Below, piece after piece: positions 1-64,000 of a stretch of DNA of 64,000 nucleotides. Position 1 is the first letter of the stretch, and each line of letters opens with the position of its first letter. Under the pieces are notes generated by a model, which was given only the letters and a program-made list of their open reading frames with translations, was not told where the DNA came from and did no database searches. The translations under genes were made by a program, and so were the position numbers. Source of the stretch: a bacterium (Candidatus Blackallbacteria) CG13_big_fil_rev_8_21_14_2_50_49_14 (GTDB lineage: Bacteria; Cyanobacteriota; Sericytochromatia; UBA7694); contig PFGG01000020.1 in NCBI GenBank assembly GCA_002783405.1, positions 57,106 to 121,105 of the forward strand. The letters run 5' to 3'.

Positions 1-322
1 GCGGGGGGTAATTGTTGTCGCGGTTATAGCCGCCTTCGCGTGGGCGGTAATTGTTATCGCGGTTATAGCCACCTTCGCGTGGGCGGTAATTGTTGTCGCG
101 ATTATAGCCGCCTTCACGGGGGCGATAATTGTTGTCCCGGTTATAGTTACCTTCACGGGGTGGATAATGAGGATCGGAAGACTCACGTTTGTATTGGGAA
201 TTGTCAGCGGATGAATAGGTTCGATAACCCTCTGAACGCGGGCTGGTTTGATTCTGATTTACTTCTTCTTGGGAGTCCTGATATCCGGATTCATTTTCAG
301 ACGAACGATCTTGGTATGACAT
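1..322 (-). CDS. Partial repeat-rich protein, N-terminal part only
   Basis: The gene runs off the left edge, so only about 107 N-terminal residues are visible. The ATG at 322 is preceded by GGAG at 334-331 with 8 nt spacing. The first 55 residues are polar (Ser, Gln, Glu, Asp). A 13-residue repeat of the type PREGGYNRDNNYR (39 bp period) then appears four times with almost no divergence, still continuing at the edge. This Arg/Tyr/Asn/Gly-rich sequence is intrinsically disordered and resembles the RNA-binding extensions on some rRNA-modifying enzymes and helicases, but no catalytic domain is visible. It lies 53 bp downstream of fmt on the same strand and may be the last gene of the def-fmt operon. 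Product unknown. Confidence 0.75.
   Translation of the reverse strand, partial: MSYQDRSSENESGYQDSQEEVNQNQTSPRSEGYRTYSSADNSQYKRESSDPHYPPREGNYNRDNNYRPREGGYNRDNNYRPREGGYNRDNNYRPREGGYNRDNNYPP
1..322 (-). repeat. 39-bp tandem repeat inside the partial gene
   Basis: The segment from about 1 to 160 consists of about four copies of a 39-bp unit encoding PREGGYNRDNNYR. Copies differ at only a few, mostly third, positions, which suggests recent expansion. The true repeat span ends near 160; the rest of the gene is unique. Confidence 0.8.
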
Positions 323-375
323 GGCTTTCTCTCCGGGATTGGTAATACCATTATACCCTAAACAGTGAATATTAA

Positions 376-1344
376 TCAGGCTTTGAGAGGAATCTGAACA
401 GAGCCGCCCAAAGATTCGCCCAATACAACCCGCTGACCTCGGGCAAAATCACCCGCAGCCATTTCTTTGCTGTCTGCTGGATGTAGGCGCAAAATCTCAA
501 GAACGCCATCTCCTGTTGCGATCAAAAGACTTTGTTTCTGAATCGCAAGAACCTGCCCTGGTAAAGCTTCACCGCAGGGGAAGTCTGAAAGTTTAACCGC
601 TTTAATTTTGAGTGGGCGGTCTCTGAAAAACGTATAGGTTTCAGGCCAAGGTTTCAAACCGCGAACACGATCATAAAGTGATTTGGCAGAATCTTGCCAA
701 TTCAATAAACCATCTTCTTTTTTCAAGAGGGGAATGGTTGTAGCTTCCGCATGGTTTTGAGGTTCAGGTTGAAGCTCACCCTGAAAATAAAGCGGAAGCG
801 TTTCAAGTAAAAGCTCTGCGCCTAAACGTGAAAGTTTTTCAGCCAGGCTCACCCCAGTATCCTCTGGGTCTATCGGGATCGCACGTTTTTGGAGCATATC
901 CCCCGTATCCATGCCCACATCCATCAACATGGTGGTCACTCCCGTTTCTGTTTCACCATGTACAATGCTCCATTGAATCGGAGCAGAACCCCGATACTTG
1001 GGCAAAAGTGAAGCATGAACATTGATACAGGCACGCGCGGGCAAATCCAAAACCTCCTGGGGCAGGATTTTGCCGTAAGCCACGACCACAAAACAATCGG
1101 CTTCAGCTGCTTTCAATCGCTCAAGAACTTCCGGTTGATTGCGAATTTTAGCGGGCTGAAAAACGTCAAGCCCATGGGCAAGCGCCAATTGCTTAACAGG
1201 GGGAGGCGTCAAGACCTGTTTGCGTCCGACTGGTTTATCGGGCTGAGTGACCACCAAACGAATCGGATAGCCCGCCTCAATCAAGGCCTGTAAACAGGGA
1301 ACCGCAAATTCTGGAGTTCCCATAAAAACGAGCGAAGGTTTCAC
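376..1344 (-). CDS. fmt: Methionyl-tRNA formyltransferase
   Basis: This 322-residue cytoplasmic enzyme transfers a formyl group from 10-formyl-tetrahydrofolate to initiator Met-tRNA. The N-terminal formyltransferase core shows VFMGTPEFAV at the start, NVHASLLPKYRGSAPIQW (the Asn-His pair and SLLPxxRG loop) and an Asp in the MDTGD segment. The C-terminal OB-like domain contains RVRGLKPWPETYTFF. Length matches the family (about 310-320). The start codon is GTG at 1344, overlapping the def stop as GTGA, so the two genes are translationally coupled. Def later removes the formyl group that Fmt adds, which explains the pairing. Confidence 0.97.
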   Translation of the reverse strand: MKPSLVFMGTPEFAVPCLQALIEAGYPIRLVVTQPDKPVGRKQVLTPPPVKQLALAHGLDVFQPAKIRNQPEVLERLKAAEADCFVVVAYGKILPQEVLDLPARACINVHASLLPKYRGSAPIQWSIVHGETETGVTTMLMDVGMDTGDMLQKRAIPIDPEDTGVSLAEKLSRLGAELLLETLPLYFQGELQPEPQNHAEATTIPLLKKEDGLLNWQDSAKSLYDRVRGLKPWPETYTFFRDRPLKIKAVKLSDFPCGEALPGQVLAIQKQSLLIATGDGVLEILRLHPADSKEMAAGDFARGQRVVLGESLGGSVQIPLKA

Positions 1345-1916
1345 GCCAGGGCGACCGCCGCTTCTTCCTCATCTTCTTCGTACTCATGTACAGCAGGCAA
1401 TTCACCAATCAAGATTTTGTGAATCCGATCTTTCAAAAGCGGAATTTCACGCTGTAATACAAATTCATCCTCAACCCATTCGGTAAACAAAACACCATTG
1501 AGATGATCTATTTCATGCAAAAGCGCACGGGCCAAAAGCCCTTCTCCGGTCACAGTAATGGTCTCGCCTTGGAGGTTCATAGCACGAATCACGGCCTTTT
1601 CAGGACGCTTGACATCTGTCTGCAAATCAGGAAGGCTTAAACATCCCTCAGGCCCAATCTGCTCGCCTTCGGTGCTGACCACTTCTGGGTTAACCAGGAA
1701 ATAGGGTTTATCCTGATATTCATCACCACAATCGACAATAACAAAGCGCTTGGAAACACCCACCTGAGGAGCCGCCAAACCCACACCATGATAATAGTAC
1801 ATGCTTTCAAGCATGTCTTCGGCCAATTTAATCAACTCCCGATCAATCCGTTTGATCGGTTTTGCGGGCCGGGTCAATACAGAGGAGCCATAATATTTGA
1901 GGTCAAGAATCGCCAT
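1341..1916 (-). CDS. def: Peptide deformylase
   Basis: A 191-residue metalloenzyme that removes the N-formyl group from nascent proteins. All three signature motifs are present: GVGLAAPQVG (motif 1), EGCLSLP with the metal-binding Cys (motif 2) and HEIDHLNG with two metal-binding His and the catalytic Glu (motif 3). After the catalytic domain there is an acidic tail (YEEDEEEAAVALA) that is unusual in amount but not unprecedented. The ATG at 1916 has AGGA 8 nt upstream. First gene of the def-fmt operon, driven by the extended -10 promoter at 1952-1960. Confidence 0.97.
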   Translation of the reverse strand: MAILDLKYYGSSVLTRPAKPIKRIDRELIKLAEDMLESMYYYHGVGLAAPQVGVSKRFVIVDCGDEYQDKPYFLVNPEVVSTEGEQIGPEGCLSLPDLQTDVKRPEKAVIRAMNLQGETITVTGEGLLARALLHEIDHLNGVLFTEWVEDEFVLQREIPLLKDRIHKILIGELPAVHEYEEDEEEAAVALA

Positions 1917-1951
1917 CGCTGATATCCTACAATTTAGTCTGATTTAGGGCT

Positions 1952-1960
1952 ATTATAGCA
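1952..1960 (-). promoter_or_regulatory. Extended -10 promoter for def-fmt
   Basis: On the minus strand the sequence reads TGCTATAAT, a perfect TATAAT with the TGn extension, 35 bp upstream of the def start codon. No good -35 is visible, as expected for extended -10 promoters. Confidence 0.6.
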
Positions 1961-1961
1961 T

Positions 1962-1992
1962 AAAGCGGTCTCTTTCCTGGAAGAGAACCGCT
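1962..1992 (-). terminator. Stem-loop after the LPP20-like gene
   Basis: AGCGGTCTCTT (1964-1974) pairs with AAGAGAACCGCT (1981-1992) with one bulged base and a 6-nt loop. On the minus strand it is followed by TTTATG, a weak U-tract. It lies between the stop of the 2008-2505 gene and the def promoter, so it probably insulates the two. Confidence 0.5.
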
Positions 1993-2007
1993 CTGAGAAT
2001 CTATGCA

Positions 2008-2505
2008 TTACTGACGTGGAAGCTGGCTCGCCAAAAGCGCTTCCAAGGGTTCCATTGGCATTACCAAACGAATTTCAACACTGCCATCCTCCTGGCGCTT
2101 GGGCTCGCCAACTTCTTGGGCCCCTTTGATCAAGCCTTCAATTTTCTTGCGCTCAACCAGATGTTCCTGTCCCCAGACATCCAAGGACATACCTGACTCC
2201 AGACGCAGTCCATAGACAACACCTGCCAAACGGCGCAAAGCATCCGCTTTAGCCGCCCGCAAGGCCAAGAGGTACTGCTGACTGCCCTCCGTTCCCTCTC
2301 TTCCAAGCCCTTTGCCCAAAGCATGGATTTCTCGTTTTTTCCAATCAATCCAAATGCCTGTCTGAGGTTTCAGACCCGCTTGAGAATCATGACTGCCGCT
2401 GGAATAAGCAGCATCAGAGTTGGAATCCTGAGCGGCATCCTGAGCAGCGGCACAGGCCACGCCCACACAGAGAAACAAACCCAAAGCAAGAACCCATTTT
2501 GACAT
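2008..2505 (-). CDS. Secreted LPP20/FlgT-like protein
   Basis: A 165-residue protein with a Sec signal peptide (MSKWVLALGLFLCVGVACAAA). The mature part contains AAKADALRRLAGVVYGLRLESG, which resembles the LPP20 lipoprotein / FlgT N-domain pattern in which an Ala-rich helix precedes a conserved Gly and a short strand. In that family this is a small alpha/beta envelope domain of unclear biochemical role. I start at the ATG at 2505, which has GGGAG at 2518-2514 with 8 nt spacing; a GTG at 2514 overlaps that site and is less likely. A Cys sits in the hydrophobic segment (LFLCVGVACA), but the context is not a clean lipobox. The family assignment is tentative. Confidence 0.65.
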   Translation of the reverse strand: MSKWVLALGLFLCVGVACAAAQDAAQDSNSDAAYSSGSHDSQAGLKPQTGIWIDWKKREIHALGKGLGREGTEGSQQYLLALRAAKADALRRLAGVVYGLRLESGMSLDVWGQEHLVERKKIEGLIKGAQEVGEPKRQEDGSVEIRLVMPMEPLEALLASQLPRQ

Positions 2506-2583
2506 TTTGCACACTCCCAGAAACTAAACTGATGATTTCACTCTATAGCTAAAGACCCGTTTTAAAACGAAAAGTTTCAAACC

Positions 2584-3396
2584 CTAAGCCTGATATTGGT
2601 ATAAATGCACATCACGTTGAGGAAAGGGAATCTCAATACCTTCTTGATCAAAACGCTCTTTAATCGCCTGTGTCAAGTCAAAGCGCACATTCCAATATTC
2701 AGAGGTAGGCACCCAGGGCCTGACCACCAAATCAACGCTGCTATTGGCAAGATCGGCTACGCCCACGACAGGAATAGGTTCTTTTAAAATACGTGAATCA
2801 GCTTCAATCAATTCCCAGAGCACTTCTTTGGTGCGCTTTAAATCTGCGCGATAACTCACGTTGACCAAGAGATCAATCCTGCGATTGGTATTGCGTGAGA
2901 AATTGACGATCGTATCACCCAATAATTTGGCATTGGGCATGGCAATCCAACGGTTATCAGCGGTATTCAGCAAGGTGTGAAAGAGATTGATCTCGACAAC
3001 ACTGCCGCCGACTCCGCCCACTTCGACATATTCTCCGACCTTGAAAGGACGCAGAATCAAGAGGGAAATACCCGCAGCCACATTGTTAAGCGAATCTTTC
3101 AGAGCCAAGGCGACTGCCAGGCCAATGGTTCCCAAGAGCGCGAGCACAGAAGTCATGGGGACCCCCAAACTGTTCACAGCTGCCAAGGCCACCACAACCG
3201 TTAATACCACCCGCAACATATTGCCCGAAAAAGAAATAAAAGTGGGCTCCAATTGTGTTTTAGACAGCAAATCCTTGAGCAAATTTGCCAGACGTTTACT
3301 CAACCAGAGGCCAATCGCCAGAATTAAGAGTGCGCCGAAAAACCGGGCACCATAGCCCATGGCCATTTCATTGAATTTTTTTAAATAGGGTTCCAT
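2584..3396 (-). CDS. mscS: Small mechanosensitive ion channel (MscS family)
   Basis: A 270-residue inner-membrane channel that releases solutes on hypo-osmotic shock. An N-terminal membrane helix (about 12-35) is followed by TM2 and by TM3, which carries the Gly/Ala packing pattern GTIGLAVALALKDSLNNVAAG typical of the MscS pore. The beta-domain begins at RPFKVGEYVEVGGVGGSVVEI, followed by the alpha/beta cytoplasmic domain ending IEIPFPQRDVHL, the usual MscS C-terminal signature. Length is close to E. coli MscS (286). The ATG at 3396 is chosen because AAGGTGG lies just upstream; an upstream in-frame start would add 13 residues without an RBS. Confidence 0.93.
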   Translation of the reverse strand: MEPYLKKFNEMAMGYGARFFGALLILAIGLWLSKRLANLLKDLLSKTQLEPTFISFSGNMLRVVLTVVVALAAVNSLGVPMTSVLALLGTIGLAVALALKDSLNNVAAGISLLILRPFKVGEYVEVGGVGGSVVEINLFHTLLNTADNRWIAMPNAKLLGDTIVNFSRNTNRRIDLLVNVSYRADLKRTKEVLWELIEADSRILKEPIPVVGVADLANSSVDLVVRPWVPTSEYWNVRFDLTQAIKERFDQEGIEIPFPQRDVHLYQYQA

Positions 3397-3518
3397 ACAA
3401 CCACCTTGTCTCGAAACTCGGATCGAATTGCACAACAGTATATCAGGTTAAACTGAAGCTCAGATTCTAAAAGGCCCCTCGAAATGCGTTGAGAATCACT
3501 GCCTTTCTCAGCTAAAAT

Positions 3519-3534
3519 GCTACAATATCACACA
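3519..3534 (+). promoter_or_regulatory. Extended -10 element; possible leaderless start
   Basis: TGCTACAAT (3518-3526) is an extended -10 element. Transcription would begin about 7 nt later, at or next to the ATG at 3534, and no Shine-Dalgarno sequence precedes that ATG. This suggests a leaderless mRNA. Confidence 0.45.
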
Positions 3535-4079
3535 TGAGATTAAATGCTTTTCTATTATCAACAGCCCTGATGTTACAGATTTCTCCTGCAGCCCAAGCCA
3601 TTATGGGGGAAGATTATCTCATGCTCAAAACCTATTATAATCACCCCCAAAAATATACAAAAGAACACGAAGCCCGACTCTTAAAGTATGCAAAACTCCG
3701 CGTAGAAATGCATCCAGCCTATGTGCATCTTTTTGCCAATAGCCAAGGCAAAATCAACAAACAGTACTGGTCAGCGGATGGAAGCCCCTGGAACCAAACC
3801 CAAGCAGATAAAATTCGAGATACAATTATGCAGCGTAGCCCCAGTGGCTTCAGCGCCTCTACTTTAGGTCAGACTTGGTTTTACAGTGATGGGGCCCGGG
3901 TTACTTATCGCATGTCAGGTGGGCGTGTTTTCAGTATTTTGGCTGTTGACAAGGACTTTTCTCCAGGAGATCAGGGACGTTTTCCTGAATGGTTTATTCC
4001 CCAAGCCCCAGGCATAGGATTGCAGATTCCACCACTCAAGCCACCGGGAACGCAGGTCAAGCCACCTCTACCCAGATGA
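3534..4079 (+). CDS. Secreted protein of unknown function
   Basis: A 181-residue protein with an N-terminal signal peptide (MRLNAFLLSTALMLQISPAAQA, cleavage after AQA). The mature part is a mixed polar domain with no catalytic motif that I recognise; it ends in a Pro/Lys-rich tail (IPPLKPPGTQVKPPLPR), probably flexible. It overlaps the next gene by 4 nt (ATGA), so the two secreted proteins are translationally coupled and may act together. The start has no Shine-Dalgarno sequence. Confidence 0.8.
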   Translation: MRLNAFLLSTALMLQISPAAQAIMGEDYLMLKTYYNHPQKYTKEHEARLLKYAKLRVEMHPAYVHLFANSQGKINKQYWSADGSPWNQTQADKIRDTIMQRSPSGFSASTLGQTWFYSDGARVTYRMSGGRVFSILAVDKDFSPGDQGRFPEWFIPQAPGIGLQIPPLKPPGTQVKPPLPR

Positions 4080-5218
4080 AAAAAAGTTTACTGAGTTCAC
4101 TTCTTTTGATTTTTGCTGTGCTTCCCGCCTCTGCAGAACAGGAATGCACAGGGATTTCAAGCTATTGGTTACTCAAAGCGGAAACACCCTCAGAACGAAG
4201 CCTACAAGCCCAAACCCTGAACAAACGACTGGCGCTAATTCACAACTGGCTGCCCACAAAAACACCTCTGCCACAGCTTATTTTTGATCCTGAGCAAAAG
4301 CTTGGCAAAATTTGTTTTCATCAAACCTATCCGCTTGAAAACCAGTTGGCCTTGATTCAAAAACGTATTTTTTTTGAAATTCGCCAGCCACTTAAAGGAC
4401 ACCCCGATCTTTGGGCTCATACGGGTCTTCAGGGTTCTATTATCGAAAAAATCACACTCCAACCAGACCAAACGCTTGAGATTCAACTTAAACCTGAAAG
4501 CGCTGAGGTGCTTGCGCGTCTGAGCGCAGGTTTACAGGAGCAAAGGCTGGGCCTCTTTTTAGATGATAAATTGCTCTTTGCCCCTCTGGTCAAAGAAATC
4601 ATTCCCCACGGCAAATTTTTGATCTCTGGCAATTTTAAACGCCAGGAACTTGAACGTCTGGCACAGGAATTGGAACTCTCTCAAGAGCCACTTGAAGCTA
4701 TCGAACTGCTCGCCATTCAGAACCGTGAACTCAGCCAGACCAGCTTGAGCAGACTGCCGGAACCTGCCCGTAAACTACTCGACAAACACTATCCTGGCTG
4801 GGCATTTCCCAATGCACTCAGCGCCATAGGTCAATCACAGTATTGGCAGGAAAAACCAGAGTTTACCCCTTTTCTGGTTCAGGCAGATTTTGATGGCAAT
4901 CGCACCGAAGATCTCGCAGTTCAAATTCGTTACCCTGCTGGTTCAGAAGGCCCTCACGAAGCCATCTTAATGCTGCGTTTACTGCCCTCAGGACACTACC
5001 TGCCCGAAGTTTTACAGGAAGTGTCAGCAAAAGACATGAACCCTTGGGCCTCGGCTTCGCTTTGGCGTTATCCCTCGGGAACAGAAATGTATGATTTTAA
5101 CCGCCAGGAAGCGTTTCAAACCACCTACGAGACCCTCAGTCTGAGCTTCTGGGGAAAAGCCGCAGTGGCCTGGATTTGGAATGGCAAGGGCTTTTCAGAA
5201 GTCATGATTGGAGACTAA
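4076..5218 (+). CDS. Secreted protein with FG-GAP-like calcium motif
   Basis: A 380-residue exported protein. The start is set at the ATG at 4076 because it begins a clear signal peptide (MKKSLLSSLLLIFAVLPASA) and overlaps the previous stop as ATGA. The middle (about 50-220) is predicted alpha/beta without a recognised family. Near residue 280, VQADFDGNRTEDLAVQIRY matches the Asp-rich loop of FG-GAP/VCBS repeats (DxDGNxxxDL), which usually bind calcium. This may be a single such repeat. Function unknown; probably periplasmic, working with the upstream partner. Confidence 0.8.
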   Translation: MKKSLLSSLLLIFAVLPASAEQECTGISSYWLLKAETPSERSLQAQTLNKRLALIHNWLPTKTPLPQLIFDPEQKLGKICFHQTYPLENQLALIQKRIFFEIRQPLKGHPDLWAHTGLQGSIIEKITLQPDQTLEIQLKPESAEVLARLSAGLQEQRLGLFLDDKLLFAPLVKEIIPHGKFLISGNFKRQELERLAQELELSQEPLEAIELLAIQNRELSQTSLSRLPEPARKLLDKHYPGWAFPNALSAIGQSQYWQEKPEFTPFLVQADFDGNRTEDLAVQIRYPAGSEGPHEAILMLRLLPSGHYLPEVLQEVSAKDMNPWASASLWRYPSGTEMYDFNRQEAFQTTYETLSLSFWGKAAVAWIWNGKGFSEVMIGD

Positions 5219-5246
5219 AAAACCCCTGGCTTTTGTGCCAGGGGTT
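5215..5246 (-). terminator. Rho-independent terminator of the Met-rich gene
   Basis: AACCCCTGGC (5221-5230) and GCCAGGGGTT (5237-5246) form a perfect 10-bp stem with a 6-nt loop. Reading the minus strand, the stem is followed by a T-run (complement of 5217-5220). It serves the minus-strand gene ending at 5315 and also lies directly after the plus-strand stop at 5218. Confidence 0.8.
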
Positions 5247-5314
5247 GAACAGGCTTATCCTGTTAAAAGCAAGCAGTCAAAGGGCTTACACCTCTCTGCT
5301 TCGACTTCTTCAGA

Positions 5315-5983
5315 CTACATCATGCCATTGCCGTGCATCATGATCCGCTTTTCTACTCGCATCATATCACCGCTGTGATTGCCCCCCATCATGCCATGGG
5401 GATGCATCAAAGCCATGCCCATTTCCATCATTTCGCTGCCCATCATCATTTGATCGGCATTTTTATCTTTCATGGCTTTCATCATCATCTCATTGGCCAT
5501 CGTCATCATCAAATGAGAAGAATTGGGCATCATGGCCATTTCTTTGTGACAGCCCTCTTGGTACATTTTTTGGGCATCTTTCATCATCTTCATCATTTTT
5601 TCCATATCAGCCATCTCTTTGTCTGAAACTTGGAGATCGCCGACCTTGGCATGCATGATTTTGTGTTTCATTTCTTCCATCATCATCTTCATGCCCTTCA
5701 TGGTCATCTGATGCATCATCATGCCTTTTTTAAGCAGCTGGGCACCCTTCATCATCATTTTGGCGTCTTTTTTCTTTGCGCCTTCTTCAATCATCATATT
5801 GCCGGCCTTCATCATATCCATGGAACGGTCAGCATAATTCTTGGCATCCATCATCTGGGTTTCTGTCATTTTGGAATGCATCCCCATACCTTGGCCTTGC
5901 CCTCCATGATGGTCTGCAAAAGCAGGTTGAACACCTGTCAGCAGAGCACTTGCAGCTAAAATTGCAAAAAAAGTTTTATTCAT
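5315..5983 (-). CDS. Methionine-rich secreted protein
   Basis: A 222-residue protein with a signal peptide (MNKTFFAILAASALLTGVQPAFA) followed by His/Gly (DHHGGQGQGMGMH). The mature part has roughly 55-60 methionines, about a quarter of all residues, in MM and MMM clusters separated by Lys, Glu, Asp and His (for example KMMKMMKDAQKM). It is strongly helical with a single Cys near residue 145. Met/His clusters of this kind bind Cu(I)/Ag(I) in CopC, CueO and PcoA-type proteins, and surface methionines can also act as an oxidant sink; either role is inference. The ATG at 5983 has GGAGG 9 nt upstream, so longer N-terminal versions are rejected. Confidence 0.85.
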   Translation of the reverse strand: MNKTFFAILAASALLTGVQPAFADHHGGQGQGMGMHSKMTETQMMDAKNYADRSMDMMKAGNMMIEEGAKKKDAKMMMKGAQLLKKGMMMHQMTMKGMKMMMEEMKHKIMHAKVGDLQVSDKEMADMEKMMKMMKDAQKMYQEGCHKEMAMMPNSSHLMMTMANEMMMKAMKDKNADQMMMGSEMMEMGMALMHPHGMMGGNHSGDMMRVEKRIMMHGNGMM

Positions 5984-6346
5984 GGTTCGAATCCTCCGAA
6001 AGAGTGGTTTATCTTTGAATTTCGACATTCTCGACAGAAGAACCCATAGGGCCTGCGAGATACCCACGACCTGTAGAAAAGCACTTTAGCGTAAGTGGTG
6101 CGCAGTGCCTTTGGCGCTCTAAAACATTCTCCCTGAAAAAAAGTTCTTCATCTCAGGGCCAGCTACCGTTCCAGAGTACAGGACCACATTTATGCGAGAG
6201 GCCTGTCAAAGCCCCTACCACTTGTTGGCAGGATAACACGAAAACAGACAATTGAAAAAATACAGCTTGAAAACCCTGGTGAAAAGCGCACTCCAACAAA
6301 TAAGGTATAATCAGTAACAATGTCTTAGAAACCGCTGAGGCTCACG
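5984..6346. other. 363-bp divergent intergenic region with inverted repeats
   Basis: It separates the Met-rich gene (minus) from the ankyrin gene (plus). It contains CCCTGA (6131-6136) facing TCAGGG (6153-6158), and CCTGTCA facing TGGCAGG around 6207-6233, which could form RNA stems. TATAAT lies at 6306-6311, 36 bp before the plus-strand start. No ORF with an RBS and no known riboswitch or RNA family was recognised. Confidence 0.4.
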
Positions 6347-9300
6347 ATGACTGAAAATCTTTCTGATCTGAATGCCGAACTTCACCAAGCCATCATTTTA
6401 CAAAAAAACGATCGTGTCAAAGCTTTGCTCAAATTGGGAGCAAACCCCAATCTGGTTTACCAATCCCAGCCCCCCTTACACTGGGCCGCCTGTTACCCCA
6501 GCAAAGCCATCATCACCGAATTGCTGAATCAAGGCGCAGATATTGATATTCGCGATACGAATTATCAGGAAACAGCGCTGTTTAAAGCCCTGCGCTATGG
6601 CCAAAACGAAATTGCCCGGTTTTTACTCACTCAGGGAGCCAAAACCCAAATTAAAAATGCCTGGGGAGAAACGCCGCTGCACCTGGCTGCATCACGTCAA
6701 GATTTGGATTTAGTTCAAAACCTGCTGGGGGATGGCCGCCATATAAACCAACGTACCTATTTTGGTCAAACGCCCTTACACCAGACAGCCATGCAAGGCA
6801 GCCTGCAAATGGTTAAATTTCTGATTGAAAAAGGCGCCAATCCCAATAAAAAAAATAATCAGGGCCTAAATGCCCTGCTGTGTTCCGTCTTTCAAAGCAA
6901 GCCCGAGATATTTGCCTATCTACGCCCCCTGGTTCGACGCTATACCGCACAAACACGTCTACAAGCCCTCAAGCTTGCACTCCAATATTTGCGTGTGGAA
7001 ATGGTGGCCTACCTGCTCAAACCTGAAGATCTCAAGACCCCACTGGGCCCTGAACACCCCCTTCTCTTGGCATTAAAGGCCGGGCATACTCCCCTGCTTG
7101 ATCTGCTCAAAAAACAGGGAGCGGATCTCAATGCCTTTACTCCTCAGGCGGAAACACCCCTCCATTTAGCCACTGAAGCCAATTGGTTACTGGGTGTAGA
7201 CTGGCTGCTGAAAAACGGAGCCAACCCACTGGCCCGCAATGCACAAGGGCAAACAGCCCTGGCCAAGGCCCTGCAGCAAGGAAATTTGCCCTTAAGCGAA
7301 AAGCTATTAAAAGGCTGGCAAAATCCTGATCTTTGTCTGGCTCCAGGTGAATCCAGCCTGGCTTTGGCAAAAAAAGCAGGGAGCCCCGAAATAGCCCGAC
7401 TGCTGCTCATGGCTGGAGCCCAAATTCAAGGCGAATCAGCCAAAACCTGGGTGGATAACACTTTTTATCTGCAAAAATCCATGCGCTTGATGGTGGAGCC
7501 TGGCAGCAGTGAATTGCCCCTCTCCTTTCTGGTAGGACTGCAAAAAAATATTGAGAGCCTGGGATTTATCCTTTCTCCTGCCCTTGCAGAGCGGATCTTG
7601 ACTCTTTCAGAAAGCAGCTTCAAGGCTTTCTATGTCGATTTGATTCCCCTGCTTCAAAAAGCGGTGGGGGCTCACAAAGTCTTTCAACCTATGTATCCCA
7701 ATTTCCCAGATCAGGTTCAGAAAATGCCCGATTGGGAACTGCATTTCAATGCCCTGCGGCATTATTGGGGAGATGCCATCGGGCAGCGAATCATGCCGCA
7801 TTATGCAAAGCAAGAACGCCCACCCCTGGCAGAGACTTCGGCATTTAAACAACTCGATCTGGGAAATGCAGAAGATTTCCTCCAAATTTTTGTGCGCCTG
7901 CAAAAGGCCAAAATTGCCCTCAGTCCAGAAGACAAACAACTCTTGGAGTGGTTTGTCTTCAGCCGCAGAGAAACCCTGTTCAAGCTGCTGGAAGCACAGA
8001 TTCCCCTGCGCGAAAATGCCGCTTTGCTGGCAGCCGCTTTGCTCACCCATCTTCACGCACCTGAACAGGCGGTGGTTTATCTTACCAACAGCACCGATGT
8101 CTTACGGCTCGCCACCGTTCTGTCCAAGGGCGATGTGAGCTTAGCTGAAAAGACAAAGTTTATCAGTTTCTCAAAAGCCCAACGCCGATTTTTACTGGCT
8201 CAATTCGAGCGAATGCAAGATCTGACAGAAGCACTGCAAAAACGTCCTGAAATCTTCAAACGCCTGGCAGAGCGCCTGCATCCAGGTGAGTACGCAAAAG
8301 CCTATCCCCAAACCTTTGCCGCCTTTCAAGCCCTACGCCAGGGAAGAAAACAGCCCTGCTTTGGACGCGCACTTGAAATGGCCTTGGCTGAGAAAAATCT
8401 CGCTCAAGCGCTGAAAGTCTTAACACCCCGACCTGGTGAATTGGCCCGCCGCTTGGATCATCTTCTGCGCATCAGCCAAGATCCTGGGCCTGTTTTAAAA
8501 CAGTTTGAGCATGCGGCCAAGGGGCTTCCCAGCGCACTTTTACTCCAAGTCATGGCCCATTTTGAGTTCCGCCCCCATCCCCCTGCGCTCAGGGTCTTTT
8601 TTCCCAAGGGCGAAGTCGCAAAATTGCATGCGCTTGATACGCTTTTGCCTCCCCTTTCTACTGCAGTTTGTGCAGAAGTGGTTCAAGCCTGTAAAAGTGC
8701 GCTTCTTGCGCAATACCAGCAAAGGCCCAGCCTGGGCAAAGTTTATCTCGATCCTCACTTGAAAAATTTCAAAGTGCCCTTCGCCCTGCGCTCAGCCTCA
8801 AAAGCCCTGCGTACCGTTGCGCGGGGCAGCCGTGTGCCCTTGGGGCCGGGTTCCACACTGCGCTTTTTTATTTGGTGGAAAGACGGAAAAAACCGTACGG
8901 ATCTGGATTTAAGTGCCCTGGCACTGGATCAGGATTTTGCCTATCAAACCACGCTCTCCTACTATAATCTCAAGGAATTGGGGGGCTGCCACAGTGGGGA
9001 TATCACCTCAGCCCCTGAGGGAGCCTCAGAATTCATTGATCTTGAAATTGAAACCTTCCTGAAAACAGGCTGTCGCTATGTCCTAATGGTGGTCAATTCA
9101 TATACAGAGCAGCCCTATTGTGATTTACCCGAATGTTTTGCGGGGTTTATGCTGCGAACAGAACCCAATAGCGGAGAAATTTATGAACCCCGCACCGTGC
9201 TGAACAAATTTGATTTAAGCGCCAATACCAAAATCGCCCTGCCCCTGATCCTGGATCTTGAAAAACGGGAAATGATCTGGACTGATTTAGCGCTTAAAAA

Positions 9301-9526
9301 GAACCCCAACCACGTCAACAATGTGCACGGCAACCGTTCAAACCTGTCTTTGCTCTGTCAGGCCATGACAGAATTACAAAAGCCCTCTCTTTACCAGCTT
9401 TTGAATCTGCATATAGAGGCAAGGGGAGAAAGGGTGGCCACACGTGCAGAGGCAGAAACGATCTTTGCCTTGGATCAGGGCATCACGCCCTGGGATACGG
9501 ATCAGTTAATCTCAGCGTTTCTTTAA
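6347..9526 (+). CDS. Ankyrin-repeat protein with C-terminal TerD-like domain
   Basis: A 1059-residue cytoplasmic protein without a signal peptide. Residues about 8-380 hold about ten ankyrin repeats with typical cores such as GETPLHLAASRQDLDLVQNLL and GQTPLHQTAMQGSLQMVKFL. Residues about 390-790 are helical and unassigned. Residues about 830-1000 resemble the TerD stress-protein superfamily: DLDLSALALD is followed by SYYNL, CHSGDI and FIDLEIETF, the spacing in which TerD proteins place calcium-binding Asp residues. The same domain occurs at the end of large MXAN_6230/SCO0854-type proteins in tellurite-resistance gene neighbourhoods. Its partner is unknown; no other ter gene is in the window. 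The ankyrin call is secure, the TerD call moderate. Confidence 0.85.
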   Translation: MTENLSDLNAELHQAIILQKNDRVKALLKLGANPNLVYQSQPPLHWAACYPSKAIITELLNQGADIDIRDTNYQETALFKALRYGQNEIARFLLTQGAKTQIKNAWGETPLHLAASRQDLDLVQNLLGDGRHINQRTYFGQTPLHQTAMQGSLQMVKFLIEKGANPNKKNNQGLNALLCSVFQSKPEIFAYLRPLVRRYTAQTRLQALKLALQYLRVEMVAYLLKPEDLKTPLGPEHPLLLALKAGHTPLLDLLKKQGADLNAFTPQAETPLHLATEANWLLGVDWLLKNGANPLARNAQGQTALAKALQQGNLPLSEKLLKGWQNPDLCLAPGESSLALAKKAGSPEIARLLLMAGAQIQGESAKTWVDNTFYLQKSMRLMVEPGSSELPLSFLVGLQKNIESLGFILSPALAERILTLSESSFKAFYVDLIPLLQKAVGAHKVFQPMYPNFPDQVQKMPDWELHFNALRHYWGDAIGQRIMPHYAKQERPPLAETSAFKQLDLGNAEDFLQIFVRLQKAKIALSPEDKQLLEWFVFSRRETLFKLLEAQIPLRENAALLAAALLTHLHAPEQAVVYLTNSTDVLRLATVLSKGDVSLAEKTKFISFSKAQRRFLLAQFERMQDLTEALQKRPEIFKRLAERLHPGEYAKAYPQTFAAFQALRQGRKQPCFGRALEMALAEKNLAQALKVLTPRPGELARRLDHLLRISQDPGPVLKQFEHAAKGLPSALLLQVMAHFEFRPHPPALRVFFPKGEVAKLHALDTLLPPLSTAVCAEVVQACKSALLAQYQQRPSLGKVYLDPHLKNFKVPFALRSASKALRTVARGSRVPLGPGSTLRFFIWWKDGKNRTDLDLSALALDQDFAYQTTLSYYNLKELGGCHSGDITSAPEGASEFIDLEIETFLKTGCRYVLMVVNSYTEQPYCDLPECFAGFMLRTEPNSGEIYEPRTVLNKFDLSANTKIALPLILDLEKREMIWTDLALKKNPNHVNNVHGNRSNLSLLCQAMTELQKPSLYQLLNLHIEARGERVATRAEAETIFALDQGITPWDTDQLISAFL

Positions 9527-9889
9527 AACGGCTGGTGTTTCAAGTCGACTTCCTTGGCAGGCATCTTAAGGCGACCCAGAATGCCAGGGTAGAAACCCCT
9601 TTGAACACATTTCCACACAAGCTGATAAAAACAGAAACAGGGCAAACAAAGCTTGTCTATTTCAACTTTCATTCTGAGGCACTGGTCTATTTCAGCTCCA
9701 ACTTGACAGAGCAGCCTTAAAATCAGTAGGATAAGATCAAAGTTTCTTCAGCAAACAGAGGGCTATCAGGCAGCTTCCTTCACAAAAAACTTCCAATTTT
9801 TCTAGCGGCTTGGCTCTCCCTCTGTTTCCTGGAGAAAATCACTGGGCACCCTGCTCAGGTCAATGAAGGCATCAATGCTGAGCCCTGCC
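9527..9889. other. 363-bp intergenic region, nothing recognised
   Basis: Between the ankyrin gene (plus) and the convergent secreted-protein gene (minus). A 61-codon reading frame at 9535-9720 has no RBS and no recognisable product. I see no terminator hairpin with a U-tract and no RNA gene. Confidence 0.5.
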
Positions 9890-10414
9890 TTAGCGACAAG
9901 CGCCCAGTTGAGGGGCTTGCGCCGCACCTTTCAAAGCAACGCGCAGATAAGTCGTCTGATAATCACTCAGCACCGTCAGATAAAGCTCAGGATTCAAACC
10001 CATCCGGTATTCCTGGGTACGGCATTTTTTTTGAAATTGAAAAGCCCGCTTGACATCTGCAGGTGTAATTTGGGCCTTGCTCGCCAGCACCAAAAACCAG
10101 CGCAGTTCCTGATGTTCTACAAAACCAAACTGCTCATAGGCTTTGGGAATTTTGAGCAGCATCTGTTCAATTTTCTGGCCTGTGAGGCCAAATTCAATCT
10201 CTGCCACAACCCGGTTGGTTTGGGATTCATAGAGATAGAGATGGGGATCATCAAGGCTGACAGGTTGGCCTTTCCAGCCCAAAAGCGTATTGTAATTGCG
10301 CTCCAGAAAGGGTTTGAAACTTTGCATTGAAAAAGGAGTACCTACCTGGCTCCAGGCCAGAGAGGTACTCCCCCAGGCCAGACTGAATAAAATCAGGCTG
10401 GCTATCAATTTCAT
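9890..10414 (-). CDS. Secreted protein of unknown function, coupled to atpC
   Basis: A 174-residue protein with a signal peptide (MKLIASLILFSLAWGSTSLAWS). The mature part has two Cys residues about 40 residues apart near the C-terminus (KKCRTQEY and LGACR), which could form a disulfide. No family recognised. Its ATG overlaps the atpC stop by one base (TGATG), so it is translated by coupling at the end of the ATP synthase operon; an exported protein is not a normal member of that operon. Confidence 0.75.
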   Translation of the reverse strand: MKLIASLILFSLAWGSTSLAWSQVGTPFSMQSFKPFLERNYNTLLGWKGQPVSLDDPHLYLYESQTNRVVAEIEFGLTGQKIEQMLLKIPKAYEQFGFVEHQELRWFLVLASKAQITPADVKRAFQFQKKCRTQEYRMGLNPELYLTVLSDYQTTYLRVALKGAAQAPQLGACR

Positions 10415-10854
10415 CAGATGCGACGGCGGGTCTGACGGTTCTTGAGCAGTTCAACCACGCGCAAGCGGGTGGCCGCTCTTTGCAAAGCAGCCAAAGAATC
10501 AGCCGTAGACAAAGCCTTTTCACCGGCTTTTTCCATCATGCTGGACTCAGCACGCTTCAATGAATCTTTTGCTCGGAATTCGTCAATATCTGCCGCATGT
10601 TCCGCACTTTCAGTCAGAATCGTAGCGTGGTTATGGTGAAACTCCAGAATTCCACCCATGGTGGTAATAAAATCACGCTCACCCGAGCGCTGGTATTCCA
10701 CAAAACCCACGTCAATTTTCATGAAGACGGGAACGTGACCCGGCAAAACACCGATCGAACCTTCAGGCCCCATAATTGAGAGAAACTCGACAGGCGAACT
10801 GAAAATGGGTCCACTCGGCGTGATCACATCCAGTTGAATTTCACGTTTAGACAT
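10414..10854 (-). CDS. atpC: ATP synthase F1 epsilon subunit
   Basis: A 146-residue subunit of the central rotor stalk that can inhibit ATP hydrolysis. The N-terminal beta-sandwich begins IQLDVITPSGPIFSSPVEFLS and contains GSIGVLPGHVPVFMKIDVG, the conserved loop; the C-terminal half is the two-helix domain (AKDSLKRAESSMMEKAGEKA). Length is slightly above the usual 130-140. Located 11 nt after atpD, as in most F1 operons. Confidence 0.96.
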   Translation of the reverse strand: MSKREIQLDVITPSGPIFSSPVEFLSIMGPEGSIGVLPGHVPVFMKIDVGFVEYQRSGERDFITTMGGILEFHHNHATILTESAEHAADIDEFRAKDSLKRAESSMMEKAGEKALSTADSLAALQRAATRLRVVELLKNRQTRRRI

Positions 10855-10865
10855 CTTAAACCGCC

Positions 10866-12287
<1,422 letters not shown>

Positions 12288-12310
12288 TTATCCTTTTTAT
12301 GCTTCGTAGT

Positions 12311-13180
12311 TTACTTAGAGAGGGCTTCAGCGCCGCCCACCACCTCGAGAATTTCCTTGGTGATATAAGCCTGACGCACCTTGTTATAGAGCAAGGTCAA
12401 GTCGGCCAGCAAGTCATCCGCATTCTTGGTCGCTGAATCCATCGCGGTCATACGGGCAGCCAGTTCACTGGCAGAGCTTTCCAGCAATGCACGGTAAATC
12501 TGACGTCCTACATAACGGGGCAAGATACTCTGCAACAAGGTCAGAGGATCTGGCTCATAGAGATACTCTCCTTTGACAGGAGGTAAATCTTCAGGAGGCA
12601 CCACAGGCAAAAGCTCAAGGGCCGTGGGCTGGTACTGCAGCATGGAAACAAAATGGGTATAAAGCAAAACCACCTTATCCACCTTCTGCTCAACAAAAGC
12701 AGAAGTTACGGCTTCCATCAGCATTTCAGCCTCTGTATAAGTCGGAACGGCGGGCAATTGGCTGTAACGGCCTAAAATTTCAAACTCACCACGACGGAAG
12801 AATGAAATGGCTTTATTTCCCACCAACCAGGCCTTGGGGGTTTGGCCCGCAGCACTGATTTCCTGCATCTGCTGCAGAGCAAAACGGAACATATTCGAGT
12901 TATAGCCTCCGCAAAGCCCCTTATCAGCAGTCACAATCAGAAGTCCTACATTTTTGACTTCACGGTGTTCCAAAAGAGGCTCGTTCAAATCTTCATCGGC
13001 CATTTTATCAGCCACAAACTGAAAGATTTCTTTCAGTTTCTGGGCGTAAGGTCGGGTCGCCATGACCCGTTCCTGAGCACGTTTCACCTTTGCAGCCGCC
13101 ACCATTTTCATGGCTTTGGTAATCTGCTGGGTTCCCTTCAGGCTTTTGATTCGGTTGCGTATATCGCGTGTACTGGGCAT
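12311..13180 (-). CDS. atpG: ATP synthase F1 gamma subunit
   Basis: A 289-residue central-stalk subunit. The N-terminal helix (MPSTRDIRNRIKSLKGTQQITKAMKMVAAAK) and the C-terminal helix (LLYNKVRQAYITKEILEVVGGAEAL) that form the rotor coiled coil are intact. The roughly 35-residue regulatory insertion of photosynthetic cyanobacterial and chloroplast gamma is absent. Start ATG at 13180, 9 nt after the atpA stop. Confidence 0.97.
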   Translation of the reverse strand: MPSTRDIRNRIKSLKGTQQITKAMKMVAAAKVKRAQERVMATRPYAQKLKEIFQFVADKMADEDLNEPLLEHREVKNVGLLIVTADKGLCGGYNSNMFRFALQQMQEISAAGQTPKAWLVGNKAISFFRRGEFEILGRYSQLPAVPTYTEAEMLMEAVTSAFVEQKVDKVVLLYTHFVSMLQYQPTALELLPVVPPEDLPPVKGEYLYEPDPLTLLQSILPRYVGRQIYRALLESSASELAARMTAMDSATKNADDLLADLTLLYNKVRQAYITKEILEVVGGAEALSK

Positions 13181-13189
13181 TTTTAAATC

Positions 13190-14704
13190 CTACTTCTTAA
13201 ACACGCTGGATTTAAAGGCACCGATCACCTGCTTGATTTTGGCTTCGGTATCATCAGTCAACTGACCGGTTTCAGAAATCGTGGTTTCAAGATCGGGATG
13301 AGAAGTATCCAGATAGGCAAAGAGTTCCTTACGGAAACGCTGCAAATCTTTCACATCGATATCGCTGACCAGACCGCCCGTGACCATATAAATCTGAAGC
13401 ACCATTTTGCCCAGAGAGAACGGAGCGTTTACAGGCTGTTTCAGGGTTTCAGTCAAACGTTGACCTTGGGCCAACTGATCTTGGGTGGCCTTATCCAAAT
13501 CGGAAGCAAACTGGGCAAAAGCTGCCAGTTCACGGAACTGAGCCAATTCCAAACGCATCTTACCCGCAATCTTTTTCATGGCTTTGGTTTGGGCTGCGCC
13601 CCCTACACGGGAAACGGAAATCCCGGAGTTGATCGCAGGACGCACACCGGCGTTGAAAAGGTCGGTTTCCAAGAAAATCTGACCATCGGTAATTGAAATA
13701 ACGTTGGTGGGAATATACGCAGTCACGTCATTCGCCTGGGTTTCAACAATCGGCAGAGCGGTTAAAGAACCGGCACCCATCGCATCGCTCAATTTGGCGG
13801 CGCGTTCCAGCAAACGGGAGTGAAGATAGAATACGTCACCGGGATAGGCTTCACGGCCAGGAGGACGGCGCATCAGCAGCGACATTTCACGGTAAGCCCA
13901 AGCCTGTTTGGTGAGGTCATCGTAGACCGCCAAAACGTGCTGGCCTTTGTACATAAAATACTCACCCATGGCACAACCGGCATAGGGAGCCAGGAACTGC
14001 AAAGCTGGAGCCGCGTTGGCAGGCGCAGAAACCACGATGGTATAGGACATGGCATCATGATCTTCGAGAATCTTGACCACGTTGGCTACGGTAGAAGCCT
14101 TCTGACCGATGGCAACATAAACGCAAAGGCAGTTCAAACCTTTTTGGTTGATAATTGCGTCAATCGCAACAGAGGTTTTACCTGTCTGACGGTCCCCAAT
14201 GATCAACTCGCGCTGACCACGGCCAATGGGGGTCATGGCGTCAATCGCGGTTAAGCCTGTCTGCAGGGGTTCATGAACAGATTTACGTTGAATAATCCCA
14301 GGGGCGGGAGATTCTACCAGACGGGTGCCGCTGGCAGCAATCGGGCCTTTGCCATCGAGGGGGTTGCCCAAGGGGTCAACCACACGGCCCAACAGGGCTT
14401 CACCGACGGGAACTTCAACCACGCGACCGGTGGTTTTAACAGTATCCCCTTCTTTGATGGTGCGGCCATTGCCGAAAATTACGGCGCCGACACTGTCTTC
14501 CTCAAGGTTAAATACCATTCCGACAATGCCATTGCCAAAGTCAAGCAGTTCGCCCGCTTTCGCAGCTTCCAGGCCATAAATACGGGCAATCCCGTCACCT
14601 ACGCTCAATACGGTTCCGGTTGAGGTATCGGTTAATTCACGTTCATATTTTTTAATTTGTTCTTTGAGAATACTGGTAATCTCATCAGGTTGAATGCTCA
14701 GCAT
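13190..14704 (-). CDS. atpA: ATP synthase F1 alpha subunit
   Basis: A 504-residue non-catalytic nucleotide-binding subunit. Walker A is GDRQTGKTS near residue 170; the Walker B region is [35 protein letters not shown]; the Arg finger context is [16 protein letters not shown] start at the ATG at 14704 with AAGGA 6 nt upstream; the longer frame would add 29 residues from the atpH-atpA spacer and lacks family support. Confidence 0.98.
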
Positions 14705-14741
14705 AGGATCTCCTTGGTGTTCATTTTCGTTCGTACGTGTA

Positions 14742-15275
14742 CTAGGCCAGCGTCTGCGCGAGCCCAGCAAGTTGGGTTTTGAGCGAGCCATCGATCATGC
14801 GATCTCCGATTTTAATACGCACTCCGCCCAAAATAGAGGGATCGGTTTCACAGCGCATTTCAACGGTTTGACCCAGATAGGCTTCCAGTTCTTTTTTGAG
14901 AATCTTCTCGGTTTTGTCTACCAGTGGAACAGCGGTAATCACCTCTGTCACCACTTTTTTGTGCAACTGATTGAGCAGGCGCTGATATTCATCAGCAATT
15001 TCTGCCAGATAGTTTTCACGCTTTTTATCTACCAAAAGGAAAAGAAAATGAAGCATTTCAGCAGGGACTTTGGCGGCGAAAAGATTTTTCAGCACAGCGT
15101 GCTTATCCGCTTTTTTGATCACAGGATGCAAGAGAATGCGACTTAAATCAACATTTTCTTGAATCAAAGCCACAATCTCATGCAAGGTTGCGCCAAATTC
15201 ATCTTCTTTTTTCAATTCATGCGCCAAGCCAAACAAGGCCTCTGCATAGCGCTCAGAAATGACTTTCTGCTTCAT
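14742..15275 (-). CDS. atpH: ATP synthase delta subunit
   Basis: A 177-residue peripheral-stalk subunit joining the b subunits to the top of F1. The N-terminal six-helix domain starts [15 protein letters not shown], and the C-terminal conserved part reads [28 protein letters not shown], the OSCP/delta signature. The start overlaps the atpF stop as ATGA. Confidence 0.96.
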
Positions 15276-15760
15276 GATTTAAACTCCTTGAAATCCTTGA
15301 GCGAGAAGGCAAAGCTCTCAACAAGGCTGGCATGACCTGATTTATCAAGTCGCTCGGAAGCCAACTCCTGGGCTGCCAGCGTGACTTGGTTCACCAATTC
15401 AGCACGCAGACGCAGTTTCAGGTTATGAAACTCCTGGTCAATCTGACGGTCAACGCGCACGCGCAAAGCCTCGATCTCACGGGTGGTATCTTCTTTGATT
15501 TTACGGGCCGCAGCTTCGCCACGAACTTCCGCTTCCTGGCGGATATCAGCGATTTGCGCTTCTACTTCCGCCATTTTGTGGGTGTGAGACTCTAACTCAC
15601 GGTTGATATCCGCCAAACTCTTTTCGGCTTCTTCAACGGTACGGGAAATGCTCTCTTGCTTTTTATCCATGGCCTCAGAAAAACGAGGCACCACAAATTT
15701 CATAAGCAAAAATAAGAGAATTCCGAAATTCAGTAAAGAACAGATGATCAGGATTATCAT
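15272..15760 (-). CDS. atpF: ATP synthase F0 b subunit
   Basis: A 162-residue protein with one N-terminal membrane helix (about residues 1-23, rich in Ile/Leu/Phe) followed by a long charged helix (about 30-150) with hendecad-like periodicity that forms the peripheral stalk. It overlaps both neighbours by 4 nt (ATGA). Sequence is clearly different from the b' subunit upstream, so the stalk is presumably a b/b' heterodimer. Confidence 0.92.
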   Translation of the reverse strand: MIILIICSLLNFGILLFLLMKFVVPRFSEAMDKKQESISRTVEEAEKSLADINRELESHTHKMAEVEAQIADIRQEAEVRGEAAARKIKEDTTREIEALRVRVDRQIDQEFHNLKLRLRAELVNQVTLAAQELASERLDKSGHASLVESFAFSLKDFKEFKS

Positions 15761-16206
15761 GAGCCAATACTCGCTTCATGCTTGGTTTCAAGGCTGGTCA
15801 GCCGGGTAAAGATGGCATCAGCCAGTACACTGACTTCTTTGCCAAGCGCATCACGAAGCGAATTTTCCTGAGCCGTAATCTGCTCACGGGCTTCATTCAT
15901 GCGCGCATCCATTTCAGCGCTGATCTTGCTCATCTGAGCTTCACGTTCCTGTGTGGCAGCAGCCACTTTGGAAGAGACCAATTCAAAGGCCTCTTGGCGG
16001 GCAGAATCTAATTTCTGCTGATAACCTTCACGCATGGTTTTCAATTCATGCATGCGACTATCTGCGGATTTGCGCGCACTGTCGACAGCTTCACGACGTT
16101 CATTCTGAATACGAATAATCGGCTGAAAAAAGATTAAGTTAAGAATAGCTAATAAAAAGACAAAATTAAATGCCTGGATTAAGATTGTTGCATCGAATTC
16201 AACCAC
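15757..16206 (-). CDS. atpF': ATP synthase F0 b' subunit
   Basis: A 149-residue second b-type subunit. The N-terminal segment DATILIQAFNFVFLLAILNLIFFQPI is the membrane anchor with the b'-typical Asn-Phe and Pro residues; the rest is a charged coiled coil. It starts with GTG at 16206, with GGAG about 10 nt upstream. First gene of this operon, preceded by an extended -10 promoter. The b'-b-delta-alpha order matches cyanobacterial operons, but the usual atpB and atpE genes before b' are absent. Confidence 0.9.
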   Translation of the reverse strand: MVEFDATILIQAFNFVFLLAILNLIFFQPIIRIQNERREAVDSARKSADSRMHELKTMREGYQQKLDSARQEAFELVSSKVAAATQEREAQMSKISAEMDARMNEAREQITAQENSLRDALGKEVSVLADAIFTRLTSLETKHEASIGS

Positions 16207-16246
16207 GTATGATCTACTCCAAATCTGCTACAGTTGTTGATGGTGA

Positions 16247-16255
16247 ATTATAACA
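16247..16255 (-). promoter_or_regulatory. Extended -10 promoter of the atp operon
   Basis: The minus strand reads TGTTATAAT 41 bp upstream of the GTG start of atpF'. The element is a perfect TATAAT with a TGn extension; no convincing -35. It supports atpF' as the first gene of the transcription unit. Confidence 0.6.
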
Positions 16256-16330
16256 CCCTTTATCCGGGATCAGCCAGAGAATGAAAGCGTGAGTCTCAGG
16301 CTTGGCATAAATTCTTTGCTTCAGATTCCA

Positions 16331-16375
16331 TAAAAAAAAAGACTGGATTCAAATTTGAATTCAATCTTTTTTTTC
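16331..16375 (-). terminator. Rho-independent terminator after hook-like gene 1
   Basis: An A-tract, an AT-rich stem with few mismatches centred on ATTCAAATTTGAAT (16346-16360), and a T-tract on both sides. It is nearly symmetric and could work in both directions; its position 50 bp past the stop at 16424 fits the minus-strand gene. Confidence 0.75.
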
Positions 16376-16423
16376 TGAAAGTGTCAAAAGCCAGCAAAAA
16401 ATAAACCGGCTATCAAGCGCTCT

Positions 16424-18361
16424 TTATCTAAAAAGTGTATTAATATCATCCACAATCGCATTGTGGGTACTGATAATTTTAGAAATCGCAGCAAAGACTT
16501 TCTGCGCCAAGCCCAACATCGGCACGTATTCAGTCAGTGAAGCGGTTGAGGTTTCAAGTGAAGATTGCACCACCCGTGAAGATTGACGCTCTTGCCAAAG
16601 ATTTTTAATCTCAACAGCAGCATTTTTCAAAACACCTACACTGAACAAATCACCCGCTCTGAGCTGGTTGTATTTGCCTTTGAGATCAAAGGTCATGTCA
16701 TGAACCTGAAGCTCATTGAACTGGTTGCGAACACTCAAATAGCCGCTGAGGTCGTCACCCGCACCGCCCAAATCAAAGGTTGCGAGCGTGCCATTGACAG
16801 AAAAAGTAACGACCTTTTCAGCACTCAAAGAGACAGCAATTCTGGCAGTATTTGGCAATGCCGACAAAGCAGCTCCAGAGCCAACGGTAGCAATCACAGG
16901 CATGGCCACAGGGCCAGCGATCTGAAAAGAGGTAGCAGGGGGATTGTAGCCATCGGCCTGCTGAAAGAGGCGCACGGTACCCGCAACAGGATCATAACGC
17001 AGGCTGAAACCACCCGAGCGTAAATCATGGGAATCTTTTTGACCAAAACCAATCACAATTTGAGAACCTGCTTCATTGGAGACCTTTACATTCATCTCCA
17101 TTTCAAACTGCGTGGTCTGGCGACTTTCGCCCAAGACCATACCGGCAGAACCTGTAATGTTTTGAGACCGGATAAAGCCATTGACCTTGTCATGAAAATA
17201 GGTGGGTACGGGGGTAATCAATTGGCTGATGGGCATCGCCGTGGTATAGGTTCCCCCGCCAATATCCAGCACATCAAATTTGGCATTGGTGCTGTTATCA
17301 ATATCCCGTCCACTCTCTAAAAGGGTTTCAAGAACCCCATTGCCATTGGTATCGTTAATGGGGTTTGAAGCTTTGTTAAAGTCGATTTGGAAAAACCGAC
17401 GCAAGGCATTGCCATTCGCTCCACCCAATATAATATTGGTATTGTCACCCACCGCAATCTGTTCATTGCGAATCACCAAATGGTCGGCCACCTGATCAAA
17501 ATAGGCACTGACGCGCCCCCCAACCGTGGCTCCATAGGCATTGATCGCAGTCACAATATGGTCGATCGAATTGGTGGTGGGGTTAAATTGTGTCCCCACC
17601 CCCAACGGGTTGAAGAGATTAAAATTAAAAAGCCCATTCACACCCAAATCAATCGAAAAATCAGTATTGGTCCCCACAGGAGAGGGAGGAACCGTGACAA
17701 AATTGGGGTCATTGACCGAAGCCAGGATATCGGGGTCATCGTAAATATAAGTCACCCCATCGGTGGTCGATTCAAAGGAGTTTTGCACCCGCAAAGGCAG
17801 ATCACCATCCACCTGAAAAACCGTAGAGCCATATTGAGACATCAAAAGTCCGTCACGATTGGCCACACTGACCAACATAAAAGATTTATCGCCATGTTTC
17901 AGCAATTCTTTTGAATAGCCATCAACACTGAAAATATCGGAACGATCTGAAACATCTTTGCGAATAAACTCTTCACCACTTGAAACCACTTTCAAGCCCG
18001 CGCTGTTGACCAGAAAACCGTTCTGATCCCAGTGAAACTCACCATCTCGGCTTAAAAAGTAGCGTCCAAAATTATCCGCCAAGACGAAAAAGCCTTCACC
18101 TTGAATCGCAAAATGAGAAGAAGATTCAGAATTAACAATCGAGCCCTGGCCCCATTCAATCGTCGTGGCCTGAACTGAGAGGGTAGAAGGAGGAGCGTCG
18201 AGAACTTTATTGGTAGTGGTTAACTGACCCAAGCCATCTGACAGACTGATACGGGTAGGCTTAAAACCCGTACGCGAAGTACCTTCCATATTCGAGTTAA
18301 TCATGCCGATCCAGGAGTTGACCGCAAGCAGTGAATTGACGCCAATTTTATCAAGAGACAT
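16424..18361 (-). CDS. Flagellar hook/rod-like protein with inserted domain, paralogue 1
   Basis: A 645-residue axial-type protein. The N-terminus (LLAVNSWIGMINSNMEGTSRTGFK) corresponds to the FlgE/F/G D0 helix, where the usual ANNLANxxTxGFK reads INSNMEGTSRTGFK. The D1 signature SSHFAIQGEGFFVLADNFGRYFLSRDGEFHWDQNGFLV matches IxGxGFFxVxxxxGxxxYTRxGxFxxDxxGxLV. The C-terminal helix (LETSTASLTEYVPMLGLAQKVFAAISKIISTHN) corresponds to LExSNVDLxxEMxxMI. About residues 420-580 resemble a concanavalin-like jelly-roll insertion. It may build an external filament or hook. No other flagellar gene is nearby. RBS AAAGG; the neighbouring gene is a paralogue of identical length. Confidence 0.85.
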   Translation of the reverse strand: MSLDKIGVNSLLAVNSWIGMINSNMEGTSRTGFKPTRISLSDGLGQLTTTNKVLDAPPSTLSVQATTIEWGQGSIVNSESSSHFAIQGEGFFVLADNFGRYFLSRDGEFHWDQNGFLVNSAGLKVVSSGEEFIRKDVSDRSDIFSVDGYSKELLKHGDKSFMLVSVANRDGLLMSQYGSTVFQVDGDLPLRVQNSFESTTDGVTYIYDDPDILASVNDPNFVTVPPSPVGTNTDFSIDLGVNGLFNFNLFNPLGVGTQFNPTTNSIDHIVTAINAYGATVGGRVSAYFDQVADHLVIRNEQIAVGDNTNIILGGANGNALRRFFQIDFNKASNPINDTNGNGVLETLLESGRDIDNSTNAKFDVLDIGGGTYTTAMPISQLITPVPTYFHDKVNGFIRSQNITGSAGMVLGESRQTTQFEMEMNVKVSNEAGSQIVIGFGQKDSHDLRSGGFSLRYDPVAGTVRLFQQADGYNPPATSFQIAGPVAMPVIATVGSGAALSALPNTARIAVSLSAEKVVTFSVNGTLATFDLGGAGDDLSGYLSVRNQFNELQVHDMTFDLKGKYNQLRAGDLFSVGVLKNAAVEIKNLWQERQSSRVVQSSLETSTASLTEYVPMLGLAQKVFAAISKIISTHNAIVDDINTLFR

Positions 18362-18505
18362 GTGTGTTGCCTTTCAAATACTGAAAATAGGAGCAGAAAA
18401 ACCCTAGTATCATTTTAGCGTTTCGCACCTGATAGAAGTTGATTACTTATCAGGAATTTAAACACAAAAAAAAAACAAATGCAATTTTTAACAAAAATTT
18501 AAAAT

Positions 18506-20443
18506 CTATCTCAACAAGGAATTCAGGTCATCGATCATTGCATTATGCGTAGAAATCACCTTCGAAATCGAAGCAAAAACTTTTTGTGCCAAGGCCAACA
18601 TCGGCACATATTCCGTCAAAGAAGCCGTGGAGGTTTCCAAAGAAGATTGAACCACCCGTGTACGCTGACGTTCCTGCCAACGCTCCACGATTTCGACATT
18701 GGCAATATTGGTTTGGCTCATACTGACGATGTCTCCGGTGCGAGAGACATTATAGGGTTGATGAAAATCGGCCTGTAAATTGTAGATCTGCATGACATTG
18801 GCCGTGTTGCGAATGGTAAGATAGCCCCCAATATCATCGGCAGCCCCCGAAAGATCAAAAACAGCGGTATTGCCATTCATACTGACTGTTAAAATATGCT
18901 CCGGGCTCATCGAAAAAACCAGCCGTCGCAGGGGGTCTGCAGCTGTAGGGGGAGAACCCGCTGAAGCCATCGGAGGCAGGGCCAGAGTTTGCAAAACAAT
19001 ACTGGTACCATTGGCATCTTTTGGGTTTTCAAGCAAGGTAAGCGTACCCACCGAAGTATCATAGACCACACGAAAACCCGTAGAAAAAAGCTGGTGGGGA
19101 TCATTCTGACCAAAACTGAAGGTCAGAAATCCGGCCGAAGCCTTCATATCCAAAATCACATCAAACTGATTGGTCTCCTGAGACTCACCAATCACCATCG
19201 CGCCACGGCCCGCCACCGAAGCATCCGACTGCAAAAAACCATTGGCTTTGTCATGAAAATAAGTCGCAGGAAAACGGGGAGACTGACTGAGAGATTGGAT
19301 ACTGGCATTTACATCTGCGGCAACCAAATCCAGGGCCAAGCGTTTGGCACTGTTATCAATATCTTTATCACTCTGCATCATCGATTCAAGGTTGCCATCC
19401 AGATCAGCATCATCGATGGGATTGGTTGCCAGGTTTTGGCCAATTTGAAAAAATTTGCGCAAAGGTGTGGCATTGGGGCCATAAAAAGCAATCTGCGTAT
19501 TGACTACCCCACCGCCTATATTTTGCTCATTGCGAATAATCAACTGATCGGTATTGGGGTCAAAAGCAGCAGAAACTCTTCCGCCAACAGTGGCTCCATA
19601 GGTATTAATCGCATTCAAAATATGTTGAATCGTATTGGTGGCCGGATTAAAATCCAAAGGCGTGGCACTGGGAAAAGGGCCACCCGCCAAAGGGTTATAA
19701 TCGCGAAAATTCATAAAGCCATTGTCGCCAAAATCAATCGAAAAATCCGTATTGGAACCCGCTGGGAAGGGGGGAATCGTGACAAATCCCGGCGCATCTA
19801 CAGAGGGCAATTGATCGGGGTCATCATAGAGCAGGGTCAGTCCATCGGTGGTTTCGGTCATGTCGTTGCGAATCCGCAGGGGCAATTGGCCATCAATCGA
19901 AAAGACGGTCGATCCATACTGGCTCATCTGCAGGCCATCACGATTCGCTACATCCACAATCAAAAGTGATTTATCGCCATAGCGCAGCAGCTCCTGAGAA
20001 GCCCCATCCGGTTGAAAAAGATCTGAACGGTCCTGTTTGGCCAGGCGGATAAAATCCTGCCCGCTGGAAATCACTTTTAAGCCCGCACTGTTGGTCAAAT
20101 AGCCATTGCCATCCCAATGAAACTCACCATCTCGTGTCAGATAATAACGGCCAAACTGATCCGCCACCACAAAAAATCCTTCACCCTGTAAAGCAAAATG
20201 ACTGGATTGTTCAGAATTGACGATCGCACCCTGGCCCCATTCCAAAGAGGTGGCCTGTACATTCAGGGTTGAGGGGGGAGATTCAACCCCTCTTACAGCA
20301 GTTAACTGCCCCAAACCATCGGAAAGAATCGGACGCACGGTTTTAAAACCTGTACGAGAGGCCCCTTGAAGGTTGGAATTGATTAAGCCTATCCAGGAGT
20401 TAACCGCTAAAAGCGAGCGAACACCTACCTGGGAGAGCGACAT
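18506..20443 (-). CDS. Flagellar hook/rod-like protein with inserted domain, paralogue 2
   Basis: A 645-residue paralogue of the 16424-18361 protein with the same architecture: hook-type N-helix (VNSWIGLINSNLQGASRTGFK), D1 signature (FALQGEGFFVVADQFGRYYLTRDGEFHWDGNGYL), a variable centre with a jelly-roll-like insertion, and a nearly identical C-terminal helix (VVQSSLETSTASLTEYVPML). The termini are much more conserved between the two than the central parts, as expected if both polymerise through D0/D1 and expose different surfaces. It lies upstream of paralogue 1 with a 144-bp spacer and has its own predicted promoter. Confidence 0.85.
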   Translation of the reverse strand: MSLSQVGVRSLLAVNSWIGLINSNLQGASRTGFKTVRPILSDGLGQLTAVRGVESPPSTLNVQATSLEWGQGAIVNSEQSSHFALQGEGFFVVADQFGRYYLTRDGEFHWDGNGYLTNSAGLKVISSGQDFIRLAKQDRSDLFQPDGASQELLRYGDKSLLIVDVANRDGLQMSQYGSTVFSIDGQLPLRIRNDMTETTDGLTLLYDDPDQLPSVDAPGFVTIPPFPAGSNTDFSIDFGDNGFMNFRDYNPLAGGPFPSATPLDFNPATNTIQHILNAINTYGATVGGRVSAAFDPNTDQLIIRNEQNIGGGVVNTQIAFYGPNATPLRKFFQIGQNLATNPIDDADLDGNLESMMQSDKDIDNSAKRLALDLVAADVNASIQSLSQSPRFPATYFHDKANGFLQSDASVAGRGAMVIGESQETNQFDVILDMKASAGFLTFSFGQNDPHQLFSTGFRVVYDTSVGTLTLLENPKDANGTSIVLQTLALPPMASAGSPPTAADPLRRLVFSMSPEHILTVSMNGNTAVFDLSGAADDIGGYLTIRNTANVMQIYNLQADFHQPYNVSRTGDIVSMSQTNIANVEIVERWQERQRTRVVQSSLETSTASLTEYVPMLALAQKVFASISKVISTHNAMIDDLNSLLR

Positions 20444-20477
20444 ACATCACCTGCCTGCAAAAATTCAATATTTTATA

Positions 20478-20506
20478 ATATTAGTCAAGGAGCGAAAATA
20501 AAGCAA
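20478..20506 (-). promoter_or_regulatory. Predicted sigma70-type promoter of the hook-like genes
   Basis: On the minus strand TTGCTT (20506-20501) and TAATAT (20483-20478) are separated by 17 bp, 34 bp before the ATG at 20443. The region is strongly AT-rich compared with its surroundings. No FliA-type promoter was seen. Confidence 0.45.
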
Positions 20507-20517
20507 TCCAGTTTGGC

Positions 20518-21294
20518 TCAGGCTTTTGCCGCACGCAGACGTTGGCGAACCACTTCATACATGGCCAGGGAAGCAGCAACCGAAGCATTCAAGGAGCGAT
20601 CCCCCTGCATGGGGATATGCACAAGACGATCACAATGATTGCCCACATTGGGCCTTAAGCCTTTGTGCTCACTGCCCACCACCAAAGCCACGGGTCCGGT
20701 CAAATCCGCGTCAAAATAACTTTCTTTGGCATCAAGCGCAAAGCCTGTACTCCAGATATTCAGTTCCTGTAAATCTTCAAGCGCCCGACTGAGGTTGGTG
20801 ACCTGCACCACGGGAATATTTTCAATTGCGCCAGCAGAGGCCTTGGCAACCCCCTCGGTCAAACCCGCTCCCCCGTGCCGGGGAATAACCACCCCATCTG
20901 CGCCTGCGGCTTCTGCGGTTCGCAAAATGGCGCCCAGATTGTGAGGGTCCTGAACTTGGTCGAGCAGAATGACAAAGGGATCTCCGTCTTTGTCTTTCAA
21001 GAGCTGACAAAAGGCTTCCCAATCGAGATATTCATAAGACCCTGTGTCCGCCACAATGCCCTGGGCCTGAACGCCCGGACACAATTTTTGAATTTTTTCA
21101 GGGGGCACCACCTGCACCGGCGTACTGCGCTCACGGGCTAAAATCTGAAATTCTTTGAGCATGCGGGGCTCAAGATTATTGGCCAACCAAAGTTTATAAA
21201 CTGGCCGCTCACTTTTTAAAGCTGAACGAACAGGGTGCTTGCCATAAATACGTGAAATCTGGGCTTCATTTGTTTCATTCTCTTCATACGTCAT
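20518..21294 (-). CDS. rlmB: TrmH/RlmB-family RNA 2'-O-methyltransferase
   Basis: A 258-residue SPOUT methyltransferase, probably methylating the ribose of G2251 in 23S rRNA. An N-terminal L30e-like substrate domain (IYGKHPVRSALK at the start) is followed by the knot domain with motif 1 LLDQVQDPHNLGAILRTAEA, motif 2 ALVVGSEHKGLRP and motif 3 HIPMQGDRSLNASVAASLAM. The start is the ATG at 21294; the codon two positions upstream is TTG. It overlaps the biotin-carrier gene by 11 nt. RlmB is more likely than TrmL/TrmH because of the N-terminal domain. Confidence 0.92.
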   Translation of the reverse strand: MTYEENETNEAQISRIYGKHPVRSALKSERPVYKLWLANNLEPRMLKEFQILARERSTPVQVVPPEKIQKLCPGVQAQGIVADTGSYEYLDWEAFCQLLKDKDGDPFVILLDQVQDPHNLGAILRTAEAAGADGVVIPRHGGAGLTEGVAKASAGAIENIPVVQVTNLSRALEDLQELNIWSTGFALDAKESYFDADLTGPVALVVGSEHKGLRPNVGNHCDRLVHIPMQGDRSLNASVAASLAMYEVVRQRLRAAKA

Positions 21295-21781
21295 CTTCAA
21301 GCGGCTCCAATTCTACCAAAACCTGGCCAGTACTGACTGAATCACCCGCTGCACAGTGAATTTTCATCACCCGTGCAGCAAAAGGCGTCATCAAAGCAGT
21401 CTCCATTTTCATAGACTCCAAAATCACGGCAGAAACACCGGCCTCAAGTGTTTGCCCCTCTTCAACCTGAACCTGAAGCACCTTGCCCGTGAGCGGGGCT
21501 TCCAAATGATTAGAAACCGGATCTTCGGGCTGATGTGCTGAAGCCTTTTTCTGACGTTCGAGCAGATAGGTCTGGCCTTGAAAGCTCAAGAGCAGATGAT
21601 TGCCTTCTTGTACGGCATGCACCAACGAAACCTGACTGCCCTGGCGAACCAAAAAGGTCCCGGCCTCTAATTCCTGAACCGACACCGTCTGTGATTCTGC
21701 CTCAGCGCTAAAGAGAAACTGCTGATCCTGCCACTTGCCATCCAAGTCATAGAGACTGTGGTGGTGTTTAAAGACAGGCAT
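21284..21781 (-). CDS. Biotin carboxyl carrier-like protein
   Basis: A 165-residue protein. The C-terminal 70 residues are a biotinyl/lipoyl domain (PLTGKVLQVQVEEGQTLEAG, then ESMKMETALMTPFAARV, where the Lys of MKM would be biotinylated). The first 90 residues resemble the beta-strand-rich domain before the biotin domain in acyl-CoA carboxylase alpha subunits. No carboxylase or carboxyltransferase gene is in the window, so its partner must be elsewhere. Its ATG overlaps the deoC stop by one base. It may be a remnant or a stand-alone carrier of a pyruvate, acetyl-CoA or propionyl-CoA carboxylase. Confidence 0.85.
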   Translation of the reverse strand: MPVFKHHHSLYDLDGKWQDQQFLFSAEAESQTVSVQELEAGTFLVRQGSQVSLVHAVQEGNHLLLSFQGQTYLLERQKKASAHQPEDPVSNHLEAPLTGKVLQVQVEEGQTLEAGVSAVILESMKMETALMTPFAARVMKIHCAAGDSVSTGQVLVELEPLEDDV

Positions 21782-23181
21782 TAATACTTGCCCCCGCCAC
21801 TGGCTTTGGTGCCCGTTGCAATCGCAATACTGGCACTGGCGCCAATTCGGGTCGCTCCGGCCTGAACCATTTTAATCGCGGTTTCACGATCGCGAATGCC
21901 ACCCGAAGCTTTGACTTCCATATCGGGTCGAATCGTTCTGCGCATCAGGGCCACATCCTGCTCGGTCGCACCGCCTGGGCCAAAACCTGTTGAGGTTTTG
22001 ACAAAATGGGCACCGGCCTTTTCAGAAAGCTGGCAGGCAATGACTTTTTCTGAATCACTCAGCAGTGCGGTTTCAAAGATCACCTTAACCGTATTGCCTG
22101 AAGCAGCCTGAACCACTGCACGAATATCTTCTTCGACCAACTTCTCTTTGCCACTCTTGAGGGCCCCCACATTGATGACCATGTCAATTTCCTGAGCACC
22201 ATTGGCTACCGCATGTCGGGTTTCATCGGCTTTGGTCTGGGAATCAGTCGCACCCAAGGGGAAACCGATCACTGTACAGACCTTAACAGGCGTGCCTTTC
22301 AGCAATTGTGCACAGAGCGAAACCCAGGTCGGGTTCACACAGACCGAAGCAAAACTGTATTCTTTGGCTTCGGCACAGAGCTGTCGCACCTGGGCTTCGG
22401 TAGCTTCAGCTTTCAAGAGGGTATGATCGATCAAGGGGGCCAAATCAGCGGGAACCGGATGCATTCCCAAACTGGTTGCCACACGCTGGGCTCCGGCCTG
22501 AACCAGACTACGCACCCGGTCTGTACAGGCCGTCGCACAATTTCCATGCAATTCACAGCCTTGGCAATTGGCGGGTAAAGCAGGAGCGGCCTTCACACCT
22601 GCACCGGCAAGCGGCTGAGAAATATTCAAGGGCAAAGGAGGCAAAGGCAAAATATGTTCAAGATCGGTCAGACGTCCCAATTTAACACCCAGGGTGCTCA
22701 ATTTTTTGCCCAAATCAGCCTCATGCTCCAACAGAAAATCGTCAAGCAACAAAGCTGTCTTGCTGCGGCTCAGGGCCTCGACCACCAAAGCAGAAACAAG
22801 ATTTTCACGGTTCATGCGGCTGATCTGCTGCATCAAGGTTCGGTTGGCCCCAACAATCGCCACACGGTCGACACTGTCGAGCAGGGCTTTGGCCTGGCCA
22901 GGACGGGCTTCAGGCGAAACAAAGCTCACTTCCAAGCCCTGGGCCGCAAAGGGCGCTCCGGTCCACAGGCCCTGGGCCCATTTGGGTGCCAAAAGCTGTA
23001 AGTGGGCACGGGATTTCCATTTTCCCAATTTGGCCAGAACAGGTTGCAGATCCAGATCTGATCGGGAAAAAACGATCAGCACCCGGCTGTAGGGAATCGC
23101 AGGAGAATGAGGAGCCTGCCCCAGATAGAGTTCTGCGAGCAATTCACGGGTTACTTCTTCAGCAATTTTTTCAATATTCAT
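21781..23181 (-). CDS. deoC: Deoxyribose-phosphate aldolase with N-terminal extension
   Basis: A 466-residue protein whose C-terminal part (about 240-460) is DeoC, which cleaves 2-deoxyribose 5-phosphate into glyceraldehyde 3-phosphate and acetaldehyde. Key residues are visible: Asp in [11 protein letters not shown], the Schiff-base Lys in [13 protein letters not shown] and the second Lys in [10 protein letters not shown]. The N-terminal 180 residues form an unassigned alpha/beta domain starting with an amphipathic helix ([18 protein letters not shown]) of the sort used to target enzymes to bacterial microcompartments. A linker contains [18 protein letters not shown], a four-Cys cluster that could bind metal. 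Usual DeoC is 220-260 residues. Operon: rpiB (3 nt upstream), deoC, biotin carrier, rlmB. Confidence 0.9.
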
Positions 23182-23184
23182 AGT

Positions 23185-23643
23185 TTATTTCCCGAATCCA
23201 TAAATTTGCTTTTCAAGATGAAGAATTTTGTCGATTCGTTTCTGATGGCGCTGTTCAAAACTTGTCTCGAGCCAGACTTTCACGATTTCCTGGGCCAATC
23301 CGGGCCCAACCACCTGTGAACCCAGGGTCAAAATATTGGCCTGGTTGTGCGCACGGCTGTTGCGCGCCATATAAATATCATTGCAGTTTCCAGCCCGCAC
23401 ACCCGGCAGTTTATTCGCGACAATCGCACTGCCAATGCCTGCACCATCTACAATAATGCCCAAAGGGAATTGCCCCTCGGCCACGGCCGCTGCCACCAGA
23501 AAGGCGAAATCCGGATAATCTACCGCCTCGGTACTGTGCGTGCCAAAATCTACCACTTCATAATGAAAGGTATCTTTAATATATTGCTTGAGTTTTTCTT
23601 TCAGTTCGTAACCGCCATGGTCACTGCCAATTGCCAGTTTCAT
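23185..23643 (-). CDS. rpiB: Ribose-5-phosphate isomerase B
   Basis: A 152-residue enzyme interconverting ribose 5-phosphate and ribulose 5-phosphate. The N-terminal MKLAIGSDHGGYELK has the Asp-His pair of RpiB, GIIVDGAGIGSAIVANK corresponds to the active-site segment (with Gly-Ala where many RpiB have Cys-Gly-Thr-Gly), and NDIYMARNSRAHNQANILTLGSQVVG is the conserved C-terminal stretch. The ATG at 23643 is chosen because upstream residues are unlike the family. The usual catalytic Cys of the GTGIG loop is replaced, as in some LacA/RpiB variants. First gene of the deoC operon. Confidence 0.92.
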   Translation of the reverse strand: MKLAIGSDHGGYELKEKLKQYIKDTFHYEVVDFGTHSTEAVDYPDFAFLVAAAVAEGQFPLGIIVDGAGIGSAIVANKLPGVRAGNCNDIYMARNSRAHNQANILTLGSQVVGPGLAQEIVKVWLETSFEQRHQKRIDKILHLEKQIYGFGK

Positions 23644-23788
23644 GCTCTGTAACCTGCGCTTGAGATAGGCGGGCCAGACCCGGCCTGCCGCAGGGTATCT
23701 TAGCACGGAACCGGGCTTGCGTCACGCTCCCGGCATCAAAACCAAGTTTGGAAAAACTTGAAAGCATCGATCCTGAAATTTTGAAAAC

Positions 23789-23808
23789 TTATCGCTTGAA
23801 AGCGATAA
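23789..23808. promoter_or_regulatory. 20-bp near-perfect palindrome, candidate operator
   Basis: TTATCGCTTGAAAGCGATAA consists of two perfect 9-bp half-sites separated by 2 bp. The loop is too short for a stable RNA hairpin, so a dimeric DNA-binding regulator is the better reading. It lies about 80 bp upstream of the cytochrome genes and 45 bp upstream of a TATAAT at 23852-23857. Confidence 0.5.
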
Positions 23809-23890
23809 AATAAGCTAGCATAATTGAATAAAAAATATCATAATTAATGAATATAATAAAAGAGCAGGCAAAAAGTTTTTGAGACAAGGT

Positions 23891-24460
23891 ATGCCCCCTA
23901 AAAACCTCATCCTGGGATGGTTCCTGATCACCGTTTTGCTTTGGGGTTGCAATAGCCCTGAAGAAGTCAAGCCAACCCCTTCAGCAACCGCTCCAGCTGC
24001 CACAGCAACGGCGGGAACCCAAACCTCTGCAACCCCCACAGCTTCTCCCAGTCCAGCCATTGCTTACAGTGAAGTTTTCAGAATTACCTATTTCAGTTGC
24101 CTGCCCTGCCATAACCGCAAGACCTTGCCCCAGGTCATCGAAAGGGTCAAGGCTGCGCATTTTGATACCGTCGATGGCGAAGACCGTTTGCGTGTTCTGG
24201 CTGAACTCGAAGGCTTAAAAGACCGTCAGGACAAAGGAGAAGCTCTCGGGTTCAGCAGTGGCCAAGAAGAACTCATGCATTTGTTTGGTGGCATTCCAGG
24301 TGGTTTTTATATCATGCTTGAAAGAGGGGTGATGCCCCCGCCGTGGGCCCCGGATCTGATGCAAGCCATTGATTGGCCCAATTATGAACGCCTGAGCATT
24401 GAGAACCGAGCCAAACTTTTGCAATTCGCCAAACCTCATTCTGAGAGGTATATCCCATGA
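23891..24460 (+). CDS. Monohaem c-type cytochrome lipoprotein
   Basis: A 189-residue exported protein. The signal segment ILGWFLITVLLWGC ends in a lipobox-like LLWGC, so the Cys is probably lipidated. A Pro/Thr/Ala/Ser linker (about 25-60) precedes one haem motif, CLPCH. The region after it has no standard cytochrome c fold by eye; MPPPW near residue 150 could supply a Met ligand. The start is uncertain between a TTG at 23879 and this ATG at 23891. It overlaps the peroxidase gene by 4 nt (ATGA) and is likely its electron donor or partner. Confidence 0.75.
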   Translation: MPPKNLILGWFLITVLLWGCNSPEEVKPTPSATAPAATATAGTQTSATPTASPSPAIAYSEVFRITYFSCLPCHNRKTLPQVIERVKAAHFDTVDGEDRLRVLAELEGLKDRQDKGEALGFSSGQEELMHLFGGIPGGFYIMLERGVMPPPWAPDLMQAIDWPNYERLSIENRAKLLQFAKPHSERYIP

Positions 24461-25542
24461 AAAAACAATTCACTCTGCTCTCTTGCCTGGGGCTTTTGGC
24501 CTGTACTCCCAATCCGCTTGAGAAACAAAGCCAACCCAGCCCCCAGGCCTCGGCTTCAGCCAGTGCAAGCGCCAGTGCCAGTGCCAGTGCCAGTGCCAGT
24601 CTGCCGCCCATTTCTTCGGAAGATTTGGCGCTGATCACGGAGGCCAATCTTCATTTTCAGGCTTTAACAGCCAAAACCACGCCCAACCCAGATCAAGTAG
24701 CATTGGGAAAAATGCTCTTTTACGATCCCCGCTTGTCAATCAACAATAAGATCAGCTGCAAATCCTGCCACAATCTTGAGAGCTTTGGTGTCGACAACCG
24801 CGCCACTTCCCTGGGCCATGTTTCACAAACCGGAACCCGCAATGCCCCCACGGTTTTAAACGCCGTCTACAATAAAACCCAGTTCTGGGATGGCCGCGCC
24901 AAAGATCTGCAAGATCAGGCCGGACAACCGATTTTAAACCCCTTGGAAATGGCCATGCCCAGTGAAAATGCAGTGATTCAAAAACTGTCAAAGATCTCAG
25001 GTTACCGCGACTCCTTTCAAAAGGCCTTTCCAGGTCAGGAAAATGCACTGACCTATGCCAATCTGAGCCTGGCCCTTGCCCGTTTCGAAGAAACCCTGAT
25101 TACGCCAGGACGCTTTGATCAATTTCTGCAGGGAGATGGAAAAGCCCTGAACGACGCAGAAAAAAAAGGGCTCAAAGCGTTTATGAACAAGGGTTGCGTC
25201 GCCTGCCACAATGGCCCAGGCCTGGGCGGCGAAAGTTTTCAGAAATTTGGAGTAATTGCCCCCTATCCCCACCAGACCGATCCTGGGCGCTATGAAGTGA
25301 GTAAACTTGAAAAAGATCGCTATCTGTTCAAAGTGCCTTTACTTCGCAATATTGAACATACCCAGCCCTATTTTCACGATGGGAAAATCGCCGATCTCAA
25401 AGAAGCTGTGCGGATCATGGCCAAAACTGAATTTGGGGATGACTATAGCGAAGCCCAAATTGAAGAACTGGTCACGTTTCTGAAAAGCCTGAGTGGCCTT
25501 GTGCCTGCAGAAGCCAAAGCAGCGCCTGTTTTGCCCCCATAA
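24457..25542 (+). CDS. Di-haem cytochrome c peroxidase lipoprotein (CCP/MauG family)
   Basis: A 361-residue periplasmic enzyme that reduces hydrogen peroxide with electrons from a c-type cytochrome. The signal peptide ends LLAC, a lipobox. A low-complexity linker of alternating Ala and Ser (about 30-48) follows. Two haem motifs are present: CKSCH near residue 107 and CVACH near 247. Also visible: GKMLFYDPRLS at the start of the catalytic domain, RNAPTVLN, FWDGRAKDL, and C-terminal VPLLRNIEHTQPYFHDGKI, all CCP hallmarks. Length of the catalytic part is normal. Coupled to the upstream cytochrome gene. Confidence 0.94.
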   Translation: MKKQFTLLSCLGLLACTPNPLEKQSQPSPQASASASASASASASASASLPPISSEDLALITEANLHFQALTAKTTPNPDQVALGKMLFYDPRLSINNKISCKSCHNLESFGVDNRATSLGHVSQTGTRNAPTVLNAVYNKTQFWDGRAKDLQDQAGQPILNPLEMAMPSENAVIQKLSKISGYRDSFQKAFPGQENALTYANLSLALARFEETLITPGRFDQFLQGDGKALNDAEKKGLKAFMNKGCVACHNGPGLGGESFQKFGVIAPYPHQTDPGRYEVSKLEKDRYLFKVPLLRNIEHTQPYFHDGKIADLKEAVRIMAKTEFGDDYSEAQIEELVTFLKSLSGLVPAEAKAAPVLPP

Positions 25543-25593
25543 ATCACAAGCCAGAAAAGCTGCGCCCCAAGGCCACACAATCAGCTTCCTGAG

Positions 25594-26874
25594 TCAGGCA
25601 TAAAGGGGGTGATTTTGAAGATATTCGGCAACCTCAGGCAGCACCGATTTCTGCCAACCCGATTGCCCTGTTTGCAGGGCTTCACGGATCTGTGTCGAGG
25701 CGATGGGTTGATCAAAGGCTAGAAAGTGACAGTGTTCTTTCCAAGTCTCAGCCGCTTGAGCGGCCTCAGGCCCAAACCCCAGCGAATTTTTGCGCCCGCA
25801 AACCCACAACTGGGTTCCCTCTGCAAAAAGCCGCTCAAGCCCTTCGCTGAGCCCGCCGCTTAAACTTTGGTAATAGCGGGGTTCAAACACCCGGTAGTAG
25901 AGGTCTTCTCCACAGACAAAATCAAGCTGGGTGATCTGACCCTCAGCCCTGAACAATTCAGCGGTCTGGTAAAGTGCCGGTGTGCGCGTCAAGGCAACCG
26001 GCCAGTTTTGAAAAGCCAACATGCTCAAGCGGTGCGCCAGATTATCAAGCGCGGCAGTCCCTTTATCCGCATTGTTGAGACTGATCTCAAGCACAGGCAA
26101 AAGCTCTGGCTGCTCGCTCAAAACGGCCTGTGGCATGGCCAGATGCGCCAAAGTGACAGGGTTAAAGGAACCCTTGTGAAGCAGAATGTTTTTACCGCGC
26201 AGAAACTCAAGCGGACGCATAGGCAGCAAGCGCCCGGCTTGGGGTAAAAACAAGAGCAGGCCATGTGGCTGTTTCTGCATCAACTGACCTGCTTGCAGAT
26301 AGGTTTGAAAGGGTGATTCATGCCAGGCCAGCCACACATCAAGCTCAAGCCCCACAGGTATCTCAAGCGTCTCCAGTACCAGCCCATCCTCTTGCGCCAA
26401 CTGGGCCAGTAAATGCACGCCCAAAACCCCCAGCGCGAATTGTTGTTCCAAACGCTCAGCTTGTTTCAAGCGCAGATGCAAGGTCCAGCCACGACCGTCA
26501 GAAAGCGCCAAAGCCAACCAGGCATGGCAATCTCCCTGTGCCATGCCTGAACGAACCGCGCCACTGATGGCCAGAGAGAAAAATTTATCGGCTGTGCTTA
26601 AATTCTTACGCGCCCAGCTCTCAACCGTGCTTTGGGCAATCGAGCGACTCTGTTCTCCATAAAAAGTGACTTGGATTTCTTTGGCATAGGAACAACGCCC
26701 TGCCCAAAGCGTTTGAGAGGCACCGGAAACGGTCTGCAAAAGCGTTTGAATCCAGCCCCCTGTTCCGACTTCTTCAAGCACGCCATGCCAGGGGGAGGCA
26801 TGCAAAGCAAGAATCTCAGGCTCTAAAGCCTGGATTTGTGTTTCAAGTGCAGCATTTTTTTCTGTGAAGGCCAT
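25594..26874 (-). CDS. CinA-like domain fused to nicotinate/NMN adenylyltransferase-like domain
   Basis: A 426-residue two-domain protein. Residues about 20-190 resemble the CinA C-terminal domain (NMN amidase PncC), but the catalytic motif AESCTGG reads EEVGTGG (residues 34-40), so the nucleophilic Ser is Val36. Residues about 225-425 resemble NadD/NMNAT-type nucleotidyltransferases: GSFNPVTLAHLAM stands for the (H/T)xGH motif as TLAH, followed by DFVCGEDLYYR and, near the C-terminus, ASTQIREAL (the ISSTxIR motif). Both domains belong to pyridine-nucleotide metabolism. The first may bind NMN or nicotinate mononucleotide without cleaving it. Start ATG at 26874 with AGAGG 6-7 nt upstream. Confidence 0.78.
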   Translation of the reverse strand: MAFTEKNAALETQIQALEPEILALHASPWHGVLEEVGTGGWIQTLLQTVSGASQTLWAGRCSYAKEIQVTFYGEQSRSIAQSTVESWARKNLSTADKFFSLAISGAVRSGMAQGDCHAWLALALSDGRGWTLHLRLKQAERLEQQFALGVLGVHLLAQLAQEDGLVLETLEIPVGLELDVWLAWHESPFQTYLQAGQLMQKQPHGLLLFLPQAGRLLPMRPLEFLRGKNILLHKGSFNPVTLAHLAMPQAVLSEQPELLPVLEISLNNADKGTAALDNLAHRLSMLAFQNWPVALTRTPALYQTAELFRAEGQITQLDFVCGEDLYYRVFEPRYYQSLSGGLSEGLERLFAEGTQLWVCGRKNSLGFGPEAAQAAETWKEHCHFLAFDQPIASTQIREALQTGQSGWQKSVLPEVAEYLQNHPLYA

Positions 26875-26997
26875 CCCAAACCTCTCATTCTCAGGTTCAA
26901 ACTATGACAGGCCCATCCAATAAACGTCAAGCCCGAGGAAACCCCCTGCCTCAAACCCTCATCCGATGCTAAGATACTTCTTTTGGAGGTAAGCAGT

Positions 26998-28041
26998 ATG
27001 CAAGACAAACCCGGTGTTTTACTCGTCAATCTCGGTTCGCCCGATTCTCCCCAGGTGCCCGATGTTCGCCGCTATCTGGATGAATTCCTGATGGATGAAC
27101 GGGTGATCGATATTCCCTGGCCCTTAAGAGCGTTGCTCGTGAAAGGCATTATTCTCAATACCCGTCCTGCCAAATCTGCCGAAGCCTACGCCAAAATCTG
27201 GACCGAAGCAGGCTCCCCCCTGGTGCATATCAGTGAGCAGGTACAGCAGAGCGTTCAAACTCAAAGCACCATCCCGGTTGAATTGGCCATGCGCTATGGC
27301 CGCCCCAGCATTCGCCAGGGCCTTGAAAAACTCCAGCAACAGGGCGTCAACCGCCTGCTGCTGATTCCTCTTTACCCCCATTACGCCATGTCGAGTTTTG
27401 AAACCGTGGTGGAAAAAGTAAAAGCCGAACTCAAGGCTCTCAACTACACCCCCACACTTAAAGTCTTTCCCCCCTTTTACAATCACCCCCGCTATATCGA
27501 GGCCTTGGTCGAAAATACCCGCCCTTGGCTCGAGGAACCTTACGATCTGCTGGTTTTCAGCTACCATGGCATTCCCGTCAGGCATCTGGTCAAGGCCGAC
27601 GCCAGCGGCAAGCACTGCCAGAAAGTTCCTGATTGCTGCAATACCCCCTCTGAGGCCCACAAAACCTGTTACCGCGCACAGATTTTAAGAACGACAGAAG
27701 CCTTTGTCAAAGCGGCGAATATTCCCCAAGACAAATACCGCGTAACCTTTCAATCCCGCCTGGGACGCACGCCCTGGCTGCAACCCTATACCGATTTGGA
27801 ACTCGAAGTCTGGCCTGCGCAAGGTTTTAAACGGATCCGGGTCATGTGCCCAGCCTTTGTTTCGGATTGCCTCGAAACCCTCGAAGAAATTGCAATGCGT
27901 GGCAAAGAAAGCTTCTTGGCCGCCGGGGGCGAAGATTTGCAATTGATTCCCTGCCTGAATACCCATCCGCTTTGGCTTGAGGTTTTGGGCGAGTGGGTAG
28001 AGGCCTTTGCCCAAGAGAAAGTGAACCCGGTCGTACCATGA
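26998..28041 (+). CDS. hemH: Ferrochelatase
   Basis: A 347-residue enzyme inserting Fe2+ into protoporphyrin IX in the last step of classical haem synthesis. Conserved segments: GVLLVNLGSPDSP at the N-terminus, MRYGRPSI, SYHGIPVRHL with the metal-binding His, TFQSRLGRTPWLQPYT and CPAFVSDCLETLEE with the catalytic Glu. Two Cys-containing segments (KHCQKVPDCCN) lie after the HGIP motif, as in gammaproteobacterial enzymes. The ATG at 26998 has GGAGG 8 nt upstream. The haem product would serve the two c-type cytochromes nearby. The last bases overlap ung as ATGA. Confidence 0.96.
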   Translation: MQDKPGVLLVNLGSPDSPQVPDVRRYLDEFLMDERVIDIPWPLRALLVKGIILNTRPAKSAEAYAKIWTEAGSPLVHISEQVQQSVQTQSTIPVELAMRYGRPSIRQGLEKLQQQGVNRLLLIPLYPHYAMSSFETVVEKVKAELKALNYTPTLKVFPPFYNHPRYIEALVENTRPWLEEPYDLLVFSYHGIPVRHLVKADASGKHCQKVPDCCNTPSEAHKTCYRAQILRTTEAFVKAANIPQDKYRVTFQSRLGRTPWLQPYTDLELEVWPAQGFKRIRVMCPAFVSDCLETLEEIAMRGKESFLAAGGEDLQLIPCLNTHPLWLEVLGEWVEAFAQEKVNPVVP

Positions 28042-28718
28042 GCCTGGAACAAGAACTGCCTTCCGATTGGCGGGAGAAACTCAACGCCTGTTTTGCAGAA
28101 CCCTGGTGGCAGTCGCTTTCCAGTTTTGTCGAAAAGGCCTATGCCAGCCAAACCGTTTACCCCCCCCGACCCAATTTGTTTCACGCCCTGCACGCCACAC
28201 CCTATAACAGGGTGCGGGTCGTGATTTTGGGGCAAGACCCCTATCCCGGTGCAAACCAGGCCCATGGTCTGAGCTTTTCGGTGCAAAAAGGGATCGCCAT
28301 TCCCCGCTCACTCAAAAATATCTACAAAGAACTGGAAAGTGATCTCGGCATTCCCCCCGCTGCACAGGGGCATCTCGAAGCCTGGGCCCAGCAGGGCGTT
28401 CTGCTGTTGAATACAATTCTCACAGTTCAGGCCGGGCAAAGCCTTTCTCACCGCAACCAGGGCTGGGAAAAATTCACCGATCAGATATTAACAGCGCTGG
28501 ATGCACGCCCTGAACCCCTGGCCTTTGTACTTTGGGGCAACCCCTCTCGGGCCAAGAAAAAGCTATTGCAAAATCCCCAGCACCTGATTCTCGAAAGCGC
28601 ACACCCCTCGCCGCTCTCGGCCCGCCATGGTTTCTTTGGTTCACGTCCCTTTTCAAACATCAATCAATGGCTCAAAACCCAGCATTTGGCTGAAATAGAC
28701 TGGAACCCACTCCGTTAA
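28038..28718 (+). CDS. ung: Uracil-DNA glycosylase
   Basis: A 226-residue family-1 UDG removing uracil from DNA. The catalytic water-activating motif GQDPYPGANQAHGLSF, the ALLLN-type segment GVLLLNTILTV, and the Leu-intercalation loop AHPSPLSARHGFFGSRPFS are intact. The ATG at 28038 overlaps the hemH stop, giving a two-gene operon. Length matches E. coli Ung (229). Confidence 0.97.
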   Translation: MSLEQELPSDWREKLNACFAEPWWQSLSSFVEKAYASQTVYPPRPNLFHALHATPYNRVRVVILGQDPYPGANQAHGLSFSVQKGIAIPRSLKNIYKELESDLGIPPAAQGHLEAWAQQGVLLLNTILTVQAGQSLSHRNQGWEKFTDQILTALDARPEPLAFVLWGNPSRAKKKLLQNPQHLILESAHPSPLSARHGFFGSRPFSNINQWLKTQHLAEIDWNPLR

Positions 28719-28765
28719 AAGGAAAACCAAAGCTTGTCCTGAAGAATAACCAAACCTGATCAGGG

Positions 28766-28794
28766 CAAAAGAAAAAGCCCCACGAGGGGGCTTC
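28766..28794 (-). terminator. Rho-independent terminator of the 221-residue gene
   Basis: AAGCCCC (28775-28781) pairs with GGGGCTT (28787-28793). Read on the minus strand the stem is followed by TTTTTCTTTT. It lies 30 bp past the stop of the minus-strand gene. Confidence 0.8.
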
Positions 28795-28823
28795 ACCGTT
28801 GGTTTGTGAGCGATAACTTGGAT

Positions 28824-29489
28824 TTAACGAATAATACTCGTAAAGCTGCGGCTTTCATCCTGAATGGATTCCAGCAGACGCGTCAACAACTGCACAGAAC
28901 TGCCAATACGGCTGAGTTCATCCTGCGCACGGGCCAAGGTTGCACCTTCTTTGGCTTTGAAGGTAATACGGCCCACAGGACGGGCATAGTGCGTAATCGC
29001 AATCGGGCTGGGAACAGAAGCCAGACCTGTGCCACCAAAAGGCTGAGCAGGGTCGGCCACACGCCATTGACCTGTACCCCCTGCTTGGGAGTGAACCAGT
29101 GAGTCATAGACAACCCCATCAGATTTGACGATAAAACGGGGGGTGGATTGCAATTGAGCAGAGCCACCGGCACTGGGATCTTCAATCATAATTTCTTTGC
29201 CTGAACCATTGGTTACCACATAACGGGGGCCATCGGCGGTAGAAATCTGTTTGACAGCAACAGGATCGCCGTCAATACCATTGTTTAAACTGACATAACC
29301 TTCAGCATCCGCATCTGTTATCCGCCGGGCCAAACCATTGGTATTGCCAACAGCACCGCCAAACATGGGGCGGGTGGGGTCATCAAGGTCAATTGCCGTA
29401 GAGAAGAAAAGGTTGTCTGCTGCTTTCAGCTGAGAATCAAAACCGACGCCGATAGCGAGCAGAAGGTTGCCGACAGAAAGGGTTGCCAT
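28824..29489 (-). CDS. Protein of unknown function, possibly axial or surface
   Basis: A 221-residue protein with no signal peptide or membrane helix. It starts with a helix (MATLSVGNLLLAIGVGFDSQLKAADNLFFS), has a beta-rich centre with many Gly/Asp/Thr (GGAVGNTNGLARR, VVTNGSGKEIMIED), and ends with a long amphipathic helix (LARAQDELSRIGSSVQLLTRLLESIQDES). Helical ends around a beta centre recall flagellar axial proteins or virion-type subunits, but there is no recognised motif. GAGG 9 nt upstream. Monocistronic, with its own terminator. Confidence 0.75.
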   Translation of the reverse strand: MATLSVGNLLLAIGVGFDSQLKAADNLFFSTAIDLDDPTRPMFGGAVGNTNGLARRITDADAEGYVSLNNGIDGDPVAVKQISTADGPRYVVTNGSGKEIMIEDPSAGGSAQLQSTPRFIVKSDGVVYDSLVHSQAGGTGQWRVADPAQPFGGTGLASVPSPIAITHYARPVGRITFKAKEGATLARAQDELSRIGSSVQLLTRLLESIQDESRSFTSIIR

Positions 29490-29558
29490 GGTGTATCTAC
29501 CTCATTCAGATATACGTATCCGTTTCGAGTTGTCGCGAGAAAAGATTGCATACTTGTG

Positions 29559-29600
29559 CGGGCCGTTTCATATTTAATTTACATTTAATGAAACGGCCCG
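29559..29600. repeat. 13-bp perfect inverted repeat between etfA and the next gene
   Basis: CGGGCCGTTTCAT (29559-29571) and ATGAAACGGCCCG (29588-29600) form a perfect stem with a 16-nt AT-rich loop. The T-run (TTTTAT) is on the plus-strand side only, whereas the genes on either side are both on minus. It may protect the 3' end of the etf mRNA or act as a weak terminator. Confidence 0.65.
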
Positions 29601-29623
29601 TTTTATAACAAGTGCTTAATAAA

Positions 29624-30598
29624 TCAATTGTTACTGGCTTTGATACGATTGACAGCTTCCGTCAATTGAGGCAGAACCTCAAAGACATCACCCACCAGAC
29701 CATAGGTTGCCACTTTAAAAATCGGGGCTTCCGGATCAGTATTCACAGCCACAATGTATTTTGAAGAGGACATGCCCGCCAAATGCTGCATCGCGCCAGA
29801 AACGGCACAGGCCACATAGAGGGTGGGGCTGACGGTTTTACCAGTCTGTCCAACCTGTTCACCATGTGGACGCCAGCCGGCATCAACGACAGCACGGGAA
29901 GCGCCCACGGCACCGCCTAAGGCACCTGCCAGGCTTTCCACGAGATGGAAGTTTTCAGGTCCTTTAAAACCACGACCGCCGCTGACGACGATATCGGCTT
30001 CAGCTACGTCCAATTTGCCTGAATCAGCTTTTTCAACCGCCACAACCTTGGCGCGAATATCTGAATCACTCAGATTGACGGCAAAGTTCATGACTTCAGC
30101 AGCACGGGATTCATCGGCAGCCGCAACAGGGGTCACGTTGGGGCGCAGGCTGACCAGCGCTTTGCCCTGAACAGAAACCTTGGCATAGGCTTTACCGGCA
30201 AACATCGGACGCACAGCCACGAACTTGGAGCCATCATGGCTCAATTCCAAGGCGTCTGAAACGAGACCTGTATTCAAACGGGCAGCCAAACGGGGAGCCA
30301 GGTCCTTGCCGTTTGAAGAAGCCGCAAAAAGAATCAGATCAGGCTGAATTTGATCGGCAATCTGATGAATGGCCTTGGTATAACCATCGGTTGAATAGTT
30401 TTCAAGCAGGTCATGCTCAGCCACCAGCACCTTGTGGGCGCCATAATGGCCCAAGCGGGCAGCCAGACCAGCAACACCCTTGCCCAACAGAACTGCTGTG
30501 ACAGAGGAGGCATTCAGGGCCTTGGCTTGGGAAAGAAGTTCCAAACTTGTTTTACGGAGATTTCCGTCTTTTGTTTCGGCAATGACTAAAATATTCAT
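29624..30598 (-). CDS. etfA: Electron transfer flavoprotein alpha subunit
   Basis: A 324-residue FAD-binding subunit that passes electrons from acyl-CoA and other dehydrogenases to the membrane. The C-terminal FAD domain shows [62 protein letters not shown] and [21 protein letters not shown], all classic ETF-alpha signatures. RBS AAGGAGAG precedes the ATG. Follows etfB by 20 nt. No acyl-CoA dehydrogenase or ETF dehydrogenase is in the window. Confidence 0.97.
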
Positions 30599-30618
30599 TC
30601 TTTTATCTCTCCTTTCCC

Positions 30619-31374
30619 TTAAATGACCTTGATTTCTTCATGCAGCGCTTTGACGAGTTCGTCAACACTGGCTACAATTTTGCCGGCTGGACGGGCGGGA
30701 GGCATTTTCAGCTCTTCCAGAACCACAGCAGGTGCTAAATCTACACCCATTTCAGCGGCTTTGAGTTCAGTAATTTCTTTTTTACGCGCTTTGAGAATCC
30801 CCTTCATAGAGGGATAACGGGGCTCATTTAAGCCCTTTTGAGCGGTAATCAAAACGGGCAGACGAGATTCTACAATCTGTGTACCCCCTTCGATGGTACG
30901 GGAAGCTTTCACTTGATCACCAGCAATATCCAGTTTAATCACCAGAGAAATCTGGGGAATATCCAGGAACTCAGCAACCAGAGAACCCATTTGCTGCGCA
31001 TCGTCATCAATGGCCTGACGGCCACAGAGAACGAGGTCGTATTTTTTGCCTTCCAGTGCTTTGGCAATCAAGCGGGCAGTTGTCATTGAATCCAACTGCA
31101 TGGGGGAGCCTTCATAAACCACGTGAATGGCTTCATCAGCACCCATGGCCAAGCCTGTACGCAAAGCTTCCTTCGCGCTTTCGGGACCCACGGTCAGAAC
31201 AGTAACGGTTCCATCCTGGGCTTCTTTGAGTTTTAAAGCTTCTTCAATTGCAAATTCGTCATAGGGACTGACGATATAGGTAATGCCATCACGGACAATA
31301 TCTTTCCCAGAAGGGTCGATCTGAATGACCGTGGTAGTGTCGGGAACTTGTTTGATGCAAACGATGATATCCAT
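30619..31374 (-). CDS. etfB: Electron transfer flavoprotein beta subunit
   Basis: A 251-residue AMP/FAD-supporting subunit of ETF. The N-terminus MDIIVCIKQVPDTTTVIQID and the segments NPYDEFAIEEAL-like SPYDEFAIEEALKLKE and DLVLCGRQAIDDDAQQMG are typical. The C-terminal arm (LPVLITAQKGLNEPRYPSMKGILKARKKEI) is the ETF-beta recognition loop region. RBS AAGGAGG is about 7 nt upstream. First gene of the etfBA operon. Confidence 0.97.
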   Translation of the reverse strand: MDIIVCIKQVPDTTTVIQIDPSGKDIVRDGITYIVSPYDEFAIEEALKLKEAQDGTVTVLTVGPESAKEALRTGLAMGADEAIHVVYEGSPMQLDSMTTARLIAKALEGKKYDLVLCGRQAIDDDAQQMGSLVAEFLDIPQISLVIKLDIAGDQVKASRTIEGGTQIVESRLPVLITAQKGLNEPRYPSMKGILKARKKEITELKAAEMGVDLAPAVVLEELKMPPARPAGKIVASVDELVKALHEEIKVI

Positions 31375-31404
31375 TAAGTATCCTCCTTGCGATATACACA
31401 GTGC

Positions 31405-31433
31405 ATCATACCATTAAATTAAGTTTAAGACAA
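31405..31433 (-). promoter_or_regulatory. Sigma70-type promoter of etfBA
   Basis: On the minus strand TTGTCT (31433-31428) and TATGAT (31410-31405) are separated by 17 bp, 30 bp upstream of the etfB start codon. Confidence 0.65.
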
Positions 31434-31492
31434 TCTTATCTTTTATGCGTTTTTGAAAAAAATAAGCAGAAATTTCTGATACCTGAATTTCA

Positions 31493-31501
31493 TGTTAAAA
31501 T
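31493..31501 (+). promoter_or_regulatory. Extended -10 promoter of rarA
   Basis: TGTTAAAAT lies 28 bp before the rarA ATG, divergent from the etf promoter. The -35 region is poor (TTTCTG at 17 bp). Confidence 0.45.
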
Positions 31502-31529
31502 ACGCTCACATACAGACCTGGAGTCCATC

Positions 31530-32843
31530 ATGAGTTTACCGCCACCTCCCATCCCCCTGGCTGAACGCATGCGCCCGAAACAAGCTCAAACCTTTATCGG
31601 GCAAAGCCACCTAATGGCAGAACAAGCTCCCCTACAAGAAATGCTCAGCAGCGGTCAAATCAGCTCCCTCATTCTTTGGGGCCCACCTGGCTGTGGAAAG
31701 ACCACCCTGGCCCGCCTGATTGCAAAACAATTGGAGGCGGATTTTTATGAACTCAGCGCCGTTTCAGCAGGCGTTAAAGATATTCGTCAGGTGATCGAAC
31801 AGGCCCAAGAAAACTTGAAAGGTCTGTTTGCCCGCCCCACCCTGCTCTTTATTGATGAGATTCATCGTTTCAACAAGGCCCAGCAGGACGCACTGCTACA
31901 CAGTGTCGAGACGGGTGAAGTGCTCTTGATTGGGGCCACCACAGAAAATCCTTCCTTTGAAGTCAATCCTGCCCTTTTGTCGCGCTGTCAGGTCTATACC
32001 CTGCAGCCCCATACCCCAGCAGAACTCGAAACCATCCTCCAACAGGCCATACAGAGTGATGCCTGGCTCAAGCAGTTTCAAATTCAACTCGAAGAACCCG
32101 ATTTACTCTATCAATATGCGGGAGGAGACGCCCGCATTATGCTGAACCGCTTTGAGATGGCTCTGAAAATTGCGGCGCGCTCAGGTCAAACACAGATTTT
32201 TCTCGACAATGCCCTGCTGAAACGGGTGTTTCAGGCCCCCACCCTGAAATATGATCACAATGGCGAAGAACATTACAATTTGATCTCCGCCCTGATCAAG
32301 AGCGTCAGAGGCTCTGATCCTGATGGGGCTGTGTATTGGTTAGCACGCATGCTCGAAGGGGGAGAAGATCCCCTTTTTATTGCCCGCCGCTTGCTGATTC
32401 TGGCAAGTGAAGACATTGGCAATGCCGAACCCTACGCACTCTCATTGGCACAAGCCTGTTTTCAGTCCGTGCATGTGATTGGCATGCCCGAAGCTCGGAT
32501 TTTACTGGCCCAGGTCACGACCTATCTGGCCAGTTGCCCCAAAAGCAATGCGGCCTATCTGGCGATTGAAGCCGCCCGAGCAGATGTCAAACGCTTTCAG
32601 AATTTGCCGGTACCCCTACATCTGCGCAATGCTCCCACAGGCCTGATGAAAGAACTCGGCTACGGCAGCCATTACCATTACAGTCATGATCATCCCGATC
32701 ATTTTGTCGAGCAGCAATACCTGCCAGATCGGCTCAAACAAAAAGTTTATTATCACCCCACAGAATTGGGCAAAGAAAAAACTTTAAAGCGTCAGTTGGA
32801 ACATCTCTGGCCAAATCGTTATCCAGAGCCAGAAAACGCTTAA
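31530..32843 (+). CDS. rarA: Replication-associated recombination ATPase RarA/MgsA
   Basis: A 437-residue AAA+ clamp-loader-like ATPase acting at stalled replication forks. Walker [10 protein letters not shown] near residue 51, Walker [20 protein letters not shown], sensor 1 [20 protein letters not shown] with the Arg finger, and C-terminal tetramerisation region with [24 protein letters not shown] and GNAEPYAL are all present. Start ATG at 31530 with GGAG 7-8 nt upstream; upstream residues do not match the family. Confidence 0.97.
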
Positions 32844-32959
32844 ATACACGGTTTTAGAACGCGATCCTGGAAACAATTTCAGCGTGCTCAGGGGCACACT
32901 CACCCGGACAAAAATCACATATAATGAACTCGATATCACGCTGGCCAGAGGAAATCTTC

Positions 32960-35578
32960 ATGAAAAATAGCTATCGCCCCCTTATGACTGCTCTTGCTGG
33001 AGCAGCAATCATGCTGACCACAGCCTGTCAGGACGGAAATTCATTGACTTCCAGTAGCAAAGGAGGCCTCAGTTTCAGTGTCGAGTGGCCTAAAAAAACG
33101 AGTTCAACAGGGTTCTCCCTCAAAGCCATTCCCGAAAACACCGAACAGATTCGTATCAGCATTGAAGGTGAAGGTCTGAAAACTCCCTTGATCACAATTC
33201 TGACGCGAGAGGCAGGAGAAATCCGTGACAGCGTGCGGATTGACGTTCCTGTTGGCAAAAAGGTCGTCAAGATCGAAGCGCTGGACAAAGCAGGGAAGGT
33301 TATAGCGATTGATGTACGCAGTGTAATTATCATGGGAGGACAGGTTCAAAGAATAGAAACCAATATTCAGCCCTTGGGCATATCCAGCCCAGAACCGAGC
33401 TTACAACCTACGCTCCCCGGCTCCACCCCCACCTCAGGCACGCCCACCAATCCAACCGCTCCGACAGGCTTACTGCCCATCCCGCAAAGCCCAACCACGC
33501 CAACGGACACCAGCAGCCCAACGGCTCCCACCCAGCAACCCGCATCCGCTCCGCCCAGTGCCCCCCCTCTGGTCACCAATCCTGTCCCGATCAATCCCCC
33601 ACTTACCGATACAACCACCACAACCAGCAGCAGTTCCTCATCAAGCTCCTCCAGCTCAAGCGTGGCGGATTCACCCGTTGTTCCCACCGTCAGCAGCTTT
33701 ACCCCCACCTCTGGCTTGGTCGGCGCCACAGTCACGCTGACAGGCACCAATTTCAACAAAGTCAGTGGCGTCGCTTTTAACGGCACCCCCGCCCTGTTCA
33801 CAATTGTCAGCGATACCCAAATCACCACAACCGTGCCCGCCAATGCCACCACAGGCACCATCAGCCTCAGTACGGGCTCTGCCAGTGCTTCAAGCGCAAC
33901 CTTTACAGTCAATACCCAGGTTGAGAACTTGAAAATTGCAGAGGTTTTTCCGGTCTATGACAAAGTCAGTGCTCAGTATATTGAGCTTAAAAATACGGGC
34001 ACAACGGCTGTCGACCCCAGTGGTTTAAGCCTCTTTTATACCGATAATACAGGCACCTTAAAACAGTTCAGCGTTCCCGTCACCTCGTCTGTCGCTGCGG
34101 GGGGAAGTCTGATTGTTTGGCTCAATCAAAATGGAACCAATACAGCCAGCAATATTTATACAGGCACCTTGGGTTACCCCCCTCTCAATTACAGTGCAAC
34201 CAGTGTTTCAGAGGTTTTTCTGTGCAAAACCAACCCCTGTACCAACACTTCAATCTTGAGTTATATGTCCTATGGAAATGTCGCAGCAGGAGCCAATGCC
34301 AGCCTCGCAACAGGCGCAACGCCCACTGCGCTCTGGACAGGCAATGCCTTAGACATCACCAATACCACAACGAATATCAGCACAGGAAATGTAGATCCAG
34401 GTGACAGCTCAGGCCTCACGGTGATCAATGGCACGGTCTTCGCGAACGGAAATTCAGTTGTGGTACATGATGCCCTGAGTGGAGCACGCTTTAGCACGAC
34501 CGTAACCAGCACACCAAGTTCCACTCAATTGCCCATCAATCCTCCCAAAGCCATCATCAGCAGCAGCAACAGCGGGGATGGTGCATTACAAGGGGCGATT
34601 GTGGTCGATGCCACCACGAATTTCGCCAGCAGCGCCAAGGTTAAAATTCGTGGTGAATTGCACCAAATTACGTCTTTAAACACCAACAGCATCATGCTGG
34701 AAGCTCCGGTCAAACGCGACGCAGATGCAGCCAATAAAGGCAGTGGCGTCGCCGATGCACAAAATACGACCAACAATATTATCGTACCGGCAGGAGCCCC
34801 CAGCACACCTGCCAACAATACCTTCTTTGTCAATGATCTGGTCAAACTGGAGGCAAAATCAATAAGCCAGCCAGGCAACGCTCAGATTCGCACAGTGACG
34901 GTGACTACTGCCAACGGCATCAATCTTGACAATCCCTTTGCTCTGATGAGCTTTTCAAGCAGCAATACCGGTTCCGGCAATACCGAAGTGGTCACCATGG
35001 CCAGTACCCTGCCCACCGGGTTATCTGCAACAGAACAATTTTGGGGCGGTCGTGACAATCAGATCTTCAGTTTTGTCTCTTCAGGAACACCGACTGCAAC
35101 AGATGTGAAATTCAATATTGATTTCGTCAACTGCACCGTAGCCACCAGCAATACTGGCAAGGGAGGAAGCACAGACCCTGTCCAAACAGATCCCTGCGCA
35201 GGGGGCAGTGTCAATATTCGTGTTGGCGACATCGTCAAAGTCAACGATGGTGCCACCCCCGTATTGCGTACAGTCAATGCTGTAACAGGCAACACGGGTT
35301 CGGGCTTTCAACTGAAATTCACAGTCCCCTTGACCAACCTGCCCAATACCGGAACGCCCGTCAAAGGTACCCCCCAAAATGGAGCAATCCACTATATCCC
35401 CTATACCATTACCACCCCAGCCATTAAAAAAGATGTCCTGATTCTCACCCCCCGCAGTGGAGATATCAAACTGGTACCGGTAGGCGGGACGGTAACCAAA
35501 AAACAGGCTTTTAAATTGGGAACCTGCGCATCAACACCGAATGCAGCCTGTTTTAACCCAGTAACACCCAGCCATTGA
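32960..35578 (+). CDS. Large lipoprotein with IPT/TIG and lamin-tail domains
   Basis: An 872-residue surface lipoprotein. The signal peptide ends MLTTAC (lipobox). Residues about 30-140 form a beta domain; about 145-240 is a Pro/Thr/Ser-rich linker with a polyserine run. Residues about 242-318 are an IPT/TIG Ig-like domain (PTVSSFTPTSGLVGATVTLTG). Residues about 323-450 look like a lamin-tail (LTD) domain (LKIAEVFPVYDKVSAQYIELKNTGTTAVDPSGLSLFY). The remaining 400 residues are beta-rich, with four Cys that may form disulfides. GAGGAAA precedes the ATG at 32960. Probably cell-surface adhesion or DNA/metal binding; not identified. Followed by a strong terminator. Confidence 0.82.
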   Translation: MKNSYRPLMTALAGAAIMLTTACQDGNSLTSSSKGGLSFSVEWPKKTSSTGFSLKAIPENTEQIRISIEGEGLKTPLITILTREAGEIRDSVRIDVPVGKKVVKIEALDKAGKVIAIDVRSVIIMGGQVQRIETNIQPLGISSPEPSLQPTLPGSTPTSGTPTNPTAPTGLLPIPQSPTTPTDTSSPTAPTQQPASAPPSAPPLVTNPVPINPPLTDTTTTTSSSSSSSSSSSSVADSPVVPTVSSFTPTSGLVGATVTLTGTNFNKVSGVAFNGTPALFTIVSDTQITTTVPANATTGTISLSTGSASASSATFTVNTQVENLKIAEVFPVYDKVSAQYIELKNTGTTAVDPSGLSLFYTDNTGTLKQFSVPVTSSVAAGGSLIVWLNQNGTNTASNIYTGTLGYPPLNYSATSVSEVFLCKTNPCTNTSILSYMSYGNVAAGANASLATGATPTALWTGNALDITNTTTNISTGNVDPGDSSGLTVINGTVFANGNSVVVHDALSGARFSTTVTSTPSSTQLPINPPKAIISSSNSGDGALQGAIVVDATTNFASSAKVKIRGELHQITSLNTNSIMLEAPVKRDADAANKGSGVADAQNTTNNIIVPAGAPSTPANNTFFVNDLVKLEAKSISQPGNAQIRTVTVTTANGINLDNPFALMSFSSSNTGSGNTEVVTMASTLPTGLSATEQFWGGRDNQIFSFVSSGTPTATDVKFNIDFVNCTVATSNTGKGGSTDPVQTDPCAGGSVNIRVGDIVKVNDGATPVLRTVNAVTGNTGSGFQLKFTVPLTNLPNTGTPVKGTPQNGAIHYIPYTITTPAIKKDVLILTPRSGDIKLVPVGGTVTKKQAFKLGTCASTPNAACFNPVTPSH

Positions 35579-35601
35579 GGCAATAATTCAAGCCAGAATC
35601 T

Positions 35602-35634
35602 AAGACCTGAGCCAAATTTTGGCACAGGTCTTTT
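35602..35634 (+). terminator. Rho-independent terminator after the IPT/LTD lipoprotein gene
   Basis: AAGACCTG (35602-35609) pairs with CAGGTCTT (35625-35632), enclosing a second inner stem GCCAAAATTTTGGC-like (35611-35623), and is followed by TT. Located 23 bp past the stop. Confidence 0.8.
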
Positions 35635-35689
35635 GACGATGACTAAAATCAGACAATTAATTCTGCTTTTACCTGCCGGAAATATGGTA

Positions 35690-35725
35690 AGCTATTTTCA
35701 AATTAAAATTACAGATCAAATAGCT
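35690..35725 (+). other. 8-bp inverted repeat in the metK leader
   Basis: AGCTATTT (35690-35697) faces AAATAGCT (35718-35725) just before the metK RBS (AGGA). It could form a small mRNA stem near the ribosome site. It does not match any SAM riboswitch consensus that I know. Confidence 0.35.
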
Positions 35726-35737
35726 AGGATAAATCTC

Positions 35738-36946
35738 ATGATTCAAAACGGCCTGTTTACTTCCGAATCCGTCAGCGAGGGTCATCCTGACAAAATGTGT
35801 GACCAAATCTCTGATGCGGTACTCGACGCTATTCTTCAAGCAGACCCCACAGGACGTGTGGCCTGTGAATGTCTCACCACAACAGGCCTGGTCATGGTCT
35901 CCGGTGAAATCACAACCACCACCTATGTCGATATCCCAGAACTGGTACGCAATGTCATCAGAGATATTGGCTATACAGGCAAAGGCATGGGATTTGATGC
36001 AGACGATTGCAGTATTATTACTGCCATTAACCGCCAATCCCCTGATATCGCCTCTGCTGTAGATACGGCCCTTGAAGTCCGGGGAAAAAGCCTTGATCAT
36101 GAGTTTGACCGGATCGGTGCAGGAGATCAAGGTCTAATGTTTGGTTATGCCTGTAACGAAACCCCTGAATTAATGCCTATGCCGATTACCCTTTCGCATA
36201 AATTGATGCAAAGAGTCAGCCATCTGCGCAAACAAGGCACCTTGACCTATCTGCGTCCTGATGCAAAATCTCAGGTGACGGTTGAATACAAAGACGGCAA
36301 ACCCCATCGGGTAGATACCATTGTGATCTCTACCCAACATGCCCCTGAAATTGAGGGAATTACAGATACTGAAGCCATTCAAGAAAAGATTGCTCAAGAC
36401 CTGAAAGAACATGTGATTCCCTGGGTTGTGCCTGAGCACCTTCTCGTCAACAGCCGGATTTTGATCAATCCCTCAGGCCGTTTTGTGATCGGCGGTCCTG
36501 TAGGGGACGCGGGTTTAACGGGACGTAAAATCATTGTCGATACCTATGGGGGCTATGCCCCGCATGGGGGCGGAGCATTCTCAGGCAAAGATCCCACCAA
36601 AGTCGATCGCTCTGCCAGCTACGCCGCACGTTATGTCGCCAAAAACATCGTTGCAGCAGGCTTGGCAAGCCATTGCCAAATTCAATTGAGCTACGCCATT
36701 GGAGTGGCTCACCCTGTGTCAGTCAGAGTAGACACTTTTGGCACAGGCCGCATCTCTGAAGAAAAAATTCAGGAATTGGTCAATGAACACTTTGAGTTGC
36801 GCCCAGCCGGTATTATTCATACCCTGAATCTGCGCCGCCCAATTTATCGCCAGACCGCCAGTTACGGACACTTTGGCCGTGATGACCTGGATCTTCCCTG
36901 GGAGCATACCAATAAAGCAGAGATTTTAGCCCAGGCTTTACTCTAA
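35738..36946 (+). CDS. metK: S-adenosylmethionine synthetase
   Basis: A 402-residue cytoplasmic enzyme making SAM from methionine and ATP. Motifs: [24 protein letters not shown] at the N-terminus (catalytic His), [24 protein letters not shown] (loop and adenine region), and the P-loop-like [23 protein letters not shown]. Start ATG at 35738 with AGGA upstream; upstream in-frame ATGs are not supported by homology. Length normal. Not in an obvious operon. Confidence 0.98.
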
Positions 36947-36969
36947 AATTTTAACCTGCTCGAATTGAA

Positions 36970-37002
36970 AAGGCCCTGATGGAGCAAAACCGTCAGGGCC
37001 TT
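36970..37002 (+). terminator. Stem-loop after metK without U-tract
   Basis: AAGGCCCTGA (36970-36979) and TCAGGGCCTT (36993-37002) form a perfect 10-bp stem 24 bp past the metK stop. No T-run follows, so it may be a partial terminator. It separates metK from the RAMP genes. Confidence 0.55.
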
Positions 37003-37115
37003 GAACGTGTTACACTGAAGCACAATAGCGATACCGGCTCTAAAGCGTTCTAACGAGAATTAAAACCTTGCCGGAAATGACACTGCTTCCAGTGCGCATA
37101 GAAAGGAATCCCACC

Positions 37116-37964
37116 ATGTCCGAGCAGCACACACTGCTCCTGCAAACCCTGACCAGCCTGCACGCAGGTTCAGGGAAAACACAGGCCACCCTTTTAAATT
37201 CACTCTTACGAGATTCAGACACCGGTCTGCCTCAGATTTCAGCATCAACCGTCAAGGGTGCTTTGCGCAAAAAAATACGCGACAATTTTTATCCCGAACT
37301 ACAAGCCCAGGAGAACTGGAAAAGCGCAGCAAATCAAGACTCACGCCTGATCAGTATTTTTGGCGTAAAAGAAGAACCTGAGTCGGCTGGAGTAGAATTT
37401 CAATCTGCACAACTATTAGCTCTGGCCTTACGCAGCGCCAAAAATATTTGGTGTCTGGTATGCTCTCCCTCAACCCTCCAGGCTTTTGCCCAGAGTTTGG
37501 GCCAGGAACTTCCCGCTTTGCCTGTTCCCGAAAAGAATCAGGTTTTCTGTGCTCAGAAAAGTCCTTTGTTGCTTGAGCCCAACAGTCTGGTAATTGAAGA
37601 TTTGGAGTTTCAGGTCAAAGGAGACTGGGCAGAAGGTTTGACCTGGTTAGAAAAAACACTCCCCGAAGGATCTGTCCGCACAGTGATGAACCGCATGGTA
37701 CTGGTCAGTGATCCGTGTTTAAAAATGCTTGCGCAAAGTAAAACTGAAATTATGGATTTTCCAGGCACCCAGAAACAGGCCCAAGAAGTTGAGTTTTTAC
37801 CCGCAGAAAGTATTCTGTACAGTCCCATTAAGACCGCAGAACACCACCCTGCACTCAAGAACCTATCAGAACATTGTCCTGCATATATCAGTTTGGGGGC
37901 CTATCAAACCCTGGGTAAAGGTCTTTGCGCCGTCACCCTGCTGAGCCCCCAAGGAGAAAATTAA
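37116..37964 (+). CDS. cmr4: Cmr4-like RAMP protein (type III-B CRISPR), catalytic Asp missing
   Basis: A 282-residue RAMP (Cas7-type) protein, the repeated backbone subunit of Cmr complexes in its family. It shows TLTSLHAGSG (residues 11-20), then DTGLPQISASTVKGALRKKI, the loop and helix that match TGFPxIPGSSLKGALR, and near the C-terminus the Gly-rich loop YISLGAYQTLGKGLCAV. In P. furiosus Cmr4 the RNA-cutting residue is Asp26, seven positions after GSG; here that position is Leu27, followed by Asn28, and the spacing to TGxP is identical. The subunit is thus probably unable to cut target RNA. RBS AAGGA 8 nt before the ATG. Two nt separate it from cmr5. Family call strong; loss of activity is inference. 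Confidence 0.88.
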   Translation: MSEQHTLLLQTLTSLHAGSGKTQATLLNSLLRDSDTGLPQISASTVKGALRKKIRDNFYPELQAQENWKSAANQDSRLISIFGVKEEPESAGVEFQSAQLLALALRSAKNIWCLVCSPSTLQAFAQSLGQELPALPVPEKNQVFCAQKSPLLLEPNSLVIEDLEFQVKGDWAEGLTWLEKTLPEGSVRTVMNRMVLVSDPCLKMLAQSKTEIMDFPGTQKQAQEVEFLPAESILYSPIKTAEHHPALKNLSEHCPAYISLGAYQTLGKGLCAVTLLSPQGEN

Positions 37965-37966
37965 CC

Positions 37967-38911
37967 ATGACACACACCGAACTTCCGCTGGAAGATAGCA
38001 ACCAAACTCAAGAACAGCCCCATTCTGAAACTTTGGAATCTTTAGAATCCAATCAGAATGCAATGCCCGCTCAAGCTGAAGTCAGCCAAGCTGAAGTCTC
38101 AGAAAGCGTGCAAACAGAGGCCGAAACAGCGACTTCAAAACAAAAACCAAACCGCTCAAAACACCGTCCCAATAAAAACCGCCCACCCGCTGCTGGCGCG
38201 AAGAAGCAAACACCTCCAGCCATGATTTCTTATCAAATCGGCGAAATCTTGAAACGCCTTCAGCAAAAACCTGGTATTTTACAAGCCTATCTTGAAGATG
38301 CCCGCCTCCTTTACCTGCAAATTCGCCAGTGGGGTTTGGGTTCAAGCCTTGCGCTATTGCTTTCAGACCCTCAAACCAAACGCAAACAACGCTTGTATTG
38401 GGATCTGTCCAAATGGCTCCTCAAAGAGCGGAAAATAAAAGGCAAAAACAATCGCAGTCTGATAGAAAGCGTAATCTATGGAGATTCTTTCTATTTGATG
38501 CGTGCCACTGAAGCCAGTCTGGATTTTCTGCAGGAAATTTTAGAAACCTCTGAACAGGACAGCTTGCGCGCAAAAACTTCAAAGCCACACAAACCCGTTC
38601 AAACCACTGAACCCGTTCAATCCAACGAACCTGTTCAATCCAACGAACCTGTTCAATCCAACGAACCCGTTCAATCCAACGAACCTGTTCAAGCCAACGA
38701 ACCCGTTCAAGCCAACGAACCTGTTCAAGCCAACGAACCTGTTCAATCCAACGAACCTGTTCAAACCAACGAACCTGTTCAAACCAACGAACCCGTTCAA
38801 GCCACTGAACCCGTTCAAACCAACGAACCTGTTCAAGCCAACGAACCCGTTCAATCCAACGAACCTGTTCAAACTGAAGAAGAATCCAGGAGTACCGTCA
38901 ACCATGCTTGA
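37967..38911 (+). CDS. cmr5: Cmr5-like small subunit with disordered N-terminus and hexapeptide-repeat tail
   Basis: A 314-residue protein. Residues 1-85 are acidic then Lys/Arg/Pro-rich and disordered. Residues about 88-185 match the helical Cmr5 core: EILKRLQQKPGILQAYLEDARLLYLQIRQWGLGSSLALLLSD, LYWDLSKWLLKE and FYLMRATEASLDFLQEI. Residues about 208-305 are about 16 copies of the hexapeptide (N/T)EPVQ(S/T/A), which is not part of any normal Cmr5 (usually 120-160 residues). Cmr5 proteins line the inner face of the Cmr filament. RBS AAGGAG. Its end overlaps the next gene by 8 nt. Confidence 0.8.
   Translation: MTHTELPLEDSNQTQEQPHSETLESLESNQNAMPAQAEVSQAEVSESVQTEAETATSKQKPNRSKHRPNKNRPPAAGAKKQTPPAMISYQIGEILKRLQQKPGILQAYLEDARLLYLQIRQWGLGSSLALLLSDPQTKRKQRLYWDLSKWLLKERKIKGKNNRSLIESVIYGDSFYLMRATEASLDFLQEILETSEQDSLRAKTSKPHKPVQTTEPVQSNEPVQSNEPVQSNEPVQSNEPVQANEPVQANEPVQANEPVQSNEPVQTNEPVQTNEPVQATEPVQTNEPVQANEPVQSNEPVQTEEESRSTVNHA
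38594..38881 (+). repeat. 18-bp tandem repeat array in the Cmr5 gene
   Basis: About sixteen units of the 18-bp sequence CCYGTTCAAxCCAACGAA encode EPVQxN. Units vary mainly at one codon (TCC, ACC, GCC: Ser, Thr, Ala) and at one silent C/T, in a patchy order that suggests repeated slippage or unequal exchange. There are no spacers, so it is not a CRISPR array. Confidence 0.95.
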
Positions 38912-41489
38912 AGATCAAGACACACTTACCACAGAAACCCAGGAAGCAACTTCAAGTTTAAGCCCAGAAATGCCTGCAAGTGAGGCACAAGCGCCTCTTG
39001 AAGCAGCACCTGAATCAAAACCCGAACATGCTGAAGAACAGAAGCCCTTGCCCACAGCACCGGTAAGAACCTTGCCTTTTATCGCACTCCCGATCAGCAC
39101 CAGCCAATTGCTCAAGAAAAAAGGCTGTACACATCCCGGCCTGCAAGCAGGAGCCCATGCCAGCCTCTTGACCATGGTAAACCGCAAACTGGAATTTGAT
39201 TCGAATCCTGAGCAACTTAAAAAAATCTGGCAAAAAACAGCGCACACGCTGAACAATACCCCCGAACTGAAACAGGAATGGGAAACCCAGAAGCAAAAAC
39301 GTCAAACCGTATTGACCGCACTGAATGCGCGTGTTTTTACACTGCAGACGCAATCCTCTCTTTGGGTTGAAACCCGCCAAGCCTTGGGGCAAACGGGTTT
39401 GGATCTCCATCCACTCTATGGATTTCCCTATTTGCCTTCGGCCCGCCTCAAAGGCCTCATTCGGCGTTATGCAGAAACCCATTGGCTGCCTCAGCAAGCA
39501 AATCAGGCAGAAGCCCAAGCCCAAATCCAGTCACTTTTAGGGCATCCCACCCGCAAAGGGGGCGACTCAGGCAGTCTGGTCATTCATGATGCTTGGCCAG
39601 AAAACTGGCCCAACGTTCAAACGGATCTTAGCGCCTGTCATCACCGTCCCTATTATCAGCGCAGAGACGCTGCCGGAGACTGGCAAACACCTGATCCCCG
39701 CTACTTCCTCAGTTTAAGAGGAGGAGCCCGTTTCAGTTTCGCACTCTCCAGCCATCGCCCAGATCAAACAGAGCATGTGGAATTGGCCGAAACCTGGCTA
39801 AAAGAAGCCTTAAGTGTTGTGGGTTATGGAAGTGGCAGCGCTTCAGGTTATGGGCTGATGAAAGCTGCTGGCAGCACACCCTCAGAAGCTCAGGGAACCC
39901 AGTTCAGCACACAGCTCAGTCTGAATACACCTGGTTTTTACCGTGGAAGTTCAGCCCGCTCTGAAGACTGTCAATTGCGTCCCTCCAGTCTGCGTGGACT
40001 TTTGCGTTGGTGGTGGCGCTCCCTTCACAGTGGCTTCCTTCCCCAACGCTCCTTGCTTCTGCTCGAAAACGCACTCTGGGGAAACAGAGGCAAAAAAGCA
40101 GCCATTCGCCTGGAAATCGTTCCAACGGGCCCCAGTCAGGCCCGGCGCTTTCATGAACATGATTTGGTGCGCCAGCTTCCTGCACCTGATCACCCCAAAA
40201 CAAAACCAGGCCTGAGCTATCTGACCTATGGCACGGGAGAACATCAGGAACGGGCCTATTATTTGGCTGCTGGAACCCAGTGGCAAATAAAACTGAGCTG
40301 CGATACCGCCTATTTATTGGGCAATGCCGAAAAACACAAGCTTCAGATTCCCGCTGAAATGGTTCTGGAACAGGCCAAAGCGGCTCTTTGGCTGCTCAGT
40401 CACTATGGCGGCAGTGGACAAAGAATGCGCAAAGGCTTGGGAAACTTTCAAACTCCCATTGAATTGAATGAGTCGCTCAACCATTGGTTAGAAAACGCTG
40501 AACAATTGCGTGAACACTGCGGGTTCAATACGCAGTTTCAGGAGGAACAGTGTGAAACACCTTCTTTGGTTCAAAGAATTGAACCTGAAGAGCTGCTTAC
40601 CCCCTGGAAAAACGAATGGTTTGCCTTGCATCAATTGGGCATTGCCTACCAAAGTTTCATGCAAAAACACAAACACCAGGCGCTCAAACAAGGTCTGGGA
40701 CTGCCACGCATGATCGGGGAACCCGTACAGGGTGAATTTACAGCCCTCGCTCCGGTTAAAGAACGCCATGCTTCTCCTCTGTTTATGCATTTTTCACGGC
40801 AGGCCGAAACCAACCGTTTGATCCTGCGTCTGGTGGCCTTTCCAAGTAAACATCTGCCTGACACGGCCAGCAGCCAAAAGCTTCTGGAAGAATTCTGTCA
40901 GCATATTCTGCATGAAATGCGCCAACAAATCGAAACCTGGCCCTTAGAGCCCGAACTGCGTCTCAATCTTGATGAACGCAGAAGCCCAAGCGGGAGAAAA
41001 GATCTGCGTCCGGCAAGAAGGCCAAGTTTTACAAAACCCAGTGGCGAAAGCGGCGAATCAAGCGAAAACCGGCCCCCGCGTCGTGAGTTTAAACCCAGAC
41101 TCCCACGTGCTGAAGGCAGTGAAGCTGCGCCACGTCGTTTTGCCCGCCCTGAGCGCTCAGATGATAAGCCTTTCCGTCCCCGGAAAGACATGCCCCTCAA
41201 ACCCACACGACCAGCAGCACCCAAACCCCTTCAAGCTGGCGACCGGGTCGAAGCCACCCTGCTTGAAGAGCGCACGAAAAAAGGGGGGTGGAAAGCTCTG
41301 CATGGCAAATCCAAACTCAGTGGCCCGATTGTCAATTCAGGCCTGGTACCTGGCGAATCAGGTGTTGGCGATGCCATTACCTTGATCGTGCATTCAGTCA
41401 ATCGCTTTGAAATGGCTTTCCGCGTGCCCACAGCAGCTGATGATGCCGCTGAAAAGGGCAAGAAAAAGAAAGTCCGTTCGGAGAGCTGA
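38904..41489 (+). CDS. Cmr6-Cmr1 fusion RAMP protein with C-terminal OB/TRAM-like domain
   Basis: An 861-residue multi-domain protein. Residues 1-55 are acidic and disordered. About 60-325 match Cmr6: LWVETRQALGQTGLDLHPLYGFPYLPSARLKGLIRRYAE and IHDAWP, ending GYGSGSASGYGLM. About 335-680 match Cmr1: TPGFYRGSSARSEDCQLRPSSLRGLLRWWWRSLHS, then GGSGQRMRKGLGNF and ERHASPLFMHF. About 690-785 is an Arg/Pro/Ser-rich basic linker. About 785-850 (GDRVEATLLEERTKKGGWKA to NRFEMAFRV) resembles an OB or TRAM-type RNA-binding domain. In Cmr complexes Cmr1 and Cmr6 cap the crRNA 3' end; a single chain would fix their ratio. The fusion and C-terminal domain are unusual. Confidence 0.85.
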   Translation: MLEDQDTLTTETQEATSSLSPEMPASEAQAPLEAAPESKPEHAEEQKPLPTAPVRTLPFIALPISTSQLLKKKGCTHPGLQAGAHASLLTMVNRKLEFDSNPEQLKKIWQKTAHTLNNTPELKQEWETQKQKRQTVLTALNARVFTLQTQSSLWVETRQALGQTGLDLHPLYGFPYLPSARLKGLIRRYAETHWLPQQANQAEAQAQIQSLLGHPTRKGGDSGSLVIHDAWPENWPNVQTDLSACHHRPYYQRRDAAGDWQTPDPRYFLSLRGGARFSFALSSHRPDQTEHVELAETWLKEALSVVGYGSGSASGYGLMKAAGSTPSEAQGTQFSTQLSLNTPGFYRGSSARSEDCQLRPSSLRGLLRWWWRSLHSGFLPQRSLLLLENALWGNRGKKAAIRLEIVPTGPSQARRFHEHDLVRQLPAPDHPKTKPGLSYLTYGTGEHQERAYYLAAGTQWQIKLSCDTAYLLGNAEKHKLQIPAEMVLEQAKAALWLLSHYGGSGQRMRKGLGNFQTPIELNESLNHWLENAEQLREHCGFNTQFQEEQCETPSLVQRIEPEELLTPWKNEWFALHQLGIAYQSFMQKHKHQALKQGLGLPRMIGEPVQGEFTALAPVKERHASPLFMHFSRQAETNRLILRLVAFPSKHLPDTASSQKLLEEFCQHILHEMRQQIETWPLEPELRLNLDERRSPSGRKDLRPARRPSFTKPSGESGESSENRPPRREFKPRLPRAEGSEAAPRRFARPERSDDKPFRPRKDMPLKPTRPAAPKPLQAGDRVEATLLEERTKKGGWKALHGKSKLSGPIVNSGLVPGESGVGDAITLIVHSVNRFEMAFRVPTAADDAAEKGKKKKVRSES

Positions 41490-42221
41490 TTGCCCGTATC
41501 TTTCCCCAGCTTTCCTGCCGCCTGGTATTTTGAACAACCAGAGACCAGGCGGCAGGAGCTTATTCAGGCGCTGCAGACAGAAGGAGCAATCCTGCTGAAA
41601 AACTTCCCCCTTGAAAGCAGCCATTCACAATTGGAGCTATTTGCACAAGACCTGGGCAACCCACTTCATGAAGCCCACAATCTTCAGGGCGGAATGCTTT
41701 GCCTGATTGAAGTCGATCAAAGCACCCCCTATCCAGCTTACGCCAATACCCCCTTTGAATTTGAACTGCATACCGATTGTGCAGACCAGCAAACCCCGCC
41801 TGATACCGTCGTTTTACAATGCGAGCAAAAATCAGAAACCGGCGGTGAAAGTTATTTTCTACGTCTTTCCACCCTTTTGGCCCATCTTTCAGAGGATGAA
41901 CGCAGCGCGCTTCAGAAACCAGATTTTCATTTTCGCAATCAAAAATTTCCGATTTTATCATCTACAACTTCTGGCTGGCAGATCCGCTACAATCGTCTGT
42001 ATCAGGAAATTCATCGCCAGTCCCTTTCCCAAGAAGTGGGGGAGCAGGAAAGATTATTGAACCAATTGGATCAGAAAATGCGGGAGCTGAGAGAGGTTTT
42101 TCAGCTCCAGACGGGGGATTGCTGGATACTGAACAATAAACAAAACCTGCATGGTCGCGCAGAATTTGAAGCCAAGTCACTGAGAAAGCTCAAACGTATT
42201 CGACTGAATTTGCATATTTAA
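41490..42221 (+). CDS. TauD-type Fe(II)/2-oxoglutarate-dependent dioxygenase
   Basis: A 243-residue enzyme of the TauD/TfdA/clavaminate-synthase-like superfamily. The metal triad is visible: His94 and Asp96 in FELHTDCADQ and His221 in NLHGRAEF, with the 2-oxoglutarate-binding Arg in KRIRLNLHI. It starts with TTG immediately after the preceding stop; GGAG 6-8 nt upstream supports this. Substrate unknown: family members hydroxylate small molecules such as taurine, amino acids or antibiotics. Zero spacing places it in the RAMP operon, but a functional link is only a possibility. Confidence 0.82.
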   Translation: MPVSFPSFPAAWYFEQPETRRQELIQALQTEGAILLKNFPLESSHSQLELFAQDLGNPLHEAHNLQGGMLCLIEVDQSTPYPAYANTPFEFELHTDCADQQTPPDTVVLQCEQKSETGGESYFLRLSTLLAHLSEDERSALQKPDFHFRNQKFPILSSTTSGWQIRYNRLYQEIHRQSLSQEVGEQERLLNQLDQKMRELREVFQLQTGDCWILNNKQNLHGRAEFEAKSLRKLKRIRLNLHI

Positions 42222-42271
42222 TGGTTTTTTGGGTATAAAGAAAGTATTGAGCGAAACAAGGAGAAAACCGG

Positions 42272-42754
42272 ATGCAAGTAAACCAACCTCCCAATCCCCA
42301 AGAATGGCTGAAAGGTATCACCGCCCGTCCTGCCCAAGGTATTCCCGAAGCCCCCCCTGGTGCTTCCCCTCCTGCAGCAGAAGCCCCCCCTACCCTGTCT
42401 AAGGACCATCAAAAAATCAGGATCGGCATGGACAAAGGGAGTGGAATCTTCAAAATCTTCGAATCCAATCCCCGTGAAACCATCGATCAATTGCGCAATG
42501 CCAGAGGGCCTGCGCGTGATCAACTGCTCCTGGGTTTTCAAAAAGAACTCGATCAGATGGATAAAAAAGAACTGGCCTTTGCCCGCAACTATCTGATTGA
42601 TCTAATGGCCTCTCCCGATAATAAAGACGATCAGTTTTTGGGTGTCTTACTTAAAACCGTCAATCGCGAACTGGATTCACGCCCAGATGTAGAGTTCAAC
42701 CCTATTCCACGTCCGCTCAAACCAACGCATCCCCCAGATTTTCGTCTGGACTAA
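42272..42754 (+). CDS. Protein of unknown function
   Basis: A 160-residue soluble protein with AAGGAG before its ATG. The first 42 residues are Pro/Ala-rich and disordered. Residues about 65-140 are helical and charged (RDQLLLGFQKELDQMDKKELAFARNYLIDLMASPDN), followed by a Pro-rich tail. No family recognised. It could be a small adaptor. Converges on thpR, overlapping its stop by 4 nt. Confidence 0.75.
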   Translation: MQVNQPPNPQEWLKGITARPAQGIPEAPPGASPPAAEAPPTLSKDHQKIRIGMDKGSGIFKIFESNPRETIDQLRNARGPARDQLLLGFQKELDQMDKKELAFARNYLIDLMASPDNKDDQFLGVLLKTVNRELDSRPDVEFNPIPRPLKPTHPPDFRLD

Positions 42755-43332
42755 CCCAGTCTAAATCTGTGCAAACAGGTATAACGGGAACCCTCTGATG
42801 ATAATTCTGATTGCAGCAATTCAATCTGGCCAGCCTCCCAAACAGAGGCTGGTCTTTCGCTTGAAAAAAATGCAGGCAAGCGATACGGAGCTTCTAATTT
42901 TTGGCGAATTCGCCCCAAGGTCAGATGGGGGTGATAGGCTCTTTTTTCACGGGCAAACCCCAAAGTTTCAAGAACCTTTTCCAGTTCTTTATGCATAGCC
43001 AAGAGTTCCACTTCAGGTGTAAGCCCCCAAAAGACAACCTGTGCTGATTCAGGTTTAGGAAAAACACCGGGTTCAGATAAATTCAATCCCAAGGGCTGAA
43101 ACTGGGCAAACACGCGCTCAAGTTTGGGAACCATGCGCTGCATTCGATTCAAAGAAGTATCACCTAAAAATTTGAGAGTGAGATGCATTTGCACCGGGCG
43201 CACCCATGAAGTGCGTATACCGGGGTTCAAAGATTTTAAAAGCGCTTGAGCAGCAAGAGCCTGCTCAAGCAATTCCTCAGGCAAAGGAATTCCCAAAAAA
43301 AGACGTAAAAGCGTTTGCTTATCAGGTGGCAT
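42751..43332 (-). CDS. thpR: RNA 2',3'-cyclic phosphodiesterase (2H family)
   Basis: A 193-residue 2H phosphoesterase. Two HxT(S)x motifs form the active site: HLTLKFLG and HPHLTLGRI. The N-terminus LRLFLGIPLPEELLEQ is family-typical. ThpR opens 2',3'-cyclic phosphates at RNA 3' ends and was first described as a 2'-5' RNA ligase. Start ATG at 43332, overlapping the preceding gene by 11 nt; a longer frame into that gene is not supported. Last gene of a three-gene minus-strand operon. Confidence 0.92.
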   Translation of the reverse strand: MPPDKQTLLRLFLGIPLPEELLEQALAAQALLKSLNPGIRTSWVRPVQMHLTLKFLGDTSLNRMQRMVPKLERVFAQFQPLGLNLSEPGVFPKPESAQVVFWGLTPEVELLAMHKELEKVLETLGFAREKRAYHPHLTLGRIRQKLEAPYRLPAFFSSERPASVWEAGQIELLQSELSSEGSRYTCLHRFRLG

Positions 43333-43801
43333 ATTTGATGCGCTGATTGGCTCCACGCATCCGACGGCTGAGAATTTCTGAAACCCCAAACATAAATTTT
43401 GCGGCAGTGGTGGGGTCTTTCTGCAACATATCCTCATAATCATCGCGGGTCAGCCGAAACACCTCACCAGCCTCACGGGCCGTGATAGAAGCAGAACGGG
43501 GTTGACGATCCAAAAACGACATTTCCCCAAAGATCAAACCCGGACCGGCCACAAAAAAGGTTAAATCTTCGCCACTGCGGCTGGTAGAAGAAACCTGAAA
43601 GGCGCCCTGAATAATCACGTAAAGATGTTCCTCTTCATCGCCTTCACTGAAAACCAGATCTTCGGGTTCATATTTCAGAATATCTGCGCGCTTCATCACT
43701 TCAAAGATTTCACGTTCACTCATCTGAGAAAAGATTTTGAGCGATTTCAAATCTTGAAGTTTTTGCAGGATCAGTTGTTTTTGCTGTTCATCGATGCTCA
43801 T
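43322..43801 (-). CDS. Cyclic-nucleotide-binding domain protein without HTH
   Basis: A 159-residue protein consisting of a single cNMP-binding (CAP_ED) domain: LKIFSQMSEREIFEVMKR, FSEGDEEEHLYVIIQGAFQVS, then the phosphate-binding cassette GLIFGEMSFLDRQPRSASITA. The GE...PRSAS pattern keeps the Glu and Arg that bind cAMP/cGMP. No DNA-binding domain follows, so it is not a Crp-type regulator by itself; it may gate or control a partner. It overlaps the upstream gene as ATGA and thpR by 11 nt. Confidence 0.9.
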   Translation of the reverse strand: MSIDEQQKQLILQKLQDLKSLKIFSQMSEREIFEVMKRADILKYEPEDLVFSEGDEEEHLYVIIQGAFQVSSTSRSGEDLTFFVAGPGLIFGEMSFLDRQPRSASITAREAGEVFRLTRDDYEDMLQKDPTTAAKFMFGVSEILSRRMRGANQRIKYAT

Positions 43802-44640
43802 GTCTGCTCCTCTTGCTTGGATTTATGGGTCAGACTGCGAATATAATCGATGGATTCATCATGGGCCCGGCCTTCCTGACGTAAAACCCGATAGGCATCT
43901 AAATATTCCTGAGGCAAAGAATCCAGATCCTGTTTTTCTTTTACAAAGGCCATCGACTCATCATGGCTATAACCTTCTTCACGGTAGTGATCATAGGTAT
44001 TCTGGTATTGAGGTTCCAGCATTTTGACTTCGGTCTGGCGATCCGATGGCCGGGGTTTGGTTGTTGCTTTCTGCTGGCCAGAAAACACATCGCGCATATT
44101 GCCGAGAAAGGAGCCCAAAATTCCATTGAGTTCACGGTTCAGACCATCTACATTATAGGCCTTTTGCACGGCCTCCTGATAATCCAGTTGGGCCCGTTCG
44201 ATCTTGCCAAAATCGATATTGTGGTCCACCACTTCAATCACGTCACTGAGAATCTGCTCATCCAAAACATTGACCACCTTGCGCAGGGTCACTGCCAATT
44301 GCTCAACATCCAATTCATTGCCAAAATACTGTCCCAGCTTCTCTTCCAGTTCAAGCGAAAGTTTAAATACCCTTTTCAGCTCAATTTTGTGCATATTCAA
44401 CTGCTGCGCCAAACTTTTAAGCTGCTCTTTGTTTTCAAGATGAGGCCGAACGATCGTTGCATTGAAATAGCGCACAGGCATGACAATCGACTGTAAATTA
44501 CGTTGCAGCTTTTGTCTGCTTTCAGGATTGTTTTTGAACTCATTGATCGAATGATGAAGTTTTTCTTTGAACTCAGCCAAAGCCTCCTCAGGATTGCGTC
44601 CACCTAAAACCCTGCGAAGCATATCTTTTAACCCTGCCAC
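43798..44640 (-). CDS. Helical protein with two C-terminal repeats, unknown function
   Basis: A 280-residue predicted cytosolic protein. It starts with GTG at 44640 (GGAGG 8 nt upstream). Residues 1-190 are helical and highly charged, with an amphipathic N-terminal helix (MAGLKDMLRRVLGG). Near the C-terminus two related repeats occur: YDHYREEGYSHDESMAFVKE and YRVLRQEGRAHDESIDYIRS, sharing EG-x-x-HDES. No known family. It heads the operon with the cNMP-binding protein, so it may respond to that sensor. Confidence 0.75.
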   Translation of the reverse strand: MAGLKDMLRRVLGGRNPEEALAEFKEKLHHSINEFKNNPESRQKLQRNLQSIVMPVRYFNATIVRPHLENKEQLKSLAQQLNMHKIELKRVFKLSLELEEKLGQYFGNELDVEQLAVTLRKVVNVLDEQILSDVIEVVDHNIDFGKIERAQLDYQEAVQKAYNVDGLNRELNGILGSFLGNMRDVFSGQQKATTKPRPSDRQTEVKMLEPQYQNTYDHYREEGYSHDESMAFVKEKQDLDSLPQEYLDAYRVLRQEGRAHDESIDYIRSLTHKSKQEEQT

Positions 44641-44779
44641 GTGAAATCCTCCCTGTCGATCCGTTTTACGGACACATCATAATCTCTACTTTTAATGGTA
44701 CTATGCGAAGCATGGATAAGCCAAGCCTGATGCCAGTTTTCTCAACCTCACGCTTAAATTTGAGCGTATTGACACATAA

Positions 44780-44816
44780 AAAATAAACCAGGCCCGAAAT
44801 CAAGCCTGGTCTATTT
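44780..44816 (-). terminator. Rho-independent terminator of the ECF sigma operon
   Basis: ACCAGGC (44788-44794) and GCCTGGT (44804-44810) form a 7-bp stem extended by AT pairs; the minus strand continues with TTTATTTTTTAT. Located 19 bp past the Spy-like gene. Confidence 0.8.
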
Positions 44817-44834
44817 AAAAAGTCAATTTTCAAC

Positions 44835-45266
44835 TTATTTGAGAGAAACCAACTGTTGTTTCAAAAGCACCAGTTGTTCAGGACTCAATAGTTTGCGAAT
44901 CGCCAAGAAATGGTCAAGAGACTCAGCTTTCAGCTTCGACTCCAGGGCCAGTTTTTCTTGAAGCAATCTGCGCACCAAATTGGGATTAGAAGCGGGCGAC
45001 ATTAAAAGCCGTTGAATCTCTTCCTGTTTTTGTTGAGCTTCTGCCTTCAGAACAATTGCCTTTTTGTTAAACTCAAGACGCAGAATATTGATCTTTTTGA
45101 TTTGCTCTGAACTCAGATCCAAAGACTTCCAATCAATGGTAGAAGGAACTGCAGCAGGTTTATCGGATGCATCTTTCGCCAAAGATGGCGCGGCAAACAC
45201 CCCGAGGCCGAAAACAAGACTGGCAGCAAAAGCCAGAATTCTTGAGGACAATTTTGTATTGTTCAT
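44835..45266 (-). CDS. Spy/CpxP-like periplasmic protein
   Basis: A 143-residue protein with a signal peptide (ending FAAPSLAKD). The mature part is all-helical with two LTxxQ-like motifs, LSSEQIKKI and LSPEQLVLL, as in Spy, CpxP and metal-efflux regulators such as CnrX. These proteins act as ATP-independent periplasmic chaperones or stress sensors. It lies 10 nt after the anti-sigma gene, so it is probably a target or modulator of the sigma factor's response. Confidence 0.85.
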   Translation of the reverse strand: MNNTKLSSRILAFAASLVFGLGVFAAPSLAKDASDKPAAVPSTIDWKSLDLSSEQIKKINILRLEFNKKAIVLKAEAQQKQEEIQRLLMSPASNPNLVRRLLQEKLALESKLKAESLDHFLAIRKLLSPEQLVLLKQQLVSLK

Positions 45267-45276
45267 AACCTCTCAC

Positions 45277-46263
45277 CTACCCTCCTATTAAATTAGTATA
45301 GTCGTCAACGCTCAAATTATCCAGAGAATCATCGGAATTTGCAAATAATATATCTTCCGGCTGATTTTCCAATTGAATCACATGATCTGTGGGAACGACT
45401 GCTGAAATTCCTGCTTCCTGAGTGGAAGACGTTTGAGTATCCAGCATATGCTGGGAGAAAGAAACCAAAAGACCAAAGAAAGCAATCCCAGCCACCATGC
45501 GTGCATAACGGCCGCGTAAAAACATCGGAATTGCAAAAACTTTCTGTTTACGAACCTGAATCTCCTCAGGCTGAGGAAAGACCAGAATATCGGCTTGATC
45601 CAGACGGGCTTCGAGCGCACTGAAAAATGTTTCAGAGGCTTCGGGTACAGGCAAGGCCTGCAGCGCACGTTCCAGAACCTTTTCGTTCTGAGCCGTAACC
45701 GCATCCACCTGATCCAGGCGAGCTTCGAGCGCACTGAAAAATGTTTCAGAGGCTTCGGGTACAGGCAAAGCCTGCAGTGCACGCGACAAACTGTCAAAAT
45801 GAGAGCTTTCGGATTGAGTTTCTGGTTCAGCGGATTCTGGTAGAGCAGACATCACGCGCGTTACAAAGTCAGAAGAAAAATCTGCGGGAGTTGGAAGAGC
45901 TTGAATCGCTTGAGACAAAACAGTGAAATTGTGAAGATGGGTCTGAGCAGTTTCAGAAAAACCGGGTTCTTCAGGAGCCCACTCACTGTCAGAAAAGGCT
46001 GAAAGATTTTCAAAATCTTCGCTGGGCTCTTCCTGTTCCCACCCCAAGGTATCGAGGCGGGCAAAGATTCCAGATTCAAAATCCATAGGGGGGGTCGCAA
46101 GATTCTTACAGGCCCGTGAAAGCGACTCCATATTGCGTACATCTACCAGAGCAGGAAAGTGCTCTCCTAAACAATTCTGAACCTCTTCAATCTGGGATCC
46201 AGTCAGTTCTTGATCCAGATAGGCGGAAAGATCATCAAAGGGCAAACCATCGTTGTTTAACAT
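45277..46263 (-). CDS. Membrane anti-sigma factor with internal duplication
   Basis: A 328-residue protein following the ECF sigma gene with a one-base overlap (TGATG). The N-terminus (DLSAYLDQELTGSQIEEVQNCL) matches the zinc-finger/anti-sigma helix pattern but lacks the usual HxxxCxxC. A single membrane helix (RMVAGIAFFGLLVSFSQHML) lies near residue 260, with a roughly 50-residue periplasmic tail. Between are acidic, repetitive segments, with RALQALPVPEASETFFSALEARLDQ present twice. Probably sequesters the sigma factor at the membrane; the assignment rests mainly on context and architecture. Confidence 0.75.
   Translation of the reverse strand: MLNNDGLPFDDLSAYLDQELTGSQIEEVQNCLGEHFPALVDVRNMESLSRACKNLATPPMDFESGIFARLDTLGWEQEEPSEDFENLSAFSDSEWAPEEPGFSETAQTHLHNFTVLSQAIQALPTPADFSSDFVTRVMSALPESAEPETQSESSHFDSLSRALQALPVPEASETFFSALEARLDQVDAVTAQNEKVLERALQALPVPEASETFFSALEARLDQADILVFPQPEEIQVRKQKVFAIPMFLRGRYARMVAGIAFFGLLVSFSQHMLDTQTSSTQEAGISAVVPTDHVIQLENQPEDILFANSDDSLDNLSVDDYTNLIGG
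45590..45790 (-). repeat. Near-identical duplication inside the anti-sigma gene
   Basis: Two segments (about 45592-45664 and 45712-45784) are almost identical and encode RALQALPVPEASETFFSALEARLDQ. The near identity at the DNA level points to a recent duplication. Confidence 0.8.
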
Positions 46264-46880
46264 CAGACTTTTCTTTCCTCCTTTTCTTTCAGATAAACAG
46301 ACAATTTAGAAATCAATTTTTCACGTGCACGGGCAATCCGTGACTTGACCGTACCCAAAGAAATATCCATGGCATAGGCGATTTCTTCATAGGACATGCC
46401 TTGAATCTCACGCATAATAATCACAGCGCGGTGAGAAGGCGGCAATTCACGTATCGCATCTTCAAGATGTTCCTGCCACTCGGTACGTAAGAGTTCTTCT
46501 TCAGGCAAGAGACCTGGGGCCTCCATTTCCATCTGAATACTGTCTCCGTCTTCAAGACGCAGATCATCATCCAACGAAAAAGCAATCTGATTGCCTTTTT
46601 GGCGCATCCGATCCCGAAAAGCATTGACGACAATACGATGTAACCAACTCCGAAAGGCAGCAGGAGACTTCAGCTTCCGAATTGATTGATAGACCTTTAC
46701 CCAGACTTCCTGGGCCACGTCTTCAATTTCTTCTTTATCCTGCAAGAGCCGGTAAAGCACGGCGAACACCATGCCTTGGTAAGCTTTCACCAATTCCATA
46801 AAGGCTTGGCGATCGCCCTCCTGGCACTGCCGGATGAGCTGTTCCTGTTGTTCCTTCAGGGCACTGTTTATCATACTCAC
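46263..46880 (-). CDS. ECF-type RNA polymerase sigma factor
   Basis: A 205-residue sigma factor. Region 2 (AFMELVKAYQGMVFAVLYRLLQDKEEIEDVAQEVWVKVY) and region 4 (AIRELPPSHRAVIIMREIQGMSYEEIAYAMDISLGTVKSRIARAREKL) are clear. The DNA-binding HTH is in region 4. The start is probably the GTG at 46880 (AAGGA 9-10 nt upstream); an ATG at 46874 would shorten it by two residues and lies too close to any RBS. It directs expression of its own operon and likely envelope genes. RpoE/SigW-like family; exact subgroup not assigned. Confidence 0.93.
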   Translation of the reverse strand: MSMINSALKEQQEQLIRQCQEGDRQAFMELVKAYQGMVFAVLYRLLQDKEEIEDVAQEVWVKVYQSIRKLKSPAAFRSWLHRIVVNAFRDRMRQKGNQIAFSLDDDLRLEDGDSIQMEMEAPGLLPEEELLRTEWQEHLEDAIRELPPSHRAVIIMREIQGMSYEEIAYAMDISLGTVKSRIARAREKLISKLSVYLKEKEERKV

Positions 46881-46909
46881 TTCGCAATGTCCTTTCTGGT
46901 ATTTAATGT

Positions 46910-46935
46910 GACGTGGATCATGGCAGAAAGGTTCC
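46910..46935 (-). promoter_or_regulatory. Probable ECF sigma autoregulatory promoter
   Basis: On the minus strand GGAACC (46935-46930) and CGTC (46913-46910) are 16 bp apart, a standard ECF promoter layout. The -10 ends 29 bp before the GTG start of the sigma gene, leaving room for a short leader with AAGGA. Confidence 0.65.
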
Positions 46936-47122
46936 CGTATTCCTCAAGTTTTTTAACAAAAAAAAGACAGCTTCTCGCAAAGACCCTATCTAAGCATAAA
47001 ATACCCCTGTTTTCAAAAGCAAAGTCTTGGGTTCTCAAATTGGCCTCAGAAAAGAAAAACAAACTGAAATTTCGATCTCAATTTCTCTGGATTTTTAGCA
47101 AAAATAGCGTCACAATAGAAGT

Positions 47123-47572
47123 ATGCAAAATCCAGCCAGCCCCATTCAGACAATTTCTCTAACACATATTGCACTTCGCGCGGCCTCACCCTCCCAAAGC
47201 GCTGCATTTTATACCCGTTATTGCAATCTCAAAATTTTACACCGACGGATGGATCAGGAAATGGGTGAAGATGTAGAGGTGATTTGGCTGGGAAATCCCG
47301 ATCGTCTACCGGGTTTTGTCTTGGTTCTGATGCAAAATCAACCTGAGAGCTGTCCCAAAGGGAGTTTTCATCACCTCGGATTTGAAGTAGCCAGCAAAGA
47401 TGATGTCGATCATTTGGCAAAAATCGCACAGTCTGAGGGTATTCTGGCCCTGCCACCCCAAGATGCAGGCCCAGTGGTAGGATATATCTGCGCACTGAAA
47501 GATCCCGATCAAAATCTGGTAGAAATCAGTTATGGCCAGATGATTATGCTTCGCAGAGAAGCCCATGCCTAG
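47123..47572 (+). CDS. VOC-superfamily protein (glyoxalase-like)
   Basis: A 149-residue protein with the two babaB modules of the vicinal oxygen chelate fold. Module 1: LTHIALRAASPSQSAAFYTRYCNLKIL with a metal-ligand His; module 2: FHHLGFEVASKDDVDHLAKIA with a second His; and a Glu near the end in DPDQNLVEISYG. Members include lactoylglutathione lyase, fosfomycin-resistance enzymes and dioxygenases; substrate not assigned. No Shine-Dalgarno before the ATG. Overlaps the SLH gene by 8 nt. Confidence 0.88.
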   Translation: MQNPASPIQTISLTHIALRAASPSQSAAFYTRYCNLKILHRRMDQEMGEDVEVIWLGNPDRLPGFVLVLMQNQPESCPKGSFHHLGFEVASKDDVDHLAKIAQSEGILALPPQDAGPVVGYICALKDPDQNLVEISYGQMIMLRREAHA

Positions 47573-48338
47573 AAACCAGCTTTTCAATTTAGCGCTCAGC
47601 ACGGCACTGCTCGTACAGATTTGCTTGCCCGTTCAAGCACTGCACCTGGTGGATCTCCCTGAAGGGCATCCTGCTGCACCGGCAGTTCAAAAGGCCATCC
47701 AGCGCTATCAACTTTTTGAAGCCTATCCCGATCAAACCTTTCGGGGAGAAGCTCCATTTACGCGTTACCAATTGGCTCAGGCCAGTTTTCAAATGTTGCG
47801 CTATTTGCAAGCATCCAAAAAAATTCAAATTGAAACCCCCTTGCTTCAGTTCGGCGCCTACCGCATTCTTTTGCAGGAAAACGGGGGCGACCTGCCCAAA
47901 CGCCATTGGGCGATTGGAGCAATTCAAGAACTTTTCGCCCATGGTTTGATCAGTGCTGAAGACAATAAATTCCAAGGCCCGCTCAAAGTCAACCGCTATG
48001 CCCTGGCAGCACAAATTTACCGTTTTTTAAACTGGCTCAATTTAGAGCCCCTGAAAACAGAAACCTCTGCCCTGCCTCCATTCGCCACAGATATCCCAGC
48101 TCAGCATTGGGCACGACCCGCGGTTGAAAGCCTCTTAGAACAGGGGATCCTCACTCTCAATAGCCAAGGGCGCTTTCAGGGAGATCAGCCGGCCAATGGG
48201 TATGAATTGGCTTCCAGCTTGGTCAAGGCCATCGAATTGATTGAGAAATCAAGCCCACGCGAAACCCTTCGCCCCCAAGATCCCCACCTGCCTGTTTCTC
48301 GCGCTCAAATCCGGCGAGATGGTCGATTCTTGCCCTGA
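47565..48338 (+). CDS. Secreted protein with three SLH-like repeats
   Basis: A 257-residue protein with a signal peptide (MPRNQLFNLALSTALLVQICLPVQA). Three S-layer-homology-like repeats of about 60 residues follow: VDLPEGHPAAPAVQKAIQRYQLFEAYPDQTFRGEAPFTRYQLAQ; a second with KRHWAIGAIQELFAHGLI; and a third with AQHWARPAVESLLEQGIL. In cyanobacteria and Gram-negatives such domains bind peptidoglycan-linked pyruvylated glycans. The C-terminal 20 residues are basic. Its end overlaps the convergent ABC-F gene by 34 bp. Confidence 0.88.
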   Translation: MPRNQLFNLALSTALLVQICLPVQALHLVDLPEGHPAAPAVQKAIQRYQLFEAYPDQTFRGEAPFTRYQLAQASFQMLRYLQASKKIQIETPLLQFGAYRILLQENGGDLPKRHWAIGAIQELFAHGLISAEDNKFQGPLKVNRYALAAQIYRFLNWLNLEPLKTETSALPPFATDIPAQHWARPAVESLLEQGILTLNSQGRFQGDQPANGYELASSLVKAIELIEKSSPRETLRPQDPHLPVSRAQIRRDGRFLP

Positions 48339-49906
48339 AAAGGCAAGTGCCAGACAGAATCTGCAAATTTTTCAAGCAAACGCTGATCATGACTGGTCAG
48401 TAAAACACTGCCGGCATACTGAGAGATGAGCATTTCCAAGGCTTCAATGGCCTCATAATCCAAATGGTTGGAAGGTTCATCCAAAAGCAAAAGGTCAGGA
48501 GCTTGAAGCAGAAGATGAATCAACCAAAGCTTGCGTTGTTGCCCTTCGCTGAGTAAGCCCAGCGCCTGCGCGTAATAATCACCGCTGATTCCCCACGCGC
48601 CCAAAAGCCTGCGCGCTTCAGCTGCCTGTTCCTGCTTAAAAATTTCGCGCGGAGCAAGCGACAATTGCTCAGCAGAAAACTGTTGGGGCAAATAACCCAA
48701 ACGCAAACCTCTGGCGCGATAAATCTGCCCGGACAGCGGTTTCAGCTCTCCACTCAGCGTTTTGAGCAAGGTGCTCTTGCCTGCACCATTGGGCGCTTGC
48801 AAGGCCCATTTTTGCCCGCCCAAAATTTGGAAGGAAAGGGGAGCAAAATCACTGTGAGCTAAGATCAGTTCGCGCACGTCCAGGCAAACGCCCTGAAGTT
48901 TACGGGGCTCGGGAAAATGCATGCGATAGGTTTTATCAACCCAGGGCTTGACTTCCTGTAGTCTTTCTATGCGGGTGTCCATCCGCTCACGGGCCTGCAC
49001 AGCTCGTTTCTGCAAGCGGGCTGCACGAGCCCCTTCAAAGCCAGAATCTACAGCGGCATGTTTCCCCCGCTCACGCTCAGCCCCCCAATCCCGATAATTC
49101 CGGCGCAAGCTTTTTAAATGCTCAAGTTCCCGCTCGATCCTTTGCTTCTCGCGTAGACGCTCCAAAAACTCCGCTTGGCGGGTGGCTGAAAAACAGGAAT
49201 AATTGCCAGCATAAAGTTTGCCCGCTCCCCTTTCCAGATAGAAAATTTGATTCACGGCCTGATCCAAAAACCAACGGTCGTGCGAAATCACGCAAACAGC
49301 AGCCCTGCTGAGCGCCAAGGCATTCAAAAGATAGTTTAAGCCCACCTGATCGAGATCATGGGTGGGTTCATCCAAGAGCAGCAAGTCAGCCCCAGAAACA
49401 AAGGCCTTTGCCAAAACCAGCAAACGCTTCTCTCCTCCCGAAAAGGAATGAAAAGGTCGCTCATAGTCTTCAGGCTGAAAACCAAAGACTTCTGCCATCA
49501 CCTGAGCCTGGGCCAATTTGGTATAACCATCCAAGGCAACAAAGTCTGCCAAATTTTCAGCATAGGCCAGAGGCTCAGGAAATCCAGCGGCTTCAGCCTG
49601 GCAAATGGCCAGCCAAAGACACGCTTCCTGGTCTGCCAAAAGATAAACAAGCAAAGGGGTGTCAGACTCAAGCGGTGAGGTTTGAGGAACAAGATAGGAT
49701 ACGCCAGAAACAGTGATCTCACCCAGATCTGCTTCGAGTTCCCCTCGCAAAAGCTGAAACAGCGTCGATTTTCCCGCGCCGTTTACCCCCACAATTCCCA
49801 TCCGGGAACCCGCAAACACTTCAAGATGAAGTCCCTGAAAAAGCCAGTCCGTTGAACCTGGCCAAGTAAAAGAAAGTTCAGAAAGAGTCAAGATACTCGC
49901 AGTCAT
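48305..49906 (-). CDS. ABC-F family ATPase
   Basis: A 533-residue soluble protein with two ABC domains and no membrane segments. First domain: Walker A GVNGAGKST, signature SFSGGEKRLLVLAKAF, Walker B LLLLDEPTHDLD. Second: Walker A APNGAGKST, signature LSEGQQRKLWLIHLLL, Walker B LLLLDEPSNHLD. A charged helical linker (RIERELEHLKSLRRNYRDWGAERERGKHA) joins them. ABC-F proteins act on the ribosome (EttA, Uup) or confer resistance to ribosome-targeting antibiotics. EttA is unlikely because the linker is short and differently composed. Confidence 0.93.
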   Translation of the reverse strand: MTASILTLSELSFTWPGSTDWLFQGLHLEVFAGSRMGIVGVNGAGKSTLFQLLRGELEADLGEITVSGVSYLVPQTSPLESDTPLLVYLLADQEACLWLAICQAEAAGFPEPLAYAENLADFVALDGYTKLAQAQVMAEVFGFQPEDYERPFHSFSGGEKRLLVLAKAFVSGADLLLLDEPTHDLDQVGLNYLLNALALSRAAVCVISHDRWFLDQAVNQIFYLERGAGKLYAGNYSCFSATRQAEFLERLREKQRIERELEHLKSLRRNYRDWGAERERGKHAAVDSGFEGARAARLQKRAVQARERMDTRIERLQEVKPWVDKTYRMHFPEPRKLQGVCLDVRELILAHSDFAPLSFQILGGQKWALQAPNGAGKSTLLKTLSGELKPLSGQIYRARGLRLGYLPQQFSAEQLSLAPREIFKQEQAAEARRLLGAWGISGDYYAQALGLLSEGQQRKLWLIHLLLQAPDLLLLDEPSNHLDYEAIEALEMLISQYAGSVLLTSHDQRLLEKFADSVWHLPFQGKNRPSRRI

Positions 49907-50066
49907 TAATACATCACGCTCCAGAATAGGTATTCATAAAAACTCTGGTTTTAGCGTGCGATTTTCATGGCTGGCGTCAGCAAGGCTCCTTATGCTTTAC
50001 AAGATACGTTACGTTTTTTAAGTCGTAACGCTGATGAAAAAAGTTCCCTTGGGGCGAGATAGCGAA

Positions 50067-52232
50067 CTAGAGAAATTCGCTTTCTTCGCCCCGGGCGATG
50101 GCCAGAATTTCTTCTGCTTCCCAGGGAGTTTGTGAATCGTATTCATTCACAAAGGCCACCCGTTTGACCTCCGCCAGCGAAGTCAAGCCTTGCGTAGCTT
50201 TAAAATAGCCATCCTCAGCCATAGAAACCAGTTTGGCTTCGGTTCGGGCAATGCCTCGAATTGTCGCCGCCGGTTTGCGCTCTAATACAGCTTCACGAAT
50301 GGCTTCGTTAATCACCATCAGCTCATGAATAGCCACCTGGCCTTTATAGCCATGCTGACTACACTCAGCACAGCCGACAGGCTTCCAAAGCGGAAGCGCA
50401 TCGGGTTCAACAGTTACCAAGCCAAGCAAATCCAAGGTTTCACGGGTGGGCACTTCAGATTGTTTACAATGGGGGCACAAACGGCGCACCAAACGTTGTG
50501 ACAGCACAGCCACATGGCTGGAGGCAATCAAATAGGCCTCTAAACCCTGCGAGGCCAAGCGCAAAAGCGCGCCTGTGGCATCAAAGGCCGCATAGGAGGT
50601 CAAGACCTTGGCACCGCTCAAGGCCAGTTCTACGGTTGCAGCCAAGGTTTCAGGAGCATCCAATTCACTAACCATCAGGATATCGGGATCCAGATAGCTC
50701 ATGGAGCGAATCATTTCAGCAAAACTGTCACCTCGCTCCTGACTCCAACCGCCTTGTACGGTTCCAGGAACCGTAAGCTCAATTGGGTTTTCAGCAGTAA
50801 TAATCGAACGGTTCTGCTCATTGAGATAATTCATAGAAGCATAAAGCGTAGAGGTTTTGCCTGAACGCGCAGGCCCGGTGAGAATAATCAAGCCACCTGG
50901 TGTATTCAAAAGCTTTTGGTAACGGTGCAGGCAAAGCGGAGAAAAGCCTGTGCGCTCAAGGTTCAGGAGCAATTCCTGCTGTGTTCCCTGACGCTCTTGA
51001 AGATTCAGCACCATGGTTTCTCCCCAGAGGCTGGGATAGGTCGCCACCCCCAGCTCCAACTGTTTATCCATCAAAGTGGCTTTGACCCGGTTGCGTTGAT
51101 GGGTCAGAACATTCTGAGGATTCAGGGCGCAGAGTTGTTTCAAGCGAGTCATCATTGGGCCCGCCAATTCCTGCGGCAAATCTGTTTTATGGTGCAAAAC
51201 CCCGTCAATCCGGTAGCGAATGCGCAGATATTTCTCCTGGGGTTCAATATGGATATCGGAAGCCCGATCCTTGAGCGCGTTTTTAAACAGAAAATTAACG
51301 ACGGTTTCTTCCTGGCGGCGCTGGGCATCGCTGGCATAGAGGCTAACACCGCCCACGGTCAGCGTAGATTCAGCACTTGAATCTACCCCCGCAGCGGGTG
51401 GAGACGAAACAGGTGCTGCCGGTGCTGAAACTGTTTTTTCTGAGGTTTCAGTATCATACAGGTCAGGCACTTCTGCATCATAGAGACTGATGCTGGCCAA
51501 GGGAGAAGGCGCATGGTTTTCAGGCAATTCAGCCTGAATCGGAGGCGGTTCGGGAGGGGGCGGTGGAGCAGCGACAGGCTGTTTGCGCAGCAGATATTCC
51601 TGTAAAGTGCCCTGCAAAGCTGAAGCAGGGGCGATGGCAGGCAAAACACGACAGCGGAACTGTTTTTCTATGTGGCGAATCGTGGCTTCATCCAAGGGGT
51701 CTTCCATGACCACGGTCATGCGTTCATCCTGCATATGCACGGGCAGAACACTTTTCTCGGTCAGGAACTGAAGCTCCAACTTCTCTAAAAGAGACAAATC
51801 AATCAATTCCAAAGAGGGTATAATGCGGGGCACGTCCAATTGAACGCTCAGCGCATCCACCAATTGATTTTCATTCAAGGCCTGCATTTCAAGCAAAATC
51901 TGACCCAGTTTTTTGCCTTTGATTTTTTCCTGAATTTGAACGGCTTGCTCCACATGCGCGGGCCGTACCACTTTCATATTGACCAAAAGTTCACCCAAAA
52001 GAATCCGCTTATTGTATTTGCGCAAAAAGCGCTGAAGCTCTTCAGGGCTGATCAGTTTCAGCTCCACACAAATCTGACCAAAAGGTTTATAGGTTTTGCC
52101 GGATTGAGAAATAAATTTCTGCTCTTTTTGAATTTCCAAAACCTTCGCCAAAGCATCTGTCGTGAGATAGCCTTCTTTGACCAACAATTCACCCAATTTA
52201 AAACTGGGCCTGGGAGGAGTCACTTGATTCAT
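50067..52232 (-). CDS. Divergent GspE/PilB-like secretion ATPase
   Basis: A 721-residue ATPase. Residues about 8-220 hold MshEN-like N-domains (FKLGELLVKEGYLTTDALAKVLEIQ and ILLGELLVNMKVVRPAHVEQAVQIQ). A Pro/Ala-rich linker follows. The catalytic half has the PilT-type fold, but with changes: Walker A is GPARSGKTST, the Asp box reads AENPIEL instead of EDPxE, Walker B is ILMVSELD, and the His box STLHTNDA reads TSYAAFDA. CPHC and CAEC remain as the zinc tetracysteine. Loss of the His and Asp-box acid could reduce ATP hydrolysis. Start at the ATG at 52232. No pilin or GspF-like gene is nearby. Confidence 0.88.
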   Translation of the reverse strand: MNQVTPPRPSFKLGELLVKEGYLTTDALAKVLEIQKEQKFISQSGKTYKPFGQICVELKLISPEELQRFLRKYNKRILLGELLVNMKVVRPAHVEQAVQIQEKIKGKKLGQILLEMQALNENQLVDALSVQLDVPRIIPSLELIDLSLLEKLELQFLTEKSVLPVHMQDERMTVVMEDPLDEATIRHIEKQFRCRVLPAIAPASALQGTLQEYLLRKQPVAAPPPPPEPPPIQAELPENHAPSPLASISLYDAEVPDLYDTETSEKTVSAPAAPVSSPPAAGVDSSAESTLTVGGVSLYASDAQRRQEETVVNFLFKNALKDRASDIHIEPQEKYLRIRYRIDGVLHHKTDLPQELAGPMMTRLKQLCALNPQNVLTHQRNRVKATLMDKQLELGVATYPSLWGETMVLNLQERQGTQQELLLNLERTGFSPLCLHRYQKLLNTPGGLIILTGPARSGKTSTLYASMNYLNEQNRSIITAENPIELTVPGTVQGGWSQERGDSFAEMIRSMSYLDPDILMVSELDAPETLAATVELALSGAKVLTSYAAFDATGALLRLASQGLEAYLIASSHVAVLSQRLVRRLCPHCKQSEVPTRETLDLLGLVTVEPDALPLWKPVGCAECSQHGYKGQVAIHELMVINEAIREAVLERKPAATIRGIARTEAKLVSMAEDGYFKATQGLTSLAEVKRVAFVNEYDSQTPWEAEEILAIARGEESEFL

Positions 52233-52334
52233 GTTTGGTTTGCCTGCATATTCACAAATTATAATTAGAATTGTAACCCAGAGCATGAAAGGCATGAAAG
52301 CCAGCATCGGTTTTGCCATGCTAACCTGAAAACA

Positions 52335-53795
52335 ATGCGTACTTCAACCCTCATCGATTTTCAGTCAGAAACACCCACTTTGGCCCCCAAACATTCTTGG
52401 CCGCTTACTCTGGGCTGGGTAGGCACAGGAGCCGCTCTGTTTATTTTATGGACGCATTCAGAAATCTGGCTGCTGGCAGGGGCCTTGCTCTATCTGGCCT
52501 GGAAAGGATTTGTCAATGGTTATACTCAAAAGGGCAAAGCTTACGCCTATGCGGCACAAATCCAAACAGCCCTGAAGTATCTGAGCCTTGCACACAAGCT
52601 CAACCCCTGGTATTCACCCTGCCTGCTGGCCCTTGCCCATTTATACGCCGATCAGGGAAATTGGCCCAAAGCCAAAGACCATTACCAAAGAGTGCTTCAA
52701 CAGGTTAGCAATCAGATTGAAGCTTGGAACGGTCTGGGTTTCTGTTATTTGGCTGAAGAAAAATACCAGGAAGCAGGTCACGCCTTTCAAAAGGCCTATC
52801 AGATTCGGCGAGGAGACCCCAAACAGCAGGGAGCAGCCGAAATTGACTGGGAACAAAGTCAGTCTCTCCCCCGCTTCAACCGCTTAAAATTAAACCATGA
52901 AGAAGAACAGTTGCATTATCTGCTGGAGCAGCAGCACTTGCCTGAAAGCTTCACTACTCAATGGCTTCACCTCAGAAATTGGCTCACAAAACTGGAAGCA
53001 GATCCCACAGCACCGGTCTTTGTGCAGCTCACACCCGAAGATCCTTTGCTCAAAAACTGGGGGCACAATCTGCACCTCTATCTGCCTCCCCGGCAGTCAA
53101 GCCCCTGTCTGAAAGTCCAAAACTGGCAAAGCCTCAGCCAAAATTTTCAAGCCAACCAGCAGATTTGGTGGGATGATTTTTTAAGCCCCGCCAGCCTGGC
53201 AGAACTGCAAAGATTTTGCTGGGAAAGCACGTTCTGGCATGATGGCAGCCGCCAGGCGGGATATCTGGCCAGCACAGTAGATGATGGCTTTCAGTGTCCC
53301 TTGCTTTTTCAAATTGCCGATGAACTTCGCCATCGTTTTCCTGAACTGCTAAAGGCCTATCCCCTGGTTTATCTCTGGGCTTTTAAATGCGACAGCAGAG
53401 GGCAAGGCGTTGCCCTTCACAATGACAGCGCCAGTATCAATCTCAATTTTTGGATTACACCCGACAGCGCCAATCTCAATCCTGAAACAGGGGGCCTGCT
53501 GATTTACCCCCAGGAACCCCCTCAAGAATGGGATTTTGAAACCCTGCGCATGGATCAGGCAGGGATTGAGACCTGGCTGAAAGCCCATCCGCAAGAACCA
53601 GTACGGATTCCCTACCGCTGTAATCGGGCGGTCTTGTTTAAGTCCCGCTTGTTTCACACCAGTGACGAAATCCAGTTTCAATCCGGCTATTTGAATCGAC
53701 GCATCAATATCACCCTGCTCTTTGGTCAAAAGGGCCTGGGCTATTACCCCCGCCCCAAAGTGATCCCTGTTTGCTCCTCTATTTCAGGTATTTAA
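52335..53795 (+). CDS. TPR membrane protein with C-terminal 2OG-Fe(II) oxygenase-like domain
   Basis: A 486-residue protein. Two hydrophobic segments (about 20-60) are followed by TPR units (YAAQIQTALKYLSLAHKLNP, PCLLALAHLYADQGNWPKAKDHYQRVL, EAWNGLGFCYLAEEKYQEAGHAF). The C-terminal half (about 280-480) has a double-stranded beta-helix pattern with LHNDSASINLNFWITP (HxD) and RLFHTSDEIQFQSGYLNRRINITLL (distal His and Arg). It resembles prolyl-4-hydroxylase-type enzymes; the substrate may be a protein held by the TPRs. Start has no clear Shine-Dalgarno. Divergent from the GspE-like gene. Confidence 0.8.
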   Translation: MRTSTLIDFQSETPTLAPKHSWPLTLGWVGTGAALFILWTHSEIWLLAGALLYLAWKGFVNGYTQKGKAYAYAAQIQTALKYLSLAHKLNPWYSPCLLALAHLYADQGNWPKAKDHYQRVLQQVSNQIEAWNGLGFCYLAEEKYQEAGHAFQKAYQIRRGDPKQQGAAEIDWEQSQSLPRFNRLKLNHEEEQLHYLLEQQHLPESFTTQWLHLRNWLTKLEADPTAPVFVQLTPEDPLLKNWGHNLHLYLPPRQSSPCLKVQNWQSLSQNFQANQQIWWDDFLSPASLAELQRFCWESTFWHDGSRQAGYLASTVDDGFQCPLLFQIADELRHRFPELLKAYPLVYLWAFKCDSRGQGVALHNDSASINLNFWITPDSANLNPETGGLLIYPQEPPQEWDFETLRMDQAGIETWLKAHPQEPVRIPYRCNRAVLFKSRLFHTSDEIQFQSGYLNRRINITLLFGQKGLGYYPRPKVIPVCSSISGI

Positions 53796-53852
53796 AATGG
53801 GTTGGACAAGCATATAAATCTTGTTCAAAACATATGAATTCATTCAGACTGC

Positions 53853-53882
53853 TTGCTTTTCAAGGCTCCGTTTTTGTAGAAT
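53853..53882 (+). promoter_or_regulatory. Predicted sigma70-type promoter of the HTH-TPR gene
   Basis: TTGCTT (53853-53858) and TAGAAT (53877-53882) with 18 bp spacing, about 100 bp before the ATG. Confidence 0.5.
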
Positions 53883-53982
53883 CGAAGAATCAGAGTGCAG
53901 CAAGAAAAAAGCAGGGAACGGGATAAGTGAGCGTACAGGAGAGCTATTTATCTTTTAAAAACACGTACTGCGTAAATGCAAT

Positions 53983-56604
53983 ATGGATGTAATCAAAGTC
54001 GAACAGGCTGCCGATTACCTCCAATGTGCCGTCAGTAAAATTTATCGGCTGATTCACAACAATCAACTCAATGCTCAGAAAGTCAACCGCTATTGGTTTA
54101 TCTGTCAGCGTTCTTTGCGCACATTCTGGTTTGACGAGCTTCGCCAACAAGCTCTTGAACATCTTGAAAAAGAAGATTTTCCTGCCGCCATGCGTTTTTA
54201 TCAACTGCTGGGCAAACACTTTCCCAATCAAGTAGACGGTTGGTATGGCCAAGGCCAGGTCGCCCTGCAAATGGGTGACCACAAAGAAGCGCTGAAGTAT
54301 TTGCGCAAATGCTTGAAAGAGTTTCCCGATTATATCCCCGCCCACCTGGCCCTGGCCCAGCTTTATTATGTGAGAGAAAGTTATGCAAAAGCGCTGCAAC
54401 ACTATCAATTTCTCTTTGATAAAGCCCCTGAAGATCTTCAAATTCTGTATAATCTGGGCCTGACCCTGGCCGCCCTGCAGCGCCCACGCGAAGCCCATCA
54501 GTTTTTTCGCACGGCCATCGCCATGGATCCGGGTTATAGCAAACCCTACTACGCTTTGGGTTTTTCTTATTACAGTCAGGGAAATACCACGAAATCACTT
54601 GAATATTATCAAGCAGCACTGGCGCTAGAGCCCGACAACAGCAGTTATATGGCCAGTATTGCCACCAGTCTCTATGCACAAAAAAATTATACGCAGGCCA
54701 TTGAATGGTTCCAAAAAGCCCTCAAAACAGACCCTTCCCAGGTAGACCTCTATTTCAGCCTGGCCCTGGCCCAGGAAGACGGTGCCCAGGAAAAGGACGC
54801 CCTTGTTTCTTACCGCAATTATCTGAAATATTTCCCCTACTGCGCCGATGCCTGGTACAATCTTGGGCTTCTCAATCTGCGCCAGCAAAATCTGGATGAA
54901 GCGCGTCGCTGTTTACAAAAAAGCTTGGATCTCAATCCAGAAAACAGTTTGGCTCACAACCATCTGGGCTTGGTTTTAAGTCACCAGCAACAGTTTGAAA
55001 AAGCCCTTGCGAGCTATCAACGGGCCCTGAAGGGCACCGAGGAAAGCTCTGAGAATGCTGATCTGACAGCTGAAATTCACCACAATCAGGCCTTGACCCT
55101 GCACGCCATGAAAAATTATCCCCAAGCCTTGCAAGCCTGCGAAACAGCTCTCAAAGCCAAACCTGATTTTCTCAACGCCCAACTCACCCAAGCCCATCTC
55201 TATTTTGAACAGGGTGAAGCACAAGCTGCAGCTGAGAGTTATCAAAAGATCCTCAAGCAGGGCTATCAAAGCGAAAAGGTCTATTACTATCTCGGGCTGG
55301 CTTCTCATCAGTTGAATCAATTGGATCAGGCTCTGGATGCCTACCGCCAGGCACTGGAAATTAAGCCCGATTTTTACCCGGTTTATAATGCCTTGGGCTA
55401 TGTCTGGCAAAACCGCAAAGAATATCTCAAAGCTATCAAGTTTTATTATCGGGCCTTGGCGCTGTCCCCGACCTATACCCGCGCCATGTACAATCTCGCG
55501 CTGGTTTTTACCGAACAGCGCGACTTTAAACAGGCCTTGAAATGGTATCAAAAAACCCTCGAACATGACCCTGAGCATATCGAAGCCTATATCAATCTGG
55601 GTTTTACCTACGATAACCTCAATCTGCTGGACAAGGCGATTGCCTGTTACCGTCAGGCCCTCGATAAATCAGGTCAAACCCCCAGCCTCTATGTCATTCT
55701 TGGACTGGCCTATGCCCGCGCCCGCAAATTGGATGATGCCATTGCCACCTATCGCCTGGCGCTGAAACAATTGCCCCAGGAAGCCAGTGAACTGTATTAT
55801 CTGATCGGGCTGGCCTATCTTAGCAATCAAAGCAAAAGTGACAAAGCCATCGAAGCCTTTGAAGCCGCGATAGCGCATGCACCTGATCAAACCCACAGTG
55901 ACGCCTCCCTGCATTTGGGCAATCTCTGGTTGAACCGCCAGGAACTCGACAAAGCCATTGCCTGTTACCGCGATGTAATCGCCTCTGATCTGCAGGCCGC
56001 CCACGCCTATATCGCGCTGGCCAATGCCTATCATCTCAAGGGCGAAGCTGAAAAAAGTCAAAAATACAGTCGCATGGCCTTAAAAATTCAACGCAATGAC
56101 CCCGAAATTCTGTATCAAGTTGCCCTCTTGAATTTTCGCCAGGACCGCTGGCGGCAAGCCCTGGAGTTATTCCAGGAGGTGATCAGTCTAAACCCCGATC
56201 ACGCTGGAGCCTATAACTATATGGGCAGTATCTTCAGATCACTGGGGTATCATGCCAAAGCCATTGCCGCCTTTCAAAAGGCACTTTCACTGGACCCTGA
56301 GTATTGCGTCGTGCATTTGAATTTATCATATACCTGCTTTGATATGGGCAATACTGAAGAAGCCCTGCAACATTGCAAAGAAGCCATCGCCTGCGAGCCC
56401 GATTGCTCAAATACCTATTATTGGTTGGGTCATCTCTGCTATAGCCAGGAAGACTGGCAGGGCGCCATCAGCGCCTTTGAAAAAGTGCTTGAAAAAGATC
56501 CACAGCATGAAGAAGCTTTAAAGTGGTTGCCTTTGGCAAAAAAACATTGGATCCGCAAACGCAATACAGGCCCCCTCTCTTTGAAGATCGGGGGCCTGCC
56601 TTAG
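53983..56604 (+). CDS. TPR protein with N-terminal excisionase-type HTH
   Basis: An 873-residue cytoplasmic protein. Residues 1-50 match the HTH_17/excisionase family (VEQAADYLQCAVSKIYRLIHNNQLNAQKVNRYWFI), the winged-helix used by Xis and MerR-like small regulators. Residues about 55-850 are at least twenty TPR units with the usual W/G/Y-A-P pattern (e.g. AWYNLGLLNLRQQNLDEARRCLQKSLDLNP). The C-terminus has a short Lys/Arg tail. The combination suggests a DNA-bound scaffold or a sensor controlling transcription; no operator was identified. No Shine-Dalgarno before the ATG. The stem-loop at 56567-56598 overlaps the end of the gene. Confidence 0.88.
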   Translation: MDVIKVEQAADYLQCAVSKIYRLIHNNQLNAQKVNRYWFICQRSLRTFWFDELRQQALEHLEKEDFPAAMRFYQLLGKHFPNQVDGWYGQGQVALQMGDHKEALKYLRKCLKEFPDYIPAHLALAQLYYVRESYAKALQHYQFLFDKAPEDLQILYNLGLTLAALQRPREAHQFFRTAIAMDPGYSKPYYALGFSYYSQGNTTKSLEYYQAALALEPDNSSYMASIATSLYAQKNYTQAIEWFQKALKTDPSQVDLYFSLALAQEDGAQEKDALVSYRNYLKYFPYCADAWYNLGLLNLRQQNLDEARRCLQKSLDLNPENSLAHNHLGLVLSHQQQFEKALASYQRALKGTEESSENADLTAEIHHNQALTLHAMKNYPQALQACETALKAKPDFLNAQLTQAHLYFEQGEAQAAAESYQKILKQGYQSEKVYYYLGLASHQLNQLDQALDAYRQALEIKPDFYPVYNALGYVWQNRKEYLKAIKFYYRALALSPTYTRAMYNLALVFTEQRDFKQALKWYQKTLEHDPEHIEAYINLGFTYDNLNLLDKAIACYRQALDKSGQTPSLYVILGLAYARARKLDDAIATYRLALKQLPQEASELYYLIGLAYLSNQSKSDKAIEAFEAAIAHAPDQTHSDASLHLGNLWLNRQELDKAIACYRDVIASDLQAAHAYIALANAYHLKGEAEKSQKYSRMALKIQRNDPEILYQVALLNFRQDRWRQALELFQEVISLNPDHAGAYNYMGSIFRSLGYHAKAIAAFQKALSLDPEYCVVHLNLSYTCFDMGNTEEALQHCKEAIACEPDCSNTYYWLGHLCYSQEDWQGAISAFEKVLEKDPQHEEALKWLPLAKKHWIRKRNTGPLSLKIGGLP
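56567..56598. terminator. Stem-loop between convergent genes
   Basis: CAGGCCCCC (56567-56575) pairs perfectly with GGGGGCCTG (56590-56598) around a 14-nt loop, overlapping the last codons of the TPR gene and followed by the minus-strand gene 30 bp on. No T-run, so termination strength is doubtful. Confidence 0.5.
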
Positions 56605-56628
56605 GCTCTTGCCAGCGACTGACAGTTC

Positions 56629-57561
56629 TTACCAGTCTTTCAGACGGCGGTAGGCGCGCTGAGCGTCAGAGGTATAAGAACTTCCCCCCTCAGAACGCAA
56701 AAGACGGGTAAAGGTTTCAGTTTCTGACCAGCGACTGTCGTAGGGTTTCATCAGATTGTCAATCAAACGGTAATCACTGCGCGCATCCTGGGTACTGTCT
56801 CTTTCAGCCCGCAGAAGATTCACATAGGTATCTGTGGCATTGCTGCGCGATTCATTGCGACGCAGACTGTTATCAATCATATTGAAACTGGTACGGGCCT
56901 CATAGGATCGGCCCCGACCGCCTTCTGCACGCAAAACCTGTAAAAAGGCATCGGTGACTTCAGAGAGCGATTCGCCAGAGCGGCGGGCAGAACGGATCAG
57001 CTCAAGATTCTGACGGGCATCAATACTATCGGCTTCAGCACTCAGCAAACGGCTATAGGCTTCGCGAACTTCCCAATCCCCTGAATGATAGGGATCACTG
57101 CCCCAGGGAAGGGAGTTGTGGTTGTCAAAGGGATCCTGGTCAAAGGGATCTTGGCCATAGGGATTGTGATTATTAAAGGGGTCGTGGCCAAAGGGGTCAT
57201 GGGGCATGACAGGAGGTTTGGGATAGACAGGCTGATGAGGTTTATTGAAAGGGTCATGGCCGATCGTATTGCCAGGATAGTTGGGCTGGTGGGGTTTATT
57301 GAAAGGATCATTGCCCCAGGGACGATCGTTGGGAATCACGGGCTGACTGAAATCAGGTTTCTGACTGGGCTTACTAAAGGGATCAGAGCCAAATTGAACG
57401 CCCTGCGAAGGAACTGAACCCCGGCGGGAATCACTCTTGAAACTGTCACGGAACGGATCTGCGTTGTGAGCAGGAGCATCTGGAATAATGGGACGGGAAG
57501 AAGGACGTGAAGAAGGAACTGAATTGAAGGGATTGGATCCATGAACACGCAGGTCAGCCAT
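56629..57561 (-). CDS. Protein with DPF-rich linker and four helical repeats
   Basis: A 310-residue soluble protein of unknown function. Residues 1-160 are low-complexity with repeated DPFNKPHQP and DPF motifs, Pro/Asn/His/Gly-rich and surely disordered. Residues about 165-310 contain four related units of about 38 residues, each with (E/D)xxxAYxxLLxAExxxxxDARxxYxxI, e.g. TDTYVNLLRAERDSTQDARSDYRLIDN. No known family. The short motifs look like docking sequences. AGGTG before the ATG. Confidence 0.75.
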   Translation of the reverse strand: MADLRVHGSNPFNSVPSSRPSSRPIIPDAPAHNADPFRDSFKSDSRRGSVPSQGVQFGSDPFSKPSQKPDFSQPVIPNDRPWGNDPFNKPHQPNYPGNTIGHDPFNKPHQPVYPKPPVMPHDPFGHDPFNNHNPYGQDPFDQDPFDNHNSLPWGSDPYHSGDWEVREAYSRLLSAEADSIDARQNLELIRSARRSGESLSEVTDAFLQVLRAEGGRGRSYEARTSFNMIDNSLRRNESRSNATDTYVNLLRAERDSTQDARSDYRLIDNLMKPYDSRWSETETFTRLLRSEGGSSYTSDAQRAYRRLKDW

Positions 57562-57607
57562 GAGACACCTCGATTTTACTTTAGCTTAACCTGAATATAG
57601 AAACCAT

Positions 57608-59620
57608 TTAACAAAAACTTGCGTATTTTTTGCTTAATTCCACTTGTAAAATTTGCTCTAAGTCGCGTAAACCCGCTAAATTCTCAAACAAAGCCCCCTG
57701 CTGGTTTTTGATCTGGGCCCTGAAGGCTTGATTCAATCCACAATCCTGGGCCAGAGCCAAGGCCAAATCCACATAGGCGTCCGGATCTGAAGCCACCAAG
57801 CCCTCAATTCCCATGGTCTGGTAAAAGCCTTGGGTGAAGCGCCCCCGCAAAAACTCACCTGGCAGGGTTACAATCGGGCAAGCCTGGGCCAAGGCTTCGT
57901 AAGAAGTATTGCCCCCGCCAAAATGCAGGGGGTCTAAAATGACATCTGCACAGGCCAGTAAACGTTCAAAACGCGGCTGCGGCAGACGGGGGAAAAAGCG
58001 AATCTGCGGCAGGCATTCAGGCATGACCGCTTGCCAGCGTTTGAGTAATAGTGGTTTCCAAGCCAGAACAGGGGGTTCAGGCACAAACAATTCGGCCTGG
58101 GAATCCCTTTGCAGAATCGCTTGCAGCATCCCATCAAAGTCTGGGTGAAATTTAAACAGGCTCTGCGGGCAAAGATAAAGATGCTTGCCTTCAGACAAGC
58201 CAAATTCTGAACGCGAAACAGAAACAGGTACTGCCAAAGGATAGACCGGATGCAAATGCGCTAAACGCAACAGACGCTCACTGTAATGGGCTTCAGCCCC
58301 CTCTGGTTCAAGCACCTGGTTTGAAATAAACAGGTCGATTTCTGGCAAACCCGAGGTCAAGGGGTGGCCCCAAGTCACCGCCTGAAGGGGTGCAAACCGG
58401 CCCATCGCCAGAAACCAGGAACGGGGATCCATGCCCAGATCCAGCCAGATCAAAATATCCAGTTCAAGTGCTGCCAGGCACTGACGGGCCTGCTGAAAAT
58501 CACCCGGCAAAACACAGACCCGATCAGCCCGCTCCTGCACAGATTGTCCCAGCGCATCCTGCACCGGCTCGAAGCAGATCACGGTGCGCTCAAAACTTTG
58601 TACATCCCAGGCTGCCAACATGCCTGCAAAAATTCTGGCAATGGTATGCTCGCGCAGGTGGGTAGAGGCAAAACCAATTTTGATTCTGGCCTGAGGGGGG
58701 CCCTTGTAGTTTTCACAATGGGTCGCACGAAACGCCAATTCCGGGCAGGCCTGAAGATAGATTCTTGCCAACTGACTCATAAAATCCCGATCCTGCCCCC
58801 CTTGATAAGCCAGATAAAAGGGCAGCCCCACCCCTTCTCGCCAGGGGTCGTGAATTCGGGGAGGTTTTTCTTCAAGGGCATTTAATTCAGCTTGAAAACG
58901 CGTTCGCCAAGCTTCAATGTCTTCACGACTTGGGTAAAGAGGGGGCAAGAGCAAGGCCTTCTGCACGCGCACCAGGGGATCGGGGCGCAAAGCCCAAGCC
59001 CGCTCAAGTGCACGCCCCGCCTCAGTGGTTTGCCCCTGGGCCCGCAATACCTGCGCCAGATTTAACCAAGCTTCAGGCCAGTCGGGCGCAACCTGCAAGG
59101 CCTGTTGAAAGCAAAACCCAGCGTTTTCAAGCTGAAAGAGCGCCAGATAGAGAACGCCTTGGTTATTCCAGGTTTGCGCACGTTCTGGATTGAGCGCCAA
59201 AGCCTGCTGAAAAGCCGCCAAGGCCTGTTCTGTTTGCCCCTGACGCTGAAGCACCACCCCCAACGCATCCTGGGCGGGTGCCAAGACAGGGTTTTCTTGC
59301 AAAGCCCTGCGCAAAGCTTTTTCAGCCGCTGGTAAACGCCCTGTTTCAAGCAAAAGACGCCCCCAACCCAACCAGGCCAAAGCCTGGCTGGGTTCTTGGT
59401 TTAAGCTTTGAAGATAGGCGTTTTCTGCCTTTTCCATCTGCCCCTGTTCAAGCCAAAGATTGCCCAGATTGAGCAAAATCATTGGATGATTGGGTAATTC
59501 AAACAAAAGTGCAAGATAAAGTGTTTCCGCCTGCTCTAAGGCCCCTTGCTCCTGCAAGTGCAAGGCTTGAGTAAAACGGGTCTGTTGATCAGAAACGGGG
59601 TTTTGATTCAATTCAGACAT
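57608..59620 (-). CDS. TPR protein with OGT-like (GT41) glycosyltransferase domain
   Basis: A 670-residue protein. N-terminal part (about 10-230) consists of six TPRs (LYLALLFELPNHPMILLNLGNLWLEQGQMEKAENAYLQSLNQEP and similar). The C-terminal half resembles the catalytic region of SPINDLY/O-GlcNAc transferases: KIGFASTHLREHTIARIFAG, AVTWGHPLTSGLPEIDLFISNQ, LCPQSLFKFHPDFD and ILDPLHFGGGNTSYEALAQACPIVTLPGEFLRGRFTQGFYQTMGIEGLVA. In the family the last segment binds UDP-sugar. Target probably a protein held by the TPRs. Start at ATG 59620. Divergent to the next TPR-glycosyltransferase. Confidence 0.9.
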   Translation of the reverse strand: MSELNQNPVSDQQTRFTQALHLQEQGALEQAETLYLALLFELPNHPMILLNLGNLWLEQGQMEKAENAYLQSLNQEPSQALAWLGWGRLLLETGRLPAAEKALRRALQENPVLAPAQDALGVVLQRQGQTEQALAAFQQALALNPERAQTWNNQGVLYLALFQLENAGFCFQQALQVAPDWPEAWLNLAQVLRAQGQTTEAGRALERAWALRPDPLVRVQKALLLPPLYPSREDIEAWRTRFQAELNALEEKPPRIHDPWREGVGLPFYLAYQGGQDRDFMSQLARIYLQACPELAFRATHCENYKGPPQARIKIGFASTHLREHTIARIFAGMLAAWDVQSFERTVICFEPVQDALGQSVQERADRVCVLPGDFQQARQCLAALELDILIWLDLGMDPRSWFLAMGRFAPLQAVTWGHPLTSGLPEIDLFISNQVLEPEGAEAHYSERLLRLAHLHPVYPLAVPVSVSRSEFGLSEGKHLYLCPQSLFKFHPDFDGMLQAILQRDSQAELFVPEPPVLAWKPLLLKRWQAVMPECLPQIRFFPRLPQPRFERLLACADVILDPLHFGGGNTSYEALAQACPIVTLPGEFLRGRFTQGFYQTMGIEGLVASDPDAYVDLALALAQDCGLNQAFRAQIKNQQGALFENLAGLRDLEQILQVELSKKYASFC

Positions 59621-59665
59621 TCCGAAAATCCCTTCCATTCAAGCCAGCGCATAAATAGAGTAAAC

Positions 59666-59695
59666 TTGTTTCTGCCACACGATCTCTTTTATGAT
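59666..59695 (+). promoter_or_regulatory. Sigma70-type promoter of the TPR-GT9 gene
   Basis: TTGTTT (59666-59671) and TATGAT (59690-59695) with 18 bp spacing, about 80 bp upstream of the ATG at 59777. Confidence 0.55.
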
Positions 59696-59776
59696 AACAA
59701 TACAAGGGTGTCATCACAGGATGAAAGTGATAAAAAGGATCCCCCGCCCCCATCATTAAGCCAGGAAAACCATCGC

Positions 59777-61858
59777 ATGAAACTCTCTCCCTCCTTCGAA
59801 ACCGCACTTACCCTCTTTCAACAGGGTCAATTGGGGCAGGCAGCCCAGATTTGCCAGGAAACGCTGGAAACCAGCCCACAGAATGCCGAAGCCATGCATC
59901 TACTCGGCCTGATTGATTTTCAACAGGGCCAGGCACCTCAAGCCGCAGACTGGATTGCCAAGGCCCTGGAAACAGATCCCCAGAATCCTTTCTATCACGG
60001 CAATCTGGCTTCGGTTTTGCGCAGCCTGGGCCAGTACGAAGAAGCTTTAAAACATGCCCGCAAAGCCTTAAAAAAGCAGGAAAACTCCCCCGAACTTCAC
60101 AACAATATTGGCTCAATGTATCAAGAAGCGGGTCAGCCCGGCAAAGCCCGCCAACATTTCCGCGAAGCACAACGCCTCAAACCCAATTTTGCCGATGCCT
60201 GGTATAATCAAGCCCTGCTTGAAATTCGCCAGGGCCAAACAGAGGTGGCTCTGAACTGTCTCGAAAAATTATTGAAATTTGCCCCCGATTATGCTGAAGC
60301 TTGGTTTCAACGGGGATTGCTATTGCAAACCAGTGAAAAAAAAGAACAAGCCCTGCACAGCTATCAGCACTGTTACCAATTGCAACCCCAGCATTTTCAG
60401 AGCATCTGCAATGCGGGCGTGCTTTTGCAGGCCTTGGGCCGCCCGGTGGATGCCTTTCACCACTACCAAAAAGCGCTTGAAATTCACCCTCAATATGCCC
60501 AGGCAGCGTATAATCTGGGCACCCTTTTTGAGGAAATGGGAGAATTTGAAAAAGCCTTGCCCAGCTACGAAGCGGCCCTGCGTTTTGACCCTGGTTTTGT
60601 ACAGGCTGCACTGAACCTGAGCAAAGTGCTGCTTGAACTGAACCTGCCCGATAAAACCCGTGATTTGCTTGAACAGGTCGTTAGCGCCTTGCCCGAACAG
60701 TTGGATGCCTGGATCTTACTGGGCAACGCCTGGGAAGCCTTGCTGGAGCCCTCAAAAGCAGCTGAGGCCTATCAAATGGCATTGAAACAAGCTCCGCACC
60801 ACCTGGGGGCACGTTATAATCTGGCTTATCTGGCCCAGGAACAAAACCAGGTAGAAACCGCTCTGCAAGGCTATGCCGAGGTACTGAAAGACGATCCTGA
60901 ATTTGTGCAGGCGCACTATAATACAGGCTTTTTAAAACTCTTAAAGGGCGAGTTTACAGAGGGTTGGGAAGAATACGAATGGCGCTGGCGCATGCCAGGC
61001 ATGCATTTGTTTGAGCAGGGCCAAACCCCCTTTTGGCGAGGAGAAAACCTCAACAAAAAGCATTTACATCTAGTGGCTGAACAAGGCTTTGGCGATACTT
61101 TGCAATTTGTGCGTTACCTGCCCCTGCTCACAGCCCAGGGCGCGCAAGTCAGCATGAGCTGCCAAGCAGAAATCAAAACGCTACTTGAGGCTTCTCTGCC
61201 TGAAATTGAGCTCCATGCACTCAATAGCCCCATTCCCCCAGCGGATTACTGTCTGCCGCTTTTGTCTTTACCACGGGTGATGCAGACTCAACGGGAAACC
61301 ATTCCCGCACAGATCCCCTATTTGAAGGCTCCTGAAAGTAAAACCCAAACGCTTTCAGCGTCGGGATTAAAAGTGGGTTTGGTCTGGTCAAGTGGTTTTC
61401 GCAATGAAAAAATCCTCTATCAGGTCTACCAAAAAAAATCACTTCGTCTTGAACAGTTTCAAGAATTATTGGGCCTGTCAGGGGCAAGCTTTTACAGCCT
61501 GCAGAAGGGGGTGGAACAGGCAGAAATAGAACCTTTGCAAGCAAAATTTCCCCAATTGCATGATCTTGCCACCTCGATTCACGATTTCGCCGATACCGCA
61601 GCCTGGATGAATTGCCTGGATTTAATCATCAGTGTAGATACTGCTACAGCACATCTGGCAGGCGCTTTGGGCAAGCCCACCTGGGTGCTCTTGCCCTTCA
61701 GTGCAGATTGGCGTTGGCTGCAAAACCGTTCAGACAGCCCTTGGTACCCCAGCATGCGCCTGTTCAGACAAGAAGCCCCAGGCAACTGGCAAGGTGTCTT
61801 GTCAGAGCTGCAATCAGCTTTGAAGCAAAAGCTTGCCACTGGTGCCTTTGAAAAATAA
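59777..61858 (+). CDS. TPR protein with C-terminal heptosyltransferase-like domain
   Basis: A 693-residue protein. Residues about 5-400 are eleven TPRs (AEAMHLLGLIDFQQGQAPQAADWIAKALETDP and later units). Around residue 395 comes the conserved WEEYEWRWRMPG segment that in many bacteria joins TPRs to a GT9-like domain. The C-terminal part has LHLVAEQGFGDTLQFVRYLPLL, LKVGLVWSSGF and LDLIISVDTATAHLAGALGKPTWVLLPFSADWRWL, the ADP-heptose:LPS heptosyltransferase-like (GT9) motifs. Substrate unknown. ATG at 59777 with AGGA about 10 nt upstream. Confidence 0.9.
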   Translation: MKLSPSFETALTLFQQGQLGQAAQICQETLETSPQNAEAMHLLGLIDFQQGQAPQAADWIAKALETDPQNPFYHGNLASVLRSLGQYEEALKHARKALKKQENSPELHNNIGSMYQEAGQPGKARQHFREAQRLKPNFADAWYNQALLEIRQGQTEVALNCLEKLLKFAPDYAEAWFQRGLLLQTSEKKEQALHSYQHCYQLQPQHFQSICNAGVLLQALGRPVDAFHHYQKALEIHPQYAQAAYNLGTLFEEMGEFEKALPSYEAALRFDPGFVQAALNLSKVLLELNLPDKTRDLLEQVVSALPEQLDAWILLGNAWEALLEPSKAAEAYQMALKQAPHHLGARYNLAYLAQEQNQVETALQGYAEVLKDDPEFVQAHYNTGFLKLLKGEFTEGWEEYEWRWRMPGMHLFEQGQTPFWRGENLNKKHLHLVAEQGFGDTLQFVRYLPLLTAQGAQVSMSCQAEIKTLLEASLPEIELHALNSPIPPADYCLPLLSLPRVMQTQRETIPAQIPYLKAPESKTQTLSASGLKVGLVWSSGFRNEKILYQVYQKKSLRLEQFQELLGLSGASFYSLQKGVEQAEIEPLQAKFPQLHDLATSIHDFADTAAWMNCLDLIISVDTATAHLAGALGKPTWVLLPFSADWRWLQNRSDSPWYPSMRLFRQEAPGNWQGVLSELQSALKQKLATGAFEK

Positions 61859-61895
61859 ACAAAGGTTTTACAAACCCTTCGGTCTTAGCAAATAA

Positions 61896-61933
61896 GCCAA
61901 AATGTCCCGCTGAATTCAGCGGGACATTTTGGT
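61896..61933. terminator. Bidirectional terminator, 36-bp palindrome
   Basis: The palindrome from 61897 to 61932 begins CCAAAATGTCCCGCTGAA and its second half is the exact reverse complement, with the two arms meeting at GAATTC. It lies between the convergent stops at 61858 and 61945. Confidence 0.8.
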
Positions 61934-61944
61934 GCTTAAAGCCT

Positions 61945-63426
61945 TTAGGGGGCCACAAAACTGATCGAAGGCTCAGACATAAATTTACCGGCAATATCCA
62001 GCAAGCCACTGAAACTTACCGTACATTTATCGCCGGTATTAAACAGATTATCGGCAGCATCGACCGAAACCATAACGCGATTGACCCCTGTAAAGACCGC
62101 AACCGCTGAAGCAGGCAAAGTCACAGGGGTGCCATTGCAATTCAGACTGTAATTCTTGGCTGCAACCGCAGCTGTGACAAAAGCATTGCCCGCAGGTGCA
62201 GAACCCGTTTGATTATTGGCGCCGCCCACCACAGTTTTGGTCGTGGTCAAGTCAAAATACAAGTCCTTAGAAAAATTCAGGAAAAAATTATCGCGGGGTG
62301 AAATCTCTGAGCCCACGCCGGTCACACGGGTTGCCTCAAGATTATCTGTAACTGAAAAGGGCAAAAAGGCCTTGTACTGGGTGCCCACCAAAAAGGGGCC
62401 ATCTTCGATATCCACAATTTCAGTGGTGGTACCCCCCGGCACGTCTTTGATCACGGTAGAGGTTGAAATATTGGCCTGGCGGGCTTTATTTCCATCTACG
62501 TCTTTGATACCACCGGTATCCGCGTTGCCACTGCCATCATTATAAGAAAGAATCACACGAAAACGGCGATCCGAGGCAATTGGCAGACCGTATTTGGGAG
62601 TCAGACGAATCACGCGATCGGTATCCCATTCAAAATTAAAATGGCGGATATCATAGACAGAATCAGTCGGCGTGCCACGTACCGAGATCGGTTTGGCAAT
62701 GGGGGTGCCCACCGACATTTTCACATCACTGTCGGGTGAATTGGACTGAAGGGCAAAAGAGCGCTGCACTGATTCTTTGTTCATATTTTCGCTGAAAGTC
62801 AATTCAATCACGCCATTGGCATTGAATGACTCTGAATAAGCAGGCTTGGTCATGACCACTTCGGGCTTGTTTGAAATGGCATATTGATCGCCCTTAAACT
62901 CCATATCCAGCTTGGTTTCAAGCGCAGAAAGCGAAGCCAGACGCTTGCGGGTGGTATAACCCGGCGCGGTGACACTCACCTCCATGGTTTTTTGAGTGGG
63001 AATGTCTTTGATAACATGGTACCCATTCTCTAAAGTCGCGGTGCTTTCAAAAACCAGCGTAGGATCATTGGATTTGACTTTGACAATGGCATTGTTCAAG
63101 CGGGAGCCCAAATCATCAAAGACCAGAACCCGTAACATAGAGGTAATTTCAGGGGTGGGGGTAGGCACAGGTGTTGCCGTGGGTATGGCTGTGGGCACCG
63201 GAGTGGGGGTCATGTCAGGGACGGGGGTCGGGGTCGCTACAGGAATCACGGTGGGTAAAGGGGTGGGCACAGGTGTTGCCGTAGGAATTGCCGTGGGCTC
63301 GGCGGTAGGCGTTGCTGAGGGAGAGGGGGCGGGGGTGCTCAAAGGAGGGGTGGGGATTTGCGTGGTCTGACAGGCGGTTAGCAGGATCAAACTGGTGAGG
63401 CCCCAAAGATTTTTACGCTGTTTCAT
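61945..63426 (-). CDS. Lipoprotein with Pro/Thr linker and Ig-like (SbsA/Big_5) domains
   Basis: A 493-residue exported lipoprotein. The signal peptide ends LILLTAC. Residues about 22-90 are a low-complexity Pro/Thr/Ala/Val linker (TPVPTPLPT and similar). About 95-165 resemble a carboxypeptidase regulatory-like domain (LVFDDLGSRLNNAIVKVKSNDPTLVFESTATLENGYHVIKDIP). About 180-300 and 345-490 resemble SbsA Ig-like/Big_5 domains (NANGVIELTFSENMNKESVQRSFAL; FFLNFSKDLYFDLTT). Such proteins are usually surface-anchored or adhesive. Convergent with the previous gene and followed by a 36-bp palindrome. Confidence 0.82.
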   Translation of the reverse strand: MKQRKNLWGLTSLILLTACQTTQIPTPPLSTPAPSPSATPTAEPTAIPTATPVPTPLPTVIPVATPTPVPDMTPTPVPTAIPTATPVPTPTPEITSMLRVLVFDDLGSRLNNAIVKVKSNDPTLVFESTATLENGYHVIKDIPTQKTMEVSVTAPGYTTRKRLASLSALETKLDMEFKGDQYAISNKPEVVMTKPAYSESFNANGVIELTFSENMNKESVQRSFALQSNSPDSDVKMSVGTPIAKPISVRGTPTDSVYDIRHFNFEWDTDRVIRLTPKYGLPIASDRRFRVILSYNDGSGNADTGGIKDVDGNKARQANISTSTVIKDVPGGTTTEIVDIEDGPFLVGTQYKAFLPFSVTDNLEATRVTGVGSEISPRDNFFLNFSKDLYFDLTTTKTVVGGANNQTGSAPAGNAFVTAAVAAKNYSLNCNGTPVTLPASAVAVFTGVNRVMVSVDAADNLFNTGDKCTVSFSGLLDIAGKFMSEPSISFVAP

Positions 63427-63513
63427 TGCATTGCTCCATCTCGTTGATCATCTTGATACCCTTTCATCATCCATGCTGAACGGTGCAAATGCAAGTATTT
63501 TAAACACGCACCT

Positions 63514-63562
63514 CTAAAAAAGACGCCCCGAAGGCAGGAAAGGTTCCCTGCTTTCGGGGCGT
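63514..63562 (-). terminator. Rho-independent terminator of the partial gene
   Basis: ACGCCCCGAAGGCAGG (63523-63538) pairs with CCTGCTTTCGGGGCGT (63547-63562) with one G-T pair; on the minus strand it is followed by CTTTTTTAG. Strong terminator 43 bp past the stop at 63605. Confidence 0.85.
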
Positions 63563-63604
63563 GTCGCTGGTCTTGCGAGCAGCGACAGATTTGAACGAAT
63601 AAGC

Positions 63605-64000
63605 TTAGCTGGCGTTCGCTGAAGCGTTATCGCGTGAAGAATCCAAGGTATTACCTGCAGGATCCAGAACGGTGCTGTTCACTTTGATGCGAACGGTATC
63701 ACCCGGTTTGTAGATATTCAGTTTGCCATTCACTGCAGTGTTGGGATAGACAATAAATCCACCGCTGGGTGCATTTAATTCACCCGTTGCAAATGAACCA
63801 GCTTGAGGAATGGTAACCATCAGAACATCTTTACTGGAAGAAGCTTCTTTTGCTCCTGTCGCCAAAGCCAGGGTCATGGTATCATTGGCATCCCAAATCC
63901 GCGCCATGCTGCCTGCAGCCCCTGAATTGGTTTCAGTGACGGTGAAAAGACCGCCAGTGCTGAGCAGCTTAGAGTTCAGCTGATACTGAGTTTGAGCCAC
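63605..64000 (-). CDS. Partial protein of unknown function
   Basis: The gene reaches the right edge; 131 codons are visible. A GTG lies exactly at the edge (64000-63998), so the frame could begin here or be only the C-terminal part. The sequence is beta-rich with many Thr/Ala/Gly/Asn (KLLSTGGLFTVTETNSGAAGS, DVLMVTIPQAGSFATGELNAPSGGFIVYPN), ending in a small-residue tail (SSRDNASANAS). No family recognised; a structural or surface subunit is plausible. It has its own terminator. Confidence 0.7.
   Translation of the reverse strand: MAQTQYQLNSKLLSTGGLFTVTETNSGAAGSMARIWDANDTMTLALATGAKEASSSKDVLMVTIPQAGSFATGELNAPSGGFIVYPNTAVNGKLNIYKPGDTVRIKVNSTVLDPAGNTLDSSRDNASANAS

Follow-up and report, generated by a model that had tools for sequence, protein, structure and literature searches.

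Does the NMN deamidase PncC hand its product to an adenylyltransferase when the two occur in one chain, or has one of the partners changed its role? PncC is described as the key step by which most bacteria recycle NMN (PMC3680494), and a gene in the window, by which we mean the whole stretch of 64,000 nucleotides analysed here, was predicted from its sequence to join a CinA-like (PncC) domain without its catalytic Ser to a nicotinate/NMN adenylyltransferase-like domain. The original prediction held that such a fusion could channel nicotinate mononucleotide (NaMN) from PncC to NadD, or that the CinA domain may have become a substrate-binding or regulatory domain.

A CinA-fold domain is joined to an NMNAT-fold domain

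The gene is a single ORF of 426 amino acids with an ATG start, and is divided as follows (window coordinates).

25594..26874 (-): whole gene, window-type fusion of CinA-like domain, linker and NMNAT-like domain (ORF, AF2 model, fold search)
26383..26856 (-): CinA/PncC-fold domain, residues 7-164 (fold matches 2a9s and 5kvk; hhalign)
26197..26382 (-): linker region, residues 165-226, 62 residues (AF2 full model; least conserved segment)
25597..26196 (-): NMNAT/NadD-fold domain, residues 227-426 (fold matches 5das and 1kqo; hhalign)

Against sequence libraries the window protein scored 21.9 bits with the CinA family PF02464 (residues 35-108; 24.0 bits at the fusion in a six-frame search; cut-off 23.5), 15.9 bits with TIGR00199 (cut-off 68.9), 14.7 bits with PF01467 (cut-off 21) and 43.7 bits with the NadD model TIGR00482 (residues 235-425, E 3e-11), for which the cut-off of 112.45 was not reached. 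There was no match to TIGR01526 (NadR) or TIGR01527 (NadM) at E <= 10. An AlphaFold2 (AF2) model made from five aligned homologues (mean pLDDT 84.8, pTM 0.82) was then compared with the PDB. The CinA domain matched 2a9s (Z 14.2, rmsd 3.5 Å over 157 residues) and 5kvk (Z 14.3, 3.4 Å over 150), and the NMNAT domain matched NadD 5das (Z 16.4, 2.8 Å over 182) and human NMNAT1 1kqo (Z 15.1, 3.3 Å over 189). Comparison of profile A1 by hhalign with ten canonical CinA domains (E 3e-5) and with ten NadD proteins (E 8.9e-15) gave the same two assignments, which are weak by sequence libraries and firm by predicted fold and profile comparison; the predicted fusion of a CinA-like to a NadD/NMNAT-like domain is borne out. 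The linker is modelled as alpha/beta within the full-length protein and poorly when modelled alone (pLDDT 64.9), and it is the segment with the lowest conservation (45, 32 and 39% identity to the homologues in G001, G004 and G002).

Pfam scores under curated cut-offs are what a chance resemblance or a misassembled gene might produce, but we rejected this explanation, whose probability we regard as negligible: folds were matched for both parts, and homologues with the same architecture occur in four further genomes. Because independent metagenome-assembled genomes (MAGs) show it, the fusion is not an assembly artefact. The difference from the nearest orthologue at codon positions 1, 2 and 3 (0.34, 0.25 and 0.58) is highest at position 3, where a gene constrained at the protein level should vary most.

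The CinA domain has lost both residues of the catalytic dyad

Residues were mapped with an alignment of ten canonical CinA domains and eight fusion proteins, using A. tumefaciens PncC (AtCinA) as the reference.

26755..26775 (-): EEVGTGG, residues 34-40, block P-I, canonically AESCTGG (alignment; block definition PMC3855486)
26767-26769 (-): Val36, replacing the nucleophilic Ser (alignment)
26716..26724 (-): GAS, residues 51-53; Ser53 corresponds to phosphate-contacting Ser48 of AtCinA (alignment, PMC5384747)
26686..26688 (-): Tyr63, corresponding to phosphate-contacting Tyr58 of AtCinA (alignment, PMC5384747)
26671..26673 (-): Gln68, replacing catalytic Lys63 of AtCinA (alignment, PMC5384747)
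26560..26565 (-): Ser104-Gly105, corresponding to Thr105-Gly106 of AtCinA (alignment, PMC5384747)
26452..26454 (-): Arg141, where the last CinA helix starts, opposite phosphate-binding Arg145 of AtCinA in the alignment (AF2 model, alignment, PMC5384747)

The loss of the nucleophilic Ser stands, with Val36 in its place. The original prediction had counted one lost catalytic residue; there are two, since the general-base Lys is also gone (Gln68). Both dyad residues are missing in all eight fusion proteins found, which have Val (four), Ile (three) or Asn (one) at the Ser position and Gln (four) or Ser (four) at the Lys position. The AtCinA variants S31A and K63A have no detectable activity and are still folded, their melting temperatures (86 and 78 °C versus 85 °C) showing no large change (PMC5384747), and the Lys of the dyad is described as absolutely conserved (PMC4246079). 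The NMN amidase activity of the window protein is, judging from these replacements, almost certainly dead. Channelling of NaMN from an amidase to a NadD-like domain is unlikely because both dyad residues are gone and the AtCinA point mutants are inactive, and we rejected it.

The rest of the site is partly kept. The window protein (P0001) has Glu35, Thr38, Gly40, Ser53, Tyr63, Ser104, Gly105 and Arg141, and of the ten residues on the active-site list of OiPncC, where Ser or Thr is allowed at one position, it keeps eight, the two lost being the Ser and the Lys of the dyad (PMC3855486). Ser stands in place of Thr105 in about half of the CinA family (PMC5384747). In AtCinA the phosphate is held by Ser48, Tyr58 and Arg145, and R145A and Y58A are inactive while Y58F and T105A are crippled (PMC5384747). 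This Ser/Tyr/Arg set is kept in 4/4 window-type proteins. By alignment Arg141 is likely the counterpart of Arg145; gapless matching of helix ends by eye shifts the register by three residues and makes Gln144 the alternative. Other features are gone: the ribose-facing AGP loop (A108-G109-P110 of AtCinA) reads V-R-S, the structural Met88 is lost, and 14 of the 24 CinA-invariant columns are changed. The proportion of invariant columns kept (10/24) is nevertheless higher than that of other fully occupied CinA columns in which the majority residue is kept (14/119; Fisher p 0.0012). Kept phosphate-binding residues are consistent with the idea of a substrate-binding or regulatory domain, and a role in binding a mononucleotide would be the most economical account of why they persist in the window type. 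Elsewhere among the fusions the set is altered, the protein of G006 having Lys where the window protein has Arg141, and the paralogues described below having lost both the phosphate-binding Arg and the Ser of GAS.

Adenylyltransferase motifs checked in the NMNAT domain are kept

The following features lie in the C-terminal domain, all placed by alignment.

26143..26175 (-): KGSFNPVTLAH, residues 234-244, nucleotidyltransferase signature, its first His replaced by Thr
26062..26064 (-): Lys271, at the position of the PPHK Lys in NadD
26029..26031 (-): Arg282, at a position where NadD has an invariant Arg
25903..25914 (-): CGED, residues 321-324 (GxD of NadD)
25792..25794 (-): Arg361, at a position where NadD has an invariant Arg
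25684..25698 (-): STQIR, residues 393-397 (STxIR motif of NadD/NMNAT)

The window protein keeps G235, F237, P239, H244, K271, R282, G322, D324, R361, S393 and R397, and the pattern G.F.P....H, Lys, Arg, GxD, Arg and S(T/S)xxR is kept in 5/5 proteins (the four window-type proteins and that of G006). Like the aligned animal NMNAT3, the window protein has Thr where the HxGH motif of NadD begins with His, and no residue in the alignment clearly corresponds to the invariant NadD Trp. Both motifs cited in the original prediction are present, EEVGTGG at residues 34-40 and TLAH inside KGSFNPVTLAH. With these residues in place the adenylyltransferase domain is probably active.

Relatives and a divergent paralogue

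A protein search of 59 relatives returned eight matches in five genomes. Window-type proteins occur in the genome of the window itself (G000) and in G001, G004 and G002 (61, 54 and about 47-48% identity to the window protein), and a distant fusion occurs in G006 (22%); G000, G001 and G002 also encode a longer paralogue (26-28%) as a second protein. Across 386 genomes of the phylum, profile A1 matched over both domains only in these five; its other matches under E 0.001 were short and weak (34 bits or less) and mostly covered one domain. A pattern scan of contigs across other phyla, by which divergent members would be missed, found four relatives, all Sericytochromatia, and the named records that come closest are Candidatus Sericytochromatia MAGs. 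The plasmid and phage collections gave no match to the window protein, and the plasmid collection none to the paralogue or the G006 relative, with two weak paralogue hits at E 10.

The paralogues lie at the following loci.

L007:1456-2877: paralogue
L006:1453-2883: paralogue
L008:1435-2865: paralogue

The paralogue is homologous to the window type across both domains (hhalign E 8.5e-19, 391 columns), and the fusion is therefore older than the split between them. In the residue alignment GxFxP....H survives in all three paralogues, but not the Lys, the GxD Asp, STxIR or the second of the two Arg. Signature positions are altered in both domains, yet the paralogue is 78-83% identical across two genera: the G000 protein shares 83% identity with that of G001 and 78% with that of G002 (88 and 89% in the CinA part), compared with 61 and about 47-48% for the window protein and 69 and 44% for NadD in the same pairs. 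For annotation the lesson is that Pfam and NCBIfam score the fusion under their cut-offs and the paralogue not at all (no family matched in L007 or L006, the two of three scanned). Neither the window protein nor the paralogue matched anything in the PHROGs and PADLOC libraries.

The paralogue may have bacterial relatives in other phyla, and eukaryotic proteins such as Arabidopsis AT3G27610 may combine CinA and NMNAT domains. It is mainly because of these possible eukaryotic counterparts that we do not call the architecture new. AT3G27610 appears in one paper under the label 'Nucleotidylyl transferase superfamily protein' and nothing further, and within the literature and terms searched we found no paper with a CinA-NMNAT fusion as the subject of its title or of the start of its abstract.

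NAD genes in genomes that carry the fusion

Our class sample comprised 18 genomes (the examination of PncC took in 20, two of them outside the class). Canonical CinA/PncC is present in 12/18 and absent in G000-G004 and G006, and the fusion is present in 5/18 (G000, G001, G002, G004 and G006). No class genome has both, and G003 has neither. This complementarity (Fisher p 0.0007, kinship uncorrected) comes from related genomes, with carrier MAGs 73-96% complete, and perhaps amounts to two independent contrasts; the PncC-less MAGs G000-G004 and G006 are 96, 94, 91, 83, 73 and 74% complete. None of the five genomes of the family has canonical PncC.

The original prediction proposed looking for separate PncC and NadD genes. 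A separate, complete NadD is present in the window's own genome (G000:C41, 167 bits) and PncC was not found there. Separate PncC and NadD beside an unconserved adenylyltransferase motif, the combination named as evidence against the fusion's proposed role, is not what we observe, with PncC absent and the motif kept in 5/5 proteins. Each of the genomes G000-G005 has a NadD over the cut-off; G006 does not, and there the fusion might be the only NMNAT of any kind. We give this no weight because the completeness of G006 is 74% and G007 (94%) is likewise without NadD over the cut-off. A second NadD-like domain lies outside the window in a 756-aa ORF (L069:2140-4407, G000:C75), at residues 88-283 (TIGR00482 94.5 bits, below cut-off); it comes after an apparent signal sequence (by eye), and the roughly 470 residues behind it match no Pfam family.

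A full-length NadR-like protein was found only in G000, G001 and G004 (283, 246 and 254 bits; cut-off 341). That of G000, an NadR-like NMN adenylyltransferase/ribosylnicotinamide kinase below cut-off (L073:4255-5235, G000:C20:40293-41213), is encoded on the window's contig about 16 kb before the window. NadM at cut-off and PnuC were each found in 0/18 class genomes, and the weak NadM hits checked in G000, G002 and G006 proved to be CoaD. In G000 and G002, a PncB over its cut-off is adjacent to a PncA-like ORF below its own. NAD-dependent DNA ligase, the expected source of NMN, was matched in 7/7 genomes of the order (over cut-off in six, a fragment in G005). G002 and G006 lack PncC, NadR and NadM, which leaves them the fusion as the one candidate NMN adenylyltransferase from the families searched; the window's own genome has a second candidate in NadR. 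The distribution suggests, from a small and related sample, that PncC-less genomes with the fusion have switched from NMN deamidation to direct adenylylation.

Possible functions of the fusion protein

Our preferred interpretation, to which we assign a probability of about 0.5 and which we draw from sequence comparison and modelling, is that the protein is an adenylyltransferase of the NAD pathway with a non-catalytic, PncC-derived domain that probably binds a pyridine mononucleotide. The C-terminal domain would convert NMN and/or NaMN with ATP to NAD or NaAD. The N-terminal domain would descend from the NMN deamidase PncC and, after loss of the Ser/Lys dyad, would have been kept in a non-catalytic role, in which it probably still binds a pyridine mononucleotide and either tunes the adenylyltransferase, feeds it or brings about its dimerisation. 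In carriers without PncC, NadR and NadM the fusion could then recycle ligase-released NMN directly to NAD. Several observations count against this. The window's own genome has NadD and the NadR-like protein, and there the fusion is not the sole NaMN/NMN route. Its TIGR00482 score falls far short of the cut-off, the NadD Trp lacks a clear counterpart, and the VRS loop, missing Met88 and 14/24 changed invariant columns speak against ligand binding. A broader proposal, that one family of Sericytochromatia dropped PncC and replaced NMN deamidation by direct adenylylation, that the dead PncC serves as an NMN sensor or presenter for the fused adenylyltransferase and that the paralogue is a dedicated sensor of pyridine nucleotides or a regulatory partner, is one we consider doubtful.

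The loss of the AGP loop and the presence of separate NadD and NadR would also be expected if the CinA domain were a dimerisation or structural remnant without a ligand, attached to a second, redundant NaMN/NMN adenylyltransferase, and canonical CinA does form homodimers in which the pocket is shared (PMC3855486, PMC5384747). A bare scaffold, however, needs none of the phosphate-binding Ser, Tyr and Arg that 4/4 window-type proteins keep despite the 14/24 changed columns, and we consider this account somewhat unlikely, if a serious contender. We think it improbable that the C-terminal domain acts on a substrate other than NMN or NaMN, with the CinA domain binding that substrate or its product, outside the NAD pathway altogether: the scores against NadD equivalog models are low, NadD and NadR already handle both mononucleotides in the window's own genome and the neighbouring genes (RpiB, DeoC, cytochrome peroxidase, ferrochelatase and UDG) give no hint of NAD, but NadD and NMNAT give the best matches by fold and by profile, both parts descend from NMN/NaMN enzymes and the pattern with PncC is complementary. 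We consider it very unlikely that the CinA domain is still an NMN amidase that uses a different catalytic residue, with NMN passed on to NaMN and NaAD by channelling. Although the fusion occurs in genomes without canonical PncC and the hydroxyls of Thr38, Ser53 and Ser104 lie near the site, such an enzyme would have to do without a dyad that is absent from 8/8 fusions, of which either member, when replaced, leaves AtCinA without detectable activity, and whose Lys is described as absolutely conserved.

Relation to known proteins

With PncC/CinA proteins (PF02464; AtCinA 2a9s, TtCinA 4ct8) the fusion shares the fold, the GAS/Tyr/Arg set, the Glu and Thr of block P-I and the T/S-G of block P-VI; it differs in the replaced dyad, the lost AGP loop, the NMNAT-like domain that follows and the lack of a preceding COG1058 domain. 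With NadD (TIGR00482) it shares the fold and the G.F.P..H, K, R, GxD, R and STxIR positions, and it differs in having Thr for the first HxGH His, a score under the equivalog cut-off and an extra N-terminal domain. Eukaryotic NMNATs (human NMNAT1 1kqo, NMNAT3 5z9r) have the common fold and GSFNPxTxxHL with the same Thr, whereas their identity to the fusion is about 20% and those chains are without a CinA domain. The NadM-Nudix and COG1058-PncC fusions of PMC3680494 likewise combine an NAD-recycling enzyme with a second nucleotide-handling domain. There, however, the second domain is an active ADP-ribose pyrophosphatase, whereas the window fusion has a PncC relative without its dyad, and the excerpts of that paper report PncC or NadM joined to ADP-ribose pyrophosphatases and no PncC-adenylyltransferase fusion. 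Fungal lineage 2.2.3.4 and E. coli YfaY/YdeJ are PncC-derived proteins whose NMN amidase is predicted or shown to be lacking, like that of the fusion, but in the excerpts of PMC3855486 no adenylyltransferase fusion is described for them, and the fungal Ser is replaced by Ala, unlike in the window protein. In Synechococcus, a true cyanobacterium, NMNAT-C is an NMN adenylyltransferase, and the excerpts of PMC13036487 do not describe a CinA fusion.

If our preferred interpretation is right, the window protein would clearly exemplify how an enzyme can become a module that binds a ligand within the pathway it once served, bacterial sensing of NMN levels would become testable on one small protein, and the fusion may have altered NAD recycling in these non-photosynthetic relatives of cyanobacteria.

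Gene neighbourhood

No conserved NAD operon surrounds the fusion gene in G000, G001, G002 or G004. The neighbours in the window were assigned by Pfam (the peroxidase as a di-haem cytochrome c peroxidase, UDG as uracil-DNA glycosylase). By eye, RpiB and DeoC likewise follow the fusion gene in G001 (L058), and one neighbour in G002 and G004 is a different ORF common to both.

Several other genes of the window merit mention. The DeoC ORF (window 21781-23181, 466 aa) adjoins RpiB, an order kept in L058, and its first approximately 245 residues have no Pfam match and include a Cys-rich stretch. The di-haem cytochrome c peroxidase (window 24457-25542) has a long Ser-Ala repeat after an apparent lipoprotein signal. 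Two ORFs in tandem (window 16424-18361 and 18506-20443), both exactly 645 aa long, each carry a flagellar hook FlgE/F/G D1 domain, and window 6347-9526 encodes an ankyrin-repeat protein of 1059 aa.

Follow-up and report, generated by a model that had tools for sequence, protein, structure and literature searches.

The three-gene RAMP cluster described here is probably a reduced type III-B (Cmr) effector complex that has been exapted. Its genes, which encode Cmr4, Cmr5 and a Cmr6-Cmr1 fusion, have long been retained in a single family of non-photosynthetic relatives of cyanobacteria despite the loss of all known parts for cutting and signalling. This suggests a new job for the RNA-binding complex that is left. 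We put the probability that the trio is a reduced, exapted descendant of the III-B effector complex, acting by RNA binding alone, at roughly one half. No earlier description of such a cluster was found in the literature searched.

The trio was noticed in a 64 kb stretch of DNA (the window) from a Sericytochromatia MAG that is 96% complete and consists of 84 contigs. The earlier note had placed it at 37116-41489, and profile matches at these positions bear out the three assignments. The genes are as tightly linked as claimed, with a gap of 2 nt between cmr4 and cmr5 and an overlap of 8 nt between cmr5 and the fusion gene. A Shine-Dalgarno-like sequence precedes each of the three starts, which agrees with the view that the cluster has its own ribosome binding sites, and the stem-loop reported between metK and the cluster can be read directly. 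As the earlier note had also stated, cas10, cmr3, cas1, cas2 and a CRISPR array are absent from the neighbourhood. The features are as follows.

36970..37002, plus strand: hairpin between metK and cmr4, read directly, with arms AAGGCCCTGA (36970-36979) and TCAGGGCCTT (36993-37002); probably the end of metK
37116..37964, plus strand: cmr4-like gene (backbone, Cas7 family), from profiles, fold match and residue mapping
37967..38911, plus strand: cmr5-like gene for the small subunit (Cas11), whose tails are disordered, from PF09701
38592..38872, plus strand: 18-bp tandem repeat (15.6 copies) inside cmr5, from repeat search and translation
38904..41489, plus strand: Cmr6-Cmr1 fusion gene, 861 aa, from TIGR01898 and TIGR01894
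39201..39872, plus strand: Cmr6 domain, residues about 100-323, from profiles and predicted structure
39891..40973, plus strand: Cmr1 domain, residues about 330-690, from profiles and residue alignment
40974..41228, plus strand: disordered linker rich in arginine, longer in the orphans (pLDDT <50)
41229..41447, plus strand: C-terminal five-strand OB/cold-shock-like domain (pLDDT about 80-96)

The whole window contains no CRISPR array and no Rfam family. The 18-bp repeat is coding, specifying a low-complexity EPVQ(S/T/A)N tail of Cmr5, and is no CRISPR array. A guide RNA between metK and cmr4 was rejected: this region has no Rfam match and is only weakly similar to its counterpart in the sister genome, and thus does not point to conservation of such an RNA. 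Nor did a search for conserved non-coding RNA adjoining the cluster find any.

The same trio is present, in unchanged order and with all frames open, in 5/5 genomes of one Sericytochromatia family, namely the host (G000), its sister genome (G015) and three other members (G014, G016 and G017). The neighbourhood comparison that the earlier note called for thus reveals a three-gene unit lacking cas10 and cmr3 that is conserved across four genera. It is the sole RAMP locus in four of the five genomes. G016 carries, in addition to the orphan trio, a complete III-B locus (L044).

The loss of the Cas10-Cmr3 end was followed up genome-wide. The host yielded no match to TIGR02577 or TIGR02578 and no real match to PF22335, the only candidate for the latter (L004) reading out as a GGDEF protein. 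For Cmr3 (PF09700), the best hit had an E-value of 0.6 and a stop inside, and is not a real match. Cas10 (three profile models), Cmr3 and CARF proteins (TIGR02221) were likewise not detected in G015, G014 and G017, nor was CARF in the host. RAMP matches in these four genomes are confined to the trio cluster, and the three per genome are assigned to Cmr4, Cmr6 and Cmr1; no Cas5 was detected, a very diverged one being conceivable. The earlier note had offered two readings. The one that placed the missing subunits elsewhere in the host genome is ruled out within the limits of a MAG that is 96% complete, because the host lacks Cas10 and Cmr3 and the trio is conserved without them in five genomes. 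The other, a derived RAMP complex, is favoured by the III-B origin, the catalytic losses and the RNA-binding residues discussed below. An ordinary III-B system whose cas10 and cmr3 escaped assembly might be suspected in a MAG of 84 contigs. It is extremely improbable, since both genes are absent from four genomes (96, 94, 83 and 73% complete) and all five orphan Cmr4 proteins are catalytically disabled.

The latter point follows from residue mapping. Cmr4 is assigned by PADLOC (3e-25) and by a predicted fold that matches Cmr4 structures (E 1.9e-16). Its TIGR02580 score of 77 bits falls under the 87-bit cut-off, which indicates that the orphan Cmr4 has diverged. In P. furiosus, H15, D26 and E227 have been proposed as target-RNase residues (PMC5965380, PMC9368842). 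The orphan proteins retain the histidine, but the equivalents of D26 and E227 are lost in all five. Loss of D26 is not an orphan-only trait, as Cmr4 proteins of cyanobacterial III-B systems lack this aspartate too. The additional loss of E227 is unique to the orphans within this sample, the residue being present in 23/23 Cmr4 proteins from III-B loci. To judge from these residues, catalysis is disabled in the orphan Cmr4 of every genome. R50 is retained, as is most of the G-rich loop. The thumb residues W197 and E199, which in S. islandicus Cmr4 are important for keeping the complex stable, are also missing, so that the filament may differ from that of Cmr.

The fusion has kept the RNA-binding residues of Cmr1, and both it and Cmr5 have gained disordered regions. 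Cmr5 is recognised by PF09701 (33.5 bits, cut-off 21), and its N-terminal tail is 84-126 aa long in the orphans versus 10 aa in III-B. The fusion protein scores above cut-off with both TIGR01898 (76 bits) and TIGR01894 (36 bits). Its W369/W370 and R509 align with W38/W39 and R154 of P. furiosus Cmr1, the RNA-binding residues, and their equivalents are retained in 5/5 orphans. The linker that follows measures 89-128 aa with 25-37 K/R in the orphans, compared with 34 aa and 6 K/R in the III-B fusion. The long, charged and disordered tails are thus a gain of the orphans. The C-terminal OB/cold-shock-like domain is common to the orphans and to the Cas10-bearing III-B fusion of G016, and is 81% identical between G000 and G015. 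It found no family match in sequence searches and no match in the PDB, and an OB-fold protein was absent among the 50 matches listed in a fold search with the whole fusion. Fusion of Cmr6 to Cmr1 is not a novelty in itself, being widespread in cyanobacterial III-B systems.

In trees, the orphans form a clade (support 100/99 for Cmr4, 98/88 for the fusion) that is sister to the III-B system of G016. On this phylogenetic evidence, they share a single origin from III-B. The III-B locus of G016 resembles the trio in its Cmr4, Cmr5, Cmr6 and Cmr1 homologues, their order, the fusion and the C-terminal domain. It differs in that the orphans lack Cas10, Cmr3, CARF and the Cmr4 catalytic residues, and have long disordered tails. 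Coexistence of both forms in G016, with 24-35% identity between orphan and III-B proteins, would be expected if the orphan subunits were a regulator, an inhibitor or spare parts that mix or compete with canonical Cmr where present. This is very unlikely, as III-B is entirely lacking from four of the five genomes that carry the orphan.

Selection on the genes is indicated by pN/pS values of 0.36 for the fusion and 0.43 for Cmr4 (synonymous sites saturated), together with the 81% identity of the OB domain. Constraint is only moderate, however, since the value for metK is lower (0.08) and the Cmr4 branches are long. Cmr5 also diverges fast. Rapid divergence, together with the loss of cas10, cmr3 and catalytic residues, could point to a decaying, functionless remnant of a III-B locus. 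Persistence of open frames and constant order in all five genomes, and conservation of the RNA-binding residues and the OB domain, make this highly improbable.

The reading that we prefer, action on RNA by binding alone, runs as follows. The Cas10-Cmr3 end, responsible for signalling, DNase activity and 5'-handle recognition, is gone, while the Cmr4-Cmr5 backbone persists in one three-gene unit with the Cmr6-Cmr1-OB end across the family. We infer co-assembly, RNA binding and the choice of endogenous RNA. Cmr4 and Cmr5 would still assemble along single-stranded RNA into a short helical filament, and the Cmr6-Cmr1-OB fusion would cap it, gripping the RNA through the conserved Trp-Trp/Arg groove of Cmr1, which in Cmr holds the crRNA 3' region. 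The bound RNA would most likely be one of the cell's endogenous RNAs and not a crRNA, because there is neither a Cmr3 for a repeat-derived 5' handle nor an array of the cluster's own. In the absence of Cas10 and of a ruler RNase, the complex would act by binding alone, to protect, sequester or silence this RNA. The acidic and arginine-rich new tails may perhaps promote assemblies. A domesticated, guide-less Cmr of this kind, with an RNA-binding filament, an RNA-end cap, a function in endogenous RNA and no role in adaptive immunity, is a tentative proposal to which we give slightly less than even chances.

Guides could instead come from other systems. CRISPR arrays are not lacking genome-wide: another contig of the host carries an array of 44 repeats, which belongs to a complete type I-F system with Cas6f (arrays were sought near cas genes and orphan loci). 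crRNAs of other systems, I-F in the host, might be loaded, so that complementary RNAs would be blocked without cutting or signalling. The intact RNA-binding residues of Cmr1 would allow this, at least two of the five orphan genomes offer crRNAs from other arrays, and array-less type III loci are common, with Cas6 and crRNAs thought to be supplied in trans (PMC12669027). However, no Cmr3 or Cas5 is present to hold the handle. Moreover, the orphan does not differ between hosts of different CRISPR type (G000 with I-F, G015 with other arrays, G016 with III-B) or in two genomes, both incomplete, that have no Cas1 match; it is thus not tied to one array type. A putative I-F repeat relic in the window was rejected, since its best match is no better than in shuffled sequence, and the I-F spacers share no 16-mer with the window. 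We regard borrowed guides as unlikely, though not far-fetched.

Among the array-less derivatives of CRISPR systems, which include HRAMP and ARAMP, type III-like systems of haloarchaea and Asgard archaea, respectively (PMC8730458, PMC12669027), the trio is a new variant that stems from III-B. It shares with HRAMP and ARAMP the RAMP genes in a locus without array or adaptation genes, restriction to one lineage and a predicted non-canonical function. In contrast, HRAMP and ARAMP have Cas5 and Cas7 homologues and nucleases, and most ARAMPs also Cas1 (PMC8730458, PMC12669027), whereas the trio has no Cas5 and no linked nuclease was seen among its partly profile-searched neighbours. The usual presence of nucleases in such derivatives (PMC12669027, PMC8730458) would suit a defence system in which an unlinked nuclease or other protein, recruited in trans, replaces Cas10. 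This is quite unlikely, since no gene adjoining the trio is conserved across genera: the neighbours are metK in G000 and G015, a protease and a photolyase in G016, and efflux genes in G017, with one flank unseen in G014 and G017, where the loci end at contig edges.

HRAMP is too far diverged to be traced to a subtype; the trio is of clear III-B origin. As its ancestor is identifiable, and G016 holds the parent-type III-B and the reduced form together, it is possible to trace residue by residue how Cas10, Cmr3 and catalysis were lost. This raises the testable question of what happens to RNA in a Cmr complex that can neither cut nor signal. Should the RNAs held by the trio prove to be cellular, the trio would clearly exemplify the conversion of a class 1 effector to RNA binding outside immunity.

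Cyanobacterial III-B systems share the Cmr6-Cmr1 fusion, at about 650 aa, but have cas10 and cmr3 in 19 of the 20 loci compared (the remaining one is cut by a contig end) and retain E227 in Cmr4, and the C-terminal OB-like domain found no match in them. Type III-E is also reduced and without cas10 (PMC12669027). However, the III-E and III-I effectors (Cas7-11) are single, long, RNA-cutting proteins derived from III-D, the III-E effector fusing Cas7 and Cas11, whereas only Cmr6 and Cmr1 are fused among the three genes here. Types III-G and III-H are reduced, with a dead cyclase and Cas7 proteins without conserved catalytic aspartates (PMC12669027), but keep Cas10 with its HD nuclease. DtCmr (PDB 9arw and related), according to its description a solved Cmr assembly without guide RNA, contains a Cmr4 that ranks among the orphan Cmr4's best matches in both fold and sequence. 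It differs in including Cas10 and Cmr3 chains and a catalytic-type Cmr4 (VDLPIQRE). No relatives were found in viral contigs, and those on plasmids are ordinary cmr6 genes only.

The host genome (5.65 Mb in 84 contigs, completeness 96%; the window is C20:57106-121105) belongs to the Sericytochromatia, a class of the Cyanobacteriota/Melainabacteria group whose members are non-photosynthetic. The earlier note had claimed three RAMP-cluster genes in the window, and these are real, in position as well as in identity:

37116-37964, Cmr4 gene
37967-38911, Cmr5 gene
38904-41489, Cmr6-Cmr1 fusion gene

Cmr4 is diverged and falls below the NCBIfam cut-off; PADLOC Cmr4 models match it at 3e-25, and a fold comparison pairs its AlphaFold model with solved Cmr4 chains. 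The structure model of the fusion gives matches to Cmr6 and Cmr1 structures.

The signalling parts have been lost. Cas10, Cmr3 and CARF, noted as missing near the trio, are absent from the whole host genome in profile searches, and (PF22335 aside) from three other orphan-bearing genomes of the family, the sister G015, G014 and G017. In the host, the models for Cas10 (TIGR02577, TIGR02578, PF22335) and Cmr3 (PF09700) found no real match; the best PF22335 match was rejected as Cas10, being a GGDEF protein. In the three relatives, nothing exceeded the cut-off for TIGR02577, TIGR02578 or PF09700. The CARF family model TIGR02221 has no match in any of the four genomes, and their RAMP-superfamily matches are confined to the three domains of this cluster. 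The Cas10 and Cmr3 models work in this class, since they recover the complete loci of G016, also an orphan-bearing family member, and of G011, which lies outside the family.

The lack of CRISPR proposed at the same time holds for the window, but not for the genome: contig C64 carries a complete type I-F CRISPR-Cas system (L047:9070-19888; Cas1f, Cas2-3, Csy1-4 and a 44-repeat array with the repeat GTTCACTGCCGCACAGGCAGCTTAGAAA). The sister genome adds two CRISPR-Cas loci, L049 and L050, for whose arrays a count of exact words gives 50 and 23 repeats; the latter locus looks like type I-E. Array searches covered selected stretches of the genomes, which are MAGs. The orphan complex may borrow crRNAs of other CRISPR systems, but the lack of a Cas5 or Cmr3 to hold the handle and the differing CRISPR types among the orphan hosts speak against it.

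All five family genomes (four genera) have the fusion, and the rest of the class lacks it: matches there are limited to the ordinary Cas10 loci of G011, with unfused Cmr6. The linkage of the three genes is likewise conserved in 5/5, within contig limits (the G014 and G017 contigs end within or at the fusion). The flanks differ: metK lies on one side in the host and its sister, protease and photolyase genes flank the trio in G016, and efflux genes in G017 (names read from sequence). As the neighbours change, and metK of G016 is on a different contig, the trio appears to be held together as a unit, not via the metK neighbourhood. A likely 2H phosphoesterase (LigT/ThpR-like, similarly named) and a CRP-like cyclic-nucleotide-binding protein (42751-43801, minus strand) adjoin the trio only in the host and G015. 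G015 also shares, in synteny, a large protein that looks secreted and contains a run of serines and a segment resembling IPT/TIG (32924-35578). Coverage beyond the phylum consisted of a scan for close relatives across 84,980 genomes and of viral and plasmid searches; similar orphans may occur in other phyla.

The trio has been retained for long, and decay is made unlikely by its open frames in five genomes of four genera. Even the host and its sister show saturation at synonymous sites, so that pN/pS is safe for relative statements only (fusion 0.36, Cmr4 0.43, Cmr5 0.65, mostly in the tails, and metK 0.08).

The orphans have a single origin. Maximum-likelihood trees place them in a single clade, with support of 100/99 in the Cmr4 tree and 98/88 in that of the fusion, next to the III-B system of G016 (94/90 and 97/91). 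G016 carries an orphan (L041) alongside a complete III-B locus (L044) comprising cas10 with GGDD, cmr3, cmr4, cmr5 and a Cmr6-Cmr1-OB fusion, followed by CARF/ring-nuclease type genes. Most matching cyanobacterial III-B loci encode a Cmr6-Cmr1 fusion of ~650 aa, and 19 of the 20 examined have cas10 and cmr3, the remaining one being cut by a contig end. The fusion was therefore inherited from III-B, and the novelty is the loss of Cas10 and Cmr3.

The cutting parts have been lost as well. In P. furiosus Cmr4, H15, D26 and E227 are proposed to cut target RNA, and mutation of D26 abolishes cleavage without stopping assembly (PMC5965380). D26 and E251 of the G016 III-B Cmr4 align with P. furiosus D26 and E227. 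The D26 equivalent is replaced or deleted in all five orphans, in a shortened loop where the alignment is uncertain by a residue or two; all five lack both an aspartate at that alignment column and a DLPxQRE motif. The E227 equivalent is replaced in all five (V, V, L, I, R) and kept in 23/23 Cmr4s from III-B loci. The D26 aspartate is missing as well (EGNLxGIARE) from the Cmr4s of cyanobacterial III-B systems that have Cas10 and a fused Cmr6-Cmr1 (L086-L104); target RNA may therefore go uncut by their backbone, or be cut unusually. The thumb residue matching S. islandicus W197 is lost in orphan Cmr4, too. Since thumb changes in S. islandicus prevented complex purification (PMC9368842), the orphan filament may, by analogy, pack differently.

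RNA-binding residues have been retained. Cmr1 W38, W39 and R154 bind the crRNA 3' region (PMC5965380); all five orphans retain them as W369, W370 and R509. In the Cmr4 backbone, R50 does not vary, and the K46 position reads K/K/M/M/R. Together with the lost catalytic residues, this indicates that the known catalysis is gone and the grip on the RNA end kept. The three proteins would still assemble on RNA, probably endogenous, and the complex would act through binding alone.

The best conserved part of the fusion is its C-terminal domain (host and sister are 81% identical here, vs 62-68% in Cmr6 and Cmr1 and 47% in the linker). Its confident model has five strands, and their order fits an OB or cold-shock fold, a putative name taken from strand order, with no sequence match in support. 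The orphans have gained length elsewhere. In the four that show it, the preceding linker is 89-128 residues long, 25-37 of them Lys/Arg, compared with 34 and 6 in the III-B fusion. The Cmr5 N-terminal tail has 84-126 residues in orphans vs 10. An 18-bp tandem repeat (15.6 copies, 38592-38872) encodes a further, low-complexity tail of Cmr5; an effect of this repeat is that the opposite strand is an open frame too (108 aa).
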